A DNA stretch of 64,000 nucleotides, taken from positions 1-64,000 of the forward strand of contig JAKMEE010000006.1 of the NCBI GenBank assembly GCA_022426155.1. Reading direction: 5' to 3'. Source of the DNA: Candidatus Poseidonia sp. GTDB lineage: Archaea; Thermoplasmatota; Poseidoniia; Poseidoniales; Poseidoniaceae. Under the pieces are notes generated by a model. It was not told the DNA's origin, did not search any database, and saw only the letters and a list, made by a program, of their open reading frames with translations. The translations under genes were made by a program, and so were the position numbers. Positions 1 through 64,000 of the stretch are shown piece after piece. Each line of letters begins with the position of its first letter. Positions within the stretch are counted from its first letter, which is position 1.

Positions 1-1
1 A

Positions 2-640
2 GCCCTCGAATCACGTGCGGCTGCAGAACGAGCCATGTCTGAACTTCGAGCTCGTCTGGAACGTGAAGGTGCTCAATCCTCAGATGTTCAAGTTTCTTTG
101 ATGTGGAATAATTACAACGATTTGGACATTCACGTGGTCTGCCCATCTGGAGAGCGAGTGCACGGCGGTAACAAAACATCTGCATGCGGTGGAGAATTGG
201 ACGTGGATGCCAACGTCCGAGCAGAGACTCGTAAGCCAGTTGAGAACGTTTTCTGGGAAACAGGAAAGGCACCAGCGGGTAAATACCAAGTTTATGTTCA
301 CTATTACAAGAAGCACAAGAAGCGACGAAGCAAGGACCCAACCAAGTTCCAAGTGATCGTCAACGCCGGCAGTGATTTGATGGAATATAACGGAGAACTT
401 TCAGCAGGCGACCCAATCATGCTTGTTGCTGAATTCGAACTAGATTCCCTAAAAAAGCGAAAAGAGCGAAGGAAGCAATTGGAAGCAGAATTAGAGGCTG
501 CAGAATCAGGGCTTTCTTCAATAATGGAAACCAATGAAGACGATCAAGATGAGGCCGATGATGACGGTATTTTGCCAGGAGCCCCTGATTTGGATTCATT
601 AATGAACCCATCAGAGACTGAATCATCGGATGATTCTTGA
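2..640 (+). CDS. DUF2135/YfaP-like protein, 5'-truncated by window edge
   Basis: The reading frame is open from base 2, with alanine- and arginine-rich codons before the first ATG at 35. The gene therefore probably begins outside the window, and the ATG at 35 may be internal. The visible part has a beta-sandwich signature like the DUF2135/YfaP family: an N-N-Y-N-D-L-D-I-H-V stretch, a P-S-G-E turn, then G-G-E-L-D-V-D-A-N and a late A-P-A-G-K-Y-Q-V-Y-V strand. After that come a charged KKRKERRK coiled segment and a long acidic, serine-rich tail. No signal peptide or membrane segment is visible here. The molecular role is unknown. The family link rests on motif resemblance only. The gene converges on purP with 17 bases between the stops. 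Confidence 0.6.
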   Translation, partial: ALESRAAAERAMSELRARLEREGAQSSDVQVSLMWNNYNDLDIHVVCPSGERVHGGNKTSACGGELDVDANVRAETRKPVENVFWETGKAPAGKYQVYVHYYKKHKKRRSKDPTKFQVIVNAGSDLMEYNGELSAGDPIMLVAEFELDSLKKRKERRKQLEAELEAAESGLSSIMETNEDDQDEADDDGILPGAPDLDSLMNPSETESSDDS

Positions 641-657
641 AGATGAACTCCAGTGAC

Positions 658-1770
658 TCAGGACGTAATGTCATGAAGACAGTTGCGTTCTAAGGCATGG
701 CGAATTGAACGTGCAATTCGACGACCAGTGGACATGAATGGTTCGTTAATATCCGAGTAAGGAGATCCTCCAACAAAAGGATTTGATCCTGCAACAATAC
801 GTGCGCTGATTTCAAAGACTTTGAATTCCAATTGGTCCGTCACGATGGTTTCAAGACAGAATGGGCCCAACATGCCTCGTGAACCCTCTTCGAGCTCGAA
901 CGAGGCCGCAACAGTACCTTCTGCCATCTCAAATGCACGAGGCAGTAACGATTCGCGGATGACAACGGGTTGGTTACCAGTCACGACAAACGAGGGCTCA
1001 AGGTCCATTTCCCGAAGGTCTCGTAGCGAGCCGAGTTTGTAAAATTCGTCAACGTTGCTTTCGTCTCGGCGGTCCATCGACAATAATTCAAGGCGCCCGA
1101 GGTTTTTCCCAGCGTAGGCTCCTCGACCTTGGACTTGATAGCCATCTTCGGCTGTAGGATCAAAGAAGAAGTGGAGATAATAGCGGCACCCTAGAACGTA
1201 TTCTTGGATGGTAAATTCCTCTTCAATGTCGACATTTCGTCGGAAGTCCCGGTAATCTCTCGCAATGAAATAGCCCCGGCCACCCTTTGCTCCTGCATAT
1301 TTGACAATCACAGGTCCAGCGATGTTATGTGGGTCTTCGATGACCTTTGGCATGGTGCATCCACCGTTTTCCAACCACTCACGTTGCAAGGCTCTGCTAC
1401 TTTCCCAATGAAGGATATCACGATTACCAAAGGTGGGTACCTCAAGGTTTCTGAAATTGGTGGCTCCGAGGTATTCGACAAGGGAGCCGTGAGGGACGAT
1501 GATGACATTTTTACTTCGAAACCATTCAGCATGATCGAGCATTTCCCGATAATCATCAAGCATTAACCACTCGTCAGGGTCAGCCCCAGGGAAGGCTTTG
1601 TAAAACCGTCGTCGGTTCTCTCCTACAGCGATTCCAAGTGTTTTGAAACCTTCTTGACGAGCTCCATGAAGAATTTGAAGCGAAGAATGGGAAGCCACAA
1701 CACCGATGGTGATTTCCTTGGGGTCGTAGGCAGAGAGCCACGATTGTACTGTGTCGTAATCCACGCCCAT
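658..1770 (-). CDS. purP: FAICAR synthetase (5-formaminoimidazole-4-carboxamide ribonucleotide synthetase)
   Basis: This is the archaeal purine-synthesis enzyme that uses ATP and formate to formylate AICAR, step 9 of IMP synthesis. It replaces the folate-dependent formyltransferase of bacterial PurH. The 370-residue length matches the family. The N-terminal PurP domain contains VVASHSSLQILHGARQEGFKT near residues 24-44. An ATP-grasp core follows, with a glycine-rich ATP loop (VKYAGAKGGRGYF) at about 156-168. The C-terminal half carries the ATP-grasp acidic metal site (F-E-I-S-A-R-I-V-A-G-S-N-P). The ATG at 1770 diverges from kynA with a 133-base gap. Nothing is odd about the sequence. Confidence 0.95.
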   Translation of the reverse strand: MGVDYDTVQSWLSAYDPKEITIGVVASHSSLQILHGARQEGFKTLGIAVGENRRRFYKAFPGADPDEWLMLDDYREMLDHAEWFRSKNVIIVPHGSLVEYLGATNFRNLEVPTFGNRDILHWESSRALQREWLENGGCTMPKVIEDPHNIAGPVIVKYAGAKGGRGYFIARDYRDFRRNVDIEEEFTIQEYVLGCRYYLHFFFDPTAEDGYQVQGRGAYAGKNLGRLELLSMDRRDESNVDEFYKLGSLRDLREMDLEPSFVVTGNQPVVIRESLLPRAFEMAEGTVAASFELEEGSRGMLGPFCLETIVTDQLEFKVFEISARIVAGSNPFVGGSPYSDINEPFMSTGRRIARSIRHALERNCLHDITS

Positions 1771-1903
1771 GTCGAGGGGTTTCGTATTCGCTCTATGAGG
1801 CTTATGCTCTTCTAGCCGTTAAAATCTCAACTGATTTGCGAATTTGAGTATTTGGGGATGCAGCCGAATTATGGCGATTGGATGAAAAACATGTGAAGGG
1901 TTC

Positions 1904-3025
1904 ATGGTGGTTCGTTGCTCACCAGCATCCATGGCAGCGAGAGCACCGGACCACAGGATGACCTATGGGGGATATTTGCAACTTGAATCACTCCTTGACC
2001 TCCAAGAGGGGCCCCCAAGTTATTCCCACACTCCCTCAAACGATGAAACGCATTTCATTATCGTTCATCAAGCCTTTGAATTGTGGTTCAAATTAATTCT
2101 ACGTGAATTGAAGGAAGCACGAAACCTCCTGACCCAATCGAAGCTTGAAGAGGCAACTATCCCCCGTATTGTCCATCATTTGGAACGGGTTTCGGAAATT
2201 TTCCGATTATTGGCCGACCAATGGAAGGTTATGGAAACTCTCTCACCTCAAGATTTCCTTGCATTCCGGGACCGTCTGGGAACTTCATCTGGATTTGAGT
2301 CATGGCAAATGCGAGAGTTAGAAGTCTTGCTTGGCTTGGAAAATGAACAACGAATGGGTGGAATGGACCCGCTCGCACACATGAAAAAATTGGCTGGTGA
2401 GGGAAAAGTTCCAGCCAAAGCTCTTGCTGAGTTAGAAGAAACCGCTGCCCTACCATCTCTGCAAGAAGCCTTGATGACTTGGCTGGGTCGAACTCCAATT
2501 CATGGGTCCTCTCCGCAAGATGATGGCGATCAGTCCGTGGTGAAATCCTACATCGATGGCCATCTTACCGCTATGCGCGCCCATGGCGAAGAAGTGATTC
2601 AACACATGGTGAAAATTGGGCATGGTGACGAAGCCACCGTCCGCCCTCGGATTGAATCTGGAATCAACGGTGCGGAATCTTTCCTAATCGAAGAGGGGTC
2701 AATCAACCGAGCAAGAGCAGGCCTCTTATTCATAGAATCGTACCGTGAATTACCACTTCTTTCCTGGCCCCGTCGAATGATTGACAGTTTTGTGGATTTG
2801 GAGCAAGCCATGCTGTTATTCCGTAGCCATCATGCACGAATGGTTGAGCGGATGATTGGTAGAAGAATGGGAACGGGGGGGTCGAGTGGAGTTGATTACT
2901 TGGATGCCACAACGAAGTATCGAATTTTTGTGGATTTGTGGGCGGTCCGCACCCTCTTAGTCAAACGAGATGCATTGCCTTCCATTGAGCAAGCTGGGTA
3001 TTACGGCTTTGTGACCGATGAGTGA
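1904..3025 (+). CDS. kynA: Tryptophan 2,3-dioxygenase
   Basis: A heme enzyme that opens the indole ring of L-tryptophan with O2 to give N-formylkynurenine, the first step of the kynurenine route. The TDO signature is clear: the T-Y-G-G-Y-L opening near residue 19, then E-T-H-F-I-I-V-H-Q-A-F-E-L-W-F-K-L-I at 48-65 (substrate pocket and alpha-helical core), and a closing segment resembling G-S-S-G-V-D-Y-L near 325. An in-frame ATG also occurs at 1931 and another at 1958. I keep 1904 because AAGGG sits just before it, but the first nine residues are not family-like. No kynurenine formamidase or kynureninase is adjacent, so the fate of the product cannot be read from here. Confidence 0.93.
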   Translation: MVVRCSPASMAARAPDHRMTYGGYLQLESLLDLQEGPPSYSHTPSNDETHFIIVHQAFELWFKLILRELKEARNLLTQSKLEEATIPRIVHHLERVSEIFRLLADQWKVMETLSPQDFLAFRDRLGTSSGFESWQMRELEVLLGLENEQRMGGMDPLAHMKKLAGEGKVPAKALAELEETAALPSLQEALMTWLGRTPIHGSSPQDDGDQSVVKSYIDGHLTAMRAHGEEVIQHMVKIGHGDEATVRPRIESGINGAESFLIEEGSINRARAGLLFIESYRELPLLSWPRRMIDSFVDLEQAMLLFRSHHARMVERMIGRRMGTGGSSGVDYLDATTKYRIFVDLWAVRTLLVKRDALPSIEQAGYYGFVTDE

Positions 3026-3027
3026 AT

Positions 3028-3279
3028 TCACAAGTGTGGGTCAATGTCAATTGGGATGAGATGGTTTTCGTATTCGTACAAGGCAATCTTCAGAGGGTCG
3101 AGAACGAATCGAGCGGAGGCCTCTTCTAGGCCGTAAAGGGAGATCAATTCTTCTTTGAATTCTTGTCGCAAGACTTCTTCGGTTGCATAAAGCGGGGCGC
3201 CCATTCCGATTTGGAGGGCACGGGCTCCGATAATTCTGGCACGTTCAAAGCGAGTGTGGAGTCGGGCGGGTTTGACCAT
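3028..3279 (-). CDS. rpoK: DNA-directed RNA polymerase subunit K (Rpb6/omega homologue)
   Basis: A small assembly subunit of archaeal RNA polymerase. The diagnostic core is T-R-F-E-R-A-R-I-I-G-A-R-A-L-Q-I-G-M-G-A-P-L near residues 9-30 of the 83-residue product, followed by an acidic and hydrophobic tail ending in P-I-D-I-D-P-H-L. The frame is open upstream to 3414, but that extension is not Rpb6-like. I chose the ATG at 3279 because an AGGTG ribosome site lies seven bases upstream. The ATG at 3285 would leave only one base of spacing. The stop falls two bases from the kynA stop (convergent). Confidence 0.93.
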   Translation of the reverse strand: MVKPARLHTRFERARIIGARALQIGMGAPLYATEEVLRQEFKEELISLYGLEEASARFVLDPLKIALYEYENHLIPIDIDPHL

Positions 3280-3355
3280 TTTCATGCACCTGCGAGCGAA
3301 CTCGCAATTTGCCGACAGACCTCCTCTTTTTGAACCTACCCCACTCAAACGGTAT

Positions 3356-4288
3356 TCATTCTTCTTCGACGAGGCTTTCACTATGCGTTGATTTGAGTTG
3401 TTTTGATGGGGCATGGCGCCGATGCATCACGAAAGCTGGAATCCACAATCCGATGAGCACAACCATTGTCCCAAACACGATTTCTTGTTGTGAAAATTGA
3501 CTCAGCCCCTCTCCATCTCCCAGATAGGGGTCGTTGACATCAACGCCTCCAGTTGGGGCGAGGGATGCAAAAGAGAGTTCTCTCAAACCAGGTTTTTCAA
3601 GCATGACGATCAAGTATCCCGGTTCACTCTGCAGCAACGTCAGATTAATTTCTCCTTGGCTCGCATTTGCAGAGAACGATGTCCGAGCAAGATGGGGGTG
3701 AGTTCGGTTTTCAGTGGCATGAGGTGTTTGCGTTGTATGCCACACAGTGACGACTCCAAGCGCAGAGGTGTTCCAGTTCAGCGTGGTTCCATTGAACGAT
3801 AGTTCATTCAATCCATCCCACTGAGTTGTGCTGTTGTTGAGTGATTCTTGGACATCTAGGGCTTGGCGTGAACCGGTGAGGAGGTGTGCTCCATCAATGA
3901 CCAAAGATGGTAGAAATAAGAGTCGGTATTCATCATCAAACCGTTCTCCCGAAGTAGCGAGAAAGGATTCATCCATAGGGGAGGGGTGGTGTTGTAGCAC
4001 AACGGTATCATTTCTTTGGAGGTCGTTAACGAGCGCTGAAACATTTCGGCATGGTTCGCACCAATCCGCACTAAAATATTCGAGGAGATGGACTGGAGTG
4101 GTTGATTCACAGTCGGTTTGGTTGTCAAGGCAACTCGTTGAAAATACATGAACGTCTTTGAGTTCTCCAAGATACAACGAGGCATCATCAATCTCGCCAG
4201 ATACGGTGTGGGTTGGCAACATCAGTGTCAACAACACAAGCCAAACACAGGCGTGGGCTCCACGATGCATGGATAGGGGTGAAGGCAT
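3356..4288 (-). CDS. Exported, membrane-anchored thioredoxin-fold protein (W-C-E-P-C)
   Basis: The product has an N-terminal signal peptide (hydrophobic run VWLVLLTLMLPTH at 15-27), then a thioredoxin-like domain with the redox motif W-C-E-P-C at 76-80 and a later L-P-S-L-V-I-D-G strand resembling the cis-proline region. A beta-rich region with N-glycosylation-type N-x-S/T sequons follows. One C-terminal membrane helix (about 267-288) precedes a basic tail. It is therefore predicted to act outside the membrane as a thiol-disulfide protein. It diverges from ctaA across only a few tens of bases. That suggests, but does not prove, a role in copper or cytochrome oxidase maturation like Sco/ResA proteins. 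A second ATG at 4270 would also give a good signal peptide. The 3' end lies 76 bases beyond the rpoK start. Confidence 0.75.
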   Translation of the reverse strand: MPSPLSMHRGAHACVWLVLLTLMLPTHTVSGEIDDASLYLGELKDVHVFSTSCLDNQTDCESTTPVHLLEYFSADWCEPCRNVSALVNDLQRNDTVVLQHHPSPMDESFLATSGERFDDEYRLLFLPSLVIDGAHLLTGSRQALDVQESLNNSTTQWDGLNELSFNGTTLNWNTSALGVVTVWHTTQTPHATENRTHPHLARTSFSANASQGEINLTLLQSEPGYLIVMLEKPGLRELSFASLAPTGGVDVNDPYLGDGEGLSQFSQQEIVFGTMVVLIGLWIPAFVMHRRHAPSKQLKSTHSESLVEEE

Positions 4289-4321
4289 TTGTTCAAAAGG
4301 GGTCTGCTCTCACAGCCTATC

Positions 4322-5392
4322 ATGGAGCAACGCTGGTGGAAGCGCCCATCGGCTCTCCCACTGGCCCTCTTGGTCATGGCTTTGCTCATTATCGTTGTTG
4401 GAGGTAGTATCCGAATCAATGATGCTGGGGAATCATGCCCTGAATGGCCGACATGTTTCGGTGAATGGCACTTCGTGGTCTCCGAGGATGAGCAGGCTAC
4501 CTTTTGGGACGCAAACCCAGATCAAGTGGATTCTCGAGGAGAAGATCATCGATATACCATTTTCCAAATCTTCGTCGAATGGTTTCACCGTCTCTTGGTC
4601 GGAATCATAGCCATTCCCATCATCGCTAATTCAGTCATCAGTTGGAAAAACCGATCAAGATGGGGGAGCGGTATCTCAACCATGGCCCAAACATCTGCAG
4701 CATTGTTGCTTGTTCAGGCCAGTGTAGGATACATCACGGTTCGGTACGATAATGCGGATTGGACCGTGGCACTGCATCTGTCATTGGCCAGTATCTTTGC
4801 CTCAATGCTACTTTGGCAATGGATGGCCATGCGTGTACAGGAAGGTGTAAAATGGACCTTTTTGAATGCCCCCAAATCCTTTGTCCAGCAACATTCCAAA
4901 CGGAGTCAAGCCATGATGGGAGCCGTTGGAATACTGCTTATTCTTGGGGCTTGGGTCTCATCCTCTGCTGGGGGGCAGTACAACCAGAGCTGTTCCGTCG
5001 GCTTTCCAACAGGTTGGCCAAAGTGCCAAGGAAATATTTTACCCTCGCTTGATGGTCCAGGTATTTTCATTCAACTCATCCACCGAAGTGGGGCACTGCT
5101 TGTTGGGTTGGTGCTCATTCTGGGTCTATCTAAACTTCGAACCACCACAGAGGGCGATGAAGGTGCTATGAGCCTCACTCGAACCGGTGAAGTTGTCGCA
5201 GGACTTTGGCTCCTCAATGTGATGGTGGGGGGTTCATACATCGTGTTTGCCAAAATTGGAGATTTCCCAGAATGGTTGTCACTACTCCACCTCGTAATTG
5301 GTGTTGCAGCCTTCCTATCGGCTGTGTTTTTGGTGTTGAGCATGCGTTTTGCCGCCTCTCATCAGAGCGATTCGGATGGTGAAGCTGAATGA
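4322..5392 (+). CDS. ctaA: Heme A synthase, CtaA/Cox15 family
   Basis: An integral membrane enzyme that oxidises the C8 methyl of heme O to a formyl group, giving heme A for aa3-type oxidases. Eight hydrophobic helices are visible. Conserved family features include G-G-S-I-R-I-N-D-A-G-E-S-C-P-E-W-P near residues 28-45, histidines in the helix segments E-W-F-H-R-L-L-V-G and H-R-S-G-A-L-L-V-G, and late L-H-L-V-I-G. The second half repeats the pattern, with W-V-S-S-S-A-G-G-Q-Y-N-Q-S-C and G-W-P-K-C. The frame also opens with TTG at 4289, but the ATG at 4322 starts just before the first helix and is preferred. The stop overlaps the ctaB start (ATGA), so the two are translationally coupled. Confidence 0.92.
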   Translation: MEQRWWKRPSALPLALLVMALLIIVVGGSIRINDAGESCPEWPTCFGEWHFVVSEDEQATFWDANPDQVDSRGEDHRYTIFQIFVEWFHRLLVGIIAIPIIANSVISWKNRSRWGSGISTMAQTSAALLLVQASVGYITVRYDNADWTVALHLSLASIFASMLLWQWMAMRVQEGVKWTFLNAPKSFVQQHSKRSQAMMGAVGILLILGAWVSSSAGGQYNQSCSVGFPTGWPKCQGNILPSLDGPGIFIQLIHRSGALLVGLVLILGLSKLRTTTEGDEGAMSLTRTGEVVAGLWLLNVMVGGSYIVFAKIGDFPEWLSLLHLVIGVAAFLSAVFLVLSMRFAASHQSDSDGEAE

Positions 5393-6405
5393 ATCAACAA
5401 TCGGAATCCATGCAACTCCAGCCCCACCCTGGCTGGGGTCAAGTGATGCTTCGATTGATGAAACTACGTGTGATTGTTCTCCTTCAAATCACGGCCGTAT
5501 GTGCCATCCTCATTCATGATTCCCTTGCCCGTCATGGAGCCATTTCCTTGGAACGTACTTGGATGGATACCGCTGTAGCAGTTGTTGTTACGGTGGTGGG
5601 TGGTACGCTTTCTGCAGGTGGTTCAAACGCCATCAATATGTGGTACGATGCTGACATTGACCCTCACATGCGTCGGACGATGAATCGCCCGGTCCCACAA
5701 GGTCATGCAACGCCCATGTTTGCCCTGTGCTTTGGATCAACTATTGCCATTTTGGGTTCCGCTATGTTTCTTCTCATCAGTTGGCAGGCAGCTTTTTGGT
5801 CCATGTTTTCAGTTCTTTTCTACGTCTTTGTGTATTCAATCTGGCTGAAGCGTAGAACCCCGCAAAACATTGTCATTGGTGGTATTGCAGGGGCGACTCC
5901 TCCTCTGATTGGTTGGGCTGCAGCAGCCGGGGACTCATTGACTGGAATGAATCCATTGGATCTAGGTTCGCCCATTCCTTGGATGCTCTTCTTCTTGATT
6001 TTCTTGTGGACACCTCCTCATTTTTGGGCGCTTGCCCTTTATCGCTCTGGTGAATATGGGAAAGTCAACATCCCTATGATGAACGAGGTAAAGGGGCCTG
6101 AGCATACGCTCCTCCAATCGAAAATCTATTGCCTGCTCTTGTTCTTTTTAGGGTCTGTTCCACTCTTTTGGCCTGCCTCTGGACTTCCTCTGCTATGGGT
6201 TGTTGTGGCCACAGGGCTTACCTTCTGGTACAGCCGTTCAGTCTGGGCCATTGACCCCAATGAACCTCTGGATGAAAATGGTAGGATGCCTCAGGCTGCC
6301 CGCTCGTTTTTCCGTAGCCTGTATTATCTTGGTTGGATGTTCCTCGCCCTCGTGGTCATCAATCTCTTTCCACCAGCATGGCTTGGGCCATTGGGTCCGC
6401 TGTGA
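5389..6405 (+). CDS. ctaB: Heme O synthase (protoheme IX farnesyltransferase)
   Basis: A UbiA-superfamily membrane prenyltransferase that adds a farnesyl group to heme B to make heme O, the substrate of CtaA. The Mg-diphosphate motif is visible at about 83-91 (N-M-W-Y-D-A-D-I-D), followed by H-M-R-R-T-M-N-R-P-V-P. The second conserved region (W-T-P-P-H-F-W-A-L-A-L-Y) is near 207-218. Several hydrophobic helices surround both motifs, and the length (338) is normal for the family. It overlaps ctaA by four bases. An alternative internal ATG lies seven codons in. Together the pair implies a heme-copper terminal oxidase elsewhere in the genome. Confidence 0.95.
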   Translation: MNQQSESMQLQPHPGWGQVMLRLMKLRVIVLLQITAVCAILIHDSLARHGAISLERTWMDTAVAVVVTVVGGTLSAGGSNAINMWYDADIDPHMRRTMNRPVPQGHATPMFALCFGSTIAILGSAMFLLISWQAAFWSMFSVLFYVFVYSIWLKRRTPQNIVIGGIAGATPPLIGWAAAAGDSLTGMNPLDLGSPIPWMLFFLIFLWTPPHFWALALYRSGEYGKVNIPMMNEVKGPEHTLLQSKIYCLLLFFLGSVPLFWPASGLPLLWVVVATGLTFWYSRSVWAIDPNEPLDENGRMPQAARSFFRSLYYLGWMFLALVVINLFPPAWLGPLGPL

Positions 6406-6480
6406 TGCATTTTGATGGCGTCATCAATGACCTTCCACCACCGTCATGTTCATGAGAGCAACTCAGGTCGCAGGATTGCG

Positions 6481-6567
6481 GCGGCAGTCGCATAGCCTGG
6501 CCATTGCGCTGGATTGCTAATCCAGTGGTGTCTCACCTCGGGAGTTCGAATCTCCCCTGCCGCGCCA
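6481..6567 (+). tRNA. tRNA-Ser (anticodon GCT), CCA encoded
   Basis: The acceptor stem GCGGCAG (6481-6487) pairs perfectly with CTGCCGC (6557-6563), followed by discriminator G and an encoded CCA (6565-6567). The anticodon stem CTGGA/TCCAG (6509-6513/6521-6525) encloses loop TTGCTAA with anticodon GCT at 6516-6518, which reads AGC/AGU serine codons. A long variable arm (about 6526-6540) typical of type II tRNAs precedes a T arm with the loop TTCGAAT. No intron is visible. Confidence 0.95.
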
Positions 6568-6576
6568 CGTTGTTCT

Positions 6577-9534
6577 TCACTCAAAGAAGTCATCGAATTC
6601 GTCAGAGTACTTTGTTCGTGAATTACGAAGACGTGCGTCCAAGACCCGCTTCAATCGCTTTCGCTTCCGAACAATGATAGGGAGCAGGATGAAATTGAGC
6701 ACGATGGTGATGAGCATTACGGCTCCTGCGAGTTGGAATTCTGGCTCCTGCATGTTCTCATTGAGGGTTTGGAGCCATGGAATCCCAAGTGGGGGTTCTG
6801 GTTCTGGTGGTGGGATTGGAATCAGGTGTTGGTTGTAACTCCACCAGTCATCCTCGATCAAGACACGCAAGACGTTTCCAGACGGGTATGTTGCAGTCGT
6901 TTGTTCGTTACCGACGCTATCAATCGGGGCGAGAATGTAATAATAGGTCCGGTAGGGGCGAATTCCATCAACTTCAATTCCACTTTGATTGAAGGTTCCA
7001 ATCTCGCCAGGGGCTGATGAAATGTCCGAGACGAGCGGGGTGATGTAACGCAAATCCACGCCATTTGGCGCTTGCTCTACACGGTATAAATTCCATGTCA
7101 AATCACCTTGCGGCTCATGGTCAGGCCAGGTCCATGACATGTTGAGGTTGTAACACATAGACCAATCAAACGACCGATTGAAGCAATCAGTGCTGTTGGT
7201 GAATTCCCATGTGTGGCTAAATTGGGTCACAACAGACGATGGAGGGATTGCATCTCCACATAGCAAGGCAGCAGAACCCCCAACGCGGGTGATGTTCACC
7301 AACTGGAAGTTTGGCTCCCCCTCGCGGTTGGTGGGTGCGAGAGCGTAAGAGGCACAAATACCAGTTTCCAATGGTTCGGGGTCGGTCCATTGGGTGGTTG
7401 TCAACGAAAGATTGTCCACATGCGTGGTGAGAACTAATTCGCCCCAGATGAATTCGTTGATTCCTTGGCTTGGATCAGGAAAGTAGGTCGTTCCTTGGTT
7501 TCCTTGGAGTTTGTACATTTTCCATTCACCGCTGTAAGGGTTGGTGGTATCTCCAACAATGGTCCAATCCAGTTGAATTTGTCCTCCCTCCAATAAAGTC
7601 CAGTCGAGGTTTTCTGCTGTGATGTTGGCATCGGGAAGGGTTCCGATAATCAGGATGACCCCATTTTCAACCAAATCCAAATGGGCGTGGCCGAATTCGT
7701 CAATTTGGTAGAAGTTTGGAGCTTGTATGGTTGTCCAATTCTGGCTATCAAGCGAGGGGAGGTGACGCAAATCCACCGTCTCCAAATCTATATTTGAGGC
7801 AAGCATGGCGCTGAGGTTCATGTCCAATGAGATGCTTCTTAATCCAATATCACTTGAATCATCTTCTGTGGAGAGAATTTCAATCGAGATCAATTGTAAC
7901 GGTGACTTCCCACTTCCTATGGCATAGTTCTGACCAAGAATTGGCAATTGGATTGAAGATTGGAAGTAGGCTTCTTGTTCACTCACAGCCTCCCCTTCAA
8001 AGTAGGGGTCTATGGTCAAGTTCACGGCATTGAGTACGTCGAACTCAATGTAGGCATAGGCCATAGTTCCAAAGGGGTCTCTGGCCTCAAGCGTGATGTT
8101 ATGGTGCCCTAAGCCGAACATGCTACCTGTTTGGTTCAAAACCTGTCCGTAGCCCCAGACAAAGAATCCTTCACGCCATGTGAAATTGAGAGGTTGGGAG
8201 GCGATGGGACTTGCTCGTGCCACAAGTTCAATGTCATCACTTGTTTGATAGATGCTCAATAAATTTGGTTCTTGGATGTAGGGGTTGATTGTACCTGCCT
8301 CAACCGTTGTGGTCACTGTCATAACGTTGTCCGATGGGCGAACATCGTCACTCGATAGGAATGTGGAAGGTGCCCGGACGCGCAGTAAACGGTTGGCTCC
8401 AGTGGTGGTGAGGTTGTACACGCAGGTGGTTGAGTCTCCTGGCCAGAGGACGGGCACCTCACAGGACTCTTCAACCTCCAAGTCAAATTGAGGGCTGTAT
8501 ACCTCAAATAACACCGTCATGTTGACCACGGATATATTTCCATTATTCGTGATGACGCTATGAACTCGGTCTGTACCATAATAATATTCGGTGGCAAGAT
8601 TGTTGTGGCTTGGATAGATGTCAGACACAACAATGTCATGGCTGTCGTCAAGCACAATTTCTACTTGAGCGAGGTTGTTTTGCACGTTCATGTCTGCATA
8701 GATTGTGCCAGTGGTGTTGAACGCACCCCACTTTAGGATGTACCTGCCTTCTTGAGTATAATTCATCGAAGGGAGATTGATGTTGAAATCGGAAAAACCG
8801 CCCCATGAAGGTAGGTTTGTGACACTGATGTAAGATTCTTTCAGCAAAGAGGTCTCATCGTGGGTCCACAATTGCCATCCGAACATTGCATTCAAGCCGC
8901 AGTTGCCACATGAACTGACTTGTCCCTTTGCGTTGAATACATAATCGGTGTTTGAATTGAGTACATCTTCGCCATCGTAGGTTGCAAGATTGTTGATGTT
9001 TTCAAGAGGGTTGTGATTCTGATTGACAATGATATCAGTGAATTGGACGGTGATGTTAATGGTGTATCGTAGCACATCGTCAGCAGCGCTTTGGTCAATT
9101 TCATCAAATGCAAAGACGATGGTGAAGATGCCTTCTGAATTTTGTCCAGGCGTCCAAATCGATGCAGAGGTATAATTCAATGAGGTGCCGCCGTTGATGT
9201 TTCCAATGTTGATGACCCCCTTCTCTTCGTAATTTGATTTGCACATGTTGGCCGTCACGTTACCCTCGCAGGCATACCAGGCCAATCCACGGTTCAAACC
9301 AGCAGGATTCGTTGCTAAATTTTCGACCTCCACTGTAAACGACATCGGGTCAAAGGAAGAATGCCACGAATTTGGAGCTGGTGAAACTCCATTTTTCAAT
9401 CCCAATGATTGATTGAGGGCAGCACTTGCAGAGGGTGCCAACACCAAAGCACCCATAATGGATGCCAGCATCAAGGAAACAAGGAACAAACTCTTGTTTG
9501 CATGGGGTGAATCGCGTGGCTTGCGCTGTGTCAT
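6577..9534 (-). CDS. Large secreted surface protein with C-terminal membrane anchor
   Basis: A 985-residue protein of unknown function. The N-terminal signal peptide (basic start, then FLVSLMLASIMGALVLAPSA) ends in A-S-A-A. The bulk is beta-rich, with many N-x-S/T sequons and repeated Ig/CARDB-like segments, for example an N-N-G-N-I-S-V-V-N-M-T-V region near 330. Around residues 790-900 a fibronectin-type segment resembles W-T-W-P-D-H-E-P-Q-G-D-L-T-W-N-L-Y-R. A single membrane helix close to the C terminus (LAGAVMLITIVLNFILLPII) is followed by a very basic stretch and an acidic end. I chose the ATG at 9534 because AAGGAGG lies just upstream; an in-frame ATG at 9561 has no comparable site. The 3' end lies nine bases from the tRNA gene. 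Confidence 0.75.
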   Translation of the reverse strand: MTQRKPRDSPHANKSLFLVSLMLASIMGALVLAPSASAALNQSLGLKNGVSPAPNSWHSSFDPMSFTVEVENLATNPAGLNRGLAWYACEGNVTANMCKSNYEEKGVINIGNINGGTSLNYTSASIWTPGQNSEGIFTIVFAFDEIDQSAADDVLRYTINITVQFTDIIVNQNHNPLENINNLATYDGEDVLNSNTDYVFNAKGQVSSCGNCGLNAMFGWQLWTHDETSLLKESYISVTNLPSWGGFSDFNINLPSMNYTQEGRYILKWGAFNTTGTIYADMNVQNNLAQVEIVLDDSHDIVVSDIYPSHNNLATEYYYGTDRVHSVITNNGNISVVNMTVLFEVYSPQFDLEVEESCEVPVLWPGDSTTCVYNLTTTGANRLLRVRAPSTFLSSDDVRPSDNVMTVTTTVEAGTINPYIQEPNLLSIYQTSDDIELVARASPIASQPLNFTWREGFFVWGYGQVLNQTGSMFGLGHHNITLEARDPFGTMAYAYIEFDVLNAVNLTIDPYFEGEAVSEQEAYFQSSIQLPILGQNYAIGSGKSPLQLISIEILSTEDDSSDIGLRSISLDMNLSAMLASNIDLETVDLRHLPSLDSQNWTTIQAPNFYQIDEFGHAHLDLVENGVILIIGTLPDANITAENLDWTLLEGGQIQLDWTIVGDTTNPYSGEWKMYKLQGNQGTTYFPDPSQGINEFIWGELVLTTHVDNLSLTTTQWTDPEPLETGICASYALAPTNREGEPNFQLVNITRVGGSAALLCGDAIPPSSVVTQFSHTWEFTNSTDCFNRSFDWSMCYNLNMSWTWPDHEPQGDLTWNLYRVEQAPNGVDLRYITPLVSDISSAPGEIGTFNQSGIEVDGIRPYRTYYYILAPIDSVGNEQTTATYPSGNVLRVLIEDDWWSYNQHLIPIPPPEPEPPLGIPWLQTLNENMQEPEFQLAGAVMLITIVLNFILLPIIVRKRKRLKRVLDARLRNSRTKYSDEFDDFFE

Positions 9535-9701
9535 CGTCCCCTCCTTGCGGATGGGATTCAAAGACTCATCGCTTCCGAGGCGGGAGATGTCCCTGATTTC
9601 CCCCTTCCTTTGTCACGCCGATGATGAAGAGGTTCTCAAATGATTTTACTGCGTGTGGTCATGGCGGCAACCTCATGAATTACGGGGAATGTGGGAGTCT
9701 C

Positions 9702-10781
9702 ATGCGCCCTGCAAACGTTTCCTCTCTTCAACGAGACGACCGTGGGCTTACTGCAGTGATTGAATTTCTCTCAGCGTTTACTTTATTCTTGATGATTCTC
9801 ACGGCATTTCTTTCACTCGCCCAATTGCAAATGGGCTCAAATGACCCAGCAGTTGACCGTCTGGACCGTGCTGCTGCAATGGGGTTGGATCGCCTTACTT
9901 CGAGTGAAGGATGGTTTGTTCCTTTGTCCGATGATTCTCTTGATTATGCCAATTCAACAGCTGAGTGGCACCTGCATGATGCAGCGTCGCTCAACGATGG
10001 AAGGGTCCAACCTGGGCTGATGGAGGGATACCGGTTGTCGATGGACAAAATCTTGGCTCTCAACAATGTCACGGAACATGGAATGTCACAAGGTTTGGGA
10101 CTCTCGGAAGATTTCAGCCTTCATCTCTCAATTATAGTGATTGAGAGTTCATCCTCCGAACGGCTCGGGGAGGTCCTCTTCAATGGAGGTACGAACCGTG
10201 GTTCAGCTCCATCATCATCAACCGCATATCGAACCTTTTACCAAGAGGGTGAAGCTCTCCAGGTGGTGCTCGAAGTCCATGATGGAGGGCGCAAAAACAA
10301 CATTTTGCAAGTGACTGAAATCATGGCACGCCCGTCTTCAAGTGGACCAGAATGGATTGAAATCAACAATCCAAACAACTTTGCCATCGCACTTAGGGGT
10401 TGGTCCCTCAACCATACGTCCTCAGATGGGTCCACGAATTATCTCTTCCAGTCAGGTGTTCTTTCGGGCAATTCGGTTTCCTTGCTGAGCGGAGATCCAA
10501 CAACTCAAGTGGTCGGAAATGCAACGCATGTTCTTGACCTCGGGCAAGAGGGTTTCCTCGGCATCGGGTCAGTGGACGGCCTTGGCGATGGAGGTGGAGT
10601 TCTACGATTACGGTACACCCAACTCGATGAAGTGGCTCCAGGGGATGTCATGCGCGCTTCTTGGGGCGGTGATACGGGGCTCTTTTTAGTGACGGGCCAA
10701 TCTTTGCAGTGGGGTGGAATTGATCGTTTTACTACAAGCTCATGGAGTATCACAGATGTGCCAACTCCCGGCGAAAATTAA
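9702..10781 (+). CDS. Pilin-like protein with lamin-tail domain
   Basis: The N terminus reads like an archaeal type IV prepilin. A short positively charged leader ends in D-D-R-G, then comes L-T-A-V-I-E-F and a hydrophobic helix to about residue 42. This resembles the haloarchaeal pilin pattern R-G-V-S-P-V-I. Around residues 200-330 lies a lamin-tail-like domain: I-L-Q-V-T-E-I-M, then G-P-E-W-I-E-I-N-N-P-N-N-F-A, and L-R-G-W-S-L. Such domains occur in many exported bacterial and archaeal proteins. The ATG at 9702 is chosen because GGGAG precedes it and it gives a 15-residue leader. The frame is open back to 9621. The gene is followed by three KaiC-like genes on the same strand. Processing by a prepilin peptidase is inference. 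Confidence 0.7.
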   Translation: MRPANVSSLQRDDRGLTAVIEFLSAFTLFLMILTAFLSLAQLQMGSNDPAVDRLDRAAAMGLDRLTSSEGWFVPLSDDSLDYANSTAEWHLHDAASLNDGRVQPGLMEGYRLSMDKILALNNVTEHGMSQGLGLSEDFSLHLSIIVIESSSSERLGEVLFNGGTNRGSAPSSSTAYRTFYQEGEALQVVLEVHDGGRKNNILQVTEIMARPSSSGPEWIEINNPNNFAIALRGWSLNHTSSDGSTNYLFQSGVLSGNSVSLLSGDPTTQVVGNATHVLDLGQEGFLGIGSVDGLGDGGGVLRLRYTQLDEVAPGDVMRASWGGDTGLFLVTGQSLQWGGIDRFTTSSWSITDVPTPGEN

Positions 10782-10858
10782 GGCATAGAAGGTTCTCATT
10801 TCACCGACATTTCGGCGGACACTTCATCAACCTGTGCTTGTTCCATCAGTTTGGTCCC

Positions 10859-11641
10859 ATGCAACCTGCTACCGTATACACAAGAGACCGGTGCGTTACC
10901 GGTATTCACGGATTGGACGAAATTCTCAGGGGAGGAATCCCTTACGGTTCCACGGTTCTTGCGGCGGGGACATGCGGTTCAGGGAAAACCACATTGGGGA
11001 TGGAATTTCTGGTTCGTGGAGCATTGGCTGGTGAAGCATGTGCACATTTTACGGCAACAGAACCTTCGGTAAAATTGCTTGAGAACATCCGGCAGTATGC
11101 CTTTTTTGACATGAACATGGTCGATTCTGGTCTCATCAACGTGTTTGACATGGACGTTCTGTATTCTTGGCTTGGGCTCGACAAAGCTTCGTTTGACCTA
11201 GAGGACGTGCACGCCCTCATCAAGGCCATCGTTGACATCGTGAACACCATTGGTGTGACGCGTTTGGTCATCGATTCAGTAACCACACTTTGTTACAAAA
11301 TCAAATCCGAGCAGTTGATTCGAGACTTTTTGTTCACGCTCGGGAAAAAACTCGCAACGCTGGGGTGCACCACGATCTTGATCTCAGAAATCACTTCTGC
11401 AACCGAAAACGCACACTGGTCATCCTTTGGCGTAGAAGAAGCCATTGCTGACGGAATCATTGTGATGGGAGATTCAGAACGCATGGGCCATTTACTTCGC
11501 TTCCTTCAGGTTGTAAAAATGCGTGGAACTTCACACAGTCGTGCCAAGCATGCCATTGAACTCACCCCCCTTGGCGTCATGCTGACGCCGATGTTGAAAT
11601 GGGGTGCTTCGGCGGATAAATCGAGTCGATGGGGGCAGTAA
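10859..11641 (+). CDS. KaiC/RecA-superfamily ATPase (intact P-loop)
   Basis: A single-domain KaiC-like ATPase of 260 residues. It opens with G-I-H-G-L-D-E-I-L-R-G-G-I-P-Y-G, the typical KaiC lead-in, followed by Walker A G-T-C-G-S-G-K-T-T at 37-45. The E-P-S-V-K-L-L-E-N segment corresponds to the KaiC acidic pair region, although the usual E-E is T-E. Walker B is L-V-I-D-S-V-T-T-L at 136-144. Proteins of this class include ArlH/FlaH of the archaellum and Rad55-like regulators; which group this belongs to cannot be decided by eye. The longer frame start at 10742 overlaps the previous gene and reads as non-homologous sequence, so the ATG at 10859 is preferred. Confidence 0.82.
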   Translation: MQPATVYTRDRCVTGIHGLDEILRGGIPYGSTVLAAGTCGSGKTTLGMEFLVRGALAGEACAHFTATEPSVKLLENIRQYAFFDMNMVDSGLINVFDMDVLYSWLGLDKASFDLEDVHALIKAIVDIVNTIGVTRLVIDSVTTLCYKIKSEQLIRDFLFTLGKKLATLGCTTILISEITSATENAHWSSFGVEEAIADGIIVMGDSERMGHLLRFLQVVKMRGTSHSRAKHAIELTPLGVMLTPMLKWGASADKSSRWGQ

Positions 11642-11643
11642 TC

Positions 11644-12228
11644 ATGTTTGAATTGGATCAACGAATTGCAGAACAATTGACTCAAGTATCTCTGAACAGC
11701 GCTGTTCAGGTTCGTGTCGGAGCAGCCAATTCGTTCATGGTGACCGCTAGCACCATCATTCCGCTCATGCAGATGTTCGAGATGGGTGGCGTTTACATTT
11801 CTGCAAGCCGTGGCGCCGTAGAAATTATTCAGGCCTTTGAAGCCATAGGGATCGACGTGTCCCACATCCAATTCTTGGATTTGGTTTCATCTGGTATTTT
11901 GGGCGGGACTGATGTTCCGTATCCGAACGTTACCTTCGTTGATAGCCCAATCATGCTCGAGAGTATTTTGTTGCGAACACTTTACACCCTTCGGACGGTG
12001 AACACCCCGCGAAACTTTGTGTTCCTTGACAGCGTCAATGCCCTTTCAATCTACAACGATGAACGAATGTTGGCTGAGTACCTTCACACGTTCATCAACA
12101 CCTTCCGCCAACGAGAGGTACTTTCTGTGATTCTCAATGTTCCAGACCAAACACCACCACTGGTGCTTTCGAATTTGGATACATACTGCACCGATATTGT
12201 CGACCGAGGGCAAGTCGTAATTCTTTGA
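11644..12228 (+). CDS. KaiC-like protein lacking a Walker A motif
   Basis: A 194-residue protein that follows the intact KaiC-like ATPase with two bases between stop and start. It appears to share the RecA-like fold: an early strand (N-S-F-M-V-T-A-S-T-I-I), a second strand G-G-V-Y-I-S-A-S-R-G, and a Walker-B-like strand N-F-V-F-L-D-S-V-N-A-L near 120-130. No G-x-x-x-x-G-K-T is present, so ATP hydrolysis is unlikely. The length is short compared with about 230-260 for the family. The homology call rests on motif order and gene context and should be treated as probable. A role as a non-catalytic partner of the upstream ATPase is inference. Confidence 0.6.
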   Translation: MFELDQRIAEQLTQVSLNSAVQVRVGAANSFMVTASTIIPLMQMFEMGGVYISASRGAVEIIQAFEAIGIDVSHIQFLDLVSSGILGGTDVPYPNVTFVDSPIMLESILLRTLYTLRTVNTPRNFVFLDSVNALSIYNDERMLAEYLHTFINTFRQREVLSVILNVPDQTPPLVLSNLDTYCTDIVDRGQVVIL

Positions 12229-12238
12229 GGTGATGATG

Positions 12239-13042
12239 ATGGCGCGTAAGATTACATTCGATGCAGAAGATGAAGAATTCTTTGGCAAGGTCGGCTCCTT
12301 TGGCGTTCCAAAGTTCGACAATGAAATGCGAGGAGGTGTCCCTCGCGGCTTCACCATGATCGCCTTTACAGAAACTGGTTCAGGAAGTGAATTATTTGCA
12401 AAACAATTCACATCACCTGCTGAAGAACCTGACAACACACTTTACATCACAACTGAAGAAGGAAAGCAAGAAATTACTCGTATTTTTCAGAAATACAACT
12501 GGCCGTTGGACATCAATGTCCGTACCATTGGGGAAGAATACAATGCCAATGTCCTCGAACGAGAACTTCTTGCCAGCCGTTACCGTCTGGAAGGATTTCA
12601 ACTTGACGACATTCAACGCTTGGCTCAGACACGATTTGTTGAGGATAACAACCAGGATTATTTGACAGAAGTCACCAATGAGATCATGGGCTTAGGTCCC
12701 TATTTCCGAGCAGTGTTAGACAACTTAGATTTCTTTCTTCAACGTGAAGACCCAGCCCGTGTACTTTCCATGGTCAGGATGCTTCAGGCCCATGCCCAAC
12801 TCGTTCGTGGGTTACTGTTGATCTCAGTTTCGACCGACGGACTTGATCCTGCTATCAAACAAGAATTGTCGTCAATTGCTGACATGGTTCTTTCGTTTAA
12901 AGTACGAACAATTGGTACAGATTTCGAAAATTCCATGATTGTTTCAAAATTCAGAAACGCACCGGAGAATCTCAAAATCCTTGTGTTCCGGGTCACTCCA
13001 GATGAAGGAATCACGCCTGAAACTGTTGAGCGTATTGCTTGA
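12239..13042 (+). CDS. KaiC-like protein with degenerate P-loop
   Basis: This 267-residue protein has the KaiC lead-in (F-G-V-P-K-F-D-N-E-M-R-G-G-V-P-R-G) followed at about 43-52 by T-E-T-G-S-G-S-E. The position of the essential P-loop lysine is therefore not lysine. A later strand R-A-V-L-D-N-L-D-F-F-L resembles Walker B. Four start codons in a row (GTG at 12230, then ATG at 12233, 12236 and 12239) are in frame. GAGGTG at 12227-12232 best suits 12239. It is the third of three consecutive KaiC-like genes, all apparently in one transcript. Nucleotide binding without hydrolysis, or a purely structural role, is inference. Confidence 0.65.
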   Translation: MARKITFDAEDEEFFGKVGSFGVPKFDNEMRGGVPRGFTMIAFTETGSGSELFAKQFTSPAEEPDNTLYITTEEGKQEITRIFQKYNWPLDINVRTIGEEYNANVLERELLASRYRLEGFQLDDIQRLAQTRFVEDNNQDYLTEVTNEIMGLGPYFRAVLDNLDFFLQREDPARVLSMVRMLQAHAQLVRGLLLISVSTDGLDPAIKQELSSIADMVLSFKVRTIGTDFENSMIVSKFRNAPENLKILVFRVTPDEGITPETVERIA

Positions 13043-13093
13043 TGGATTCCTCTGGCAACAAAACGACACCTCCAAAACAGTCGGGGGTTCGCC

Positions 13094-13867
13094 ATGTTCA
13101 TGGGCAAGCGTGCAGCCACCGGAGGATTCGCCCCCGACGGCATCGACGAAAAAGAGTGGCATGTCTTGGAGGCTCAATTGGAGGCCACCATCCCAAATTA
13201 CGACCGTGTCAATCGTTGGATGACGTTTGGACAAGACAAACGATGGAGGAGAAATGTGCGGAATCATGCTATGGCTGGCATGAAAGTGCTTGAGGTTGGA
13301 TGTGGGCCAGGTTCATTTGCAGAGGACCTCGTTGGACTCGATGTGACCTGCTTAGATCCCTCCCCTGAAATGTTGGCTACTGCTCAACGACGTGTTGAGG
13401 CCGCACGCGCATCTCGTAACGAGCCTCCAGCTCAATACGTTGAGGCCATTGCGGAATCCATTCCACTACCTGACGATTCATTTGACATGGTGTTCTGCTT
13501 GTTTTCCTTCCGTGATTTTCAAGATAAAGCCCGAGGCTTAGAGGAAATTTTCCGTGTCCTCAAGCCGGGGGGGCAATTGATCATCTGTGATGCAGGAAAA
13601 GCCAACTGGCTGCATGGTTTCTTCGGATATCTTTGGATGAATTCGGTGGTCCAATTAATGGCTCGTATCATCACCAAAGAAAAGAATCATCCATGGAAGG
13701 GTCTTGCAAAGAGTTACACCCATTATGGTACAAATGGATACTATCGAAAGATGTTGAAGGCTGTTGGCTTTCAAGATGTTCAAGGTCGTTTATTATGGCC
13801 ATTGGGTATGGCCAGTCGTTTCAGAGGGCGCAAGCCAGAATCTCTTGCAAGAGATGCACCCCGTTAG
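13094..13867 (+). CDS. UbiE/MenG-type class I SAM methyltransferase
   Basis: The SAM-binding motif I is V-L-E-V-G-C-G-P-G at 65-73. Motif II/III regions follow (C-L-D-P-S-P-E-M-L near 86, and P-L-P-D-D-S-F-D-M-V-F near 125). The UbiE-like segment S-F-R-D-F-Q-D-K-A-R-G-L-E-E-I-F-R-V-L-K-P-G-G follows. This resembles quinone-ring C-methyltransferases (demethylmenaquinone to menaquinone), which would fit a respiring cell, but the substrate is not proven by sequence. The start at 13094 follows a GGGGG stretch, and an ATG two codons later is equally possible. The gene lies 45 bases upstream of the ATPase operon and may be co-transcribed. Confidence 0.8.
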   Translation: MFMGKRAATGGFAPDGIDEKEWHVLEAQLEATIPNYDRVNRWMTFGQDKRWRRNVRNHAMAGMKVLEVGCGPGSFAEDLVGLDVTCLDPSPEMLATAQRRVEAARASRNEPPAQYVEAIAESIPLPDDSFDMVFCLFSFRDFQDKARGLEEIFRVLKPGGQLIICDAGKANWLHGFFGYLWMNSVVQLMARIITKEKNHPWKGLAKSYTHYGTNGYYRKMLKAVGFQDVQGRLLWPLGMASRFRGRKPESLARDAPR

Positions 13868-13912
13868 AGTGATAAACCCCCTTTCGTTGAACGAGTCAGA
13901 GTGGTGTTTGAT

Positions 13913-14230
13913 ATGGGTATGGCCGACGTCTTGCGCAGCATCAAAAAAGCCGAGCAGGATGCTGAAAAGCGCCTGAGTCAGGCTCAAGATGAAGCCTCAA
14001 AAATCATTGCTGATGCTCGCAAGAAATCATCAGACTTAATTCAAGAGGCTGCAGATGCTTCCGTGACCACCACTCAAACCCTTCTTGATGAAGCACGTGG
14101 CAAGGGTCAAGCCGAGGCGGACAAAGTCAAATCGGATGGCGCCAAAGTTGTCGCAAAGATTGAAAACGATTCCAGTGAGAACCAAGACAAAGCAGTCAAA
14201 TTGGTTCTCGACGCATTATTGTCTGAGTGA
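13913..14230 (+). CDS. ahaH: A-type ATP synthase subunit H
   Basis: The first gene of the A-ATPase operon encodes a 105-residue, almost fully helical, alanine- and charge-rich protein with long heptad stretches (A-E-Q-D-A-E-K-R-L-S-Q-A-Q-D-E-A near the start). That fits the peripheral-stalk subunit H, which pairs with subunit E as a right-handed coiled coil between subunit I and the catalytic head. In-frame starts at 13901 (GTG), 13913 (ATG) and 13919 (ATG) cannot be separated with certainty. Low-complexity helical sequence alone would be a weak call, but position directly before subunit I makes it firm. The stop is nine bases before the subunit I start. Confidence 0.85.
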   Translation: MGMADVLRSIKKAEQDAEKRLSQAQDEASKIIADARKKSSDLIQEAADASVTTTQTLLDEARGKGQAEADKVKSDGAKVVAKIENDSSENQDKAVKLVLDALLSE

Positions 14231-14239
14231 GGGATCGTT

Positions 14240-16267
14240 ATGTTTGACACAGTTGCCATGTCCCGTTTGGCTGTGGCTGCTCCTGTTAATCGGATGGAAG
14301 ATGTCCTCCGGGCTTGTGTGTCGGCGGGGTGCGTTCACATTGAAACATACTCCAATTTCGAGGATGGCATCAGCGTTGGCTCAGCCACAGATAGTGATGA
14401 GGCAAACTCCGTTAGTTCCATGCTTGCAAAGGTCCGTGCTGCTGTCTCAGCGTTCAATCCAGTGAACGGAGATGGGCCAGTCTCGATAAAGCGCATAAAG
14501 TCCCTCCTAGGCGGCGATTTCCCCTCTCAACTTGATGAGGGGTTGCAATACCTTGACACACAACGAGATGCCGAGGCAGAACTTGCTCTCCTTGATGAAA
14601 AGATCCACCTCCTCGGCCGACTCACTCCTCTCAACATGCCCCTTGAACTCCTCCAAAGCTCTGAGCACGTGGAAGTTTATGTCGCGGAAACCAGCCGTGC
14701 TAGCAAAGCAAACTCTGTGTTTGGTAGTCTTACCTCAAAGGTTGAGTTACTGACCGCCCCGGGTGTTGTTGCAGTCGCATGCATGCCGGCGGATGCAGCT
14801 GAAGTCCAAATGGCGCTAGGTGAACTTGGCGGAAAAGCCGTCCAAATCCCATCATTTACTGGCCACCCCAAGGAAGCAATGGAGACTCTAAACAAAGAGC
14901 GTGCGGCTGTTTCAGGCCAACTTGAGGAAGCCGTTGAAGGCTCTAGCAAATGGGGTGAAGTGCACGGCCGCAATCTCTTAGCAATTCACGAGCACCTTTC
15001 CAGGGAAGATGCCATTTACACCGCCCCAACTCAACTCGCCGTCTCAAATCAAGCCTTTGCGCTTGATGCATGGGTCCCTACTTCGAAGGAAGTCCTGATT
15101 CAGGGTGCTTTGAAGAACATTGCTTCCCACGTTGAAGTTGCCCCATTCGTCGACGACCACCATCATCACGATGACGACCACCACGAACCTACGCCCCCCG
15201 TCGCTCTTGAAAACGGAACCATCTCTCAACCCTTTGAACTCATGGTGGATTTGGTGGGGCGCCCTGCCTACGGCTCCTTCGACCCCACTACATTCCTCAT
15301 GTTCACTTTCCCAATGATTTATGGATTAATTCTTGGGGACTTTGGCTATGGATTGATCATCCTCATGCTTGGGATGTGGCTTGGGACCAAACCCTTTGCA
15401 GCCGACCCAGTTGCAAAGAATGGCATTACAATCCTCAAGTGGATGGGTGTTTGGTGCATCATTTGGGGCCTTCTCTTTGCCGAAGGGTTCGGCTTTGTGT
15501 GGGATGAGTCTTGGTCGCCGCTTGCGCCCCTCTACGAATGGACGAAGGCCATGACCGATGGCAAACTTCCTGAGTTTATCACCAACACGCTAGGCATGAG
15601 TCACACCTACATCCCCTTCCATCGCGCCAGTGGTGCATTGCAAGACTACGTCCTCCTCTCTGTGTACTTGGGTGTCCTCCACCTCATGGTTGGATTCATT
15701 ATTGGCTTCATCAATGTCGCCAAGGCCCATGGTATCGTTGCAGCCTTCTTCGAGAAGGGCAGTTGGATGATCATTCTAACCGCTGGATTCCTCCACGTTT
15801 ACGGTTTCTTGACCGGTGTGCATCCGGTCTTCGCAGTTACGACACCCGGCCTAGCGGTTCTTGTCGGCATCGTTTGCCTCATCATTGGTTTGGCTGTCTT
15901 TGAGAAATTTGGCTGGGCAGGGGGTCTCATCATGGGGCCCATTGAGACGTTCGGCCTTCTCGCAAACACGCTTTCCTACCTCCGTGTTATGGGCGTTGGA
16001 GTTGCAGGTGTCAAAATCGCAGAAGTCTCCATTACCATGGGCTGGGAAACCATGACGGCCTCTGGTGCAGGAATTCTCGAAATCATTCTAGGCGCCGTCC
16101 TCTTCCTCTTCATTCAGGCCTTTGCACTCGCACTCGGCCTGCTTTCACCAAGTATTCACGCTGCCCGTCTCCACTTTGTGGAATGGATGGGCAAATTTTA
16201 CGACGGCTCGGGCCGGGTTTTTGCCCCGCTGGGTGGCCGCACCCTCCATTCGGAGGGGCAATCATAG
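14240..16267 (+). CDS. ahaI: A-type ATP synthase subunit I (membrane subunit a)
   Basis: A 675-residue protein with a soluble N-terminal half (1-330) and a C-terminal half of about seven or eight membrane helices, the layout of V/A-type subunit a. It forms the ion half-channels against the c-ring. The conserved membrane region starts at about 350 with F-M-F-T-F-P-M-I-Y-G-L-I-L-G-D-F-G-Y-G type sequence, and the essential-arginine helix includes T-L-S-Y-L-R-V-M-G-V-G-V-A-G. A histidine/aspartate-rich patch (H-H-H-H-D-D-D-H-H near 305-315) at the end of the soluble domain is unusual. The product is long but complete. Confidence 0.93.
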   Translation: MFDTVAMSRLAVAAPVNRMEDVLRACVSAGCVHIETYSNFEDGISVGSATDSDEANSVSSMLAKVRAAVSAFNPVNGDGPVSIKRIKSLLGGDFPSQLDEGLQYLDTQRDAEAELALLDEKIHLLGRLTPLNMPLELLQSSEHVEVYVAETSRASKANSVFGSLTSKVELLTAPGVVAVACMPADAAEVQMALGELGGKAVQIPSFTGHPKEAMETLNKERAAVSGQLEEAVEGSSKWGEVHGRNLLAIHEHLSREDAIYTAPTQLAVSNQAFALDAWVPTSKEVLIQGALKNIASHVEVAPFVDDHHHHDDDHHEPTPPVALENGTISQPFELMVDLVGRPAYGSFDPTTFLMFTFPMIYGLILGDFGYGLIILMLGMWLGTKPFAADPVAKNGITILKWMGVWCIIWGLLFAEGFGFVWDESWSPLAPLYEWTKAMTDGKLPEFITNTLGMSHTYIPFHRASGALQDYVLLSVYLGVLHLMVGFIIGFINVAKAHGIVAAFFEKGSWMIILTAGFLHVYGFLTGVHPVFAVTTPGLAVLVGIVCLIIGLAVFEKFGWAGGLIMGPIETFGLLANTLSYLRVMGVGVAGVKIAEVSITMGWETMTASGAGILEIILGAVLFLFIQAFALALGLLSPSIHAARLHFVEWMGKFYDGSGRVFAPLGGRTLHSEGQS

Positions 16268-16295
16268 TCCCATGGACATTAAAGGAGGTAGAAAT

Positions 16296-16607
16296 ATGAA
16301 CAAGAATACCCTAAAAACAAGCCTACGCACACTGATCGTACTGCTAACCATTGCCTTGGTCGCCCAAGGTGTTGCAGCATTGGAAGAAGATTCGGGTGCA
16401 ACTGACGGAATGACCGGCGACGTTGGTGTTGGTCTGGCCCTTGGCCTTGCTGCCATTGGTGCTGGATTTTCCCAGGCCGCTATCGGCAGCGCTGCTGTTG
16501 GTATGCTCGCTGAAGACGGAAGCAAGTTCGGTGTTGCATTGATCTTCACCGCTCTTCCAGAATCCATTGTGATTCTAGGTGCACTTCCGCTTTTCCTCGG
16601 CAATTGA
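16296..16607 (+). CDS. ahaK: A-type ATP synthase proteolipid subunit K (c-ring)
   Basis: A 103-residue ring subunit with an N-terminal signal-peptide-like segment (basic residues, then LIVLLTIALVAQGVAA) and a two-helix hairpin. Helix one is glycine/alanine-rich with G-A-G-F-S-Q-A-A-I-G. Helix two carries the ion-binding acid in A-L-P-E-S-I-V-I-L-G. Gln in helix one together with Glu-Ser in helix two is the arrangement seen in sodium-binding rotor subunits. ATG at 16296 is preceded by AAAGGAGGTAG, one of the strongest ribosome sites in the operon, as expected for a subunit needed in many copies. The frame is open further upstream inside ahaI, but that sequence is not proteolipid-like. Confidence 0.93.
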   Translation: MNKNTLKTSLRTLIVLLTIALVAQGVAALEEDSGATDGMTGDVGVGLALGLAAIGAGFSQAAIGSAAVGMLAEDGSKFGVALIFTALPESIVILGALPLFLGN

Positions 16608-16667
16608 GGAAAAACGGTTTTCGTTGGGCGAAGGCTCAATCGAACGAACGATGAAGGAGATGAAAGA

Positions 16668-17231
16668 ATGACATTAGAAACACTAGCCAAAGACATTGCT
16701 GCATCGGCAGAAGCAGAAGCTAAGGCGCTGATTAAAAAAGCCAAGGCAGAAGCAAAACAACTCGTCGCAGAGGCAGAAGCCAAAGCGAATGAAATCCGTG
16801 AACAGGCTGAGCAGCGAGCTTCGAAAGAAGCAGGACAACTCGAGCGTGAGCTCGGTGCAAGCGCCCGACAGTCCAACCAAAAGGACATCTTGGTCGCCCG
16901 CAAAAAAGTCCTCGACACCACGTTTGATTCTGCACGAGATCATGTTGCAGACCCAGGCATGAATGGGAGGGATGCAGTCCTGAAGACTTTGCTGGCTAAT
17001 TCAAAGAAACTGGCCAAAGGATCCTTTGTGATTCGTCCAGTCGAACTTGACCGAGCAGCCATTACTAAGGCTGCAGGTGACCAAAAAGTCGGCGAAGGTG
17101 TTGACGGTCTTGGAGGATTCATCCTCGAAGCAGAAGATGGTTCAGTCTCGTTTGATATGCGCTTTGATGTCTTACTAGACCAAGCTTGGTCCCATCAATT
17201 GACCGCAGTAAACCAAACCCTGTTTGAATGA
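16668..17231 (+). CDS. ahaE: A-type ATP synthase subunit E
   Basis: A peripheral-stalk subunit of 187 residues. The N-terminal 80 residues are a helical, Ala/Glu/Lys-rich coiled coil (A-E-A-E-A-K-A-L-I-K-K-A-K-A-E-A). The C-terminal half is a globular domain with a G-G-F-I-L-E-A-E-D-G-S-V-S-F-D type segment, as in V/A-ATPase subunit E, which tethers the catalytic head. ATG at 16668 follows AAGGAG. The 60-base gap after ahaK is the longest inside the operon. The gene overlaps the non-preferred upstream start of ahaC. Confidence 0.9.
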   Translation: MTLETLAKDIAASAEAEAKALIKKAKAEAKQLVAEAEAKANEIREQAEQRASKEAGQLERELGASARQSNQKDILVARKKVLDTTFDSARDHVADPGMNGRDAVLKTLLANSKKLAKGSFVIRPVELDRAAITKAAGDQKVGEGVDGLGGFILEAEDGSVSFDMRFDVLLDQAWSHQLTAVNQTLFE

Positions 17232-17241
17232 AGGTGATACA

Positions 17242-18282
17242 ATGATGCTCGGAAATACACCATACGTTGCTGCTCGCGCTAAGTCGCGACGGCAAAAATT
17301 GGCTGACCGAGCTCGTCTACGTCAATTAATCAACCAATCCGTTGAACAATTGACCGTAGCAGTTGGCGATATTGGATATCGTACTGAAATCGATTTGTAT
17401 GCTGGAAAACTAACTGGAGGAGATCTTGTTGAAGCAGCCTTAACTCATAACCTTGAGGCTGAACTTCAAGACATTCTAAAGATGAGTAACCGAACCATTC
17501 GACCTCTCATTGAAATTTACACGCTTCGGTTCGAATATCAGAATGCAAAGGCTGTCTTGCGAGCAGTGCACAACGGCATTGACGTCGATGAAGTGGGACA
17601 TTCCATCCTTCCCGAATTGAACGATGTGAACACGCCCTGGCTCAAAGTGGTTGAATCATCGGATGATTTGCAGGCCGCCGCCGCATTGATGCGTCGGAAA
17701 GCCTTCGGATCAGCCCTTAGCCGTGTTCCTGAAAATGGAACTCTGGCTGATTATGAAGACGCCCTCGACCGCCATTACTACGCTTCTGCACGAAATGCAA
17801 TGCGAACGACGAAAGGTGCTCCTGCACGTTTCCTCTCCCGCCTCTTTGCAGCCGAAATTGACCATCGTAACATCGTCAATATCTTGGAAGCTACGGCCGT
17901 TGGTCTGACCAATGAACAACTGGTCCCTCTTTTGATTCCAGGCGGCCGCTTACTTCCCAAGCGAACTTTTTCATCAATTGCTAGCGGTGGCCGAAATACG
18001 ATGATCGACTTGCTTCGTTCAGGTGACCGATTCGATATGGCTGGGTTTGAAACCGTGCTAGAAGAGGCTGAAAACAGTCGAAGCCTCGATGCGGTCATCA
18101 CATGGATGAAGATTAGAGAAAATGCTATGATGCAACGGATGAGCTACCTCCATCCAGTATCCGCACTCCCTATCATCCACTATGTGGCCATGAAAGTTCA
18201 GGAAGTTAACGACTTACGATTCATCGTCCGTGGTCGTCTCGCAGGACTCAGTCCTGCCGTGTTGGAGGCACACGTAATCTGA
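17242..18282 (+). CDS. ahaC: A-type ATP synthase subunit C
   Basis: A central-axle socket subunit (V-ATPase d homologue) that links the c-ring to the rotor shaft. The 346-residue, largely helical product has typical features: N-T-P-Y-V-A-A-R-A-K-S-R-R at the start, a mid-protein F-E-Y-Q-N-A-K-A-V-L-R region, E-I-D-H-R-N-I-V-N-I-L near 215, and the C-terminal E-V-N-D-L-R-F-I-V-R-G-R-L-A-G-L. I chose the ATG at 17242 (or 17245) because AAGGTG lies five bases upstream. The ATG at 17224 overlaps ahaE and has no such site. The stop is ten bases before the ahaF start. Confidence 0.93.
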   Translation: MMLGNTPYVAARAKSRRQKLADRARLRQLINQSVEQLTVAVGDIGYRTEIDLYAGKLTGGDLVEAALTHNLEAELQDILKMSNRTIRPLIEIYTLRFEYQNAKAVLRAVHNGIDVDEVGHSILPELNDVNTPWLKVVESSDDLQAAAALMRRKAFGSALSRVPENGTLADYEDALDRHYYASARNAMRTTKGAPARFLSRLFAAEIDHRNIVNILEATAVGLTNEQLVPLLIPGGRLLPKRTFSSIASGGRNTMIDLLRSGDRFDMAGFETVLEEAENSRSLDAVITWMKIRENAMMQRMSYLHPVSALPIIHYVAMKVQEVNDLRFIVRGRLAGLSPAVLEAHVI

Positions 18283-18292
18283 GGTGATTGCC

Positions 18293-18592
18293 ATGGAGAT
18301 TGCAGTTGTTGGCTCCCCCGAATTCACGCTGGGATTCCAGCTTGCAGGTCTATCAGATTTGCACAACCCCGAAGGTGAAGAGGCATTACATGCCACCCTT
18401 CGTTCACTTCTCAACAACAAAAGTGTTGGAATCATGGTGGTCGACTCCGTCATGCTTACATCACTGCCCGATCGTCTGAGAGATCAGCTTTCGTCGTCCG
18501 TCTCCCCAACCGTTCTTGGTATCGGTACGGAGGAAGACACCACCTTGCGGGAAACCATCCGCAAGGCAATAGGAGTCGATCTTTGGAAATGA
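18293..18592 (+). CDS. ahaF: A-type ATP synthase subunit F
   Basis: A small rotor-shaft subunit of 99 residues with the Rossmann-like N terminus E-I-A-V-V-G-S-P-E-F-T-L-G-F-Q-L-A-G typical of V/A-ATPase subunit F, then a G-I-M-V-V-D-S strand near 46. The ATG at 18293 has GAGGTG six bases upstream. An in-frame ATG at 18284 would lie on top of that ribosome site and is rejected. The stop is 31 bases before ahaA. Confidence 0.92.
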   Translation: MEIAVVGSPEFTLGFQLAGLSDLHNPEGEEALHATLRSLLNNKSVGIMVVDSVMLTSLPDRLRDQLSSSVSPTVLGIGTEEDTTLRETIRKAIGVDLWK

Positions 18593-18623
18593 TATTCCAA
18601 TCCCAAAATAGGAGGAACAGAAA

Positions 18624-20363
<1,740 letters not shown>

Positions 20364-20376
20364 GGAGAGGATTAAC

Positions 20377-21756
20377 ATGACTGGAAAAGAATACCGAACC
20401 ATTACTGACGTGAAAGGACCTCTGGTCTTTTTGAACAAAACAGAGCCTGTTGCCTTTGGTGAAATCGTTACCCTACGCCTTTCCAACGGCACCATCAAGA
20501 ATGGCCAAGTTCTCGATACTTCTGACGATCTCGTGATTGTCCAAGTGTTTGAAGGAACAGCAAAGATTGACCGTCAATCCGGTGTCACCTTCATGGGTGA
20601 TGTCTTCAAACTCCCAGTGAGTACTGACCTTGTTGGTCGTATTTTGGATGGAGCAGGACGCCCCCGTGACGGTGGTCCAGAGATTGTCGCTGAAGAAAAG
20701 GCAGACATTATCGGTGCTGCTATCAATCCATACAGCCGACAGAGCCCAAATGATTTCATTCAGACTGGTGTCTCTGCAATCGATCTTTGTACCAGTCTTG
20801 TTCGTGGACAGAAGTTGCCAATTTTCTCAGCATCTGGACTCCCACACAACGACATTGCACTGCAAATTGCTCGTCAAGCAAAACTCAAGGACTCCGATGA
20901 AGAATTTATTGTCGTGTTCTGTGCAATGGGAATTACTGCCGAAGAATACAACTTTTTCCGTTCCGATTTGGAGCGAACAGGTGCTCTCGAGAACGCTGTA
21001 TTGTTCGTTAACCTTGCCGACGACCCGGCTGTTGAGCGAATCATCACCCCTCGTCTTGCACTCACCGCTGCAGAATACCTTGCCTTTGAGAAAGATTACC
21101 ACGTTCTCGTGATTTACACAGACATGACCAACTATTGCGATGCTCTTCGTCAAATTGGTGCAGCTCGTGAAGAAGTTCCAGGACGCCGTGGTTACCCAGG
21201 TTACATGTACACCGATTTGGCTATGCTTTACGAACGTGCAGGAATTATCAAGAATAAGAAGGGTTCAATCACTCAATTCCCAATTCTGACCATGCCCGGT
21301 GACGATATCACTCACCCAATTCCTGATTTGTCCGGATACATTACTGAAGGACAGATTGTTATTTCCCGTGAATTGCACCAACAAGGTATCTATCCGCCGA
21401 TCAACGTGTTGCCGTCTCTCTCTCGATTGATGGGTTCCTGTATTGGTGAGAAAACTACCCGTGAGGATCACAAGTCTGTTTCCGACCAGATGTACGCTGC
21501 TTACGCACAGGGTCGTGAACTTCGCGGACTTGTCGCCATTGTCGGTGAAGATGCACTGAACGAGCGTGACAAACAATTGCTCGACTTCTCAGGGGTCTTT
21601 GAGGACAAGTTCCTTCGTCAGTCACGTGATGAAGACCGTTCCATCGAGGAGACCCTCGATTTGTGCTGGACCCTCATGTCTGCTATTGACACAAAGTATC
21701 TTGTGCGTCTAGACCAAAAATGGATTGACAAGTACCACCCAGATAATCGAGCTTGA
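20377..21756 (+). CDS. ahaB: A-type ATP synthase regulatory subunit B
   Basis: A non-catalytic nucleotide-binding subunit that alternates with A in the head (459 residues). As usual for B subunits, the P-loop region is replaced by [10 protein letters not shown] near 150-160. Conserved blocks include [37 protein letters not shown] and the C-terminal Y-H-P. The ATG at 20377 is preceded by GAGGAGAGG. The extra N-terminal codons back to 20332 read as a shadow of the ahaA end. Six-fold head assembly with AhaA is established for the family. Confidence 0.97.
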
Positions 21757-21790
21757 ATACGAACACGAACGGATACACGAGGGGAATGCT

Positions 21791-22408
21791 ATGGCACTGG
21801 ATATCAAACCAACCCGCAGCGAACTCATCAAGTTGAAGGCGCGTATCAAACAAACCAAAAATGGTTACAAACTTTTGAAAATGAAGCGTGACGGGCTGTT
21901 TCATGAATTCCGCCAACTCCTTTCGGAAATGATTGAGGCAAAGCGAGACCTAACGGCCACGTACCGTCTCGCCAAAACTCGAATCGACCTGGCCAATGCC
22001 ATTGAAGGTGGTTTGGCAGTGCGTGCCGCAGCGATTGCAAATTCAGCCCACCCAGAAGTGGAAGTTGAACGCCGAAACATCATGGGTGTTGTAGTCCCAA
22101 GTGTGAGTGGTTCGAATCTCAAATCAACCTTCGCAGAGCGAGGTATTGGGTTCATCGGGTCATCGCCCTACATTGATGAAGCGAGTGATTCGTTCAGTAA
22201 CTTGATTGAAAAGATAGTCACCGCTTCGGAAATGGAAGCAACACTCAAGCGTCTTTTGGCAGAAATCGAGGCAACTAAACGCCGTGTCAACGCTCTTGAA
22301 TTCAAGGTCATTCCAGAACTTGAGGAAGCCAAGGTATTCATTCAACTTCGTTTGGAAGAGATGGAGCGAGAAGAGACCTTCCGTCTCAAGCGTTTCAAGA
22401 ACAAGTGA
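21791..22408 (+). CDS. ahaD: A-type ATP synthase subunit D
   Basis: A central rotor shaft subunit (205 residues), nearly all helical with long N- and C-terminal coiled-coil helices. The hallmark start P-T-R-S-E-L-I-K-L-K-A-R-I-K-Q-T-K-N-G-Y-K-L-L-K-M-K-R-D is visible, as is a C-terminal helix R-R-V-N-A-L-E-F-K-V-I-P. The ATG at 21791 fits the family start; the frame extends back into ahaB only as shadow. It is the last gene of the operon. No subunit G gene follows. Confidence 0.95.
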   Translation: MALDIKPTRSELIKLKARIKQTKNGYKLLKMKRDGLFHEFRQLLSEMIEAKRDLTATYRLAKTRIDLANAIEGGLAVRAAAIANSAHPEVEVERRNIMGVVVPSVSGSNLKSTFAERGIGFIGSSPYIDEASDSFSNLIEKIVTASEMEATLKRLLAEIEATKRRVNALEFKVIPELEEAKVFIQLRLEEMEREETFRLKRFKNK

Positions 22409-22481
22409 TTCCTTTTCCCCCCTCCTGTTGAACGAGGGATTCATGGGGGATGGGCTACACCGAGAACCGAGGGGGTCGTGC

Positions 22482-25028
22482 ATGTCAGAGGAATCCTTGG
22501 CCCCCACCGATTCTCTTGCTCCTTTAGACCACGAGGCAAAGGCTTGGGATCAACACGAATTATTGGGGTCAATATTGGCAGAATACTTTCAATTGACTGA
22601 GAAATCACTCGGTCGTTGGCCTACGTGGGAGGTGCATGAACACAAGGAAGGAGCTCTTCACGATGATTTAGTCGATGCCAATGCACATTTGGAACGCTTG
22701 GGTTGGATGGCAACACTTTCTCCGGGAAAATCATGGACCGTTACTGTGTTTCCACGACCTGAACGACAGTTTCCAAGAGGGATTAATCATCTTTGGTTTT
22801 GGGGTCTTTCGTTCCTGACTCTGACCTTAGCGGGTGATGTCTGGATGCGTCCTTCACGTCCAGAATCGGGATGGTTTGACTCCTCCAGTATGTTGGATGC
22901 AATAATTGGGTATAGCCTTCCAATCCTCTGTACACTTCTCCTCGCCACCATGATTCAGCGTTGGATGGCACGAAAATATGGCGTTCGTTCTGGACATATT
23001 CTACCGGTGCCTGATCTAACCATCGCTTTTTACGCTCTGGGGATTTTCCCATCGAGTTGGTTATTCTGGCCATTCGGAATTTTACTCATTCCAACCATGC
23101 CAAGAATGGATGCCCGCCCTTGGCCAAATCGTACATCACTTGGGTATGTTGCACTGAGCGTACCTATTGTTTTGATGACCGTTGGGACAGCGCTGTTGTT
23201 TGGAGGTTTGGCACTCACGCCTCAATATCTGGAATCAATTTCCATGCCGTTGATTACCATGGCACCTGGATTACTCGGATTCCTTGCCACTGAATTTGTT
23301 CATGACGACGCCCTCATTCGTATGGCCTGGGCTCATCCTTGGGTTCATGCAGGGGGTATGCTGCTTCTCTTTGCTTGGATTTCGCTTCTTCCGATTCCAA
23401 CCTTCCCTGGAGGCCGATTGTTAATTGCTCGAATGGGTTTGCGGGAGGCGAGGAGTTCAGGCACACAGATGCTTCTCTTGGTGACGGTCTTGACCTTTGC
23501 ATACATCTTTGGAGTCTTTGATGGATTGTCCTTGTGGTACCTTGTTCTCGCTCTAATACTTCCTCTGTTGTTCTTTTTCGGTAATGATATGCGTCTTCCG
23601 ACCATTCTTGACGAAAGTCAACCCCTTGAAGAGCAGGATCATCGTCGCATGGGCATGTTGCTTTTTGTAGCCTTTTTGTTATTCCTTCCCAGTCAGCAAC
23701 CCGTGATGAATGACAATGATTGGGATGCAGACCTTTCCTTTGAGATTGATTCAATCGATTACGCCACACAATTAGAAAACGGCTCATGGGTGAGCCACAA
23801 TGAAATCAAAATCATCAACCCATCGTCCTTGAAACTCCCCTATGCCATTGATGTCGTGTTTGAACAACAAAACCACCATTGGGAAATTGAATGGGATTGC
23901 GATGGTGAAGACACACGCACTCTTGATGGTGAGGGGTGTGGTGACGAGCTGCTCCCGGGAAGGGTGGCTACTTTCTGGGTGAATTTCTCTTGGTATGCCT
24001 CCCCTGCACCATTGGCATCAAATGTAACATTCATCATTGAAATGAACGACCGTTACGAACTTCATTCGGATATTGTACGTCCCGGTTTGGAAGTGATTGC
24101 TGGAGACCATTGGTATGACATTGATGGAGGAGATCACGTGTTGAGGTGTGTTGATTTGGAGGGGACTCTCATCGAGAATGAACAACTCAATGCTAGTGTG
24201 GGAGATTCATCAATTCCAGGTTTACAGACATCTTTGGTGCAGATTAACGGGGTTTCAGCATTGGAAACCACCTACGATGAAGTCCCCAACCGTTTTTGTC
24301 TTCGCGGGCTTGACCCTCTGGTATTCCAACCGAGCATGCACCAACTTCAACTCAACAATGCCTCGTTTGAACCATTGGAGCCTCCTCGTAGAGTGTTATC
24401 GGCAGTCGTACCATCCACTGGATGGCACATTACTGCAGATGAGTGGAATGGTTGGGGCGCACATCTTGATTCCGGAGGTGTTCTCCAAGTTGAATCAGAA
24501 GATGGTTGCAAGATCAATGGAGAAATCAGTACGCCTTCACGCCCCATTGAGGGTGAATGGATTTGGGATACGGCTCTACGCTCATCAGGGTCAATGCCGT
24601 TGATCGAAGAGGGTCAGAATTTGACTGTGCTCATGACAGAAGGTATCAACATGAGTGTGTGCAATGACGCTTTCAATCCGTATCCAAGACTTTCTTGGGG
24701 CGTTGAACAAGGCCCTGAATTGATGATCCAATGGATGAACACAACCTCTCGGTTTTGGACTTCAACATGGGCTGTAGCCTTCAACGGAACTTTGTTGGAA
24801 TCTTCCATGGGCGAACTTACAATTCACAATCCGAGTAATGAATCCATTCCATTCCGAATTGCTCGTCAAGGAGGCATCGGTTCAGATTGGACACATGATT
24901 GGAACGGAGAACCGTTAGCACCAGGTGACACATCTCTCTCATTACAACCCCCAACGACCCCGTATTCAACCATGTGGATGTCATTGGAATCTGGAACAGT
25001 TGTGTTGCACTTGGCCAGTTACGAATAG
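22482..25028 (+). CDS. Multi-pass membrane protein resembling a catalytically inactive site-2 protease (M50)
   Basis: An 848-residue protein. Residues 1-100 are soluble, about 105-430 form some eight membrane helices, and about 435-848 form a large beta-rich domain that is probably external. The membrane part follows the EGY-like M50 layout. A helix ends in R-K-Y-G-V-R where active enzymes have H-E-L-G-H...A-R-x-x-G-V. A later segment, H-P-W-V-H-A-G-G then L-L-P-I-P-T-F-P-G-G-R (about 284-312), matches A-G-W...L-L-P-V-G-x-L-D-G-G. Both zinc-ligand sites are lost: the HExxH position reads M-I-Q-R-W, and the aspartate of D-G-G is proline. The fold assignment is by motif alignment in my head and needs a profile search. 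ATG at 22482 follows GGGGG. It may be co-transcribed after the ATPase operon. Confidence 0.65.
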   Translation: MSEESLAPTDSLAPLDHEAKAWDQHELLGSILAEYFQLTEKSLGRWPTWEVHEHKEGALHDDLVDANAHLERLGWMATLSPGKSWTVTVFPRPERQFPRGINHLWFWGLSFLTLTLAGDVWMRPSRPESGWFDSSSMLDAIIGYSLPILCTLLLATMIQRWMARKYGVRSGHILPVPDLTIAFYALGIFPSSWLFWPFGILLIPTMPRMDARPWPNRTSLGYVALSVPIVLMTVGTALLFGGLALTPQYLESISMPLITMAPGLLGFLATEFVHDDALIRMAWAHPWVHAGGMLLLFAWISLLPIPTFPGGRLLIARMGLREARSSGTQMLLLVTVLTFAYIFGVFDGLSLWYLVLALILPLLFFFGNDMRLPTILDESQPLEEQDHRRMGMLLFVAFLLFLPSQQPVMNDNDWDADLSFEIDSIDYATQLENGSWVSHNEIKIINPSSLKLPYAIDVVFEQQNHHWEIEWDCDGEDTRTLDGEGCGDELLPGRVATFWVNFSWYASPAPLASNVTFIIEMNDRYELHSDIVRPGLEVIAGDHWYDIDGGDHVLRCVDLEGTLIENEQLNASVGDSSIPGLQTSLVQINGVSALETTYDEVPNRFCLRGLDPLVFQPSMHQLQLNNASFEPLEPPRRVLSAVVPSTGWHITADEWNGWGAHLDSGGVLQVESEDGCKINGEISTPSRPIEGEWIWDTALRSSGSMPLIEEGQNLTVLMTEGINMSVCNDAFNPYPRLSWGVEQGPELMIQWMNTTSRFWTSTWAVAFNGTLLESSMGELTIHNPSNESIPFRIARQGGIGSDWTHDWNGEPLAPGDTSLSLQPPTTPYSTMWMSLESGTVVLHLASYE

Positions 25029-25036
25029 GTGACCTC

Positions 25037-25966
25037 ATGCGAATTTCAATTCTTGGTGTTGGAGCTATTGGAGGATTGATGGCAGCTCAACTCGCCCATT
25101 CATCTCATGAACTTCATTTGCATGTAAGGTCGGAATCTGGAGCCCAAATGGTCCTAGAGGGTTTGGAATTAGAAGGGCAATCTCAGGTTGTTTGGCCCTC
25201 GGATCGATTCATGTTCACCATGGATTCTTTTGAGATCCCAACGCAATACAATGGTGTTTCAGACGTGGTCATACTCGCGTGTAAAGCACATGATGTCATT
25301 TCTTTGGCACCAATTGCATCAATCCTTCTCAAGCCGGATGGAGTTATTTTCGCTCTCTCCAACGGTTTGGGTCACGTGGAGACCTTACGGGCTGCCGCAG
25401 GGGCTGACCGTGTTTTGGCAGCTACCACAACGCATGGGGCTTTCCGTGAAGCAAACGGTTCGATCGTATGGGCAGGTCGAGGGGGCGTCTCATTGGGTTC
25501 TTTACCAGGAGGCCCATCTCTTGACCGTGCTGCTCCTCTCATTGGAACATTTGAGGAAGTTGGCCTCCACCCACAATGGCGAGAGAATGCTATGGCCATG
25601 ATTTGGGAGAAAGTCTTGCTCAATGTGTCAATCAATCCCCTTGCAGCCTTGTCAGGTTTACGCAACGGGGAATTGCTCGAATCGACACTGTTCAATGGCT
25701 GCATGATGGTGTTTCGTGAAGCCAGACAGGTTGGGCTTTGCGAAGGTGTATCTGTGATGGATGAACTTGAATTTGAAGCAAAGTTAAGGCGTGTTCTCAA
25801 TACCACGTTTAACAATTCATGCAGCATGCTTGAGGACATGAAGGCAGGTAGGAAGACAGAGATTGAGCATCTCAATGAAGCGATTGCTCGCAAAGCAGAG
25901 AGTCACGGATTGACCTGTCCGCTCAATCAAGTTCTTTCATCGTTGGTTCGTGCTTGCCATCCTTGA
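25037..25966 (+). CDS. Ketopantoate reductase family (PanE/ApbA)
   Basis: An NADPH-binding oxidoreductase of 309 residues. The Rossmann motif G-V-G-A-I-G-G is at 7-13, followed by L-A-C-K-A-H-D-V near 80, in the place of the family's K-x-x-x motif. A C-terminal helical domain contains W-E-K-V-L-L-N-V-S-I-N-P-L-A-A-L (the family's K-x-x-x-N-x-x-x-N/S pattern) and D-M-K-A-G-R-K-T-E-I-E-H-L-N (the S-M-x-x-D-x-x-x-G-R-x-T-E-I-D block). It would reduce 2-dehydropantoate to pantoate for CoA synthesis, though paralogues with other substrates exist. The ATG at 25037 has AGGTG upstream and sits eight bases after the previous stop. The 3' end overlaps nadB tail to tail by 44 bases. Confidence 0.88.
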   Translation: MRISILGVGAIGGLMAAQLAHSSHELHLHVRSESGAQMVLEGLELEGQSQVVWPSDRFMFTMDSFEIPTQYNGVSDVVILACKAHDVISLAPIASILLKPDGVIFALSNGLGHVETLRAAAGADRVLAATTTHGAFREANGSIVWAGRGGVSLGSLPGGPSLDRAAPLIGTFEEVGLHPQWRENAMAMIWEKVLLNVSINPLAALSGLRNGELLESTLFNGCMMVFREARQVGLCEGVSVMDELEFEAKLRRVLNTTFNNSCSMLEDMKAGRKTEIEHLNEAIARKAESHGLTCPLNQVLSSLVRACHP

Positions 25967-27581
25967 GTAAATCAAGGTTGAAATGGAGGCCTCTGTTTTC
26001 AGCCCGATCAATAGCATCTGCGACAACGAGGTGGCCAACGAGTGCTAAATTCCGCAATTCCACAATCTCTCGTGACGGGAGTGAGGTGCGCCACATCCGT
26101 TCGACTTCGTTGTTAAAGAGCGTCAGACGTCGAGATGCACGTTCCAACCGTTTGTTCTTCCTCACAATCCCGACTTCTTTTTCCATGGTATTTCGTAAAC
26201 TCATTCGATCGTGGATGATGGAGGCGTGTTCCCCCAGCAGATCCAAACCCTCTGCACGCCAGTTTGGGCGGGTTCCTTGGTAAGGGGATGGAGGGTTGGC
26301 AATCAGATATTCAGCGGTACGGTGGGCATAGACAACGGCTTCCAACAGGCTGTTTGATGCCAATCGATTGGCGCCGTGCATGCCTGTACAAGCAACTTCA
26401 CCTATTGCATAAAGGTGGGGCATGTTGGTTCCATCCTCTTGGAGGAATGCACGACCCAAATGGTCCACCTCGATGCCCCCTACCATGTAATGGGCTGCTG
26501 GGACAACAGGAATTGGGTCAATGCCGAGGATCATACCTTCCTCTTCAAGGCGGCGTTGTATGGTTGGAAAGTGCTCATTGAGTCGTTGTTTGTCAAGGTG
26601 AGATGTCACGAGATGAACATGGGTTTTCCCCGACTCTTTCAGGCACTGGTCAATGGCGCGTGCAACGATGTCTCTGGTCGCCATGGAACCAAGCGGAGAG
26701 TGCAGTTTTGTGAATGAGAATTTTTCGGGAAAAGGAATTGCAATACCCTGAAGTTCTGCATCTTTGCATGCTTGATTCCATGCTGCTAAACCCGTATCAT
26801 CGAGTAATACCGCTCCTTCGCCCCGAAGTGCCTCTGATATCAAGAACGGTCTTTTCGAATCGCTGAAGAGCGCGGTTGGGTGGAATTGAATAAAGGCCAG
26901 GTCTTTGACGCAAGCACCTGCTCTATAGGCCATTGCCAATCCATCTCCGGTGGCGACACTCGGATTGGTTGTTTCTTTCCAAAGCCTTCCAACCCCCCCT
27001 GTTGCAAGAATCAATGCGTCTGCTTCAATGGTAAGCACCTTGTTTGTGATTTGATCCAAGCACCACACGCCTGCCACGCCATGACTTGGATGACCATGGT
27101 GACGTTGGATGATATCGATGGCGAGTGTATTGGGTTTCAAATGAATACGGGGTTCATTCTCTGCATGTTCGATCAAGGCGCGCTCAATCTCTTTCCCTGT
27201 AGCATCTTTAGCATGCAAGATACGATGTTCAGAATGCCCTCCTTCTTTGGCCAAGGAATATTTTCCATCCGTGCCTTGTTGAAACCGCACACCGATGTTC
27301 ACCAAGTCATGGATTCGTTCTCCGGCTTCTTCAATGATTGAACGAACCACCGTTTCATCACACAAACCATCGCCCGATTGCAGGGTGTCTTGAATATGAG
27401 CTTCCATACCTACGTGATTGGTTTTGTCCAAGATTGCAGCGATGCCACCTTGCGCCCAATTGGTTGAGGAGTCCTCAGCACGCTGCTTGGTGATCACGGA
27501 TACTTCATGGCCTGCATTAGCGAGCTTAGCTGCAGCGAACAATCCAGCGATTCCGCTGCCAACAATGACGATGTGGGCCAT
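25923..27581 (-). CDS. nadB: L-aspartate oxidase
   Basis: A flavoprotein that oxidises L-aspartate to iminoaspartate, the first step of de novo NAD synthesis. FAD motif G-S-G-I-A-G-L is at 8-14. The family blocks S-S-T-N-W-A-Q-G-G-I-A-A near 38-49, S-E-H-R-I-L-H-A-K-D-A-T-G and H-Y-M-V-G-G-I-E-V-D (near 360) are present, together with the C-terminal helical domain. The length (552) is normal. NadB distinguishes itself from succinate dehydrogenase A by context, since no iron-sulfur or membrane subunit genes are adjacent. NadA and NadC are not in the window. It converges with the PanE-like gene, overlapping by 44 bases. Confidence 0.93.
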   Translation of the reverse strand: MAHIVIVGSGIAGLFAAAKLANAGHEVSVITKQRAEDSSTNWAQGGIAAILDKTNHVGMEAHIQDTLQSGDGLCDETVVRSIIEEAGERIHDLVNIGVRFQQGTDGKYSLAKEGGHSEHRILHAKDATGKEIERALIEHAENEPRIHLKPNTLAIDIIQRHHGHPSHGVAGVWCLDQITNKVLTIEADALILATGGVGRLWKETTNPSVATGDGLAMAYRAGACVKDLAFIQFHPTALFSDSKRPFLISEALRGEGAVLLDDTGLAAWNQACKDAELQGIAIPFPEKFSFTKLHSPLGSMATRDIVARAIDQCLKESGKTHVHLVTSHLDKQRLNEHFPTIQRRLEEEGMILGIDPIPVVPAAHYMVGGIEVDHLGRAFLQEDGTNMPHLYAIGEVACTGMHGANRLASNSLLEAVVYAHRTAEYLIANPPSPYQGTRPNWRAEGLDLLGEHASIIHDRMSLRNTMEKEVGIVRKNKRLERASRRLTLFNNEVERMWRTSLPSREIVELRNLALVGHLVVADAIDRAENRGLHFNLDLLKDGKHEPTMKELD

Positions 27582-27699
27582 GATTCATCCCCGCGGTATT
27601 CCTGCCTGTTGCTTCATCCTTCTTGATGATGGGGATGCCTCAATCTCCACGCGATAGCACTATGTATCGTAATGAATTGAAACATACTGAGGGAACTGG

Positions 27700-28458
27700 A
27701 TGAGGGGCAAGGTCGTGGGGCTACTCGGTGTGTGGTATGCCGGTCTTTCCATTGCGAATGTCGAATTTGGAGCCATCGCTCCCGTCCTCATCAATGGAGC
27801 GAAAGGGCACTCATTGGATTTGATGCAAATGATGACGCCAAGTTGTCTAGATCGCGACACCATTGCAGAGGACCTTGCTACGATGGGAGGCTCCTATTGC
27901 CTTCGGCCAGTTGGCCATTGGACCGCTATTGATCTCTTGATGGTCTTCGTAGGCATGATGCTCGTACTTTCTCAACTCGAATTGCCGCAGGATAAGCCCT
28001 GGGCTATGCGGATGAGAAAAATAGGTTTCGTGCTTGGTTGTGTTGCCTGCAGCCTTGCAGTTCTCGACCGTTTCTCTTTGTTTTCCTCTGGGGATGATTT
28101 CAAGGGCTTGTCAGACCTTATGCCAATACAATTTTCACCGTGGATTACACAAGCCATTTTTGCCTTTATTGGATATATTTTGATGAGGGGGCCGAAGTAC
28201 CTTGAGGCAGAAGCTGTCACGCAAACAAGAACACGAGTCCAAAGCCGTCGCGAAAAAGCGACCCAATTTCGCTCTTCATTCTTCGACAAAGGCCAACAAG
28301 ATCAGAAAGTCTTGGAACGGACCAAGCGGAGCCATTTACTTCGTAATGATGAAAACCTTCGTATGAATAAACGACGGAAAAGTTTGCTTGTGATGGCAAC
28401 CTGTCCATATTGTAAGGGCGCAGGATGTTCAAAATGCAATGAGTTAGGCGTCTTCTGA
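27700..28458 (+). CDS. Four-helix membrane protein with C-terminal zinc-binding-type motif
   Basis: I do not recognise this 252-residue protein. It has a hydrophobic N-terminal segment (about 5-28), a loop with two cysteines, then three more membrane helices (roughly 74-92, 106-126, 145-162). A basic, arginine-rich cytoplasmic region (170-230) leads to a short C-terminal C-P-Y-C-K-G-A-G-C-S-K-C motif (cysteines 235, 238, 243, 246), resembling one DnaJ-type C-x-x-C-x-G zinc knuckle. It diverges from nadB with a 118-base gap and precedes smc by 136 bases. The function is unknown. Confidence 0.65.
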   Translation: MRGKVVGLLGVWYAGLSIANVEFGAIAPVLINGAKGHSLDLMQMMTPSCLDRDTIAEDLATMGGSYCLRPVGHWTAIDLLMVFVGMMLVLSQLELPQDKPWAMRMRKIGFVLGCVACSLAVLDRFSLFSSGDDFKGLSDLMPIQFSPWITQAIFAFIGYILMRGPKYLEAEAVTQTRTRVQSRREKATQFRSSFFDKGQQDQKVLERTKRSHLLRNDENLRMNKRRKSLLVMATCPYCKGAGCSKCNELGVF

Positions 28459-28543
28459 ACATCTTTCGGCGTTAGGAAAGAGGCCCTCAAAAGCAAGGTA
28501 CTGAGGCGACTTTCTTCGCATTCTTTAAAACCTGTCAGAGTTG

Positions 28544-28583
28544 GGTGTAAGAACTAAGGTAAGGGAATTTATTTCCTTACACC
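28544..28583 (+). promoter_or_regulatory. Competing inverted repeats upstream of smc
   Basis: CTTACACC (28576-28583) is the exact complement of GGTGTAAG (28544-28551). The inner part GTAAGGGAA (28559-28567) also pairs with TTTCCTTAC (28572-28580), with one G-T wobble and loop TTTA. Both pairings use the same right arm, so they exclude each other. The right arm ends 11 bases before the smc ATG (28595), next to the ribosome site. A TATA-like TTTAAA lies at 28524-28529. Confidence 0.5.
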
Positions 28584-28594
28584 GAGGGATAGGG

Positions 28595-31500
28595 ATGTAT
28601 CTAAAGTCACTTGAGGTTTCAAATTTCAAATCATTCAAGGGTGAAGTCACCATCCCCTTGGACCGAGGCTTTACAGCCATCACTGGTCCAAATGGGTCAG
28701 GGAAATCCAATTGCGGTGATGCAATTCAGTTCGTTTTAGGGCCGAAATCCAACAAGGTCATACGTGCTCAGAATTCTGCAGATCTCATTTTCAACGGCGG
28801 GAAAAATTCCAAGCCAGCCAGAGAATGTTCGGTGACATTGATCTTCGCCAACCCGCAGATGAGCAACGGCCGACGCCGTTTGCCATTAGAGAAAGATGAA
28901 ATTCGTATGTCTCGCAAGGTCAGATTAACGGCCTCTAATAACGTGGTCACCACTTACGCTCTCAACGATGAGGAGAGCAATCAGAAAGCCTTCCACCGAT
29001 TGCTTGGCGCTGCCAATGCACGTCCTGACGGATACAACATCGTGCTCCAAGGAGATGTCACCAGCCTGGCGAAAATGACAGCGAATGAACGCCGGAAAGT
29101 TTTGGATGGTGTTGCTGGCGTCACTTCTTACGACGATGAAATCCGTAAAGCCAGTAAACAACAGGAAAAGGTCGAGACATTCATTGAACGCATCGGTCTC
29201 CTTGAGAAAGAAATGGTGGATCGTCTTACCGTTCTGGAAAAAGAAAAGGCCTTGGCAGTTAAAGCAAAAGATGTCACTGAAGAATTATCACAGACCAATC
29301 AATTACTTTTGCAGTCGCGTTATGCAAGTCTCAAACATGAACTTGAATTTCATTCTGCCCAACGAGAAAAGTACCTGGGCGAGAGTCAGCAATTGATGGA
29401 TGACCATCAAGAAGGAGAAAAAGCACTGCTTCAGTTGGATGACAGAATCGCTGAACTCCAACGAGAAATCAACGCCTTAACTGGAGGAGATTCATCGGAA
29501 CTCGGAAAGGCTATTCAAGCCCTCCAGGTCAGTATTGAACTCAATAATGACCGAATCGCTGATGCAGAGCGAGAAGACGAAGAAGCCTCAATCGGATTGG
29601 AGACACTCAATCAAGAATGGACAGATGCCCATGAAGAATACACAGCCTTTGTTGAAGGATTGAAAACCGCAAAGGATGACCTTGTACAGGCCATGACCGA
29701 ACTTAAAGAGGCCCAAGAAGTCGAAGCCAGCGTTCGCGAATCTCTCGAAACAGCAGGTGAACAGAACCTTGCTCTTTCACAAGCATTGACTGCAACCATT
29801 GAGGCCTTGGAATCTGCTAAAGCTCATTTGGATGAATCTCAACAGGCAGTGAACCTTCTCGGCATGGAAGCAGAGATGGTCGGTAAGCAGCTTGAAACAG
29901 CTCAAGAAGAGGCTGAAGAATTACGTCTTGCCTTAGGTGAGTGCGACGTTCGTCATCAACAACTCAAGGAAGACGCTCCTGAATTTGACCGAAAAAACCT
30001 CGCGGCATCTCTCCATCAATCACAACGAACCGAACAACAATTGTCCGAAGATACCACGCGTATTGAAATTAAATTACGAGAGGCTGAACGGCAATTGGCT
30101 TCCGCTAAATCTGAGATGGAAGAAAAATCAGGTGCAAGAGGACTTGCAGGTGGTGCGAGTGCGGTCATTGCTGCAAGAGATCGAGGTGAACTGAAAGGAA
30201 TTATTGGCACCATTGCAGAACTTTGTGCACCAAAGGATGCCCGTCATGAAGTGGCACTCGCTACCGCCATTGGCGGTGGAATGGCCTCGGTCGTCGTAGA
30301 ATCTGACGAAGATGCAGCCCGTGCCATTCAATGGTTGGCACAATCAAAATCTGGGCGCGCAACCTTCCTTCCACTCAACAAATTAGCGAATTCAAGGCCA
30401 GCCGGGAAATCGGTGATGGCTGCTCGAAAAGAAGGCGTCATTGGTTTTGCATACGAATTATTGGACTACGACCCACGGATTGACATCGCCGTCCGTTTTG
30501 TTCTCCGCAATACGTTGTTGGTGGATTCAATGTCAACAGCCCGCCGACACATGGGTGGGATCCGACTCATTACACTCGATGGAAACCTGATTGAAGCAGG
30601 AGGGGCGATGGTCGGCGGTTCAAAGCGAAAGATGAACATCACCTTCGGGGGGCGAATCCAGGGTGCGACTGAAGTGGAACGGTTGACTGGCGAGGTCGAC
30701 AAACTTCGCTTGATGTCTCAGACCGTGACCGAAGCGCTCAGAGAGGCTCGTCGCCAGCAACAAGAACTTCGAATGAAAATCAACGCACTTGTTGATGATT
30801 CCCATACCACTGCAATGAATGAATTGAAAGCAGAGCGGAAACAAACACAAACAGCATACTCAAAATCTCAGGGTGTTGTCAAAGGTTTGGAAGAGACAAT
30901 CGCGGGGCTCGAAAGCGATGCCAAGCAAGCGCTAACGGCACTTGATGCTGCTCAATCAGCCCACCAAATGACGATTGAGGCTCGAGACCAAGCACAAACT
31001 GCTCTGGAAGATGCGAGCCCAGAGCATCTCAAAGAACGCCTTCATGGCGCAAATATCCAGCGAGTTCAAGCTACAGGGGTGAAAGAACGCGCTGAGGAAA
31101 CAATCGAAAGTGGAGCATCACATGAGAGTTTATTACTCAAAGTTGTCAACGAGACAAAAGCTCGCATCACTCGCTTGGAAGGAGACCAAATCAAGCGAAG
31201 CGAACGAATCGACACACTCTCAGGCGATATCGCTACAGCGAGCATTGAACTGAAAGCCAAGAAGGATGAACAGGCTATTTTGCTTGAAGAAAACCAGGGG
31301 TTAGAAACCGAACGTCAGGAATTGACCGAGGAACGTGCTACCTTAAGGGTGAAAAATGACGCACGTCTTACCGATGCTCAGACACATCGTCGTCATGCAG
31401 AAGAATTGATGCGAACCATTGCAGAACGTGAACAAGAGGTTCGCCTTATGGCTGAAGAACTGATTGAAGCAGATCTTTCGCCCAACGATTTACCCGAGAA

Positions 31501-32479
31501 TTTGGGCAATGTTGGCGATTTGGAACGCAAGATACGTCGATTGCAGAAACAATTGGAAGAATTTGGAAATGTCAACATGATGGCCATTGAACAATTTGCC
31601 GCCTGCCAACAACGCTTGGATCTCATGAAGGATGAATTTGCAGCTCTACAAACACGACGGAAAGAATTGATTGATGTCACCGAGCAATTGGAGGCACAAC
31701 GTAAAGAACGCTTGGTCAATGTACTTGAAAACGTCAACGAGAATTTCAAGAAATCATACCATGAATTGTCTGATGGGGGTAGAGGGGAACTCTTCCTTGA
31801 AAACCCGGATGAACCGTTCAAGGGTGGACTGGAACTTTGGGCTCAGCCAAGAGGTAAATCTTCCAAGGTTAGTCGGCAACAACTCTCCGGTGGAGAGCAA
31901 TCTATGGCGGCTCTCGCATTGATTTTCGCCATTCAGGATTATGATCCAAGTCCGTTCTATTATTTCGATGAAGTTGACCAAAATTTGGATGCCTATAACG
32001 CAGAACGCATTGCAAAGATGTGCCGTCTACGCAGTCAGCGTGCTCAATTCATCATGGTGACTCTACGCAAGGTTTCGCTCAAATTAGCAGATCACCACAT
32101 CGGAATTACTCATGGCGGTGATGGTTGCAGTCGACGAATCCTTGACTTTGACCGAGATCGTGCTATTGCACTGGGGCAAGCTGCACTCAAAGAAGCCCAA
32201 TCCGATGCTAAGAAGAACGAAACTCGCCTTCTTGATGCTCAGAAAGTCACTGAAGGCATGCCTCGTGTACCAGAGGAACTTGATGTTCCACAGAGCCTCG
32301 GCGGTGTACTCCCCCATCTTTCTCCAACTCAGAACAACGAAAGTCTCGGTGGTCTTGCCGAACGGGCAGCGGAACTTACAGAAGATATTGAGGAAAGAGC
32401 CGAAGTAGCCAACCAACTCATTGAGGAAGAGGTTGCATCACCTCCTGCAGAAGATGAATTGACTCAAGACGAGGCATGA
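28595..32479 (+). CDS. smc: Chromosome segregation protein SMC
   Basis: The core ATPase of the SMC-ScpAB condensin, 1294 residues. Walker A G-P-N-G-S-G-K-S-N is at 31-39. Two long coiled coils flank a hinge at about 510-690, and the C-terminal head has the signature L-S-G-G-E-Q-S-M near 1095 with Walker B F-Y-Y-F-D-E-V-D near 1120. The product is about 100 residues longer than typical, because an acidic tail follows the head (I-L-D-F-D-R-D-R onward). The ATG at 28595 follows GAGGGATAGGG and gives the standard start Y-L-K-S-L-E-V-S-N-F-K-S-F. The 18 codons before it are a shadow. scpA and scpB follow at once. Inverted repeats lie just before the start. Confidence 0.96.
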   Translation: MYLKSLEVSNFKSFKGEVTIPLDRGFTAITGPNGSGKSNCGDAIQFVLGPKSNKVIRAQNSADLIFNGGKNSKPARECSVTLIFANPQMSNGRRRLPLEKDEIRMSRKVRLTASNNVVTTYALNDEESNQKAFHRLLGAANARPDGYNIVLQGDVTSLAKMTANERRKVLDGVAGVTSYDDEIRKASKQQEKVETFIERIGLLEKEMVDRLTVLEKEKALAVKAKDVTEELSQTNQLLLQSRYASLKHELEFHSAQREKYLGESQQLMDDHQEGEKALLQLDDRIAELQREINALTGGDSSELGKAIQALQVSIELNNDRIADAEREDEEASIGLETLNQEWTDAHEEYTAFVEGLKTAKDDLVQAMTELKEAQEVEASVRESLETAGEQNLALSQALTATIEALESAKAHLDESQQAVNLLGMEAEMVGKQLETAQEEAEELRLALGECDVRHQQLKEDAPEFDRKNLAASLHQSQRTEQQLSEDTTRIEIKLREAERQLASAKSEMEEKSGARGLAGGASAVIAARDRGELKGIIGTIAELCAPKDARHEVALATAIGGGMASVVVESDEDAARAIQWLAQSKSGRATFLPLNKLANSRPAGKSVMAARKEGVIGFAYELLDYDPRIDIAVRFVLRNTLLVDSMSTARRHMGGIRLITLDGNLIEAGGAMVGGSKRKMNITFGGRIQGATEVERLTGEVDKLRLMSQTVTEALREARRQQQELRMKINALVDDSHTTAMNELKAERKQTQTAYSKSQGVVKGLEETIAGLESDAKQALTALDAAQSAHQMTIEARDQAQTALEDASPEHLKERLHGANIQRVQATGVKERAEETIESGASHESLLLKVVNETKARITRLEGDQIKRSERIDTLSGDIATASIELKAKKDEQAILLEENQGLETERQELTEERATLRVKNDARLTDAQTHRRHAEELMRTIAEREQEVRLMAEELIEADLSPNDLPENLGNVGDLERKIRRLQKQLEEFGNVNMMAIEQFAACQQRLDLMKDEFAALQTRRKELIDVTEQLEAQRKERLVNVLENVNENFKKSYHELSDGGRGELFLENPDEPFKGGLELWAQPRGKSSKVSRQQLSGGEQSMAALALIFAIQDYDPSPFYYFDEVDQNLDAYNAERIAKMCRLRSQRAQFIMVTLRKVSLKLADHHIGITHGGDGCSRRILDFDRDRAIALGQAALKEAQSDAKKNETRLLDAQKVTEGMPRVPEELDVPQSLGGVLPHLSPTQNNESLGGLAERAAELTEDIEERAEVANQLIEEEVASPPAEDELTQDEA

Positions 32480-32488
32480 GGTGATACG

Positions 32489-33679
32489 ATGGCAGAAACT
32501 CAAGGCATGCTGGACACATGGTTCCTTCAACAGGACATCATTGACCAGTTGCTTGCTTCTGGGGAAGAGCGAGAAGATGCTGAAGATTTCAGTCAGCGAA
32601 TTTTGGCCATTGCTTCCACTGAGGAAGCAGAACATCAAAGCCTCCATGACCCCTTCGATCGATCGGTGGCTCTCGTCCTCTCTCTGGTCCGCGAAGAGGC
32701 GTTTAATCCATGGGACGTCGATTTGGCCGCATTTTTGCAGGTGTTCACCGAACGGGTTCAAAACGAGGCCGATTCTCTGGATTTACCTGCATGTGGCCGT
32801 TTGATTCGTCTCTCTTGGGAAGTGCTACATCATCAATCATCAACGTTGTTCGATCGTATCCAAAATGATCAAGAAGAGGAAGAATGGGATGAAGGGTTTT
32901 CCTTTGGCTGGGAAGCCGATTACGACGATGAAGCCTACATGTTTACTCAATCAATTCTCGACGGTGCTGCTGACGATCTTCTTCCGACTCTGTTCGATGA
33001 ACGCGTTCGAAGAGATGAAGGCCGTCCGGTTACGTTGGGTGAACTTCTTTCCGCTTTCAAGGCCGCAGCCGATGATGCTGAAGAATTAAAATTGCGAGAA
33101 CATAATCGTCTTGAACACGAGAAAGAACTAGCAGAATACCTTGCAAATGTTGACGGCCGAATGCATAATGAAGACCTTGAAGGTGACATTGAGCGATGTT
33201 GGAATGCCATGCGTGCTGCATGTGCAGAATCTGGACAATCTAAGGTCCCTCTCGTTGATGTTATTGGCAAATTGAAACCCGTCTTGTCCAGCATGTTCGG
33301 TGAACGCCTGGACGATCCTGATGGTGAAGCCATGGTGGCCTCCTTCATTGCAGGCCTCTTTTTGACTCATCGAAGAATGGCAAGCATCTCCCAAGATGGC
33401 GAGGTAGTTGAATCCATTATGATCGAAGACCTTTGGCCAAAAATTTCCACGTTTGATGGGGTCTTAGATCACATAGAGGTCTTGATGGCTGAGGATTCTG
33501 AAGGTATCGCAGATGAGGCTACAGGGTCTGTTCACCGATTGGAAGCCATTGCAGAACGGGCAAGAATTGCAGAAGAACGGGCGGCTCGAAAACAAGCAAG
33601 GCTGGATGCCCAAGAAATGCCAGCCCAGGATACTCCTGTTGAAGATTCGTTAGGGGCGCACGATTGGTTAGTCGAGTAG
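32489..33679 (+). CDS. scpA: Segregation and condensation protein A (kleisin)
   Basis: A kleisin that bridges the two SMC heads. The 396-residue product has the ScpA-like block D-P-F-D-R-S-V-A-L-V-L-S-L-V near 55-68 and N-P-W-D-V-D-L-A-A-F near 73-82, which forms the N-terminal domain contacting the SMC neck. The C-terminal half is longer and more acidic than in bacteria. ATG at 32489 sits nine bases after the smc stop with GAGGTG upstream. The call rests on motifs plus the smc-scpA-scpB order. Confidence 0.9.
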   Translation: MAETQGMLDTWFLQQDIIDQLLASGEEREDAEDFSQRILAIASTEEAEHQSLHDPFDRSVALVLSLVREEAFNPWDVDLAAFLQVFTERVQNEADSLDLPACGRLIRLSWEVLHHQSSTLFDRIQNDQEEEEWDEGFSFGWEADYDDEAYMFTQSILDGAADDLLPTLFDERVRRDEGRPVTLGELLSAFKAAADDAEELKLREHNRLEHEKELAEYLANVDGRMHNEDLEGDIERCWNAMRAACAESGQSKVPLVDVIGKLKPVLSSMFGERLDDPDGEAMVASFIAGLFLTHRRMASISQDGEVVESIMIEDLWPKISTFDGVLDHIEVLMAEDSEGIADEATGSVHRLEAIAERARIAEERAARKQARLDAQEMPAQDTPVEDSLGAHDWLVE

Positions 33680-33691
33680 GGAGTTGCTTAC

Positions 33692-34303
33692 ATGTCGGAA
33701 ATGCCGTTGGAAACATTGATTGAAGCCACCCTTTTCAGTTCTGGTAAGTCAATGTCAATTGGCGAACTCTCAGCTGCTTTGGGATACGATGAAGATGAAA
33801 TGTTGGATTGTTTGTATTCACTTCAAGCCACCCTTAAGCGTCGTAAAGGTGGTTCACTTCAACTGGCAGAGGTTGGCACTCGTTGGGCATTGGAAGTGAA
33901 ACCTGCTATCGCTACACTTCTGCCTAAAGAAACAAAGACGGACATGCCACAAAAATTGCTTAAGGCAGCAGCACTGATCGCCTATCACCAACCCATGCCG
34001 CAATCTCGTTTGGTTGAATTACTCGGTCAGAAAGCCTACGATTACGTGCGAGAATTGGCTCAGTTGGGTATGGTTGACCGTCGAAAGGATGGGAACACAC
34101 GACGCTTGTCTACAACACGCCGTTTTTCTGAAGCTTTTGGCTGCCCCCATACCGAACGAAAAAAAGTCCAAGCATGGTTCCGCCAGCAAGTGCAAGCCTC
34201 GGGTCTGTTGGATGAACTCGGTGATCGCCAAGATATCTTGAAGGAAGTATCTGAAGAAGATGGGACCATTCAAGCCTCGTTACCAGTGCCCGAAGACGAA
34301 TGA
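33692..34303 (+). CDS. scpB: Segregation and condensation protein B
   Basis: A dimeric winged-helix partner of ScpA (203 residues). The sequence opens with L-E-T-L-I-E-A-T-L-F-S-S-G-K-S-M, matching the ScpB start. A second winged helix has A-A-L-I-A-Y-H-Q-P-M-P-Q-S-R-L-V-E-L-L-G near 93-112 and a T-T-R-R-F-S-E-A-F-G block near 145, both typical. It lies 12 bases after scpA. The stop is next to the end of the converging HMG-CoA reductase gene. ATG at 33692 is preferred; an ATG three codons later is possible. Confidence 0.93.
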   Translation: MSEMPLETLIEATLFSSGKSMSIGELSAALGYDEDEMLDCLYSLQATLKRRKGGSLQLAEVGTRWALEVKPAIATLLPKETKTDMPQKLLKAAALIAYHQPMPQSRLVELLGQKAYDYVRELAQLGMVDRRKDGNTRRLSTTRRFSEAFGCPHTERKKVQAWFRQQVQASGLLDELGDRQDILKEVSEEDGTIQASLPVPEDE

Positions 34304-34304
34304 A

Positions 34305-35603
34305 TCAACCTTGGCGCATCTCACCGAGCCATTGCTCGACTAAACTTTGAGTCCGAACGCCTTCGTGGTTTTGTACACGTTGTGCTAGTGCCTCAATTTC
34401 TGCGCCCTCTGCTCCTGCGCTAACAGCCATGTTTTTGGCATGCAGTTTCATGTGGCCCGCCTGAATGCCATTGGTGGAAAGAGCACGAAGGGCTCCGAGG
34501 TTTTGGGCCAGTCCAGCACAGACCATGATGCCTGCCAATTCTTGAGCGGATTCAACTCCTAGGATGGCTAGGTTTGCTTGAGCAGCAGGATGAACCTTTG
34601 ATGCTCCACCAACAATTCCAACTGCCATGGGCAATTCCATGCTTCCAACAAGGTTTCCTGAAACATCACGTTCCCATTTCGACATCGATGTGTAATGCGG
34701 GCGTTCATGTGAGGCCCAGGCATGACATCCTGCTTCGATGGCACGCCAGTCTTGGCCACAGGCCATAGCGACACTGCTGATGGCGTTCATGATTCCTTTG
34801 TTATGTGTTGCAGCCCGAAACGGATCAATTTCTGCGAAGGCTTGTGCTTCGAGAATTCCTTGAATGACTTTGTTACCATCTTCCAAACTTCCATCACTTG
34901 CCATTTCTTCAGGCGTGAATGTGGCCGTTACTTTGGCTAGGCGGTGAGCGGCGAGATTGGATAAGATGCGTAGATGGGCACGGCCGCCAGAGAGTGATTC
35001 GAGGCGAGGTGCAACGCGTTCAGCCATGGTATTAACGGCATTTGCTCCCATGGCGTCTCGGCAATCCACCAAGAGGTGAACGATGAGCATCGGGCCCATG
35101 GGGCTTTCGAGTTGACGCATCTCAATGTCTTTGCATCCTCCTCCAAGGGCAATCATTCTTGAGGGAATATCGTTGCAAAATTGCTTCAATTCCTCTGAAG
35201 CTTGCCCAATGGCCAATTCTGCTGCATCAAGGTCTGGTACGTCCAGCAATTGTAATTGACCAATCATGACAGGTTGGTCGTTATTTGTGCGAAAACCCCC
35301 TGTTTTTAGACAACGTTTAGCCATGTTTGATGCAGCGGCCACTACGCTTGATTCCTCGAGGCAGAATGGTATGATGTAATGTGAATCGTCGATGACGAAA
35401 TTGGTTGCAACACCTACGGGTAAGGACATGGTCCCAATGACGTTCTCGATCATCCGATCTGCTGCATCTTCGCTCAATTCACCACATGCTGCTAAGGCCT
35501 CAGCCTGCTCGGGTGTGAGATTTGCCGCTTCTGCAATGGTTTTGCGACGTTCTTCAACGGTGAGGTGAAAGAAACCCTTGAGTCGGCTATTGTTGACTGG
35601 CAT
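34305..35603 (-). CDS. HMG-CoA reductase, class II
   Basis: Reduces HMG-CoA to mevalonate, the committed step for isoprenoid lipids in archaea. The class II pattern is clear: E-N-V-I-G-T-M-S-L-P-V-G-V-A near residue 53, E-S-S-V-V-A-A-A-S-N-M-A-K near 83, D-A-M-G-A-N-A-V-N near 180, A-T-H-N-K-G-I-M-N near 265, and late G-H-M-K-L-H-A-K-N carrying the catalytic histidine. The ATG at 35603 gives a family-length protein (432) and is preceded by GAGGGAGCCC. The frame is open to 35660, through a duplicated ribosome-site sequence. It diverges from an ATPase gene across a region with a repeat array (35683-35784). I leave the symbol open because class II genes are variously called mvaA or hmgA. Confidence 0.93.
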   Translation of the reverse strand: MPVNNSRLKGFFHLTVEERRKTIAEAANLTPEQAEALAACGELSEDAADRMIENVIGTMSLPVGVATNFVIDDSHYIIPFCLEESSVVAAASNMAKRCLKTGGFRTNNDQPVMIGQLQLLDVPDLDAAELAIGQASEELKQFCNDIPSRMIALGGGCKDIEMRQLESPMGPMLIVHLLVDCRDAMGANAVNTMAERVAPRLESLSGGRAHLRILSNLAAHRLAKVTATFTPEEMASDGSLEDGNKVIQGILEAQAFAEIDPFRAATHNKGIMNAISSVAMACGQDWRAIEAGCHAWASHERPHYTSMSKWERDVSGNLVGSMELPMAVGIVGGASKVHPAAQANLAILGVESAQELAGIMVCAGLAQNLGALRALSTNGIQAGHMKLHAKNMAVSAGAEGAEIEALAQRVQNHEGVRTQSLVEQWLGEMRQG

Positions 35604-35608
35604 GGGCT

Positions 35609-35640
35609 CCCTCGTTCCTTGCAAGCACCCTCGTTCCTTG
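35609..35640. repeat. Tandem 13-base direct repeat covering the ribosome site of the HMG-CoA reductase gene
   Basis: CCCTCGTTCCTTG occurs at 35609-35621 and again at 35628-35640, a 19-base period. Read on the minus strand, each copy gives CAAGGAACGAGGG, so a purine-rich ribosome-site-like sequence appears twice before the ATG at 35603. This looks like a small tandem duplication. Confidence 0.8.
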
Positions 35641-35682
35641 AAGCAATCGCATGGATTCATTTCCGCCCTCGTGGGAAAATTC

Positions 35683-35784
35683 TAACGCGATTAACGCCTC
35701 CACTAACGCGTTAATCATGCGTTAAATGGCCGTTAATCTGGCTCTAATCCAGCCTTCGGTGTTTTGAATAACATCAACTAACGG
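35683..35784. promoter_or_regulatory. Array of TAACGC/TAACGG elements between divergent genes
   Basis: TAACGC occurs forward at 35683, 35692 and 35704, and inverted (GCGTTA) at 35708 and 35719. Inverted CCGTTA is at 35730 and forward TAACGG at 35779. Bases 35704-35713 form the perfect palindrome TAACGCGTTA. Neighbouring elements are 9-12 bases apart, close to one helical turn, and lie almost symmetrically around the palindrome (three each side). This looks like a protein-binding array serving the divergent HMG-CoA reductase and ATPase/winged-helix genes, or possibly a replication-related site. Which protein binds is unknown. Confidence 0.7.
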
Positions 35785-35813
35785 GCCCGCCAAAGCCTCC
35801 ATTGGCGTCAAAC

Positions 35814-35823
35814 ATGATATACT
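35814..35823 (+). promoter_or_regulatory. TATA-like element before the ATPase/winged-helix gene
   Basis: ATGATATACT sits 20-29 bases upstream of the ATG at 35843, the spacing expected for an archaeal TATA box and a leaderless or nearly leaderless transcript. No ribosome site is obvious before that ATG, which agrees. Confidence 0.45.
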
Positions 35824-35842
35824 TGAAATTCATTGTCCGAGC

Positions 35843-37711
35843 ATGGTCCAAGACTCCCAACTCTTTGGGTTACCTCGTCTCGAACAGAATCCATTTTCGA
35901 CGCTCCCGCTTGAATCGGGAGATGTCGGCAAACTGATTGGGCGTAATACGGTGATATCCGAACTCAAGAATTATCTCAAATTCGGCTCAGCACGCCGTAT
36001 TTTACTGGTTGGACCACTTGGCTCTGGCCGAACCTCCCTCACCCGATGCCTCACTCCTTATGCCTCAAAAACCGCTTTTGTGACACATTTACCCAGTCAT
36101 GCCCCTGCGAAGAGCCTCCTGGATACGCTGTACAACCAATTACTGGACCTTCCAGCGCCCAATCGATGGGATGAGGTTGTCAAAGCCATCGTTGATGCAA
36201 CCTATGCCAGTGGCTCTCAATTACCAATGATTGTGATCGACGTCCCATCAACGGACATTTCCACCCTAAATGTGGCGTTACGTAACGCACTTTCTGTGCT
36301 TGAACGATTGCGAGCTTTGGTAATTCTTGTCTGTGATCACAAACAACGTCAACAACTGCCATCCGAATTATCGCTCACCTTCGATGAGCACCGCATGGAA
36401 CCTTGGAGGCCCGTTGATGTACAAAATCTGATTCAGCATCGCTTGGCCTCTATTGGCTACACAGGGGCTGAATATGCTCTCGAGGATGCCCGAACAGTCC
36501 TTGAGCAAACCGACGGCTATCCCTCGTCGGTTCTCACATTGCTTCGTAATTCGGTGGACAATATGCGAATGGGTCAATCCAATTGGGAACCCTCTATGCC
36601 AGATACCTCGGCACGATTGGCACCCAGAGACGGCCCATCTGAGTTGAACCGCTTAATGGAATCGACACCAGAACCCTCCATGCAGCCCCTCTCTCTATTC
36701 GATGAGGAACCAATGGGTGTCGAGGCGACAGAGGAGCCAGAAGAGGCAGAAAATCAAGAAGAAACCCCCCCTCATGACTTTGAGGCAGCGATTATCGACG
36801 CATCATTGCCTTGGACGGAGCGAACGGTATCATCAGTGGCCGATGAGCCAGAAGCTTCTGCTTTCGGAAATTTGTTTGACCTGGACATGGATTCACTCGA
36901 TCAATCATTGGAAAAAGATGAACCCCTCCAACCGGCACCTTTCGCCACCCCTATCATCGATGCTTCAGAACCTCCACGCTCACGGCACACCAAAGCAACA
37001 GCTGGAGGGTTTTTCCGATTAGCAAATCGAAATAAAGACACCATCTCTCATCTCTCAGACCAAGAAGGAGGCAGTCCTGTGGTTCGGCACAAAGTGTTCG
37101 GTGATGATAAGAGCGAATATTGGGTTGCGGAGGATGTTTCAGAAAAGGAGCCGCCCTTGGTAGTTTCAGAAGAAGAATCTGCAGCATTGATTCATGATGA
37201 AATCGGCCTCCCAAGCCTCGAAGAGTTCATCGATGACACCACTGTGGAGGACCTCCCAATTCTGCCAGAGGATTCCTTATCTCAATCGTCGGTAAATCCC
37301 GATTCAAACGATCTACTGACCATGCTTTCGCACCTTCTTTCGGCGGTGAAACAACCTGCTAGTTCAGAAACATCTGCCCAAATTTTGAGATTTTTTGAAC
37401 AACGACAACGAGAACATGCAGGGCCAAAGGAACAATTTGCCTTGGATACAACGGTACTCAATTCCTTGAATTCGTCCGAAGCATACGTGGTTTCAGAAGC
37501 AAATGAACGAGCGATTTCTCCATCGGATTCCACTGTGTTACAACACTTGGGAATTAAACGAGCACGACTTTCACAAATTTGCAGCCGGCTACTCAAGGCT
37601 GGCATCCTCCAAGTCAGGCAGGTTGGGCGAAGGCGCATGTACGAGATGACACAGAGTTCCCGTGCCCAATTAATGGCTTGGGGAGCCATGAAGGAAGGTG
37701 GTGCTCAATGA
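35843..37711 (+). CDS. P-loop ATPase with C-terminal winged-helix domain
   Basis: A 622-residue protein. An N-terminal AAA/STAND-like ATPase module (about 28-240) has L-I-G-R-N before a P-loop G-P-L-G-S-G-R-T at 57-64, in which arginine replaces the usual lysine. A Walker-B-like strand P-M-I-V-I-D-V-P near 130 lacks the standard second acid. A long acidic, low-complexity middle (about 250-490) follows. A C-terminal winged-helix-like domain (about 550-615) reads L-G-I-K-R-A-R-L-S-Q-I-C-S-R-L-L-K-A-G-I-L then a basic wing, V-G-R-R-R-M-Y-E. It could be a DNA-binding regulator or a remote Orc-like ATPase; I cannot tell which. Its stop overlaps the next gene (ATGA). The TAACGC array upstream may be its own operator. 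Confidence 0.7.
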   Translation: MVQDSQLFGLPRLEQNPFSTLPLESGDVGKLIGRNTVISELKNYLKFGSARRILLVGPLGSGRTSLTRCLTPYASKTAFVTHLPSHAPAKSLLDTLYNQLLDLPAPNRWDEVVKAIVDATYASGSQLPMIVIDVPSTDISTLNVALRNALSVLERLRALVILVCDHKQRQQLPSELSLTFDEHRMEPWRPVDVQNLIQHRLASIGYTGAEYALEDARTVLEQTDGYPSSVLTLLRNSVDNMRMGQSNWEPSMPDTSARLAPRDGPSELNRLMESTPEPSMQPLSLFDEEPMGVEATEEPEEAENQEETPPHDFEAAIIDASLPWTERTVSSVADEPEASAFGNLFDLDMDSLDQSLEKDEPLQPAPFATPIIDASEPPRSRHTKATAGGFFRLANRNKDTISHLSDQEGGSPVVRHKVFGDDKSEYWVAEDVSEKEPPLVVSEEESAALIHDEIGLPSLEEFIDDTTVEDLPILPEDSLSQSSVNPDSNDLLTMLSHLLSAVKQPASSETSAQILRFFEQRQREHAGPKEQFALDTTVLNSLNSSEAYVVSEANERAISPSDSTVLQHLGIKRARLSQICSRLLKAGILQVRQVGRRRMYEMTQSSRAQLMAWGAMKEGGAQ

Positions 37712-38754
37712 GTTGGGCCATCACATGGTCTTGGCAGGCCGATGCGCGTATTGCGACGATGGCTCCAGTTGAAGGCGGCGTTCTGGTCAGCTCTGGATTG
37801 GAACTCACGCTCTTGGAAGCGGACGGTAGTGCTCGATGGAAGGTGGAGATGCCTTTCAAGGTCCACGCAGCTTATGCCAATCAAGGCACGCTAGCCCTCC
37901 TTGCAGCTCATGGTTTCTATTTGATGGATACCACCACTGGTTCAATGAAGAACGAAGGGCGCAGTACGCCCGGAGGATTCAGCGATATCATGCATCGTCC
38001 AGGTGGCGGCTGGGTGCTAGCAGGCCGCCAAGGCCAACTTCACCTCTTTTCACAGGAAGGACGAGGCATACGACGTGTGGAAACAGGCCCCATTCGCCGA
38101 CTTATTGGCTGGCTGGATCGAGAGCATTTGCTGTGGCAGGACCAAGAGGGTATGATTTGGTGCGGTCGCTTGACAGGTGATGACAAGAAGCGAATGCTGG
38201 AAGAACGCCCTTGGAGTTGGTGCTCAAGGCTCTCTGAAGGGCGTCTGCTGCTTCAAAGCGGTGAGGGTGGCATCTGGGAAGGCGTGCCCCATCCTTTCGG
38301 CTGGGATGCCCTAGAACGGCTCGAGAGCGAATCTGTTGAACCAATGCAGGCTGTACGTGGCGGTGATGGTTGGTGGGTCCTTGGCATCGAAGGCGGGCTC
38401 CACTCAATGAGTGAAGTAGCGCAATCCGATGAAGAATCATCCTCTCCTTCCATGAATCTGGGTGACCTTCTGGTGCTATGCACTCCCGATGCTATGGTGA
38501 CGGCCACAAGAAATGGCTTGTTGCGAAGATGGGTTGCACCCCATCTCTCCGAAGCAGAACGACAAGGTCGTTACAAAGCAGCGGCCGAGGCAGCACTGGC
38601 ACGTAATTGGGACGAGCGTCGTCAATTGTTTACACGTGCTCAGGAAGCAGAAGACATGGGGAAATTATCCTTGGCCATAGAATTATACGAAGCTCTAGGG
38701 CGATCTGAAGATGCACGTCGATTGCTTGCTCGGCAAAAGGAAAGTGGTGAGTGA
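37708..38754 (+). CDS. Beta-propeller-like protein with C-terminal TPR-like helices
   Basis: A 348-residue protein, translationally coupled to the ATPase gene by a four-base overlap. Residues 1-275 contain repeated beta-strand units with tryptophan and glycine turns (for example L-L-E-A-D-G-S-A-R-W-K-V, and G-G-G-W-V-L-A-G-R-Q-G-Q-L-H-L-F), as in PQQ/WD-type propellers. The last 70 residues are helical with A-E-D-M-G-K-L-S-L-A-I-E-L-Y-E-A-L-G, a tetratricopeptide-like repeat. No signal peptide is present, so it is probably cytoplasmic and a scaffold. Its exact function is unknown. Confidence 0.65.
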   Translation: MSWAITWSWQADARIATMAPVEGGVLVSSGLELTLLEADGSARWKVEMPFKVHAAYANQGTLALLAAHGFYLMDTTTGSMKNEGRSTPGGFSDIMHRPGGGWVLAGRQGQLHLFSQEGRGIRRVETGPIRRLIGWLDREHLLWQDQEGMIWCGRLTGDDKKRMLEERPWSWCSRLSEGRLLLQSGEGGIWEGVPHPFGWDALERLESESVEPMQAVRGGDGWWVLGIEGGLHSMSEVAQSDEESSSPSMNLGDLLVLCTPDAMVTATRNGLLRRWVAPHLSEAERQGRYKAAAEAALARNWDERRQLFTRAQEAEDMGKLSLAIELYEALGRSEDARRLLARQKESGE

Positions 38755-39050
38755 TGGAATCCTTAACTGAAATATCACTTGAACGAGTTGAACATTATCT
38801 TGATGTCACTCGCCGTGCACGTGCAAAAGCAACGCCCCTGGTCGACCCTTCCTCCATCGAAGGCCAACACCTAGCAACCATGCTTCGCATGGCTGATGAT
38901 TATGCGTCGGATGCAAAACATTTCATGACAAAAGGAGATCTATTGCGTGCCTTTGGAGCCATCAACTACGCTCATGCATGGATCGATGCAGGAGTCAAAT
39001 TACGTTGGCTTGATGGCCATGGTGATGACGTATTATTTACGCTCCCTTAA
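38754..39050 (+). CDS. DUF357 family protein
   Basis: A 98-residue helical archaeal protein. The DUF357 hallmarks are D-D-Y-A-S-D-A-K-H-F near 46-55 and G-D-L-L-R-A-F-G-A-I-N-Y-A-H-A-W-I-D-A-G near 61-80. The ATG at 38754 shares one base with the stop of the propeller gene (TGATG), so it is coupled. The family has no settled function. Its place as third member of this operon is the most informative clue. It converges with the PIN nuclease gene five bases away. Confidence 0.85.
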   Translation: MESLTEISLERVEHYLDVTRRARAKATPLVDPSSIEGQHLATMLRMADDYASDAKHFMTKGDLLRAFGAINYAHAWIDAGVKLRWLDGHGDDVLFTLP

Positions 39051-39055
39051 TGTTT

Positions 39056-39439
39056 CTATAGCGAATCTATGAGGTTGAGTCTTGAGCCTTTAACCACTTC
39101 AACAACGGGCAGGTTTCCATCATAGAGTCGGCGTTTGAGGTCCACATCAACGGTGAGAACTGCTGATGGTTCGGATTGTGCTGAATGGAGGAGCAAGTCG
39201 TCAGTATGCCCTTCGCCATGTTCTGCCTTTGACACAAAAATGGATTTGGCTTCGAGCAAGGAAAGCAGGAGATGACTCCTTCCTCTTCGCTGTGCATCGA
39301 GCTGCTTCAATTCATTAAGAACAGCTTCCAACAATACCCATTGGCACGGGCCAAATAGGCGCTCAAGTTGATGTTCAATGTTCATTCCCGCATCAATGCA
39401 GGCCACCCAGCCGCAGGCGTCAATCAACACCCGTTGCAT
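39056..39439 (-). CDS. PIN-domain ribonuclease (FCF1/VapC9-like)
   Basis: A predicted Mg-dependent single-strand ribonuclease of 127 residues. The PIN acids are visible: L-I-D-A-C-G at 5-10, E-L-K-Q-L-D near 45, T-D-D-L-L-L-H near 80, and V-L-T-V-D-V-D-L near 95. It follows aIF2 gamma by ten bases on the same strand. A PIN gene next to aIF2 gamma and S6e is a common archaeal neighbourhood and suggests a ribosome- or translation-related role rather than a toxin. No antitoxin gene is present. ATG at 39439 has GAGGCG upstream; a start at 39472 would overlap aIF2 gamma. Confidence 0.82.
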   Translation of the reverse strand: MQRVLIDACGWVACIDAGMNIEHQLERLFGPCQWVLLEAVLNELKQLDAQRRGRSHLLLSLLEAKSIFVSKAEHGEGHTDDLLLHSAQSEPSAVLTVDVDLKRRLYDGNLPVVEVVKGSRLNLIDSL

Positions 39440-39449
39440 TTGTTTCGCC

Positions 39450-40688
39450 TCATTCAATGGTCCCGTAACCAATCAGTCGCCATCGGGAGCCAATCCTTCT
39501 CGAGAGGGAGATACGTTGTCCCTTATCGGCACAAATTGGAAGGCGTAAATCGAGGTTAGTACGATGTTTTTCTGCATTTCGTGTTGTACCAACCGAAGTG
39601 GCCGTAGCAACATTGAGCATCAACATCTCGTTGTTTCGCAATGGTTGAATTTTTTCTGGAGCTTCTCCATCACCAGTCACCATGTGCGACATGAGATTGA
39701 CACTAATGCTAACAGAGGTATGAACTTCAGGTAAATCGCCTCTTCGTGCCACGACTTGCCCTGAGAGATTGTCCGAGGTTGTGATGGATGGGTCAAGGAG
39801 GGTTGCCATGCCGCAGAGTCCTCCAGCGTGCATGGTATCAAGTGATTTCCCTCCTCCTTGCATGCTACTAATGATGGCTTCAATGGGTTCCCAAGTCGAT
39901 TTGTTTCCATTTTCGATCTTTCGCCCAGGGCCAATGATGACTTCATCACCTTCGTTGAACATTCCTTCTACGATGCTGCCTCCGATGACGCCACCTCGTA
40001 GTTTCGTGGGCCGAGTTCCCGGGCGGTTGATATCGAAGGAACGTGCAACATGCATGATGGAGCGGGTATCTTTGGATCGGTCTGGTGTTGGGATGGTGGC
40101 CTCAATGGCTTCGATCAAGACATCTAAGTTGACATCATGGTGAGCAGAAACTGGAATGACCGGTGCGCTTTCTGCGATGGTACCTTTGAGAAATTCTTTG
40201 ATTTCCTGATGAGATTCGAGAGCTCGCTCACGAGAAACCAAGTCAATCTTATTTTGAACGATGACGATGTTCTTGATACCAGCAATTTCCAAGGCCATGA
40301 GATGTTCACGTGTTTGTGGCTGCGGGCAGGATTCATTCGCAGCAACCATCAGCATTGCTCCATCCATAATGGATGCACCAGTGATCATGATGGCCATCAA
40401 TGTCTCGTGGCCAGGAGCATCAACAAAGGAGACTACACGTTGGAGTTCCTTGGCGATGTCTTTTCCCCCATCGGGTCGCTTACCTGTGGCGTAGTACTGT
40501 CCTTTGTCGTCTTTGTAAAACGCAGTATCAGCGTATCCTAATTTGATTGAGATACCTCGCTTGCGCTCTTCGGAATGTGTATCAGTCCAAACCCCAGACA
40601 AGGCTTGAGTGAGGGTTGTTTTTCCGTGGTCAACGTGACCGACGAGGCCAATGTTAACTTCGGGTTGTGCAGGAAGCTCTCGTGCCAT
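39450..40688 (-). CDS. eif2g: Translation initiation factor aIF2 subunit gamma
   Basis: The GTPase core of the aIF2 complex that brings initiator tRNA to the small ribosomal subunit. G1 is G-H-V-D-H-G-K-T at 17-24, then K-R-G-I-S-I-K-L-G-Y-A-D (switch I), D-A-P-G-H-E-T (G3) and N-K-I-D-L-V (G4). The segment between switch I and G3 normally carries a four-cysteine zinc knuckle. Here it reads Y-K-D-D-K-G and P-D-G-G with no cysteine. Length (412) is typical. It lies between rps6e and a PIN nuclease in one minus-strand run. Confidence 0.96.
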   Translation of the reverse strand: MARELPAQPEVNIGLVGHVDHGKTTLTQALSGVWTDTHSEERKRGISIKLGYADTAFYKDDKGQYYATGKRPDGGKDIAKELQRVVSFVDAPGHETLMAIMITGASIMDGAMLMVAANESCPQPQTREHLMALEIAGIKNIVIVQNKIDLVSRERALESHQEIKEFLKGTIAESAPVIPVSAHHDVNLDVLIEAIEATIPTPDRSKDTRSIMHVARSFDINRPGTRPTKLRGGVIGGSIVEGMFNEGDEVIIGPGRKIENGNKSTWEPIEAIISSMQGGGKSLDTMHAGGLCGMATLLDPSITTSDNLSGQVVARRGDLPEVHTSVSISVNLMSHMVTGDGEAPEKIQPLRNNEMLMLNVATATSVGTTRNAEKHRTNLDLRLPICADKGQRISLSRRIGSRWRLIGYGTIE

Positions 40689-40727
40689 GCTTCCCCCACC
40701 CTGTTTTCAACGAGTTCCCTCTCGGGT

Positions 40728-41222
40728 TCACTCCGATGCTTCCTCAGGTTCTGAGGACGAAAGAATGGTGTCGAGTGGCTTCTTGCCAGCCTCTACCACT
40801 TTGAGATTGATTTGGCGGGTGTCTTGTGTGATTGTGTTGCCACGGAATGTTCGTCGGCGTCGAAGACCGTCTGGCTTGTAGCGGAATCGCTTGTTTTCTC
40901 CGCCCTTTTCCTTGTGGACCACTTTTTGTCCTTTGTAACCAGTTGATTGTGTTACGAGGATGGATTGGCGGGAGCCTCCTTCCAAATCTCTTCGGAGCGG
41001 GGTTCCAGTTTTGTCTGATCCGCCAGTGATTTCCAATTTGTATCCGTTGAGCGTCTTTCCGTCTTCTCCGACGAAGAGGCCGTCAACTTGGTCGCCGATG
41101 CGCTTACCAAGGACTTGGGCGTAATTGTTACCCGAGATCTTGAGCGAATAGGACTTACCGCCGTTTTTTGGATCAGTATCGTTGACAACAGCGACGAATT
41201 CGGAATCGTTTTTTACAGCCAT
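40728..41222 (-). CDS. rps6e: 30S ribosomal protein S6e
   Basis: A small-subunit ribosomal protein of archaeal/eukaryotic type (164 residues). Conserved elements are K-I-S-G-N-N, L-G-K-R-I-G-D-Q-V-D-G near 37-47, L-E-I-T-G-G-S-D-K-T-G near 61-71, and R-R-R-R-T-F-R-G-N-T-I near 119-129. The acidic C-terminal tail is an extension beyond the shortest homologues. ATG at 41222 follows CCGGAGAG on the minus strand. It heads a probable S6e, aIF2 gamma and PIN operon, 70 bases after the end of orc1/cdc6. Confidence 0.95.
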   Translation of the reverse strand: MAVKNDSEFVAVVNDTDPKNGGKSYSLKISGNNYAQVLGKRIGDQVDGLFVGEDGKTLNGYKLEITGGSDKTGTPLRRDLEGGSRQSILVTQSTGYKGQKVVHKEKGGENKRFRYKPDGLRRRRTFRGNTITQDTRQINLKVVEAGKKPLDTILSSSEPEEASE

Positions 41223-41292
41223 AAGAGCATCTCTCCGGTTTCTTCCGACTCACGACCCGTATTTAGCCCCATCGTATGAGCATCGCAGCCGC

Positions 41293-42495
41293 TCACCTTC
41301 GCAATAACTTGGGTAAGAGCAGTTCAAGCCTGCTTGCTAAGTCGGCAGGGAGGAAATGTGGCATGCTTAGATGGGTGGTTCTTCCACGCCCTCCTGAAAC
41401 GGCCGCAACATGCGATTCAATGATACCTTCTTGTTCGAGACTCTTGATGTATTTCCACAGCGTGGTATGGCTTCTTGTCTTCTGCTCATATTCTTCACAC
41501 ACCACGGCATACAGGGCTTCGACGTCCCCCATTGTCATGGAATCCTGTGTCTTGAGCCGCCGGCACATGGACAAAAGTACCAACATTGTTGGAGGGCTCA
41601 AGGTGTCAATCAATTCGAGACGGACGCCCACATCGGTGGCCATCACATGATTGAGGGCATTGACATCGTCAACGGTGAGTTTTCGTTCTGTGTGTTCGTC
41701 TTGGCGAAATTCACATCGCTCTACAGCAGAACTCAAGAATTCAATGACTTGCCGTGCATCACCGCTTGGCGCAGCTTTTTCGGCCAATAAACGCAAGATA
41801 CCATCGTCCCATGTCCCTGGGACAAGTGCGGCTTCAGCACGCTGACGCACGATGGCTTCGAGTCCTTCCTTGGTGTAGGATGGCACACGGATGTGATTGG
41901 TTTTCCCAAATTTGGACATGACGGCAGTTTCAAGAAATTCCAAAACTTGTTCTTGGCTGATCAAAATAAGTGATAGCGTACCAGTCCCTTCTTGATCTTC
42001 ATCAATTCGGAGTAGCTGATAGAGCAATTCATCTCCAGAACGACGCAGCATGTGATCCACTTCATCGAGGACAATGATCAGATGGACCGAGGCTCGTCGG
42101 ATCAACTTGCGTAGACTCAGTAACAACTCGCCCATAGACAACCCTCGATCAGGATGGCCCGGGTCGAGTGAATGGAGAATTCGTTGAGCGACTCGCATGC
42201 TTGTTGAGGCATTGCGGCAATTGACCTGAGCGATTTGGATATCACGTTTACCTGACATGTGACGCTTGATGTCTCTGCAGAAGGTTTTGGCGAGGACGGT
42301 CTTTCCGCTTCCAACTGGTCCAGTGATGATGGCTCTTCCTGTACCATCAGGTGATGAGATCTTGTTGAATTTTGATGCCAATTCATGTTGTATGTCGTCA
42401 CGCCCAACCAGTTCTTCGGGGACATAATCAAAGTCCAATGTATCGGGGCGGGCAAGAATAAATCCTGCTCCGATTCGGTCAAGGTAGTGGCTCAT
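41293..42495 (-). CDS. cdc6: Orc1/Cdc6 replication initiator
   Basis: An AAA+ ATPase that binds origins and loads the MCM helicase. The 400-residue protein has V-G-R-D-D near 30, Walker A G-P-V-G-S-G-K-T at 59-66, Walker B I-I-V-L-D-E-V-D-H-M near 140-150, sensor-2 region G-D-A-R-Q-V-I-E-F near 240, and a C-terminal winged helix (about 310-390) with L-W-K-Y-I-K-S-L-E-Q-E-G-I-I. A perfect inverted repeat (42497-42514) sits immediately before the start. Archaeal origins often lie beside these genes, but the upstream gap here is only 91 bases. Confidence 0.93.
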   Translation of the reverse strand: MSHYLDRIGAGFILARPDTLDFDYVPEELVGRDDIQHELASKFNKISSPDGTGRAIITGPVGSGKTVLAKTFCRDIKRHMSGKRDIQIAQVNCRNASTSMRVAQRILHSLDPGHPDRGLSMGELLLSLRKLIRRASVHLIIVLDEVDHMLRRSGDELLYQLLRIDEDQEGTGTLSLILISQEQVLEFLETAVMSKFGKTNHIRVPSYTKEGLEAIVRQRAEAALVPGTWDDGILRLLAEKAAPSGDARQVIEFLSSAVERCEFRQDEHTERKLTVDDVNALNHVMATDVGVRLELIDTLSPPTMLVLLSMCRRLKTQDSMTMGDVEALYAVVCEEYEQKTRSHTTLWKYIKSLEQEGIIESHVAAVSGGRGRTTHLSMPHFLPADLASRLELLLPKLLRR

Positions 42496-42496
42496 A

Positions 42497-42514
42497 ACAT
42501 GAGAAGGCTCATGT
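42497..42514. promoter_or_regulatory. Inverted repeat abutting the cdc6 start
   Basis: ACATGAG (42497-42503) and CTCATGT (42508-42514) form a perfect seven-base inverted repeat with spacer AAGG, ending one base before the cdc6 ATG (minus strand, 42495). Its position suggests an operator or a leader structure that could mask the start codon. Confidence 0.6.
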
Positions 42515-42531
42515 CAACCGTTCTAAAACAT

Positions 42532-42547
42532 GTGCTTGTTAAAGCAC
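42532..42547. terminator. Short hairpin between dph2 and cdc6
   Basis: GTGCTT (42532-42537) and AAGCAC (42542-42547) form a perfect six-base stem around GTTA, in the gap between the dph2 stop and the cdc6 start on the minus strand. It may be a processing or termination element or another binding site; no clear T-run follows. Confidence 0.35.
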
Positions 42548-42586
42548 GATGAATGACGGACTTTTGATGTAAATTTGAGTTTCACA

Positions 42587-43696
42587 TCAGGGGATTTCAT
42601 CGAATTGATAGCCGAGTTCCCACTGTTTTTCTCCCAAAGCCACTTCAAGTTCAAACGGAGTGATGAGTGGTTTTCGATACTTGACGGCGTCATCGATGGC
42701 GATTCGAGGGCAGGCTGTGTTCACAAATGCATCAACAGGGTAGAAATCAATCAACTCTGGGCCCACGTGTTCAAGAGCAAGCAAATATCCTTTTTTGCCG
42801 TGCTTTGCAAGCATTCGCTTCATTCGCAATGCCAAGGTTCGTCGCATTTGCCCAGGCTTTTCACCGATGAGAATACCAAAACTCTGAGCGTCTTGTACGC
42901 TCATGATGAGACCAAACCGTTGGCGTAGGATTCGCTCAATGCGCCCCAAGGACATCTCTTCAGCATCACCGGTGTACGGGTCGAGCATGGCCAATGGTTT
43001 GCCGGTGTGAAGGACCAATCCAATCGGGTGGAAATCCCCGCTACCCAAAAACAAGTAATGGCCAATGCTTGGGTCATCTCCTGAATAATTGCAACCGAGT
43101 ACTTGCCCTGGGAATGAGAGGCGTGCTCCGCCGATGGGGATGGTCACATCGAATCCTGCCTTTTCAAGGCGGTCGTGAAATTGCGGCAAGAGGTGAAGGT
43201 GTTGAATGGATCCCACTAAGCCCAGTTTGGTGTTTGTGAGGGGGGCCATCCGCCCCACAGCGTCCATGAACCGTTCCTGTGCTTCACTTTCTGAAAGTTC
43301 TTCAGTTTCATTTTGTTGAGTCAATCGTTGTTGGGCCATAGCACGATGTTGGTTCAACCAAGGGAGTACGGGCGAGAGTTCAGGGTCTCCGTCGTAGGTG
43401 ACATTGATGAATTGTGTTGGCATGCCTGAATCGATATTCATTTGCGAATGACCCATGTGAGCTACCAGTTCAACACCCATCAGTTGCATCTTGTCGTGGA
43501 CCAAATCGCAAGCCCCATAGCAAGGGTCAGCCGCAAGAACAACTTGTGCACTGGTTTCAGTTTCGATGGTGTCCATCATTTCGAGCGCTTGCATCTTGAG
43601 CCCCTCGGGGACTTGGAGGGCAATCAAGCGGTTATCATTGGCACGAATGCGCTCCATTAACTCGTCCAATTCGAAATCGTGGCGGTCCAAATCCAT
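42587..43696 (-). CDS. dph2: Diphthamide synthase, Dph2
   Basis: A [4Fe-4S] non-canonical radical-SAM enzyme that moves the 3-amino-3-carboxypropyl group from SAM to a histidine of elongation factor 2, the first step of diphthamide synthesis. The three cluster cysteines are apparent: A-D-P-C-Y-G-A-C-D near residues 58-66, V-L-G-C-N-Y-S near 203, and N-T-A-C-P-R-I-A near 328. The early L-Q-V-P-E-G-L-K is also typical. The start is the ATG at 43696, with GGAG upstream; the frame opens at TTG 43708. Length (369) is slightly above the archaeal average, owing to a glutamate/glutamine-rich segment near 135. Confidence 0.92.
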   Translation of the reverse strand: MDLDRHDFELDELMERIRANDNRLIALQVPEGLKMQALEMMDTIETETSAQVVLAADPCYGACDLVHDKMQLMGVELVAHMGHSQMNIDSGMPTQFINVTYDGDPELSPVLPWLNQHRAMAQQRLTQQNETEELSESEAQERFMDAVGRMAPLTNTKLGLVGSIQHLHLLPQFHDRLEKAGFDVTIPIGGARLSFPGQVLGCNYSGDDPSIGHYLFLGSGDFHPIGLVLHTGKPLAMLDPYTGDAEEMSLGRIERILRQRFGLIMSVQDAQSFGILIGEKPGQMRRTLALRMKRMLAKHGKKGYLLALEHVGPELIDFYPVDAFVNTACPRIAIDDAVKYRKPLITPFELEVALGEKQWELGYQFDEIP

Positions 43697-43745
43697 GAGG
43701 CTCTCCAAGCAAGGGGCAGGCTCCCTCCCTCATGAATGCACCCAT

Positions 43746-44321
43746 TCAAAAGGCGTCGTCATCATCGAGCAAAACGACCTTTGCACCGTCCATTTTCAAG
43801 CGTACTAGTGACTGGATATCGATGTCGGGGTACTTTGCTTTCAATTGTTGTAATCCACTGCCCTTCTCAATGACCACAACAATGCTGTGTATGTGCGCCT
43901 TTGCCCTATGTATGCCTTCAATCACTGCTTCAAGCGTACCACCTGTTGAAAGTACATCATCCACAATGACCACTCGTTCTCCAGGTTGAACGTCATTGAG
44001 GTACATGGCGCCTTTGGAGTAGCCAGTTGATTGATCAATTGCGATTTCACCCTCTAATTCATACGGACGCTTTCTGGCTACTACCAATGGGATGCCAGAT
44101 GCAAGACTCAATGGGGCACTCAACGGCAAACCCATGGCCTCAATTCCCAATAGAAGGTCCACACCTTCCCAATGAATCCGCCCCATTACGAGGTGTGTGA
44201 TGGCCTGCAAAACCTTTGGATCGAGTCGGGGAACACCATCTGTTACTGGATGAATGAAGTAAGGGTAATCTCCTTTCCAAATGACAGGAGCACTTAACAA
44301 ACTCTTGCGGAGGTTTTCCAT
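43746..44321 (-). CDS. hpt: Hypoxanthine/guanine phosphoribosyltransferase, archaeal type
   Basis: A purine-salvage enzyme that joins hypoxanthine or guanine to PRPP. The start L-R-K-S-L-L-S-A-P-V-I-W-K-G-D-Y-P-Y-F-I-H-P matches archaeal Hpt proteins. The PRPP-binding loop V-V-I-V-D-D-V-L-S-T-G-G-T is near 117-129. The 191-residue length fits. An ATG four codons upstream (44333) is in frame. A TATA-like element at 44349-44362 would place transcription start close to either, so the start is uncertain by four codons. Specificity versus adenine or xanthine cannot be proved by eye. Confidence 0.88.
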   Translation of the reverse strand: MENLRKSLLSAPVIWKGDYPYFIHPVTDGVPRLDPKVLQAITHLVMGRIHWEGVDLLLGIEAMGLPLSAPLSLASGIPLVVARKRPYELEGEIAIDQSTGYSKGAMYLNDVQPGERVVIVDDVLSTGGTLEAVIEGIHRAKAHIHSIVVVIEKGSGLQQLKAKYPDIDIQSLVRLKMDGAKVVLLDDDDAF

Positions 44322-44348
44322 GGCCCTGTCCATACATGGGCCAGCGCT

Positions 44349-44362
44349 TTATGATATATCAC
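44349..44362 (-). promoter_or_regulatory. TATA-like promoter element for hpt
   Basis: On the minus strand the sequence GTGATATATCATAA is centred about 22 bases before the ATG at 44333 and 34 before 44321. That spacing fits an archaeal TATA box giving a very short or absent leader. It overlaps the last codons of the upstream GcvH-like gene. Confidence 0.5.
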
Positions 44363-44784
44363 AATTCAGCGAGGTATTCCACATATTCATCCGGTTCAAG
44401 CAGGTTTTCCAACAATTGCTTGTCATCCGGGTTCATCTTCAATTCATGAGGCTCTAGCAGAATGATCCAACCATGATCGTAAGCGGAGTCATTCACCAAA
44501 TCGGGATTGATTTCAACCTCACCGTTGACATCTGAGATGATTCCAGCAAAAGGCGAGGAGAGTGACAATTTTTCATTGGCCGTCCAAATGGAGAACATGT
44601 CTGCACCTTCGTCAATCTCAGTTTCAGCTTGCGGGAGGATAACTCGGAGAACATCACCAACTTCGACTTTCATGAATTCACTGATACCAATCATGAGCTT
44701 CTGGTCTTTCTGCTGATACCAAAGGTGGTCCAATGAGTATTTTCGATTATGAGCGATGGCGAATTCCACGATTTCTTCATCCAT
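44359..44784 (-). CDS. GcvH-like lipoyl-domain protein with lipoyl-lysine replaced by Asn
   Basis: A 141-residue protein of the glycine-cleavage H fold. It matches the family at Y-S-L-D-H-L-W-Y near 16-23, L-M-I-G-I-S-E-F near 30-37, V-G-D-V-L-R-V-I-L-P near 42-51, the P-F-A-G turn, and N-P-D-L-V-N-D-S-A-Y-D-H-G-W-I. Lined up without gaps from G-60 to the P-F-A-G proline, the position of the lipoyl lysine (K of E-S-V-K-A in active proteins) is Asn-70, and the nearest lysine is two residues later (72). It is thus probably not lipoylated in the usual way. No other glycine-cleavage genes are in the window. It diverges from an acyl-CoA dehydrogenase. Confidence 0.75.
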   Translation of the reverse strand: MDEEIVEFAIAHNRKYSLDHLWYQQKDQKLMIGISEFMKVEVGDVLRVILPQAETEIDEGADMFSIWTANEKLSLSSPFAGIISDVNGEVEINPDLVNDSAYDHGWIILLEPHELKMNPDDKQLLENLLEPDEYVEYLAEL

Positions 44785-44826
44785 GATGGTCCCTCTTGTT
44801 ACGCGGCTTTCTGAGGTGGTATATCA

Positions 44827-46074
44827 ATGCTGAGGGAAAAAGTGTTTTTTCTCGGCATCAAACGGATTAAGAAAGTCGGGCACCTGGCACAGCATGGTGG
44901 AACAGTGAATTTTGCAGAAACCGATGAACAGCAAATGATTCGTGAACTTGTTCGTGACTTTGCCGAGAGCGTACTCGCCCCCACAGTCGAACATCGTGAT
45001 CAGCAGCAGATTCCGCCCTCAGCGGAATGGGCAGCCTTCCTAGATTATGGATTACAAGGAATTACCATCCCCGAAAAATACGGAGGATCACCCGTTGATG
45101 ATGTGTCCGAGGCGATCATCATCGAAGAGCTCGCACGTGTTGACCCTTCATTCGCAGTTATGTACTGCGTTCATGTCGGTTTATGCGCCATGTCCATCGC
45201 TCTTCATGGTAGTGATGAACAGAAAGAACACTACTTGCCTCGTCTTGCAGCAGGGGAAGTAGGGGCCTACTCACTTTCCGAATCTGGAGCGGGAACTGAC
45301 GCAGCAGCCATGGTGTGCAAAGCCAAACTTTCCGAAGATGGAAGTCATTACATCCTCAACGGTGAAAAGATGTGGGTCACCAATGGAGCACAAGCTAAAA
45401 TCATCGTTTTGTTTGCAAAAGATGTTGATCATCCTGATTACGGATCCAAAAAGCATGGTGGTACAACTGCCTTCATCGTCGAATCTAGTTTTGAAGGGTT
45501 CACAGTTGGTAAGAAAGAAGACAAATTGGGAATACGTTCCTCCGACACCTGCACTCTTGTCCTCAATAATTGCCGTGTACCCGTTGGAAATGTCATCAAA
45601 GGTGCAGGCAATGGATTCCCAATTGCTATGAACGCTTTGGACAACAGTCGAATTGGAATCGCGGCGCAAGCCCTTGGAATTGCTCAGGGGGCATACGAAT
45701 CGGCTCTCCAATATGCTCACGAGCGAGAAGCATTTGGTAAACCGATTGCTTACCATCAGATGATCATGGCATATCTTGCAGATATGGCAACACAAATTGA
45801 TGCAGCAAGAATGATGGTTTACAGGGCGGCATGGTCCAAAGAACAGCATTACCACGCAGATGGACCTCGGCATTCAAAGGAAGCAAGCATGGCAAAGTTA
45901 TTCGCTGGTGACACTGCGATGTGGGTGAGTGAACGTGCGATCCAAGTGCTTGGAGGGTATGGATACACCAAGGAATTCCCAGTGGAGCGTTTCTTCCGTG
46001 ATGCCAAAATCACTCAGATCTACGAAGGCACACAAGAAGTCCAGCGCATTGTTATCGCTCGGGCATTGAAGTAA
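44827..46074 (+). CDS. Acyl-CoA dehydrogenase
   Basis: A FAD enzyme that oxidises acyl-CoA to 2-enoyl-CoA. Signatures are present: A-Y-S-L-S-E-S-G-A-G-T-D-A near 143-155, W-V-T-N-G-A near 182, and the C-terminal R-D-A-K-I-T-Q-I-Y-E-G-T-Q-E-V-Q-R with the glutamate base seen in short/butyryl-chain enzymes. The first 26 residues are basic and not family-like, so the GTG at 44905 (V-N-F-A-E-T-D-E-Q) may be the true start. However, the ATG at 44827 has GAGGTGG eight bases upstream. No electron-transfer flavoprotein genes are nearby. Substrate is undefined. Confidence 0.9.
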   Translation: MLREKVFFLGIKRIKKVGHLAQHGGTVNFAETDEQQMIRELVRDFAESVLAPTVEHRDQQQIPPSAEWAAFLDYGLQGITIPEKYGGSPVDDVSEAIIIEELARVDPSFAVMYCVHVGLCAMSIALHGSDEQKEHYLPRLAAGEVGAYSLSESGAGTDAAAMVCKAKLSEDGSHYILNGEKMWVTNGAQAKIIVLFAKDVDHPDYGSKKHGGTTAFIVESSFEGFTVGKKEDKLGIRSSDTCTLVLNNCRVPVGNVIKGAGNGFPIAMNALDNSRIGIAAQALGIAQGAYESALQYAHEREAFGKPIAYHQMIMAYLADMATQIDAARMMVYRAAWSKEQHYHADGPRHSKEASMAKLFAGDTAMWVSERAIQVLGGYGYTKEFPVERFFRDAKITQIYEGTQEVQRIVIARALK

Positions 46075-46075
46075 T

Positions 46076-47143
46076 TCATTGTCGTCGAACGATCAACTGG
46101 CGAACTCCAGGCGACCAATCAACGGCTTGAATGTTAATGTGAACCGTATCTCCAGTCTTTGGAGTTTCATCAGAAAGTTGCAGACGGATCTGAACGATGT
46201 TTTGTCCTTCAGTTCTGCAATGAATGGTTTTTCCACCTCTGTATTCTGCCTGGCCGAGAAGGGTCATGTTGTTGGAAATAACCGTTCCCTTGAATGCAAA
46301 TACTGGGGATGAAGTGATGAGGTCCATGGCCTCGCTGCGCAGACGCGTTGCTTCAATCGTTTCAAGGAATCCTAGGAATCCTTCTTTGGGTGGTTCAGTT
46401 TCGCCAGCAACCTCCATTGTTTCATCTTCTATTTCGTCTGTCAGGGGTTCTTCTTCTGGCTCCTCTCGAGCAAAGAGGGTAAAGGTCACTTGGCTCAATG
46501 ATTCATTGCCCACCAACACAGTCATCAAGTAATTGCCAGCTGCTTCGAGTACAATGACGTGTGCGTCGAATGTCGCTTGATCCATCTCATCCTGTTGTAT
46601 GGTATAGGATTCAACCGGCGATGTTGTTCCATTTTCCCCAATAATCTCAAGATTGATCTGATAACTACCCGGAGGTTCTGAAAACTTCACATCAAAAGGC
46701 ATTTCTGAACCTGCCTCAAATTCGGTTCCTTCCATCACGATTGTTGCAACTAGCGGAAGGTCTTGTTTGAACATCCCTTCAGGAATGTCCATGCCACTGG
46801 CTGCCAAGAAGGCATACCAATCTGCCAATGGGATACCATTGGTTGGGTCAGCATCTACGAACGAAAAGATGACAGAAATAACCCACTCAGGGGGTTCTTC
46901 TCCAGTCATTTTTACCAGCAGCGTTGAAAATTCATTACCGGAGATACGTCCATCCTTATTGGTATCAAGATCTTGAGTTAGTTTGACAGGTGACATGGTT
47001 GAAGCATTTAACCACTGATCGAAATTCTTGCTGAGCAATGCAGCCATCCGATTTTCTTTGGAAAGAGCATCGATTCGGCTTCGAATCACCTCAACCCGCT
47101 GTTCAAATTCATCTTTCTTCGGCAACAACATCTCGGCCTGCAT
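46076..47143 (-). CDS. Cytoplasmic EF-hand protein with beta-sandwich region
   Basis: A 355-residue protein with no signal peptide or membrane helix. One canonical EF-hand loop is present at 60-71 (D-T-N-K-D-G-R-I-S-G-N-E), with all calcium ligand positions filled. A weaker second loop follows (D-A-D-P-T-N-G-I-P-L near 95). Residues 130-225 look like a beta-sandwich, then an acidic linker, and a C-terminal beta-rich domain (about 275-355, V-F-A-F-K-G-T-V-I-S) that could be an OB-like fold. The function is unknown. The stop lies one base from the end of the converging acyl-CoA dehydrogenase. Confidence 0.65.
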   Translation of the reverse strand: MQAEMLLPKKDEFEQRVEVIRSRIDALSKENRMAALLSKNFDQWLNASTMSPVKLTQDLDTNKDGRISGNEFSTLLVKMTGEEPPEWVISVIFSFVDADPTNGIPLADWYAFLAASGMDIPEGMFKQDLPLVATIVMEGTEFEAGSEMPFDVKFSEPPGSYQINLEIIGENGTTSPVESYTIQQDEMDQATFDAHVIVLEAAGNYLMTVLVGNESLSQVTFTLFAREEPEEEPLTDEIEDETMEVAGETEPPKEGFLGFLETIEATRLRSEAMDLITSSPVFAFKGTVISNNMTLLGQAEYRGGKTIHCRTEGQNIVQIRLQLSDETPKTGDTVHINIQAVDWSPGVRQLIVRRQ

Positions 47144-47185
47144 AAACCTCCCAAGTCGGCATTCAACATGAACATGATGCCGTTT

Positions 47186-48550
47186 TCATGGGAAATTCAA
47201 TCGTGGCCAATGTTTTTCATCGCCGTGAGACCAAGGCAAAATTGACAACCACTGTTCTATTTCATTCTGGGTCTTTGCGTCTCGTTCTACTTGTAGGCGG
47301 TGAACCCACTGTTTGAGCCGCCCGAGTCTTGCCCCTTTTTCCAATCCTGTCCGTTCCATCAACCAATGGCCGTCCACCAAGCAATCATCACCCGCTTGGA
47401 GCGGTTTCAGTACGCTTAATCGGCCTACTAAGGCATGAATGGAATCACTTTGTTTCTCTTGGTGGCCATGAATATGAATAGGTGCTCCAGCGATGGTTGC
47501 ATGCAGTTCGAGGTGATAGGGTGCATCGTCTCCCAGACAATGCCGGAAGACTCGTAGGTTTGCAAGGGTTTCATCTGGCACAGAGATGAGCGTACGATGG
47601 AACTTGAGCAGAGCGATTCGTTGCTCATTGGAGGCTTTCAAGTGACGCATGATTTCTTCCACCTCTTGAGTGGTTTGTTCAACGAAGAGAAGAGCAAGGC
47701 GGTGATGCAGATGCCAACCGCTCCACTGTATCTCCCCCATGCATTTGATGACATTGAGATCGATCGAACATTTCTTTGCCAGAATGATTGAAAGCACACC
47801 GTCTTCATGCATGAAAGAAACGACTTGACCCGCATGTCGCCCCATCATGATTTTTTGGAACTCCTGCCACACACGTTCAACTGAAACACGTTCCAACATT
47901 GCCCGTTTCTGGAGAATTGCGCGATGCAAACTCGGGGTAAAGGACCACGCGTGCTCGCCGCCTCGGTCCAAGAAGCGATATGCCCTCAGGATTCGCAAGC
48001 CATCTTCTTCACAGCGAAGAAGTGGGTTTCCAACGGCCCGAACGGTTTTTTGAGCAATGTCATCTAATCCATCATAGGGGTCGTAGAGCATTGCTCTTGC
48101 GACATCAATAGCCATGCTATTGAAGGTGAAATCACGTCGACTCAAATCTTCTTTAAGTGACATGCCCCATTCAATTTTCTCTGGATGACGCCCGTCCCTG
48201 TACAGTGATTCGGTGCGAAGGGTTGTCACTTCGAAATTCTGTTGGTCTCCTTTGACGGTGACCGTTCCAAACTGAATGCCAGTGGCGATTGCCCTGTTGC
48301 CGAAGAGAGCCATCGTTTGTTCAGGTTTGGAAGTCGTGCAAATATCGATGTCACCCACCCCCACGCCCATTGTAGCGTCTCGTACAGCTCCTCCTACCAG
48401 CCATGCGCCGTGACCCTCGCCTGCCAGTGTATCCAAGACACTCAGCAAGTCCTGTGGCAATGAATTCAACCATCTTATCAGGGCATCACTGCAAGGGATG
48501 CCGGGGGCATCTGCTTCCATTCCAGAGGTCAAGTCGGAAATCATGAACAT
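47186..48550 (-). CDS. cca: tRNA CCA-adding enzyme, class II (bacterial type)
   Basis: A nucleotidyltransferase-fold protein of the class II CCA/poly(A) polymerase family, 454 residues. Blocks in order: L-V-G-G-A-V-R-D at 51-58, metal-binding G-D-I-D-I-C-T near 66-72, R-R-D-F-T-F-N-S-M-A near 140, E-E-D-G-L-R-I-L-R-A-Y-R-F near 183-195, E-R-V-S-V-E-R-V-W-Q-E-F near 225, and a C-terminal G-L-E-K-G-A-R-L-G. Class II enzymes are the bacterial and eukaryotic form, while archaea normally use the unrelated class I enzyme. CCA addition versus poly(A) addition cannot be settled by sequence reading. ATG at 48544 or 48520 are alternative starts. Confidence 0.87.
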   Translation of the reverse strand: MFMISDLTSGMEADAPGIPCSDALIRWLNSLPQDLLSVLDTLAGEGHGAWLVGGAVRDATMGVGVGDIDICTTSKPEQTMALFGNRAIATGIQFGTVTVKGDQQNFEVTTLRTESLYRDGRHPEKIEWGMSLKEDLSRRDFTFNSMAIDVARAMLYDPYDGLDDIAQKTVRAVGNPLLRCEEDGLRILRAYRFLDRGGEHAWSFTPSLHRAILQKRAMLERVSVERVWQEFQKIMMGRHAGQVVSFMHEDGVLSIILAKKCSIDLNVIKCMGEIQWSGWHLHHRLALLFVEQTTQEVEEIMRHLKASNEQRIALLKFHRTLISVPDETLANLRVFRHCLGDDAPYHLELHATIAGAPIHIHGHQEKQSDSIHALVGRLSVLKPLQAGDDCLVDGHWLMERTGLEKGARLGRLKQWVHRLQVERDAKTQNEIEQWLSILPWSHGDEKHWPRLNFP

Positions 48551-48620
48551 GCCTTAACCCGTTGGAAGGGCGGGCCCACGGTTGAAAAAGCATTATGCCA
48601 AACATCGGTGTCCGGCAGCC

Positions 48621-49046
48621 ATGCATGACAAAGATGGGCTGGTCCAACTTGTCCCTTTGCAATGGCTCAAACCCCATGAAGAGGTCAAATCTCGCAATCG
48701 AGACAAATTATTGGACATGACCAAGCGATGGGGAGGTTACACAAAACCGTTGATTGTTGACCAACGCACAGGAGCCATTCTGGATGGCCACCATCGCTAT
48801 GCTATTGGACAAATCCTCAATCTCAAGCGGGTTCCAGCGATCTGCGTTGATTATCTGAATGATGCCTCCATTACTGTGGACGTATGGCCACAAAGTGGAT
48901 TCGAATCACTCACGAAAGAACAGGTTATCGAAATGAGTCTTTCCGGAGAGGTCTTTCCTCCAAAAACAAGCCGTCATGCCATGGCAGACGACACTCCGCC
49001 AATTTTTGTACCATTGGAAGAACTTCTCAAAGATCCTCGTTCTTGA
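48621..49046 (+). CDS. ParB/sulfiredoxin-fold protein, SerK/SbnI-like
   Basis: A 141-residue single-domain protein with the ParB-like motif L-D-G-H-H-R-Y at 54-60, preceded by K-P-L-I-V-D and followed by V-P-A-I-C-V-D-Y. A C-terminal K-E-Q-V-I-E, then F-P-P-K-T-S-R-H-A-M matches the free-serine kinases SerK (Thermococcus) and SbnI more than chromosomal ParB. It therefore may phosphorylate L-serine rather than bind DNA; this is inference from motif similarity. The frame opens at TTG 48582, but ATG 48621 gives the domain start. It overlaps the end of the M61 peptidase gene by 20 bases, tail to tail. Confidence 0.7.
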   Translation: MHDKDGLVQLVPLQWLKPHEEVKSRNRDKLLDMTKRWGGYTKPLIVDQRTGAILDGHHRYAIGQILNLKRVPAICVDYLNDASITVDVWPQSGFESLTKEQVIEMSLSGEVFPPKTSRHAMADDTPPIFVPLEELLKDPRS

Positions 49047-50853
49047 CCGGTTGGCGGGTTGCAATATAGGCTCGCCACGCCGCGTTCCCTTTGCCGCTTA
49101 ATTTTACTCCATGTGAGGGTGCTGCGGGCAATTCAAGATTGATTTCACGGAGGCTTCCTTCATGACATATCATCAGTTTCACATCAGTCCCCTCCTTCCC
49201 TTGTAGCAAGGATGAGAGGTGTTGACTTGATTTGACTCTCAGGTCGTTGAATCCGACAAGTTCGTCACCTGCCTGTGTCATTGTTCGTAGCGGTGATCCC
49301 GTGTGGTGTGTGGTGATCAATAATCTGCCCTTTTGTTCACGTAGGCCCACGCCAAGCCATCCTTTTCCTTTTGTCTTGGGAGTTTCAGGTTCCAACTTCA
49401 GCCTAAAGTATTTCAGAGCTTTTTGTATGTCGGGGACTTGTCGTTGACGGACCAATCGGTCCAAGAATGGTCCCAATGAACTTCCTCCCGGCGCCTCTCT
49501 TAACGCTTTTCGAATATCGGTGTAATCCACTCCTTCTTCATTACTTTGAGAATGGTCCAGAGCGTAGTTCTTGCACAACTCTGCCATCAAATCGCAGGCA
49601 CCGAATGTACCTTTGTTTCGTTTCTGTAGGGCCGCATCAAGGCACATCAATGCCAACTCCCCTTCGAGGTAATATGAAATCTGAGACTCCCTTGTGTAAG
49701 GGCCGCTTCTATAGAGGTGTATCCACGCATCGTGGCTCGACTCAGCAAGGGATTCACGATGCATTCCATTCTTCGTCAAATGACGCTTGATTTTGCGTTC
49801 AAAATCCTTTCGCCAATCCTCCTCGGACCACGCACCCGAGCGAACACAAAGCATGTCGCCCAGCCATGAAGTTCCTCCTTCAAACCACCAGAGCAAGTCG
49901 GTGTGAACCTCACGTTGGAGGTCATAATTGAGAAAATTTTTCGGGCGCAGTCGTTTCACATTCCATTGATGCAGGTATTCATGTGAAAACAAGCTGACCA
50001 AATCTCTGTACTCATCTGGATGTTCGGGGTACAAACATTGCCTTGGCATCATGGATGTCTGGGAGTTTAGATGCTCCAATCCTCCTCTTCCCGTGTCGGT
50101 CAAATGAAGAACAGTGAGATAATCTCCCCAGTTTGGTATGCCAAACAAAGCATGGTGTTCTTTGATGATGCGTTCCATGTCCTTCACAAAACATGCCAGA
50201 CGTTCTTCATGGATCTCCAGGCCTCCGCTATCCCAGATTTTGAGTTGGTGCTCACGTCCGTCGATCACGTGGACAACCGGCTCGTTTGGATTCAGTTCCA
50301 CGATTCCATCAAGTAATGTGTCACGGTTCGAGGTTGTAAAATTCCAGGCCTTAGCGTCTCCAATATCGTTTGAGCCATTTGATTTCAGTTGAGTAGCAGG
50401 CGTCCAGTTCTTTGGGCCAACGATGGTCACTTCATGTTCCATGTCCATGCGTTCCATGTCAATCCCTTTGGTTGGTAAGAACCATGTGAAAGGGGGCATC
50501 AGATGCATGTGGGTTGAGTCAAGGTGATTCGAACGAACGCTTAACTCAGCTGCGAGAAGAGTGTAATTGATCGTGAGGTTCTTGGTACCTTTTGGAATTC
50601 GAATTGAGATACCATCCACGTCCTTCCGTTTCCACGTTAACGGCTGTTCTTGAGCATCGACCACGGTGAAATCAAACATGTGCTGGATGGGCTCCCTCAG
50701 AAAATATGAGCCAGGGACCCAACGAGGGAATTGGATGACGAGTTTTGATGATGTAAAAGGGCCTTCAATCGTCAACCCTGCTTTCAAATGGTGCATCGCC
50801 CCATTTGTTGCATCGGCGGTAAATCGAATTCCCGAAGCGGCAGTCAGGCTCAT
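49027..50853 (-). CDS. M61 family aminopeptidase with PDZ domain
   Basis: A zinc metallopeptidase of the glycyl-aminopeptidase family (608 residues). The N-terminal beta domain contains P-R-W-V-P-G-S-Y-F-L-R-E near 40-51, a family hallmark. The catalytic domain has F-S-H-E-Y-L-H-Q-W-N near 287-296 (HExxH), and the third zinc ligand in W-W-F-E-G-G-T-S near 320. A C-terminal PDZ-like domain (about 500-590) has G-W-L-G-V-G-L-R-E and A-G-D-E-L-V-G-F-N-D-L. There is no signal peptide, so it appears cytoplasmic. ATG at 50853 overlaps the stop of the HEAT-repeat gene by four bases, so the two are coupled. Confidence 0.9.
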   Translation of the reverse strand: MSLTAASGIRFTADATNGAMHHLKAGLTIEGPFTSSKLVIQFPRWVPGSYFLREPIQHMFDFTVVDAQEQPLTWKRKDVDGISIRIPKGTKNLTINYTLLAAELSVRSNHLDSTHMHLMPPFTWFLPTKGIDMERMDMEHEVTIVGPKNWTPATQLKSNGSNDIGDAKAWNFTTSNRDTLLDGIVELNPNEPVVHVIDGREHQLKIWDSGGLEIHEERLACFVKDMERIIKEHHALFGIPNWGDYLTVLHLTDTGRGGLEHLNSQTSMMPRQCLYPEHPDEYRDLVSLFSHEYLHQWNVKRLRPKNFLNYDLQREVHTDLLWWFEGGTSWLGDMLCVRSGAWSEEDWRKDFERKIKRHLTKNGMHRESLAESSHDAWIHLYRSGPYTRESQISYYLEGELALMCLDAALQKRNKGTFGACDLMAELCKNYALDHSQSNEEGVDYTDIRKALREAPGGSSLGPFLDRLVRQRQVPDIQKALKYFRLKLEPETPKTKGKGWLGVGLREQKGRLLITTHHTGSPLRTMTQAGDELVGFNDLRVKSSQHLSSLLQGKEGTDVKLMICHEGSLREINLELPAAPSHGVKLSGKGNAAWRAYIATRQPVKNEDL

Positions 50854-51842
50854 GGAGAGACTTCCTTTGCCGCAGTTGATAGATTCTCGCACGCTCCCAT
50901 AAGGAGAGGATGAGGATTTCTTCCCATCAATTCCTCAACACATCCCAAGATTTCCGCTTCTGCGGCTCTCCCGATGAGGCGCTCAAGTAATTTTGAACGC
51001 TCGATGAGGTCGACATCATCGTTGTTGATGATCGACCATCGCAATGTATCTTCTGAATCTCCTTGATTCCAGAGCCACCGTGCGACGATATGGTGCATGT
51101 TTGCGTCAAGAAGGGTCTGGATTATGGGGTCTTGAGAAGTTTCAACATTGGTTCTCAGGAACTTGGTGATCGTTTGAATGTGAGTTCCATTGAGTCTCGA
51201 TGCTAAAGATGACAACTCCTTTGGTTGATGCTTGGAGCACCAGATAAATAGGTTCACGACCTCTGAATCTATCGCGAAAAAGGGAGTGAGAAGTGCCGAA
51301 TCAACTGATTCGTCACGCTTGAGGATGGTTCGAAATGCAGTTGTTCGAACGGTGGCGGAAGCATCAGAGAGGGCCTCTGTGATGTGCTTTATGTCGAGAG
51401 TGGAGTGGGAGAGGGCAAGAGCACGAATGGATTCGCTTGAATGAGTGAGCAGTGGGGTCACTTGCTTTTCATCGCCGTGTTGGACAAGGCATTCAGCGGC
51501 CTTTTTCCGTACGACTGTGTCTTCATCCCCGACCATCTTCAATGCGAGTTCGCAAGATGATGAAGCAAAGGCCTCGAGAAGATTGGCTCCGCATCTTCGC
51601 ACATCAACCGATGAATGATTCACTAGGTCGTGAATTGCTTCTACCCCAATGCGAGGGGCCCAAATCCTGTAGGCATCCAGGGCTTTGGTCACAAACCAAG
51701 TGTCTTTGTCGTCCAAGAGTCTCTGAAACCCTTCGAGACATTGAGGGTCATCGGTCTCAAACAATGTTCGAACCGCTCGCCTTCTTGTACGTACATCCCG
51801 GTGTTTGAGCCGGTCCATTGCACGTTTGAGGTCAGCAGCCAT
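50850..51842 (-). CDS. HEAT-repeat protein
   Basis: A 330-residue all-helical protein with repeated units of about 30 residues, for example D-V-R-T-R-R-R-A-V-R-T-L near 16-27, V-D-V-R-R-C-G-A-N-L-L-E-A near 80, D-T-V-V-R-K-K-A-A-E-C-L near 107, and A-T-V-R-T-T-A-F near 163. These match HEAT/PBS-lyase-type repeats and suggest a protein-binding scaffold. It sits upstream of, and translationally coupled to, the M61 peptidase, so it may act on or with it. The precise role is unknown. Confidence 0.78.
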   Translation of the reverse strand: MAADLKRAMDRLKHRDVRTRRRAVRTLFETDDPQCLEGFQRLLDDKDTWFVTKALDAYRIWAPRIGVEAIHDLVNHSSVDVRRCGANLLEAFASSSCELALKMVGDEDTVVRKKAAECLVQHGDEKQVTPLLTHSSESIRALALSHSTLDIKHITEALSDASATVRTTAFRTILKRDESVDSALLTPFFAIDSEVVNLFIWCSKHQPKELSSLASRLNGTHIQTITKFLRTNVETSQDPIIQTLLDANMHHIVARWLWNQGDSEDTLRWSIINNDDVDLIERSKLLERLIGRAAEAEILGCVEELMGRNPHPLLMGACENLSTAAKEVSP

Positions 51843-51903
51843 GCTTCACCCATCGGCTAGCCCCTCATAGCCCTGTGTGTGATGGACTTACCATGTTCAG
51901 AAC

Positions 51904-52536
51904 TCATCGCATCTCGAGCCATGCAAAGAAGAGGATAATCGGCAGGAGGAAAAAGAGTCTGCGATGCATGGTATGTGTCGCTGCCATGTGCTCAATAATG
52001 GAAGGCGGTAGCACTTCAACTGATGATGCAGTTCTTCGACGTCGATTTAACGGGATGCGGTGTTCTATGAAATTCAGGACATTCTCTCGCAGTTCTGGAT
52101 TTCTACTTCTCGCCTCACCGCGGCCTACGATATAACGAACTGGATGAAGTTCAGTCATTGGCAATGTGGCTTGAATGATGGCTAAGGGCCTTGAGGAATT
52201 GTGTAGATCAATTCGAACCGCTCGACCATCACCCCGAACATGGCTCAGTACCCTCCAACGCCCCTTTCCTTCATTGAAGGGTTCCAACAAAATTCGTATT
52301 TCATCCAGCGGGTCGTCTTTTGAGTGGAGAGGGGCTCGTCGCCATCCTAAAAATGGACCAAGGAGAATGGCGCATGCTACTGGAGTAAGGCAGAGAAGTT
52401 GAACAATCCGCAGAATCTCATCGGGGTCGGTTAATGCCGAGATAACCGCCAAAGAGAATCCGAGAAAGATCCCCAAAAACGCGCCAGCTTGTAGCCCTGT
52501 GGACAGGCCAATGCGAGGGGGGAGCTCTTCGGCCAT
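51904..52536 (-). CDS. Membrane protein of unknown function
   Basis: A 210-residue protein with two N-terminal membrane helices (about 14-36 and 45-66), a soluble basic middle region (70-185), and a hydrophobic C-terminal segment (F-F-L-L-P-I-I-L-F-F-A-W). I recognise no family motif. It diverges from the DUF2085 gene with a 79-base gap. The reading is supported by its hydrophobic pattern and the tidy fit between neighbours. Confidence 0.55.
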   Translation of the reverse strand: MAEELPPRIGLSTGLQAGAFLGIFLGFSLAVISALTDPDEILRIVQLLCLTPVACAILLGPFLGWRRAPLHSKDDPLDEIRILLEPFNEGKGRWRVLSHVRGDGRAVRIDLHNSSRPLAIIQATLPMTELHPVRYIVGRGEARSRNPELRENVLNFIEHRIPLNRRRRTASSVEVLPPSIIEHMAATHTMHRRLFFLLPIILFFAWLEMR

Positions 52537-52615
52537 GAACGGGGAGAATGGGCATGTGAATTGAGGCTTGCTCTCATAGGCATAAACTCATAGACAATCC
52601 CTCTGTCGTCTCATA

Positions 52616-53377
52616 ATGGAACGCAACGGTCTGCCAAACCGAAGGCGGGAAAAGAAAATTGGTCTCTGGTTTATGGGCGTTTCAGGTTTTTTCCTCCTCT
52701 CCTTCTTTCTCGCTCCATACACCCTTGAGGCGGGGTCAGTCGTCGAAATTGAAGGGCGGGCGAATGCCTTTGATTTTGCAACCTTAGATGGCTGGGGGTC
52801 AAACGGAAATCAAGCAGCGTTGCCCCATGTTCATCATGAAGGAGATGAAGATCATCGACACGGAACATATTCTTGGACTTCCATGAATCCTTATGCAGGT
52901 TTCATCTATGCATTTGGAGATTTAAATTGCCATCAAAAACATGAACGATCCTGGGAAGTAAATGGTAATCAGATGCCTGTTTGCACCAGAGATGTAGGGA
53001 TTTTCGCAGGCCTTTTCATTGGCGGATGGCTGTTTTCCCGGCGTGGATGGAACCGTTGGACTGTCCGGGACACCAACCTCTCCCTTTTGCCAAAATCCTG
53101 GCTGGAACCGATCTATGCAAAAAATAAACGAACAATTGCCTGGTTTGGAATAGGAGTCCTGATTTGTCTCCCATTGATTTTTGATGGATTTTTGCAACTC
53201 TTGACATCCTATGAATCTACGAACGCTAAGCGGGTCCTCACTGGACTTCCTTTTGGTTTTGGAATTGCGTTGCTCATGAGTTCCATGATTGCCGCTCAAG
53301 CCACAGAATTCAATCATGCAGGACAAGTGGTTTTGCCGGGCAACTCCCGCTTTTCTCTCGCTCAGGAAGAAGAGTGA
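52616..53377 (+). CDS. DUF2085 family membrane protein
   Basis: A 253-residue protein. An N-terminal helix (16-35) precedes a hydrophilic, histidine-rich loop (H-V-H-H-E-G-D-E-D-H-R-H near 71-82). The DUF2085 signature then appears: N-C-H-Q-K-H-E-R-S near 104-112 and P-V-C-T-R-D-V-G-I-F-A-G near 121-132, followed by membrane helices. The conserved Cys-His and Cys residues suggest metal or redox chemistry, but the family has no established function. The 3' end overlaps the converging dTMP kinase gene by 16 bases. Confidence 0.75.
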   Translation: MERNGLPNRRREKKIGLWFMGVSGFFLLSFFLAPYTLEAGSVVEIEGRANAFDFATLDGWGSNGNQAALPHVHHEGDEDHRHGTYSWTSMNPYAGFIYAFGDLNCHQKHERSWEVNGNQMPVCTRDVGIFAGLFIGGWLFSRRGWNRWTVRDTNLSLLPKSWLEPIYAKNKRTIAWFGIGVLICLPLIFDGFLQLLTSYESTNAKRVLTGLPFGFGIALLMSSMIAAQATEFNHAGQVVLPGNSRFSLAQEEE

Positions 53378-54729
53378 TTGGGCGGCTCAATCGACCACCA
53401 AACAATCAATTCATCAGCGGTTTCGGGAATTGGACAACCCTGGTGTCCACTGGTGAGGATGTGAAGTCGTTGATTGATGTCACGAATGTTCTTTTTCATC
53501 GAGTTTGGTAACTCCTTGCCCTCATCTCGCTGAAGAATATCGCCGAGGGCATGAATCCAATCCCTTTCGGGGTTCGCCCGCCTCCAGGAGGCAATTGCCG
53601 CTCGCAACGGCCACAAAGCCAGTGTCAAGCGAGAAAATCCAATTCTCTCATCTCTTAATTTGAACAATTGAGCATCTGAAAACGGGATGTGTGATTGCTG
53701 TTTGTGAATCCAATGCTCGATTAACAACCATTTCACCAATCGTTGTGTATGTCGCTGTGTGACCATTCGTATTGGCCCTAAAGCGGCGTGAAGTCTTGGC
53801 ACTTCACTTGACCCAACCATCAGCGAGAGTGTACCCAAAATTGACCAGCAAGAATGGGCGAGGGGGGAAGCAGGTACATCGTGGTCTTTGGCTGATTCTT
53901 CTGGCCAAGATTCTTCTGCTTCAGACATCCACGCAGCCGGGGATTTACCCGATAGCCAGTCAAGGTGAATAGCAGTTCGTTCTTGGGGTGCTCCAGGCAA
54001 ACGTGTTTGCCGTTTGACATCTTGAACCAAGCGGCTGAGTAAATTACGATCAACCAGGTCGCGGTCGACATTGAGTGGAGTTGGTTTTCGATTGAAGAAC
54101 CTCCGTAACTCTGCTCGTAGGTTTCGTTTGAGTTCATCCAAACCTCCTTCGTTGAGAATTGGACCAACCACACAGCACTGGTTGAATGGGGCTGGGACTG
54201 AGGCTGGATTGGCCAATAAGTCGTGAAAACCTTGCCGAATTGCTGTTTGAATTTCTTGCGTTTCGAAATATTCCTGCTTCTGACTTGTCATCCGAAGCGT
54301 ACCAGATTTGATGCGCTTCATGGCTTTCTCTGGATCACAATCAATCCACAGGACAAGATCTGGAATCATTGCTGCAGCATTCATTTTTGCAACCTGCTCC
54401 AAGCCTAAATCACCAACAATTCCTTGATAGATTAACGAAGAGTGTATGTTTCGGTCTGAAATCACCACAGACCCTTCTGCGAGATGTGGCCTGATGTATG
54501 TGTGGGAATGGTCAAGACGGTCTGCTGCGAATAAACCAGCTTCCTCAAGAGGAGTTTTATCTCCGAGTTTCACAGATGACAGAGCCAATTTCCCCAATTC
54601 ACTGTGTCGGCGAGGTTCGTGAGTGGAAATGACTTCTGGAAACGGGAATTCACTCAGCAATTCTGCTAAAATTCTGGCGGCTTCACCTTTGCCTGAACCA
54701 TCTCCACCTTCGACCGAGATCAAATACAT
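53362..54729 (-). CDS. Thymidylate-kinase-like protein with large extra C-terminal domain
   Basis: A 455-residue protein. Residues 1-215 match dTMP kinase: P-loop G-G-D-G-S-G-K-G at 8-15, D-R-L-D-H-S-H near 70, D-R-N-I-H-S-S-L-I-Y-Q-G near 91-102, and a lid-like R-x-x-x-x-x-x-E region near 145-153. Standard enzymes are about 210 residues; here a further 240 residues, mostly helical with no recognised motif, follow. The usual D-R-Y is D-R-N, and the P-loop Ser/Thr after Lys is glycine. It would make dTDP from dTMP if active. ATG at 54729 is preferred to TTG at 54735; the preceding gene ends three bases away. Confidence 0.78.
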   Translation of the reverse strand: MYLISVEGGDGSGKGEAARILAELLSEFPFPEVISTHEPRRHSELGKLALSSVKLGDKTPLEEAGLFAADRLDHSHTYIRPHLAEGSVVISDRNIHSSLIYQGIVGDLGLEQVAKMNAAAMIPDLVLWIDCDPEKAMKRIKSGTLRMTSQKQEYFETQEIQTAIRQGFHDLLANPASVPAPFNQCCVVGPILNEGGLDELKRNLRAELRRFFNRKPTPLNVDRDLVDRNLLSRLVQDVKRQTRLPGAPQERTAIHLDWLSGKSPAAWMSEAEESWPEESAKDHDVPASPLAHSCWSILGTLSLMVGSSEVPRLHAALGPIRMVTQRHTQRLVKWLLIEHWIHKQQSHIPFSDAQLFKLRDERIGFSRLTLALWPLRAAIASWRRANPERDWIHALGDILQRDEGKELPNSMKKNIRDINQRLHILTSGHQGCPIPETADELIVWWSIEPPNHSSS

Positions 54730-54731
54730 GC

Positions 54732-55613
54732 TCAATCCCCGCGCTGGTCTTCAAAATCATCGCTGACAAGTGAGAGTAAAATCATGCCAAATAAAATCAA
54801 GGCTGGGCCAAAAACAATCATTCCACGACTGAATAATGAAATTCCAGCGAAGTATTGGGTTCTTCGATAATGCTTTCCTCGACGAGCTTCAACTGCAGAT
54901 TGAATGCCAACAAAGGCTGTCAAGATGGTGAATAAACCGATACTACTCGTCAGAGTTACCGCGGCGTCAAGTGTCCAACCTGATTGAGCGCCATCATCGG
55001 ATTCATATCGAGTATCATTCCCTTCATTCATCGTCACCGGGGCCAGTCCTGCACTGTCTGGCGTGAAGGTACGTTCTACGGTATCATAGCCATCCTTGGA
55101 ATACATGATGATGTGTTGTTTAGGGGCAACATTCTCCATGAAATAATATCCGTATTCATTCGTTACCGTGGCCTGTAATAGCGCTCGTGTGCTGGCATCC
55201 ATCAGTTCAACCGTGACATTTTCAATTCCATGGCCCCCATCTTCGCTTCCATTCCCTTCCATCGACTGCAAGATTTCTCCAGAAATATCAACTGCATCGT
55301 CTGCATCAAAGAGTGAAGTGGACAGTAATTCACTTGGATTACCTTGCAAAATTAAGGCTCCACTCAGCAATCCCAGAATACTTCCAATCAGAATTAAGGT
55401 GCCTGCTAGGTTACGCCAACGGTCTGCATCACGGTCCTGCATGGCGAACCATTCTTCTTCTTGTTGCAGTTCAGTTGCTTCAACCACTGCCTCAAATTCT
55501 TCCGCAGAAACAACGAGTTCTTCTTCGATCTCCGGCATGTTTGATTTCGCCTTCTTCGCTTGGACGCGAGCACGGAGAGCCTCCATTCTCTGTTCACGGT
55601 TATCGTCGGCCAT
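54732..55613 (-). CDS. Membrane protein with carboxypeptidase-regulatory-like domain
   Basis: A 293-residue protein. A charged, coiled N-terminal region (1-66) precedes a membrane helix (L-A-G-T-L-I-L-I-G-S-I-L-G-L-L near 70-90). The outside region holds a Cna-B/CarboxypepD_reg-like fold: E-N-V-T-V-E-L-M-D then G-Y-Y-F-M-E-N-V-A-P and Y-D-T-V-E-R-T-F (about 130-185). Two further membrane helices end the protein. The ATG at 55613 follows GGGGGGAG. The function is unknown, though the domain is typical of surface or adhesion proteins. It lies directly before the dTMP kinase gene. Confidence 0.65.
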   Translation of the reverse strand: MADDNREQRMEALRARVQAKKAKSNMPEIEEELVVSAEEFEAVVEATELQQEEEWFAMQDRDADRWRNLAGTLILIGSILGLLSGALILQGNPSELLSTSLFDADDAVDISGEILQSMEGNGSEDGGHGIENVTVELMDASTRALLQATVTNEYGYYFMENVAPKQHIIMYSKDGYDTVERTFTPDSAGLAPVTMNEGNDTRYESDDGAQSGWTLDAAVTLTSSIGLFTILTAFVGIQSAVEARRGKHYRRTQYFAGISLFSRGMIVFGPALILFGMILLSLVSDDFEDQRGD

Positions 55614-55687
55614 AGCGCTCCCCCCTTGGTGACTCCAATACATGCGCGGATAATACCCCTTGCATTTGAAAACCGCGCACGATTTGT

Positions 55688-56890
55688 TCAGGATTTGAGT
55701 TGCCTCTCAAGCGCAATCACTCCAATTGCAAGGAATGCTAAACTTGTCATTGCGAACAATGCGAAGGATGTATTGCCCGAGCTTGTGGTTGCTTCAGTTT
55801 CTGATATTTGTTGCTCGGGTTGGCTCACAATGGATGGTTCATCGGGTTCTTCAAAGGTGAATGCTTGGGTCAGAAGGCCCAATTCAACAATTTGGCCAAC
55901 ACGATTGAGAGATGAAGCACTAACCTTGTCGGGAGTGTCCTCAAGTGTATGCCAGTAAGTCCCAAACGTACCGAACTTTGCTTCACCGTATCTGGTGTCC
56001 ATGAGGTCAATGCTTGGTATGTTGAGGGCATGGGCATGAATATGGTCATCAATCACCGAGACCTGCTTGTTGTACTGGATGACATCGGTGCCGTTCAGGC
56101 CGTTGCAAGCATTGCTTCCATTCACTAGTCCCAATGCACTGCCTAAGAGAATAATCCTGTCTTTCAGAGTTTGATTTCCAGGATTCACATTGTGAAGTTG
56201 GAGGTCAGCATCCCCTACCATGTCCAACAACACAAATGCATGAATTCTTTCTTGTTGTTCAGCCGTGAGGTTTTCAGCCCAAGCCTCTGCACCGAGGGTG
56301 TAATCGATTGAATCATTACCTTGATCTTCTCCATCGTTCCAAAATAAAACGATCTCTTCGCTTAAGTTCAAGCTGGGGATGATTCGGGCGAGTTCAAACA
56401 GCACGGCGGCTCCGCTTGCGGCATCGTTTGCCCCAGGTACAGGGAGGTCTCGATTGGATTCATTGGCGTCATGGTCGGCCATATATCTTGAATCATAGTG
56501 AGCTGAAATGATGATTTGCTTTCTCTTCAAATTATCATGAGAGGGGTAGGTTGCAAAGAGGTTTGTAAGGGTCATGTCGCCACGTTGATGGATTTGCTCT
56601 GTGGTATTCCACCCCCATGATGTCACATTTTCTTTGATTGATTGCCGGAACTCAGCGGAAGGCTCTGAACCAGGGGTTCTTGGCCCCAAGTCGACTTGCC
56701 ATTGAACACTCTCATTGGCGAGTGAACCGTTGAATTGGAGGTTATTTGCACGATCACACACCCATTCTGCATCCTCGAGAGATTGGGGTTGAGTTGCACC
56801 CCCGTCCTGGGCAAGGCTCAGTGGCCCGAATAGAGCCGTGCAAAACAACATCAGGCCTAGGCCGATGGCGGATGAATGAGCACGAGTCAT
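55688..56890 (-). CDS. Secreted M28 peptidase / glutaminyl-cyclase-like, membrane-anchored
   Basis: A 400-residue protein with signal peptide (L-G-L-M-L-F-C-T-A-L-F ending A-Q-D) and one C-terminal helix (F-A-L-F-A-M-T-S-L-A-F-L-A-I). Zinc ligands of the M28 fold are visible: S-A-H-Y-D-S-R near 126-132, G-A-N-D-A-A-S-G near 153-160, N-D-G-E-D-Q-G near 184, M-V-G-D near 226, and W-H-T-L-E-D near 337. The layout resembles glutaminyl-peptide cyclotransferases as well as aminopeptidases, so either N-terminal pyroglutamate formation or peptide hydrolysis is possible. It acts outside the cell. It diverges from the giant PKD-repeat protease. Confidence 0.85.
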   Translation of the reverse strand: MTRAHSSAIGLGLMLFCTALFGPLSLAQDGGATQPQSLEDAEWVCDRANNLQFNGSLANESVQWQVDLGPRTPGSEPSAEFRQSIKENVTSWGWNTTEQIHQRGDMTLTNLFATYPSHDNLKRKQIIISAHYDSRYMADHDANESNRDLPVPGANDAASGAAVLFELARIIPSLNLSEEIVLFWNDGEDQGNDSIDYTLGAEAWAENLTAEQQERIHAFVLLDMVGDADLQLHNVNPGNQTLKDRIILLGSALGLVNGSNACNGLNGTDVIQYNKQVSVIDDHIHAHALNIPSIDLMDTRYGEAKFGTFGTYWHTLEDTPDKVSASSLNRVGQIVELGLLTQAFTFEEPDEPSIVSQPEQQISETEATTSSGNTSFALFAMTSLAFLAIGVIALERQLKS

Positions 56891-56977
56891 AATGATGCCT
56901 TGATGACTGACTCTTAAATACCTCCTTTCGTCTGGACAAAATGGGAATCCGTCAAGCGATTCTTGCAGGTGAACAAT

Positions 56978-59900
56978 ATGTCGGAACGTCGCTCCAGTCC
57001 AGCCCTTCTCCTCGTCTTGCTACTGATGGTCACAAGCCTCAGCCCTTTGGCCTTCTTTGCCATGGCAGGTGAGGCTGAAAATCAGAGTGAATCAACTTCG
57101 TATGGTTCGGAGGGGGTCATCATCGGAGACCTTGATGAATTCGACCCTAGTAATGCGAGTGAGTATTTGTTTATTCATGAGGATGAGCCCGTTGTTTCTG
57201 CAACACAATTTATGCGCCAGGCATGGATCGATGCGGGCCGTCCTGGTGTTGAAGACATGACCATGGAGACCACTCAGGCGAGGGCAGGGGCTCGAGCATG
57301 CACACCTCATGTTGTCAGCGACACCCTCACAGTCCCTGTTTCGGGAGGTTCCATCAACGCTTATGTCGCAAAGACCACCAACACGGTCGCCTTTGTCGTT
57401 GAAAGCGGTCGAACGTTATCCTCGACGGTCCTCAATAATCTTGCAAGCACCTGGGATCAAACAATTTATCCAACCATGACGACCTATTACGGGAAGGATT
57501 ACATGGACGGGCGTGGCCTTGCCCCTCCCGATGTCGATAATAATTGCCAAGTTCAAATCGTCATTTACGCCATCGATGGAGCCTACAATACAGGCGGCTA
57601 CTTCGCTCCCTCGTTTTCGAGTTCTCGTGAATCAATTTTCGTGGATTATGCAGATATTACGTTGAGTTGGGGTAAATCCATTCTTGCTCATGAATTGGAA
57701 CATCTCCTTCACAATGCGCAAGACCCCTACGAAAACCTCTGGATCGACGAAGGTAACGCCGACGTAGCAATCTACCTCTGTTTTGGAGCCGATTCAACTC
57801 TCACTGGACACGTCAATGCTTGGACAGCAAGCCCTCACCAATCCGTCCGATGGTGGAATCAACGCATTGCAGATTATGGTGCAGGATATATGTTCACCAT
57901 GTATCTCGCTGAGCATCTAGGTGGAGGGCCCGCAGTTCGTCAACTCGTTCAAGATTCTGCGACTGGAGGCGTTGGTGTTGAGAACCTCGCCTTGTCGCCC
58001 CAAGCAGGGCCAGTCGGACTATTGGGAAGATCCATGGGTGAAATTTTTGCCAATTTCAGCATTGCAGCAACGCTTGATTCAGATCAAGGAATCTACGGAT
58101 ACCCGAACCTCGAACTCAACCCCGCCTGCAGTTCTGGTACGTTCTGTCGCGCTCAACCTACCGATACAAACAGCGATTGGACTGGGCCATGGTCGTCCAC
58201 GGGTAACGTTGTGGAAGGATGGGGGATTCGAGCGTTCAAGTTTACTCCAGGAGCCGCCTCGCCCGCTCCTCTCACACTCCGGGCAACGGCCGATGTTAGC
58301 CAGTTCGATGGTGTCATTGTGACAAAAGCTAGTTCCGATGGTTTGTTGAGTGTCACAGACCTTGATTTCGTGAACAATGTGGCCACAGGCCTTGTTCCGG
58401 GCTTTGGAAACCTCACCGACGAGGTTTGGGTCATCACATGGTACGCGAGCACGGTTGCAGACTGTGATTACACATCTTGTGGTCCAACATATCCAACGGG
58501 TACGATTGATCTCGAAGCCGCTAGAATCACCTCTCCAGCAACCATCACCCTCAATTCAACCACGCTCACGGACCGAGATGGAGATGGGACAGATGATACC
58601 GTCCAAGTCAATTACGGCGTTCTATCGAATGCGTTCTTTGAAGATTTGAATGTTGAAGTGACCGTTCGAGACGGTTCGGGAAATGTTGTTGACACCATTG
58701 TGGACAGAATTTCTGCTGGAGGTGGCGCACCTGTTGACGGCGATGTGTATTTCACTGCTCCACTCAACGACCAGTATTCCTTTTCCATGGTGATGAAAGA
58801 CATGCTAGGTGATGAGATTGATTCGATTCAATCCTCGCCTCAATCGCTCAACAACATGAAGCCTATGGCCAATGGTTCCCTTTCGTTATCAGAGGTTCAA
58901 ACTTGGGAGAATCTACAATTCTTAGGAGACGGTTTTGATGCATGGGGTTTGTCCCTTGACAACAACAGTTTGCCGTATTTAGACGCTCCAACCGCCTATG
59001 CTTGGTCTTTTGGCGATAACCAAACGTCCAATCTAAAGTCACCCCTGCGCTCCTACGCAAGCATTGGTGAATTCAACGCCACACTGCGTGTGATGGACAG
59101 GGGGGGGACATGGTCGGATACTGAGATTCACCCAGTCAACGTGTCCGATAATTCAGAACCCGTTCCAATCATCACCATCAACAACGTTGTGATTGACAAC
59201 AACATTACGTTGATGACTCATCAACGCATTCTCTTCTCTGCTGGGAGGTCCACCGACAATGTGCCTACCGAATACCTTGACTTCCAATGGGATTGGGGTG
59301 ATGGTGTTGCAAGTGGGGGCGTGGGCGCATACTCTCAACAGCATGAATGGGGAGATATTGACGGCGTGAATGCCACATACGACCTCATCCTCACCGTTTC
59401 TGATGGATACAATACTGGGACGAAATTGATTAAAGTTCACATCAATAACCGTGTGCCAATTCAAGTCTTCTCGGGAACGCTGACAACCATGACCTACACG
59501 CCTCTGGTGATGCCAGATGTTTTCATTGACGATGACGGTACGGTCGAAACATACGATTGGAGTTTCCCCGATGGGGTCCGTGAGGGCGCGGGGACACCGG
59601 TCCGAACTGATGATTATTCCACTATCACAAGCTCTGCTGCGAATCCAATTATTGCATGGGATTCGCCTGGTAATAAAACCGTGATGCTGACCGTGACCGA
59701 CGACGATGGCAGTCAATCAACTGCCATGCTTAACGTGATTGTGATGAATCAAATCCCTGTTGCAACTTTCGACGTGCGCACATCCTCTACACTCGGTTCT
59801 GAGTTGATTGATTTCCGTGAGGCCGACGGAGAGGTTGATGCCCCATATACCTTCGATGGGCGAGATAGCATCGATCCAGATGGTGCGGTAGGAGATTCAA

Positions 59901-61177
59901 CAGACTTGGAGTATAATTGGTCCTTCTCAGATGGAACCTTCGAAGATCGCCCTCAGGTAACACATGCATTCATCGAGCCAGGCATTCACACCGTCACGCT
60001 CATTGTGACCGACGCAGATGGGGAAATGAGCTTCCCTCGAACGGTTACCATTCGTATCATCAACCCAACGCCGATTATCGAAGTGCGTATTTTGGATGGT
60101 TGGATTGACGGTGAAATTATCACAAGCACAACAGCATTTCCCGAGGGTACAGTCCCTGACGGATGGTCTCACACTTTCAACGAAGACGGCGATGTCGTTA
60201 CTGCACCCGATAGATTGCTTTACTTCGATTCTGCTGGAACTCGGGATGGGGACCGACGCTTTGAAGGACGATATGTCCCATTGGAAACCGGCTCTCCAGA
60301 TTGGAATGGTTTGGTAGAATACACATGGGACTTTGGTGATGCTACGCCACTGCAACATGAACCATCGCCCTGGCACGGATATGTTTTGCCGGGTGAATAC
60401 GAGGTGACACTAACGGTCCGTGATGCATTCGGCACAGGTGATGTGACACGCGCCACTTTTACCGTCATTGTTGATCATCCTCCTCTGGTCACGGAAATCT
60501 ATGCTCCGGAGCAAGTCTTCGTAGGTAACTCAAACGCCTTCAGTGCAAATGTTTCAGACCAAATCAGTTCTGAGAGTGATATATACCGTGATCTTGATGT
60601 TGACGATGGTTCCATCCTTGAGCGCGACGAACGCATTCTCAGTGAATTGATTGTTCTCTGGGACTTTGATATTGATTTCGATGAAAATCTCAATGGAGAT
60701 TCAACGGATGATTGGGTTGAACCCATCGCTGGCTCAACCTCTCGTGCGACCTATACGTGGGAAGAGACAGGATATTACACGCTCATGGTACAGGTCTGTG
60801 ATGGTCTTGGACAATGTGAAACGCTCACGATGGAGATTGAAATCATCCCTGAACCTGAAGGCCCCCCCTCACTTTCGGACTTCAGTGCAGAGGAATGGAA
60901 ATCATGGCTCGCAAGTGAAGGCTCCGATTTGGCCACATTCATTGGTCTCATTGTCGTTGCACTCGTCCTTGGATGGTTGGTGATGCGAGAGTCCAGTTCA
61001 GTCGAAGAAGATGCCAAAGAGGCAGCAGAAACCTATTCTGATATCGAACGTGTTGAAGCACAGGGGGGATTGCTTGGAATGGATCACCATTCGCCTCCTT
61101 CTGCCCCCAAGATTCTGTCAAAAGATGAACGGAGAAACGATGATAGTGGATACATCCGTCCACTTCGACGTCGTTGA
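56978..61177 (+). CDS. Giant secreted metalloprotease with PKD repeats and membrane anchor
   Basis: A 1399-residue surface protein. A signal peptide (A-L-L-L-V-L-L-L-M-V-T-S) precedes a metallopeptidase domain (about 95-420) with A-H-E-L-E-H-L-L-H (H238, E239, H242) and a third-ligand region L-W-I-D-E-G-N-A-D near 254-262, resembling M30/hyicolysin-type gluzincins. About six PKD-like modules follow (W-S-F-G-D, W-D-W-G-D-G, W-S-F-P-D-G, W-S-F-S-D-G, W-D-F-G-D, W-D-F-D-I). One membrane helix (about 1320-1340) precedes an acidic, then basic cytoplasmic tail. The ATG at 56978 follows AGGTG. The chain fits a cell-tethered extracellular protease. Confidence 0.85.
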   Translation: MSERRSSPALLLVLLLMVTSLSPLAFFAMAGEAENQSESTSYGSEGVIIGDLDEFDPSNASEYLFIHEDEPVVSATQFMRQAWIDAGRPGVEDMTMETTQARAGARACTPHVVSDTLTVPVSGGSINAYVAKTTNTVAFVVESGRTLSSTVLNNLASTWDQTIYPTMTTYYGKDYMDGRGLAPPDVDNNCQVQIVIYAIDGAYNTGGYFAPSFSSSRESIFVDYADITLSWGKSILAHELEHLLHNAQDPYENLWIDEGNADVAIYLCFGADSTLTGHVNAWTASPHQSVRWWNQRIADYGAGYMFTMYLAEHLGGGPAVRQLVQDSATGGVGVENLALSPQAGPVGLLGRSMGEIFANFSIAATLDSDQGIYGYPNLELNPACSSGTFCRAQPTDTNSDWTGPWSSTGNVVEGWGIRAFKFTPGAASPAPLTLRATADVSQFDGVIVTKASSDGLLSVTDLDFVNNVATGLVPGFGNLTDEVWVITWYASTVADCDYTSCGPTYPTGTIDLEAARITSPATITLNSTTLTDRDGDGTDDTVQVNYGVLSNAFFEDLNVEVTVRDGSGNVVDTIVDRISAGGGAPVDGDVYFTAPLNDQYSFSMVMKDMLGDEIDSIQSSPQSLNNMKPMANGSLSLSEVQTWENLQFLGDGFDAWGLSLDNNSLPYLDAPTAYAWSFGDNQTSNLKSPLRSYASIGEFNATLRVMDRGGTWSDTEIHPVNVSDNSEPVPIITINNVVIDNNITLMTHQRILFSAGRSTDNVPTEYLDFQWDWGDGVASGGVGAYSQQHEWGDIDGVNATYDLILTVSDGYNTGTKLIKVHINNRVPIQVFSGTLTTMTYTPLVMPDVFIDDDGTVETYDWSFPDGVREGAGTPVRTDDYSTITSSAANPIIAWDSPGNKTVMLTVTDDDGSQSTAMLNVIVMNQIPVATFDVRTSSTLGSELIDFREADGEVDAPYTFDGRDSIDPDGAVGDSTDLEYNWSFSDGTFEDRPQVTHAFIEPGIHTVTLIVTDADGEMSFPRTVTIRIINPTPIIEVRILDGWIDGEIITSTTAFPEGTVPDGWSHTFNEDGDVVTAPDRLLYFDSAGTRDGDRRFEGRYVPLETGSPDWNGLVEYTWDFGDATPLQHEPSPWHGYVLPGEYEVTLTVRDAFGTGDVTRATFTVIVDHPPLVTEIYAPEQVFVGNSNAFSANVSDQISSESDIYRDLDVDDGSILERDERILSELIVLWDFDIDFDENLNGDSTDDWVEPIAGSTSRATYTWEETGYYTLMVQVCDGLGQCETLTMEIEIIPEPEGPPSLSDFSAEEWKSWLASEGSDLATFIGLIVVALVLGWLVMRESSSVEEDAKEAAETYSDIERVEAQGGLLGMDHHSPPSAPKILSKDERRNDDSGYIRPLRRR

Positions 61178-61226
61178 AGCCGACATGACCTAAAACCCTC
61201 CAATGCTCCCTCAAAGTGGTGGAAGT

Positions 61227-62240
61227 ATGCGTTTACGTGGATTCTTGTTAATCCTTGTCATGACCCTCCCCTTATTGACTGCCAGTCCTTCCTTCACACC
61301 TCATGCTGCTGCTGCAGATGCTTGCGTGGGGGATGTTGAGCCGATTATTTGGAATGAAACGATGCATAGGTCTGCATTAGTTCCCTTTGAAGGGATGTAT
61401 TATTATGATGACATTATGGTTGCAGAGGCCTTTGGTGAGCCCTCTCGTGACAAGGATGAAGGTGACATCGATGATGGATGGGGCGGGGATGAGGGGAGTT
61501 ATGACCCAGTATTACACCCGGAAGATCCTTGGATGTACAACCCTGTTTGGCCATTGCCGACTCTTGAGCCACTCACCACTAACCATTACTCGACAATGGA
61601 AATTGGAAACGATAGCGTTGGAATTCTTCGCATGAATCTCTCAAGTGAGCAGCGAACAACGTTTTGCATCACCCTTCAATCGTCGGATGAAAATATTACA
61701 GCACCAATTGAGGGCGATGTATACCTTTTCACAACGACACAATACCAGCGCTATCAAGAGCATTATTCTGCATCACATAGCAACTATTACTGGTACGATA
61801 CTCTTGATGTTCCTTTGAGCGATATTCCTCCAGAATGGCGTAGTTGGCAATCATGGACACCTTATCGCGATGTCCACGCCTACGAGCGTTCGAGTTCCAC
61901 CACATTTTCCCTCTCGCTTGATGGGCCAGAAGTCTACGATTCCTTATTCGAGGGTGCTCAATGGGAGGATTTCTACTTGGTTGTTGATGCTTGGGACAAT
62001 TCACGGCAATCCGATGCGCCTGTGAGTGATGGGGTCACGGTAGCAGATATCACCATCATAACGACGCCGCGGACCGTAATTCTTCCGCCCTGGACAGTAT
62101 CCTTGGCATTCTTCGCCATCTTGGCTGTGGCAGGAGTGGCTCCATTTCTCGTGAACAAGCGCTACATGGGGGCTGGCTTGGAAACAAATGAAGCAAATGG
62201 GGCACAAGTCCCTACTCTTGAGCAGGAAGCAGTCAATTGA
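61227..62240 (+). CDS. Secreted, C-terminally anchored surface protein
   Basis: A 337-residue protein of unknown function. A signal peptide (F-L-L-I-L-V-M-T-L-P-L-L ending H-A-A-A-A) precedes an aspartate-, glycine- and tyrosine-rich external region, with N-x-S/T sequons and a run W-Y-D-T-L-D-V-P-L-S. One membrane helix (A-F-F-A-I-L-A-V-A-G-V-A near 293-309) and a short tail follow. ATG at 61227 follows a GGTGGAAG stretch. It lies 49 bases after the giant protease gene on the same strand and may be a partner, which is inference. Confidence 0.65.
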   Translation: MRLRGFLLILVMTLPLLTASPSFTPHAAAADACVGDVEPIIWNETMHRSALVPFEGMYYYDDIMVAEAFGEPSRDKDEGDIDDGWGGDEGSYDPVLHPEDPWMYNPVWPLPTLEPLTTNHYSTMEIGNDSVGILRMNLSSEQRTTFCITLQSSDENITAPIEGDVYLFTTTQYQRYQEHYSASHSNYYWYDTLDVPLSDIPPEWRSWQSWTPYRDVHAYERSSSTTFSLSLDGPEVYDSLFEGAQWEDFYLVVDAWDNSRQSDAPVSDGVTVADITIITTPRTVILPPWTVSLAFFAILAVAGVAPFLVNKRYMGAGLETNEANGAQVPTLEQEAVN

Positions 62241-62250
62241 TTCCTCGTGC

Positions 62251-63042
62251 TCAATATTCCATCAATATCCAGGCGCTTCTGAGGTCTTTTACATTGACCA
62301 AGCCTTTGTTGGAAAGTTTGAATTCGCTACGTAGCGTTGCATAGACAAGGTCTTGTCCTAGGACTGGTGCGTGAAGGCGGGCCCAATCTCCCCCATTGCC
62401 AAGGGCCATGAGGGCGAAACTCATCTTGCTGTCTTTCAATTCATGACAGGCTTCAACGATTTGCAAAGCATCCTGATGATCGTTTACAGTGCCGCAAAAT
62501 TTGAAAATCTCGCCTTCAATGGCGTGTTCCTTCACCATGGCAACGAGCTCATCGGCGCTTGGTGTGGTTTCAACATCGTGGATGGATGAAATGATGTTCA
62601 CGTTGCTCTTGGAAGCAGCTTCTTTGATGGCATCTCTTCCGTTGGTAGACATTTCAACATCGATACTGGTCACGCCAGATTCAATCGCAGCATGAAGAAT
62701 GGCGATACGTTCATCTTCGGAACCAGGAAACCGTCCACCTTCGCTGGTAGGGCGAACAGTAAAAATGACTGGGAGGGGGATGCTTTCTTTGAGTGCTTCA
62801 ATCGAGTCTTTGATATTGACATCGCTCAATTCCTTGACGACCCAGTCATCTTCAGGAGGCATGACGTGTTTGATGTCACCGTTTTCGTCTTCAACAGGCT
62901 CTGCTGCTGGTTTCTTGAGGTAAAGTCGGTCAAATCGAACTTCGACCATGTCAGCACCAGATATGTTGGCGCGTGCTGCTTCATCGGCCATTTCTTTCAC
63001 AGTTGTCCCTTCAAGCGATACGCAAACTTTCGGTCCTGTCAT
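62251..63042 (-). CDS. aroD: 3-dehydroquinate dehydratase, type I
   Basis: Converts 3-dehydroquinate to 3-dehydroshikimate in the shikimate pathway through a Schiff base. In order: V-C-V-S-L-E-G near 5-11, A-D-M-V-E-V-R-F-D near 30-38, S-S-I-H-D-V-E-T-T-P-S near 154-164 (general-base histidine), F-K-F-C-G-T near 182 (Schiff-base lysine), and late F-A-L-M-A-L-G-N-G-G and A-T-L-R-S-E-F. An extra acidic segment is inserted near residues 44-70. ATG at 63042 is preceded by AGGTGGGCAGGG. The frame is open to 63099. Confidence 0.9.
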   Translation of the reverse strand: MTGPKVCVSLEGTTVKEMADEAARANISGADMVEVRFDRLYLKKPAAEPVEDENGDIKHVMPPEDDWVVKELSDVNIKDSIEALKESIPLPVIFTVRPTSEGGRFPGSEDERIAILHAAIESGVTSIDVEMSTNGRDAIKEAASKSNVNIISSIHDVETTPSADELVAMVKEHAIEGEIFKFCGTVNDHQDALQIVEACHELKDSKMSFALMALGNGGDWARLHAPVLGQDLVYATLRSEFKLSNKGLVNVKDLRSAWILMEY

Positions 63043-63361
63043 ATCCCTGCCCACCTGCGCCCTCTTCTTAACGCTCTCGCAGGGCCAGCAACGGCACATT
63101 CTCTGATCGTAGAGGATTTTGACTTGTTTTCTCTTCCAAAATCAGCATGTCTCTCATTTCAATTCCGACATTCATTTGACCAAGTTCAACTACCACGCAA
63201 TCCCCCGTTTTTCAGTTGTCAAATGAGGTATGTTTAAACACCCTCAAAAGAAGTAAAAATTGTTGGGAGGGGGGCGACGCGAACTGGGACGGATTCTGGC
63301 CGACACGGCCACATTTCAAATCCATTCCGTACGCAAAATTCCCTGAAAAACAAAGGTGACC
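63043..63361. other. Intergenic region between divergent aroD and gyrB
   Basis: This 319-base gap contains no convincing gene. It holds a T/C-rich stretch, a TATA-like sequence around the GTTTAAAC palindrome (63234-63241), and a short perfect hairpin at 63297-63311. One TAACGC copy is at 63069. It presumably carries promoters for both genes. Confidence 0.5.
63297..63311 (+). promoter_or_regulatory. Hairpin in the gyrB leader
   Basis: TGGCCG (63297-63302) and CGGCCA (63306-63311) form a perfect six-base stem with loop ACA, 50 bases before the gyrB start. GGATT at 63291-63295 and a downstream AATCC could extend it with an internal loop. Its role is unknown. Confidence 0.45.
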
Positions 63362-64000
63362 ATGATGGAAGAAAACTATGACGCAGCAAGTATTCAAGTC
63401 TTGGAAGGATTGGAGGCCGTTCGGAAACGCCCAGGTATGTATCTTGGTGACCCGCACGATGGAACAGCGCTCCACCACTGTATTTGGGAAGTCGTGGACA
63501 ACTCTGTTGATGAACATCTCGCAGGCCATACGCCACAAATCGACATTGTCCTCAACCCCGATCACTCCGTGAGCGTGCGGGACTATGGGAGGGGCATACC
63601 AGTCGGCATTCATGAAGAATACGGCATATCTGCCGCAGAGGTCATCATGACAAAACTTCACGCGGGTGGAAAATTCGACAATAGTTCGTACAAGGTGTCG
63701 GGCGGTCTTCACGGCGTCGGCGTCTCGGCCGTTAACGCCGTTTCCGAGTGGATGGACGTCACCATCCATCGTGATGGCACCATTTACTTCCAACGATACG
63801 AAGCAGGCGTGCCAGTGGCGCCTTTGACCGAAATTGGCACCTGCGATGACACCGGGACGACGATTTCCTTCAAACCTGATTTGTCGATATTTACAGAAGT
63901 TACCGAATTTGAATTTGAACAAATCAATACCCGCATAAGGGAAACATCGTTCCTGAATGCAGGGCTCAAAATTGTGATCGATGATCAACGAAGCGAAGAA
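63362..64000 (+). CDS. gyrB: DNA gyrase subunit B, N-terminal part (runs off the window)
   Basis: The reading frame is open to the window end, so only the first 213 residues are visible. The start [17 protein letters not shown] (about 15-31) is the GyrB hallmark. The GHKL ATPase motifs follow: V-V-D-N-S-V-D-E near 45, D-Y-G-R-G-I-P-V near 72, and [13 protein letters not shown] near 115. Two ATGs (63362, 63365) are in frame; AGGTG upstream fits the second slightly better. Gyrase is a bacterial-type enzyme found in some euryarchaea; its partner GyrA would be expected downstream. Confidence 0.95.

Follow-up and report, generated by a model that had tools for sequence, protein, structure and literature searches.

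Organisation of the locus

The window, the whole 64,000-nucleotide stretch of Candidatus Poseidonia sp. DNA analysed here, contains a run of four genes (P1 to P4). A first-pass annotation had read these as a prepilin-like membrane protein carrying a lamin-tail domain, an intact KaiC-type ATPase with a P-loop at residues 37-45, a relative devoid of a Walker A motif and a further relative that had lost the Walker A lysine. All four open reading frames are present where this annotation had placed them, and all are encoded on the forward strand. The locus comprises the following features.

6577..9561, minus strand: divergent large surface protein, with a signal peptide and C-terminal transmembrane segment recognised by eye
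9702..10781, plus strand: P1, prepilin-like membrane protein with a C-terminal lamin-tail (LTD) domain, assigned from Pfam, the N-terminal motif and an AlphaFold model
10859..11641, plus strand: P2, intact KaiC-family ATPase, assigned from Pfam KaiC and invariant catalytic residues
10967..10993, plus strand: Walker A motif of P2, residues 37-45, GTCGSGKTT
11516..11524, plus strand: KMR of P2, equivalent to the KaiC KxRG trans-acting finger hairpin, aligned with KLRGTSH of KaiC (PDB sequences)
11629..12228, plus strand: P3, predicted KaiC-fold pseudo-ATPase without P-loop or finger hairpin, overlapping P2 by 13 bases
12016..12045, plus strand: Walker-B-like strand of P3, FVFLDSVNAL, Asp134-Ser135 invariant
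12230..13042, plus strand: P4, predicted KaiC pseudo-ATPase, Walker A Lys and Thr gone, KFR hairpin retained
12368..12391, plus strand: degenerate Walker A of P4, TETGSGSE, with Lys replaced by Ser53 and Thr by Glu54
12947..12955, plus strand: KFR hairpin of P4 (Lys240, Arg242), placed by alignment

The overlap of P2 with P3, together with the single base that separates P3 from P4, makes it likely that these genes are carried on a single transcript. The minus-strand surface protein, for which a Pfam search returned no family, is also located beside P1 in Poseidoniaceae and at most sister-family loci.

A lamin-tail protein with a prepilin-like N-terminus

The LTD domain of P1 scores above the Pfam cutoff (2.1e-8). 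In the AlphaFold model (pLDDT 87), a long N-terminal helix spans residues 12-44 and the C-terminus forms an Ig-like domain whose top PDB matches are the tails of human lamins A and B1. Domain score, helix and lamin Ig fold all agree with the description of P1 as a prepilin-like membrane protein with a lamin tail. Its N-terminus in the window, RDDRG-LTAVIEFLSAF..., is prepilin-like, and a corresponding motif, D[ED]x[GA]-[LMV][TV]AV[IV]EFL, is conserved in 14 relatives. In common with class III prepilins, P1 possesses a charged N-terminal tail and a Gly or Ala preceding the hydrophobic helix. P1 has no match to Pfam Pilin_N or archaellin, and no Peptidase_A24 member, the candidate for a PibD/FlaK-type peptidase, was found in the window genome, which is 89% complete, an absence that carries no weight for or against cleavage of P1. 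A P1-like LTD protein is also present upstream of the cassette in family f20 (L179; LTD 2.5e-11).

KaiC fold and patterned loss of the active site

Against the Pfam KaiC family (PF06745, cutoff 26.6 bits), P2 scores 177.5 bits (3.6e-52) and P4 54.8 bits (1.1e-14), and the two proteins are homologous over their full length (hhalign 8.6e-18). P3 falls under the same cutoff, with 21.5 bits (1.6e-4). When 20 P3 sequences drawn phylum-wide are combined in a profile, hhalign detects similarity to P2 along 139 columns (E 1.9e-6, probability 89.5%), a result that reaches significance only with this broad sampling and not with Poseidoniales sequences alone. Comparison of the P3 profile with PDB sequences gave no meaningful match. 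The AlphaFold model of P3, derived from a shallow alignment, is of low confidence (pLDDT 54); among the PDB matches listed for this low-confidence model, 50 of 50 are KaiC/RecA-type ATPases, FlaH among them (Foldseek E from 3e-5, TM about 0.44-0.58). The RecA/KaiC fold on which the original proposal was made to depend is confirmed by Pfam for P4; for P3, the profile alignment and ATPase-only structural matches have to be set against the low pLDDT. Overall, the KaiC fold is established for P2 and P4 and is probably shared by P3.

The three proteins differ in which active-site residues they retain. The Walker A motif GxxxxGK[TS] is found in P2 alone, being lost in P4 and absent from P3, and the annotation of P2 as an intact KaiC-type ATPase is borne out by its KaiC score and its P-loop. 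Lys43, Thr44, Glu68, Asp139 (Walker B), Lys220 and Arg222 of P2 are invariant in 18 sequences sampled phylum-wide. The Lys220-Met-Arg222 segment aligns with the KxRGTSH hairpin of KaiC; in KaiC hexamers, this KxR hairpin reaches the ATP of the neighbouring subunit.

The Walker A lysine of P4 is replaced in the window (GSGSEL), as had been annotated, and is missing in all sampled Poseidoniales. This loss extends to 14 of the 16 sequences examined across the phylum and can now be refined, since both sequences from the sister class f3 retain the lysine (GSGKEL and GAGKEL). At the Mg-binding position, Glu or Asp stands in place of Thr/Ser in 16/16. A basic-x-basic hairpin is nevertheless retained by P4 (16 sequences), with Lys replacing Arg in two cases and Arg replacing the first Lys in one. 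A P-loop is missing from every P3 sequence (0/20), in agreement with the reported absence of Walker A; the Walker-B-like DS is retained and the C-terminus falls short of the hairpin. It follows from these residue losses that P2 holds both half-sites, P4 only the trans-acting half and P3 none. Judged by their sequences, P3 and P4 look like KaiC-fold pseudo-ATPases.

Conservation of the cassette

Gene order across Poseidoniales, proposed at the outset as a check on the system, proved to be conserved. The order P1-P2-P3-P4 is found at 77/77 named Poseidoniaceae loci that contain all four genes, and P1-P4 are also kept together in the sister family (f2, inferred to be Thalassarchaeaceae). Elsewhere in the phylum, which is inferred to be Thermoplasmatota, P2 and P3 are adjacent at 38 of 39 sampled loci and the P2-P3-P4 run is present at 29 of them, contig ends explaining some of the remainder; these 39 loci were picked from the better P3 matches and so form a biased sample. 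All three genes occur together in 15 families, where they mostly overlap or lie ~25 bp apart at most. Nine loci (f30, f37, f38, f48, f51, f54), two of which are at contig ends, consist of P2-P3 without a recognisable P4, and P4 may therefore be dispensable. Relatives detected with the P3 profile, some of them weak, are present in 204 of the 390 genomes of the phylum, the genomes compared being mostly incomplete MAGs. The conserved gene set originally put forward thus recurs in order far beyond chance, but its KaiC part is phylum-wide rather than specific to Poseidoniales. In plasmids, P4 had no match and P2 matched only ordinary KaiC relatives (<60% identity).

It could be argued that these genes are merely co-located, hitch-hiking in an operon without a shared function, as the flanking housekeeping genes Cox15, CtaB, UbiE and V-ATPase are also conserved in Poseidoniaceae. 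However, these flanking genes are missing from the sister family, in which P1-P4 remain linked, and the persistence of P2-P3-P4 order throughout the phylum largely contradicts this explanation, which is considered very improbable.

An even fainter prospect is that the trio forms a KaiC-based timing device, a clock or hourglass for light-exposed archaea. Although P2 is close to the CI domain of KaiC (6e-40 to PDB KaiC), the proteins are single-domain, neither KaiA nor KaiB was noticed in the neighbourhoods, and the cassette is distributed across numerous lineages within the phylum, the majority of which probably live without exposure to light. Circadian KaiC is a two-domain protein with an NCBIfam circ_KaiC cutoff of 546; P2, with 260 aa in a single domain, scores 96.7 bits.

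Association with type IV pili

A link to pili had been suggested from the gene content of the window, and this suggestion is supported both by pilins encoded beside the cassette and by co-occurrence with pilus platform genes. At 13 of 44 loci, class III pilin genes follow the cassette closely on its downstream side. Across these 44 loci, all 18 open reading frames with a pilin signal (SPVIATIL type) are situated at rank 1-2 downstream on the same strand, with none elsewhere among 478 non-cassette open reading frames, and both downstream pilins tested matched Pfam Pilin_N. The Poseidoniales orthologue of this pilin adjoins the trio in genera g9, g16 and g18. It is clear in 23 of the 24 trio genomes checked, being weak in the remaining one, a fragmented genome, and was not found in any of the 11 Poseidoniales genomes examined that lack the trio. 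The window genome carries the corresponding pilin gene outside the operon, about 80 kb away and 5 kb from a Tad-like motor (C31), which lies 70 kb downstream on the same contig as the window; a second pilus system is located at C19.

Within the sister family, 12/12 genomes with the trio carry at least two T2SSF (pilus platform) genes, as against 0/46 of the others, although the resulting Fisher p of 1e-12 should not be taken at face value, as few independent gain or loss events, perhaps one or two, may lie behind it. T2SSF genes are also present in f5 and f27, where P3 had no match. No pilin is found near the cassette loci of f24 and f35, and the proposed search for nearby PilB/PilC genes gave a negative answer, with none adjacent at any of 39 loci elsewhere in the phylum. 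Taken together, a link between the trio and pili is judged likely.

The kinship with the archaellum that had been drawn through its KaiC-like partner ArlH found no support. It is true that P4 matches the NCBIfam ArlH model at 2.3e-13 and that an archaellum operon exists in the window genome. However, that operon is located on a different contig (C40) and is complete, including an ArlH of its own, and both P4 (50.4 bits) and P2 (35.5 bits) score under the ArlH cutoff of 215 bits. The trio and ArlJ also occur independently of each other: the trio is found without ArlJ in g16 and g21, ArlJ without the trio in g13 and g20, and in the sister family ArlJ is present in 5/12 trio genomes versus 8/46 others. 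At the 39 loci elsewhere in the phylum, no ArlI or ArlJ was found near the trio. On the strength of the separate operon and the independence of ArlJ, an archaellum link is rejected, and a role for the trio as an ArlH-like archaellum accessory is accordingly rated as very unlikely.

The chief rival to a pilus module is a broader signalling hub. According to this model, the trio would act on transcription or phosphorylation, as may be compared with haloarchaeal CirA and GvpD, and pili would be one output of several. A MetOD1 signalling-domain protein is inserted between P3 and P4, inside the operon, in f13 and f20; many cassette loci have no nearby pilin; and in Haloferax both cell shape and motility are influenced by the KaiC-like CirA (PMC13286277). 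On the other hand, kinases, receiver domains and transcription factors were not seen repeatedly beside the cassette; the partners that were seen to recur are pilins and P1. A general hub is considered rather unlikely, albeit a far stronger contender than the archaellum, timing or hitch-hiking explanations.

A proposed mechanism

The evidence gathered here points to a surface-pilus switch whose dead partners have been retained through deep evolution. Somewhat favoured is a reading in which P2-P3-P4 form a KaiC-type module dedicated to non-archaellum type IV pili, either regulating them or clamping their motor, and perhaps assemble into mixed rings. The three proteins would be one inherited module controlling a pilus of this kind, and the surface parts that it serves would be P1 and the class III pilin encoded downstream. 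P2 would be the ATP-binding KaiC ring protein, whilst P4 would not be expected to bind Mg-ATP normally. As P4 retains the KxR hairpin, with which a KaiC subunit reaches into the ATP site of the adjacent subunit, it could enter a P2 ring and act on the ATP of P2. P3, having neither site, might serve as a ring cap, a ring breaker or an adaptor. The ATP state of the ring would then decide pilus motor or platform assembly, or pilin production, in a manner comparable to ArlH for the archaellum.

Mixed P2/P3/P4 rings are plausible from the residue pattern, with the hairpin present in P4 and not in P3. We infer such rings, a contact with a PilB-type motor and the direction of control, and the mixed-ring mechanism is offered tentatively. 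In its fullest form, to which the same modest weight is given, the phylum-wide pilus switch would be a split-active-site, hetero-oligomeric KaiC ring, in which P2 is active, P4 contributes a finger only and P3 has no half-site, the dead subunits setting the number of ATP sites that fire.

KaiC rings are known mainly as one-protein rings. A natural set with separated half-sites, if true, would be a clean system for the study of KaiC ring tuning, and it becomes possible to test directly whether live KaiC proteins are regulated by their dead homologues, as has been proposed. The cassette also gives a name to an ancient set of three genes, with a testable function in pilus control, in a group that ranks among the most abundant marine archaea. 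Its relatives in other lineages, some of which are probably cultured, open biochemistry and genetics that are closed to the uncultured Poseidoniales.

Relationship to described systems

The first-pass annotation knew of no described system with this gene set. This stands for the exact cassette, which was not found described, and does not stand for the principle. KaiC-family ATPases were predicted in 2016 to regulate archaeal type IV pili (PMC4858521), and inactivated KaiC domains were predicted in 2017-2018 to be parts of signalling systems and hubs (PMC5847659, citing Makarova et al. 2017 mBio), as far as the accessible portions of these papers extend. Judged chiefly by titles and abstracts, the literature found to name both Thermoplasmatota and KaiC offers no description of the cassette, some parts of which may be listed in the 2017 survey of archaeal KaiC. 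Within those bounds, what appears to be new is a phylum-wide cassette with a fixed division of lost active-site parts, KaiC control of pili itself having already been predicted.

Like ArlH (FlaH), the trio has the single-domain KaiC fold, a connection to a type IV pilus-type machine and a genetic link to pilin-type subunits. It differs in being located outside the archaellum operon, in comprising three paralogues, of which two lack a working P-loop, and in having no adjacent motor genes. The predicted pilus regulators (arCOG01171-01175; PMC4858521) are likewise KaiC ATPases encoded next to pilus genes in archaea. In the portions of that study available, however, they consist of a single KaiC, or of KaiC together with one partner, either DEATH-like or KaiB-like, as opposed to one active and two dead proteins. 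The iKaiC domains of archaeal signalling proteins share a KaiC fold whose active site has been lost; the examples in the available text are fused to REC or HalOD1, whereas P3 and P4 are stand-alone proteins whose operon also encodes an active paralogue. Weak Pfam matches to DUF7504, DUF7090 and DUF7125 were obtained from relatives of P3 and P4. GvpD and CirA of Halobacteria, which regulate gas vesicles and motility and cell shape, respectively, are also KaiC-like but are single proteins in other gene contexts, and the GvpD P-loop model has a weak match in one relative of P4.

Neighbours of the cassette

A surface protein of 994 aa that matches no Pfam family (window 6577-9561, minus strand) evolves fast yet stays next to the prepilin-like lamin-tail protein in both Poseidoniales families. 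In the sister class f3 a conserved 141-aa protein of unknown family lies immediately upstream of the intact KaiC ATPase (loci L191, L193 and L210). Between the two KaiC-like genes that lack a working P-loop, P3 and P4, families f13 and f20 carry inserted genes for MetOD1/ATC-hydrolase-like proteins of ~371 aa:

L177:3751-4875, ~371-aa protein, MetOD1/ATC-hydrolase-like domains
L179:9285-10400, ~371-aa protein, MetOD1/ATC-hydrolase-like domains

The Poseidoniaceae cassette is also present on contig L122, from a record labelled as a Rhodobiaceae bacterium MAG, which is probably mislabelled.

Pilus and archaellum genes

In the source genome, G000, a Tad-like cluster encoding TadB, TadC and TadA is located ~70 kb downstream of the trio (L048, G000:C31:76000-95900), with a Pilin_N pilin 5 kb beyond it. 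Where trio and pilin share a contig, the distance between them is ~80-105 kb in several Poseidoniaceae genomes. An archaellum operon, assigned by sequence features, is preceded by a gene for a 1644-aa surface protein:

L047, G000:C40:34000-53900, two archaellins, ArlCDE-like, ArlF, ArlG, ArlH, ArlI, ArlJ

Despite the prepilins and this operon, no match to the prepilin peptidase family Peptidase_A24 was found in G000; the peptidase may be divergent or its contig missing. A 4575-aa open frame containing a Pilin_N-like stretch is also present (G000:C40:83258), and similar giant frames of ~4500-4700 aa occur in several further Poseidoniales genomes.
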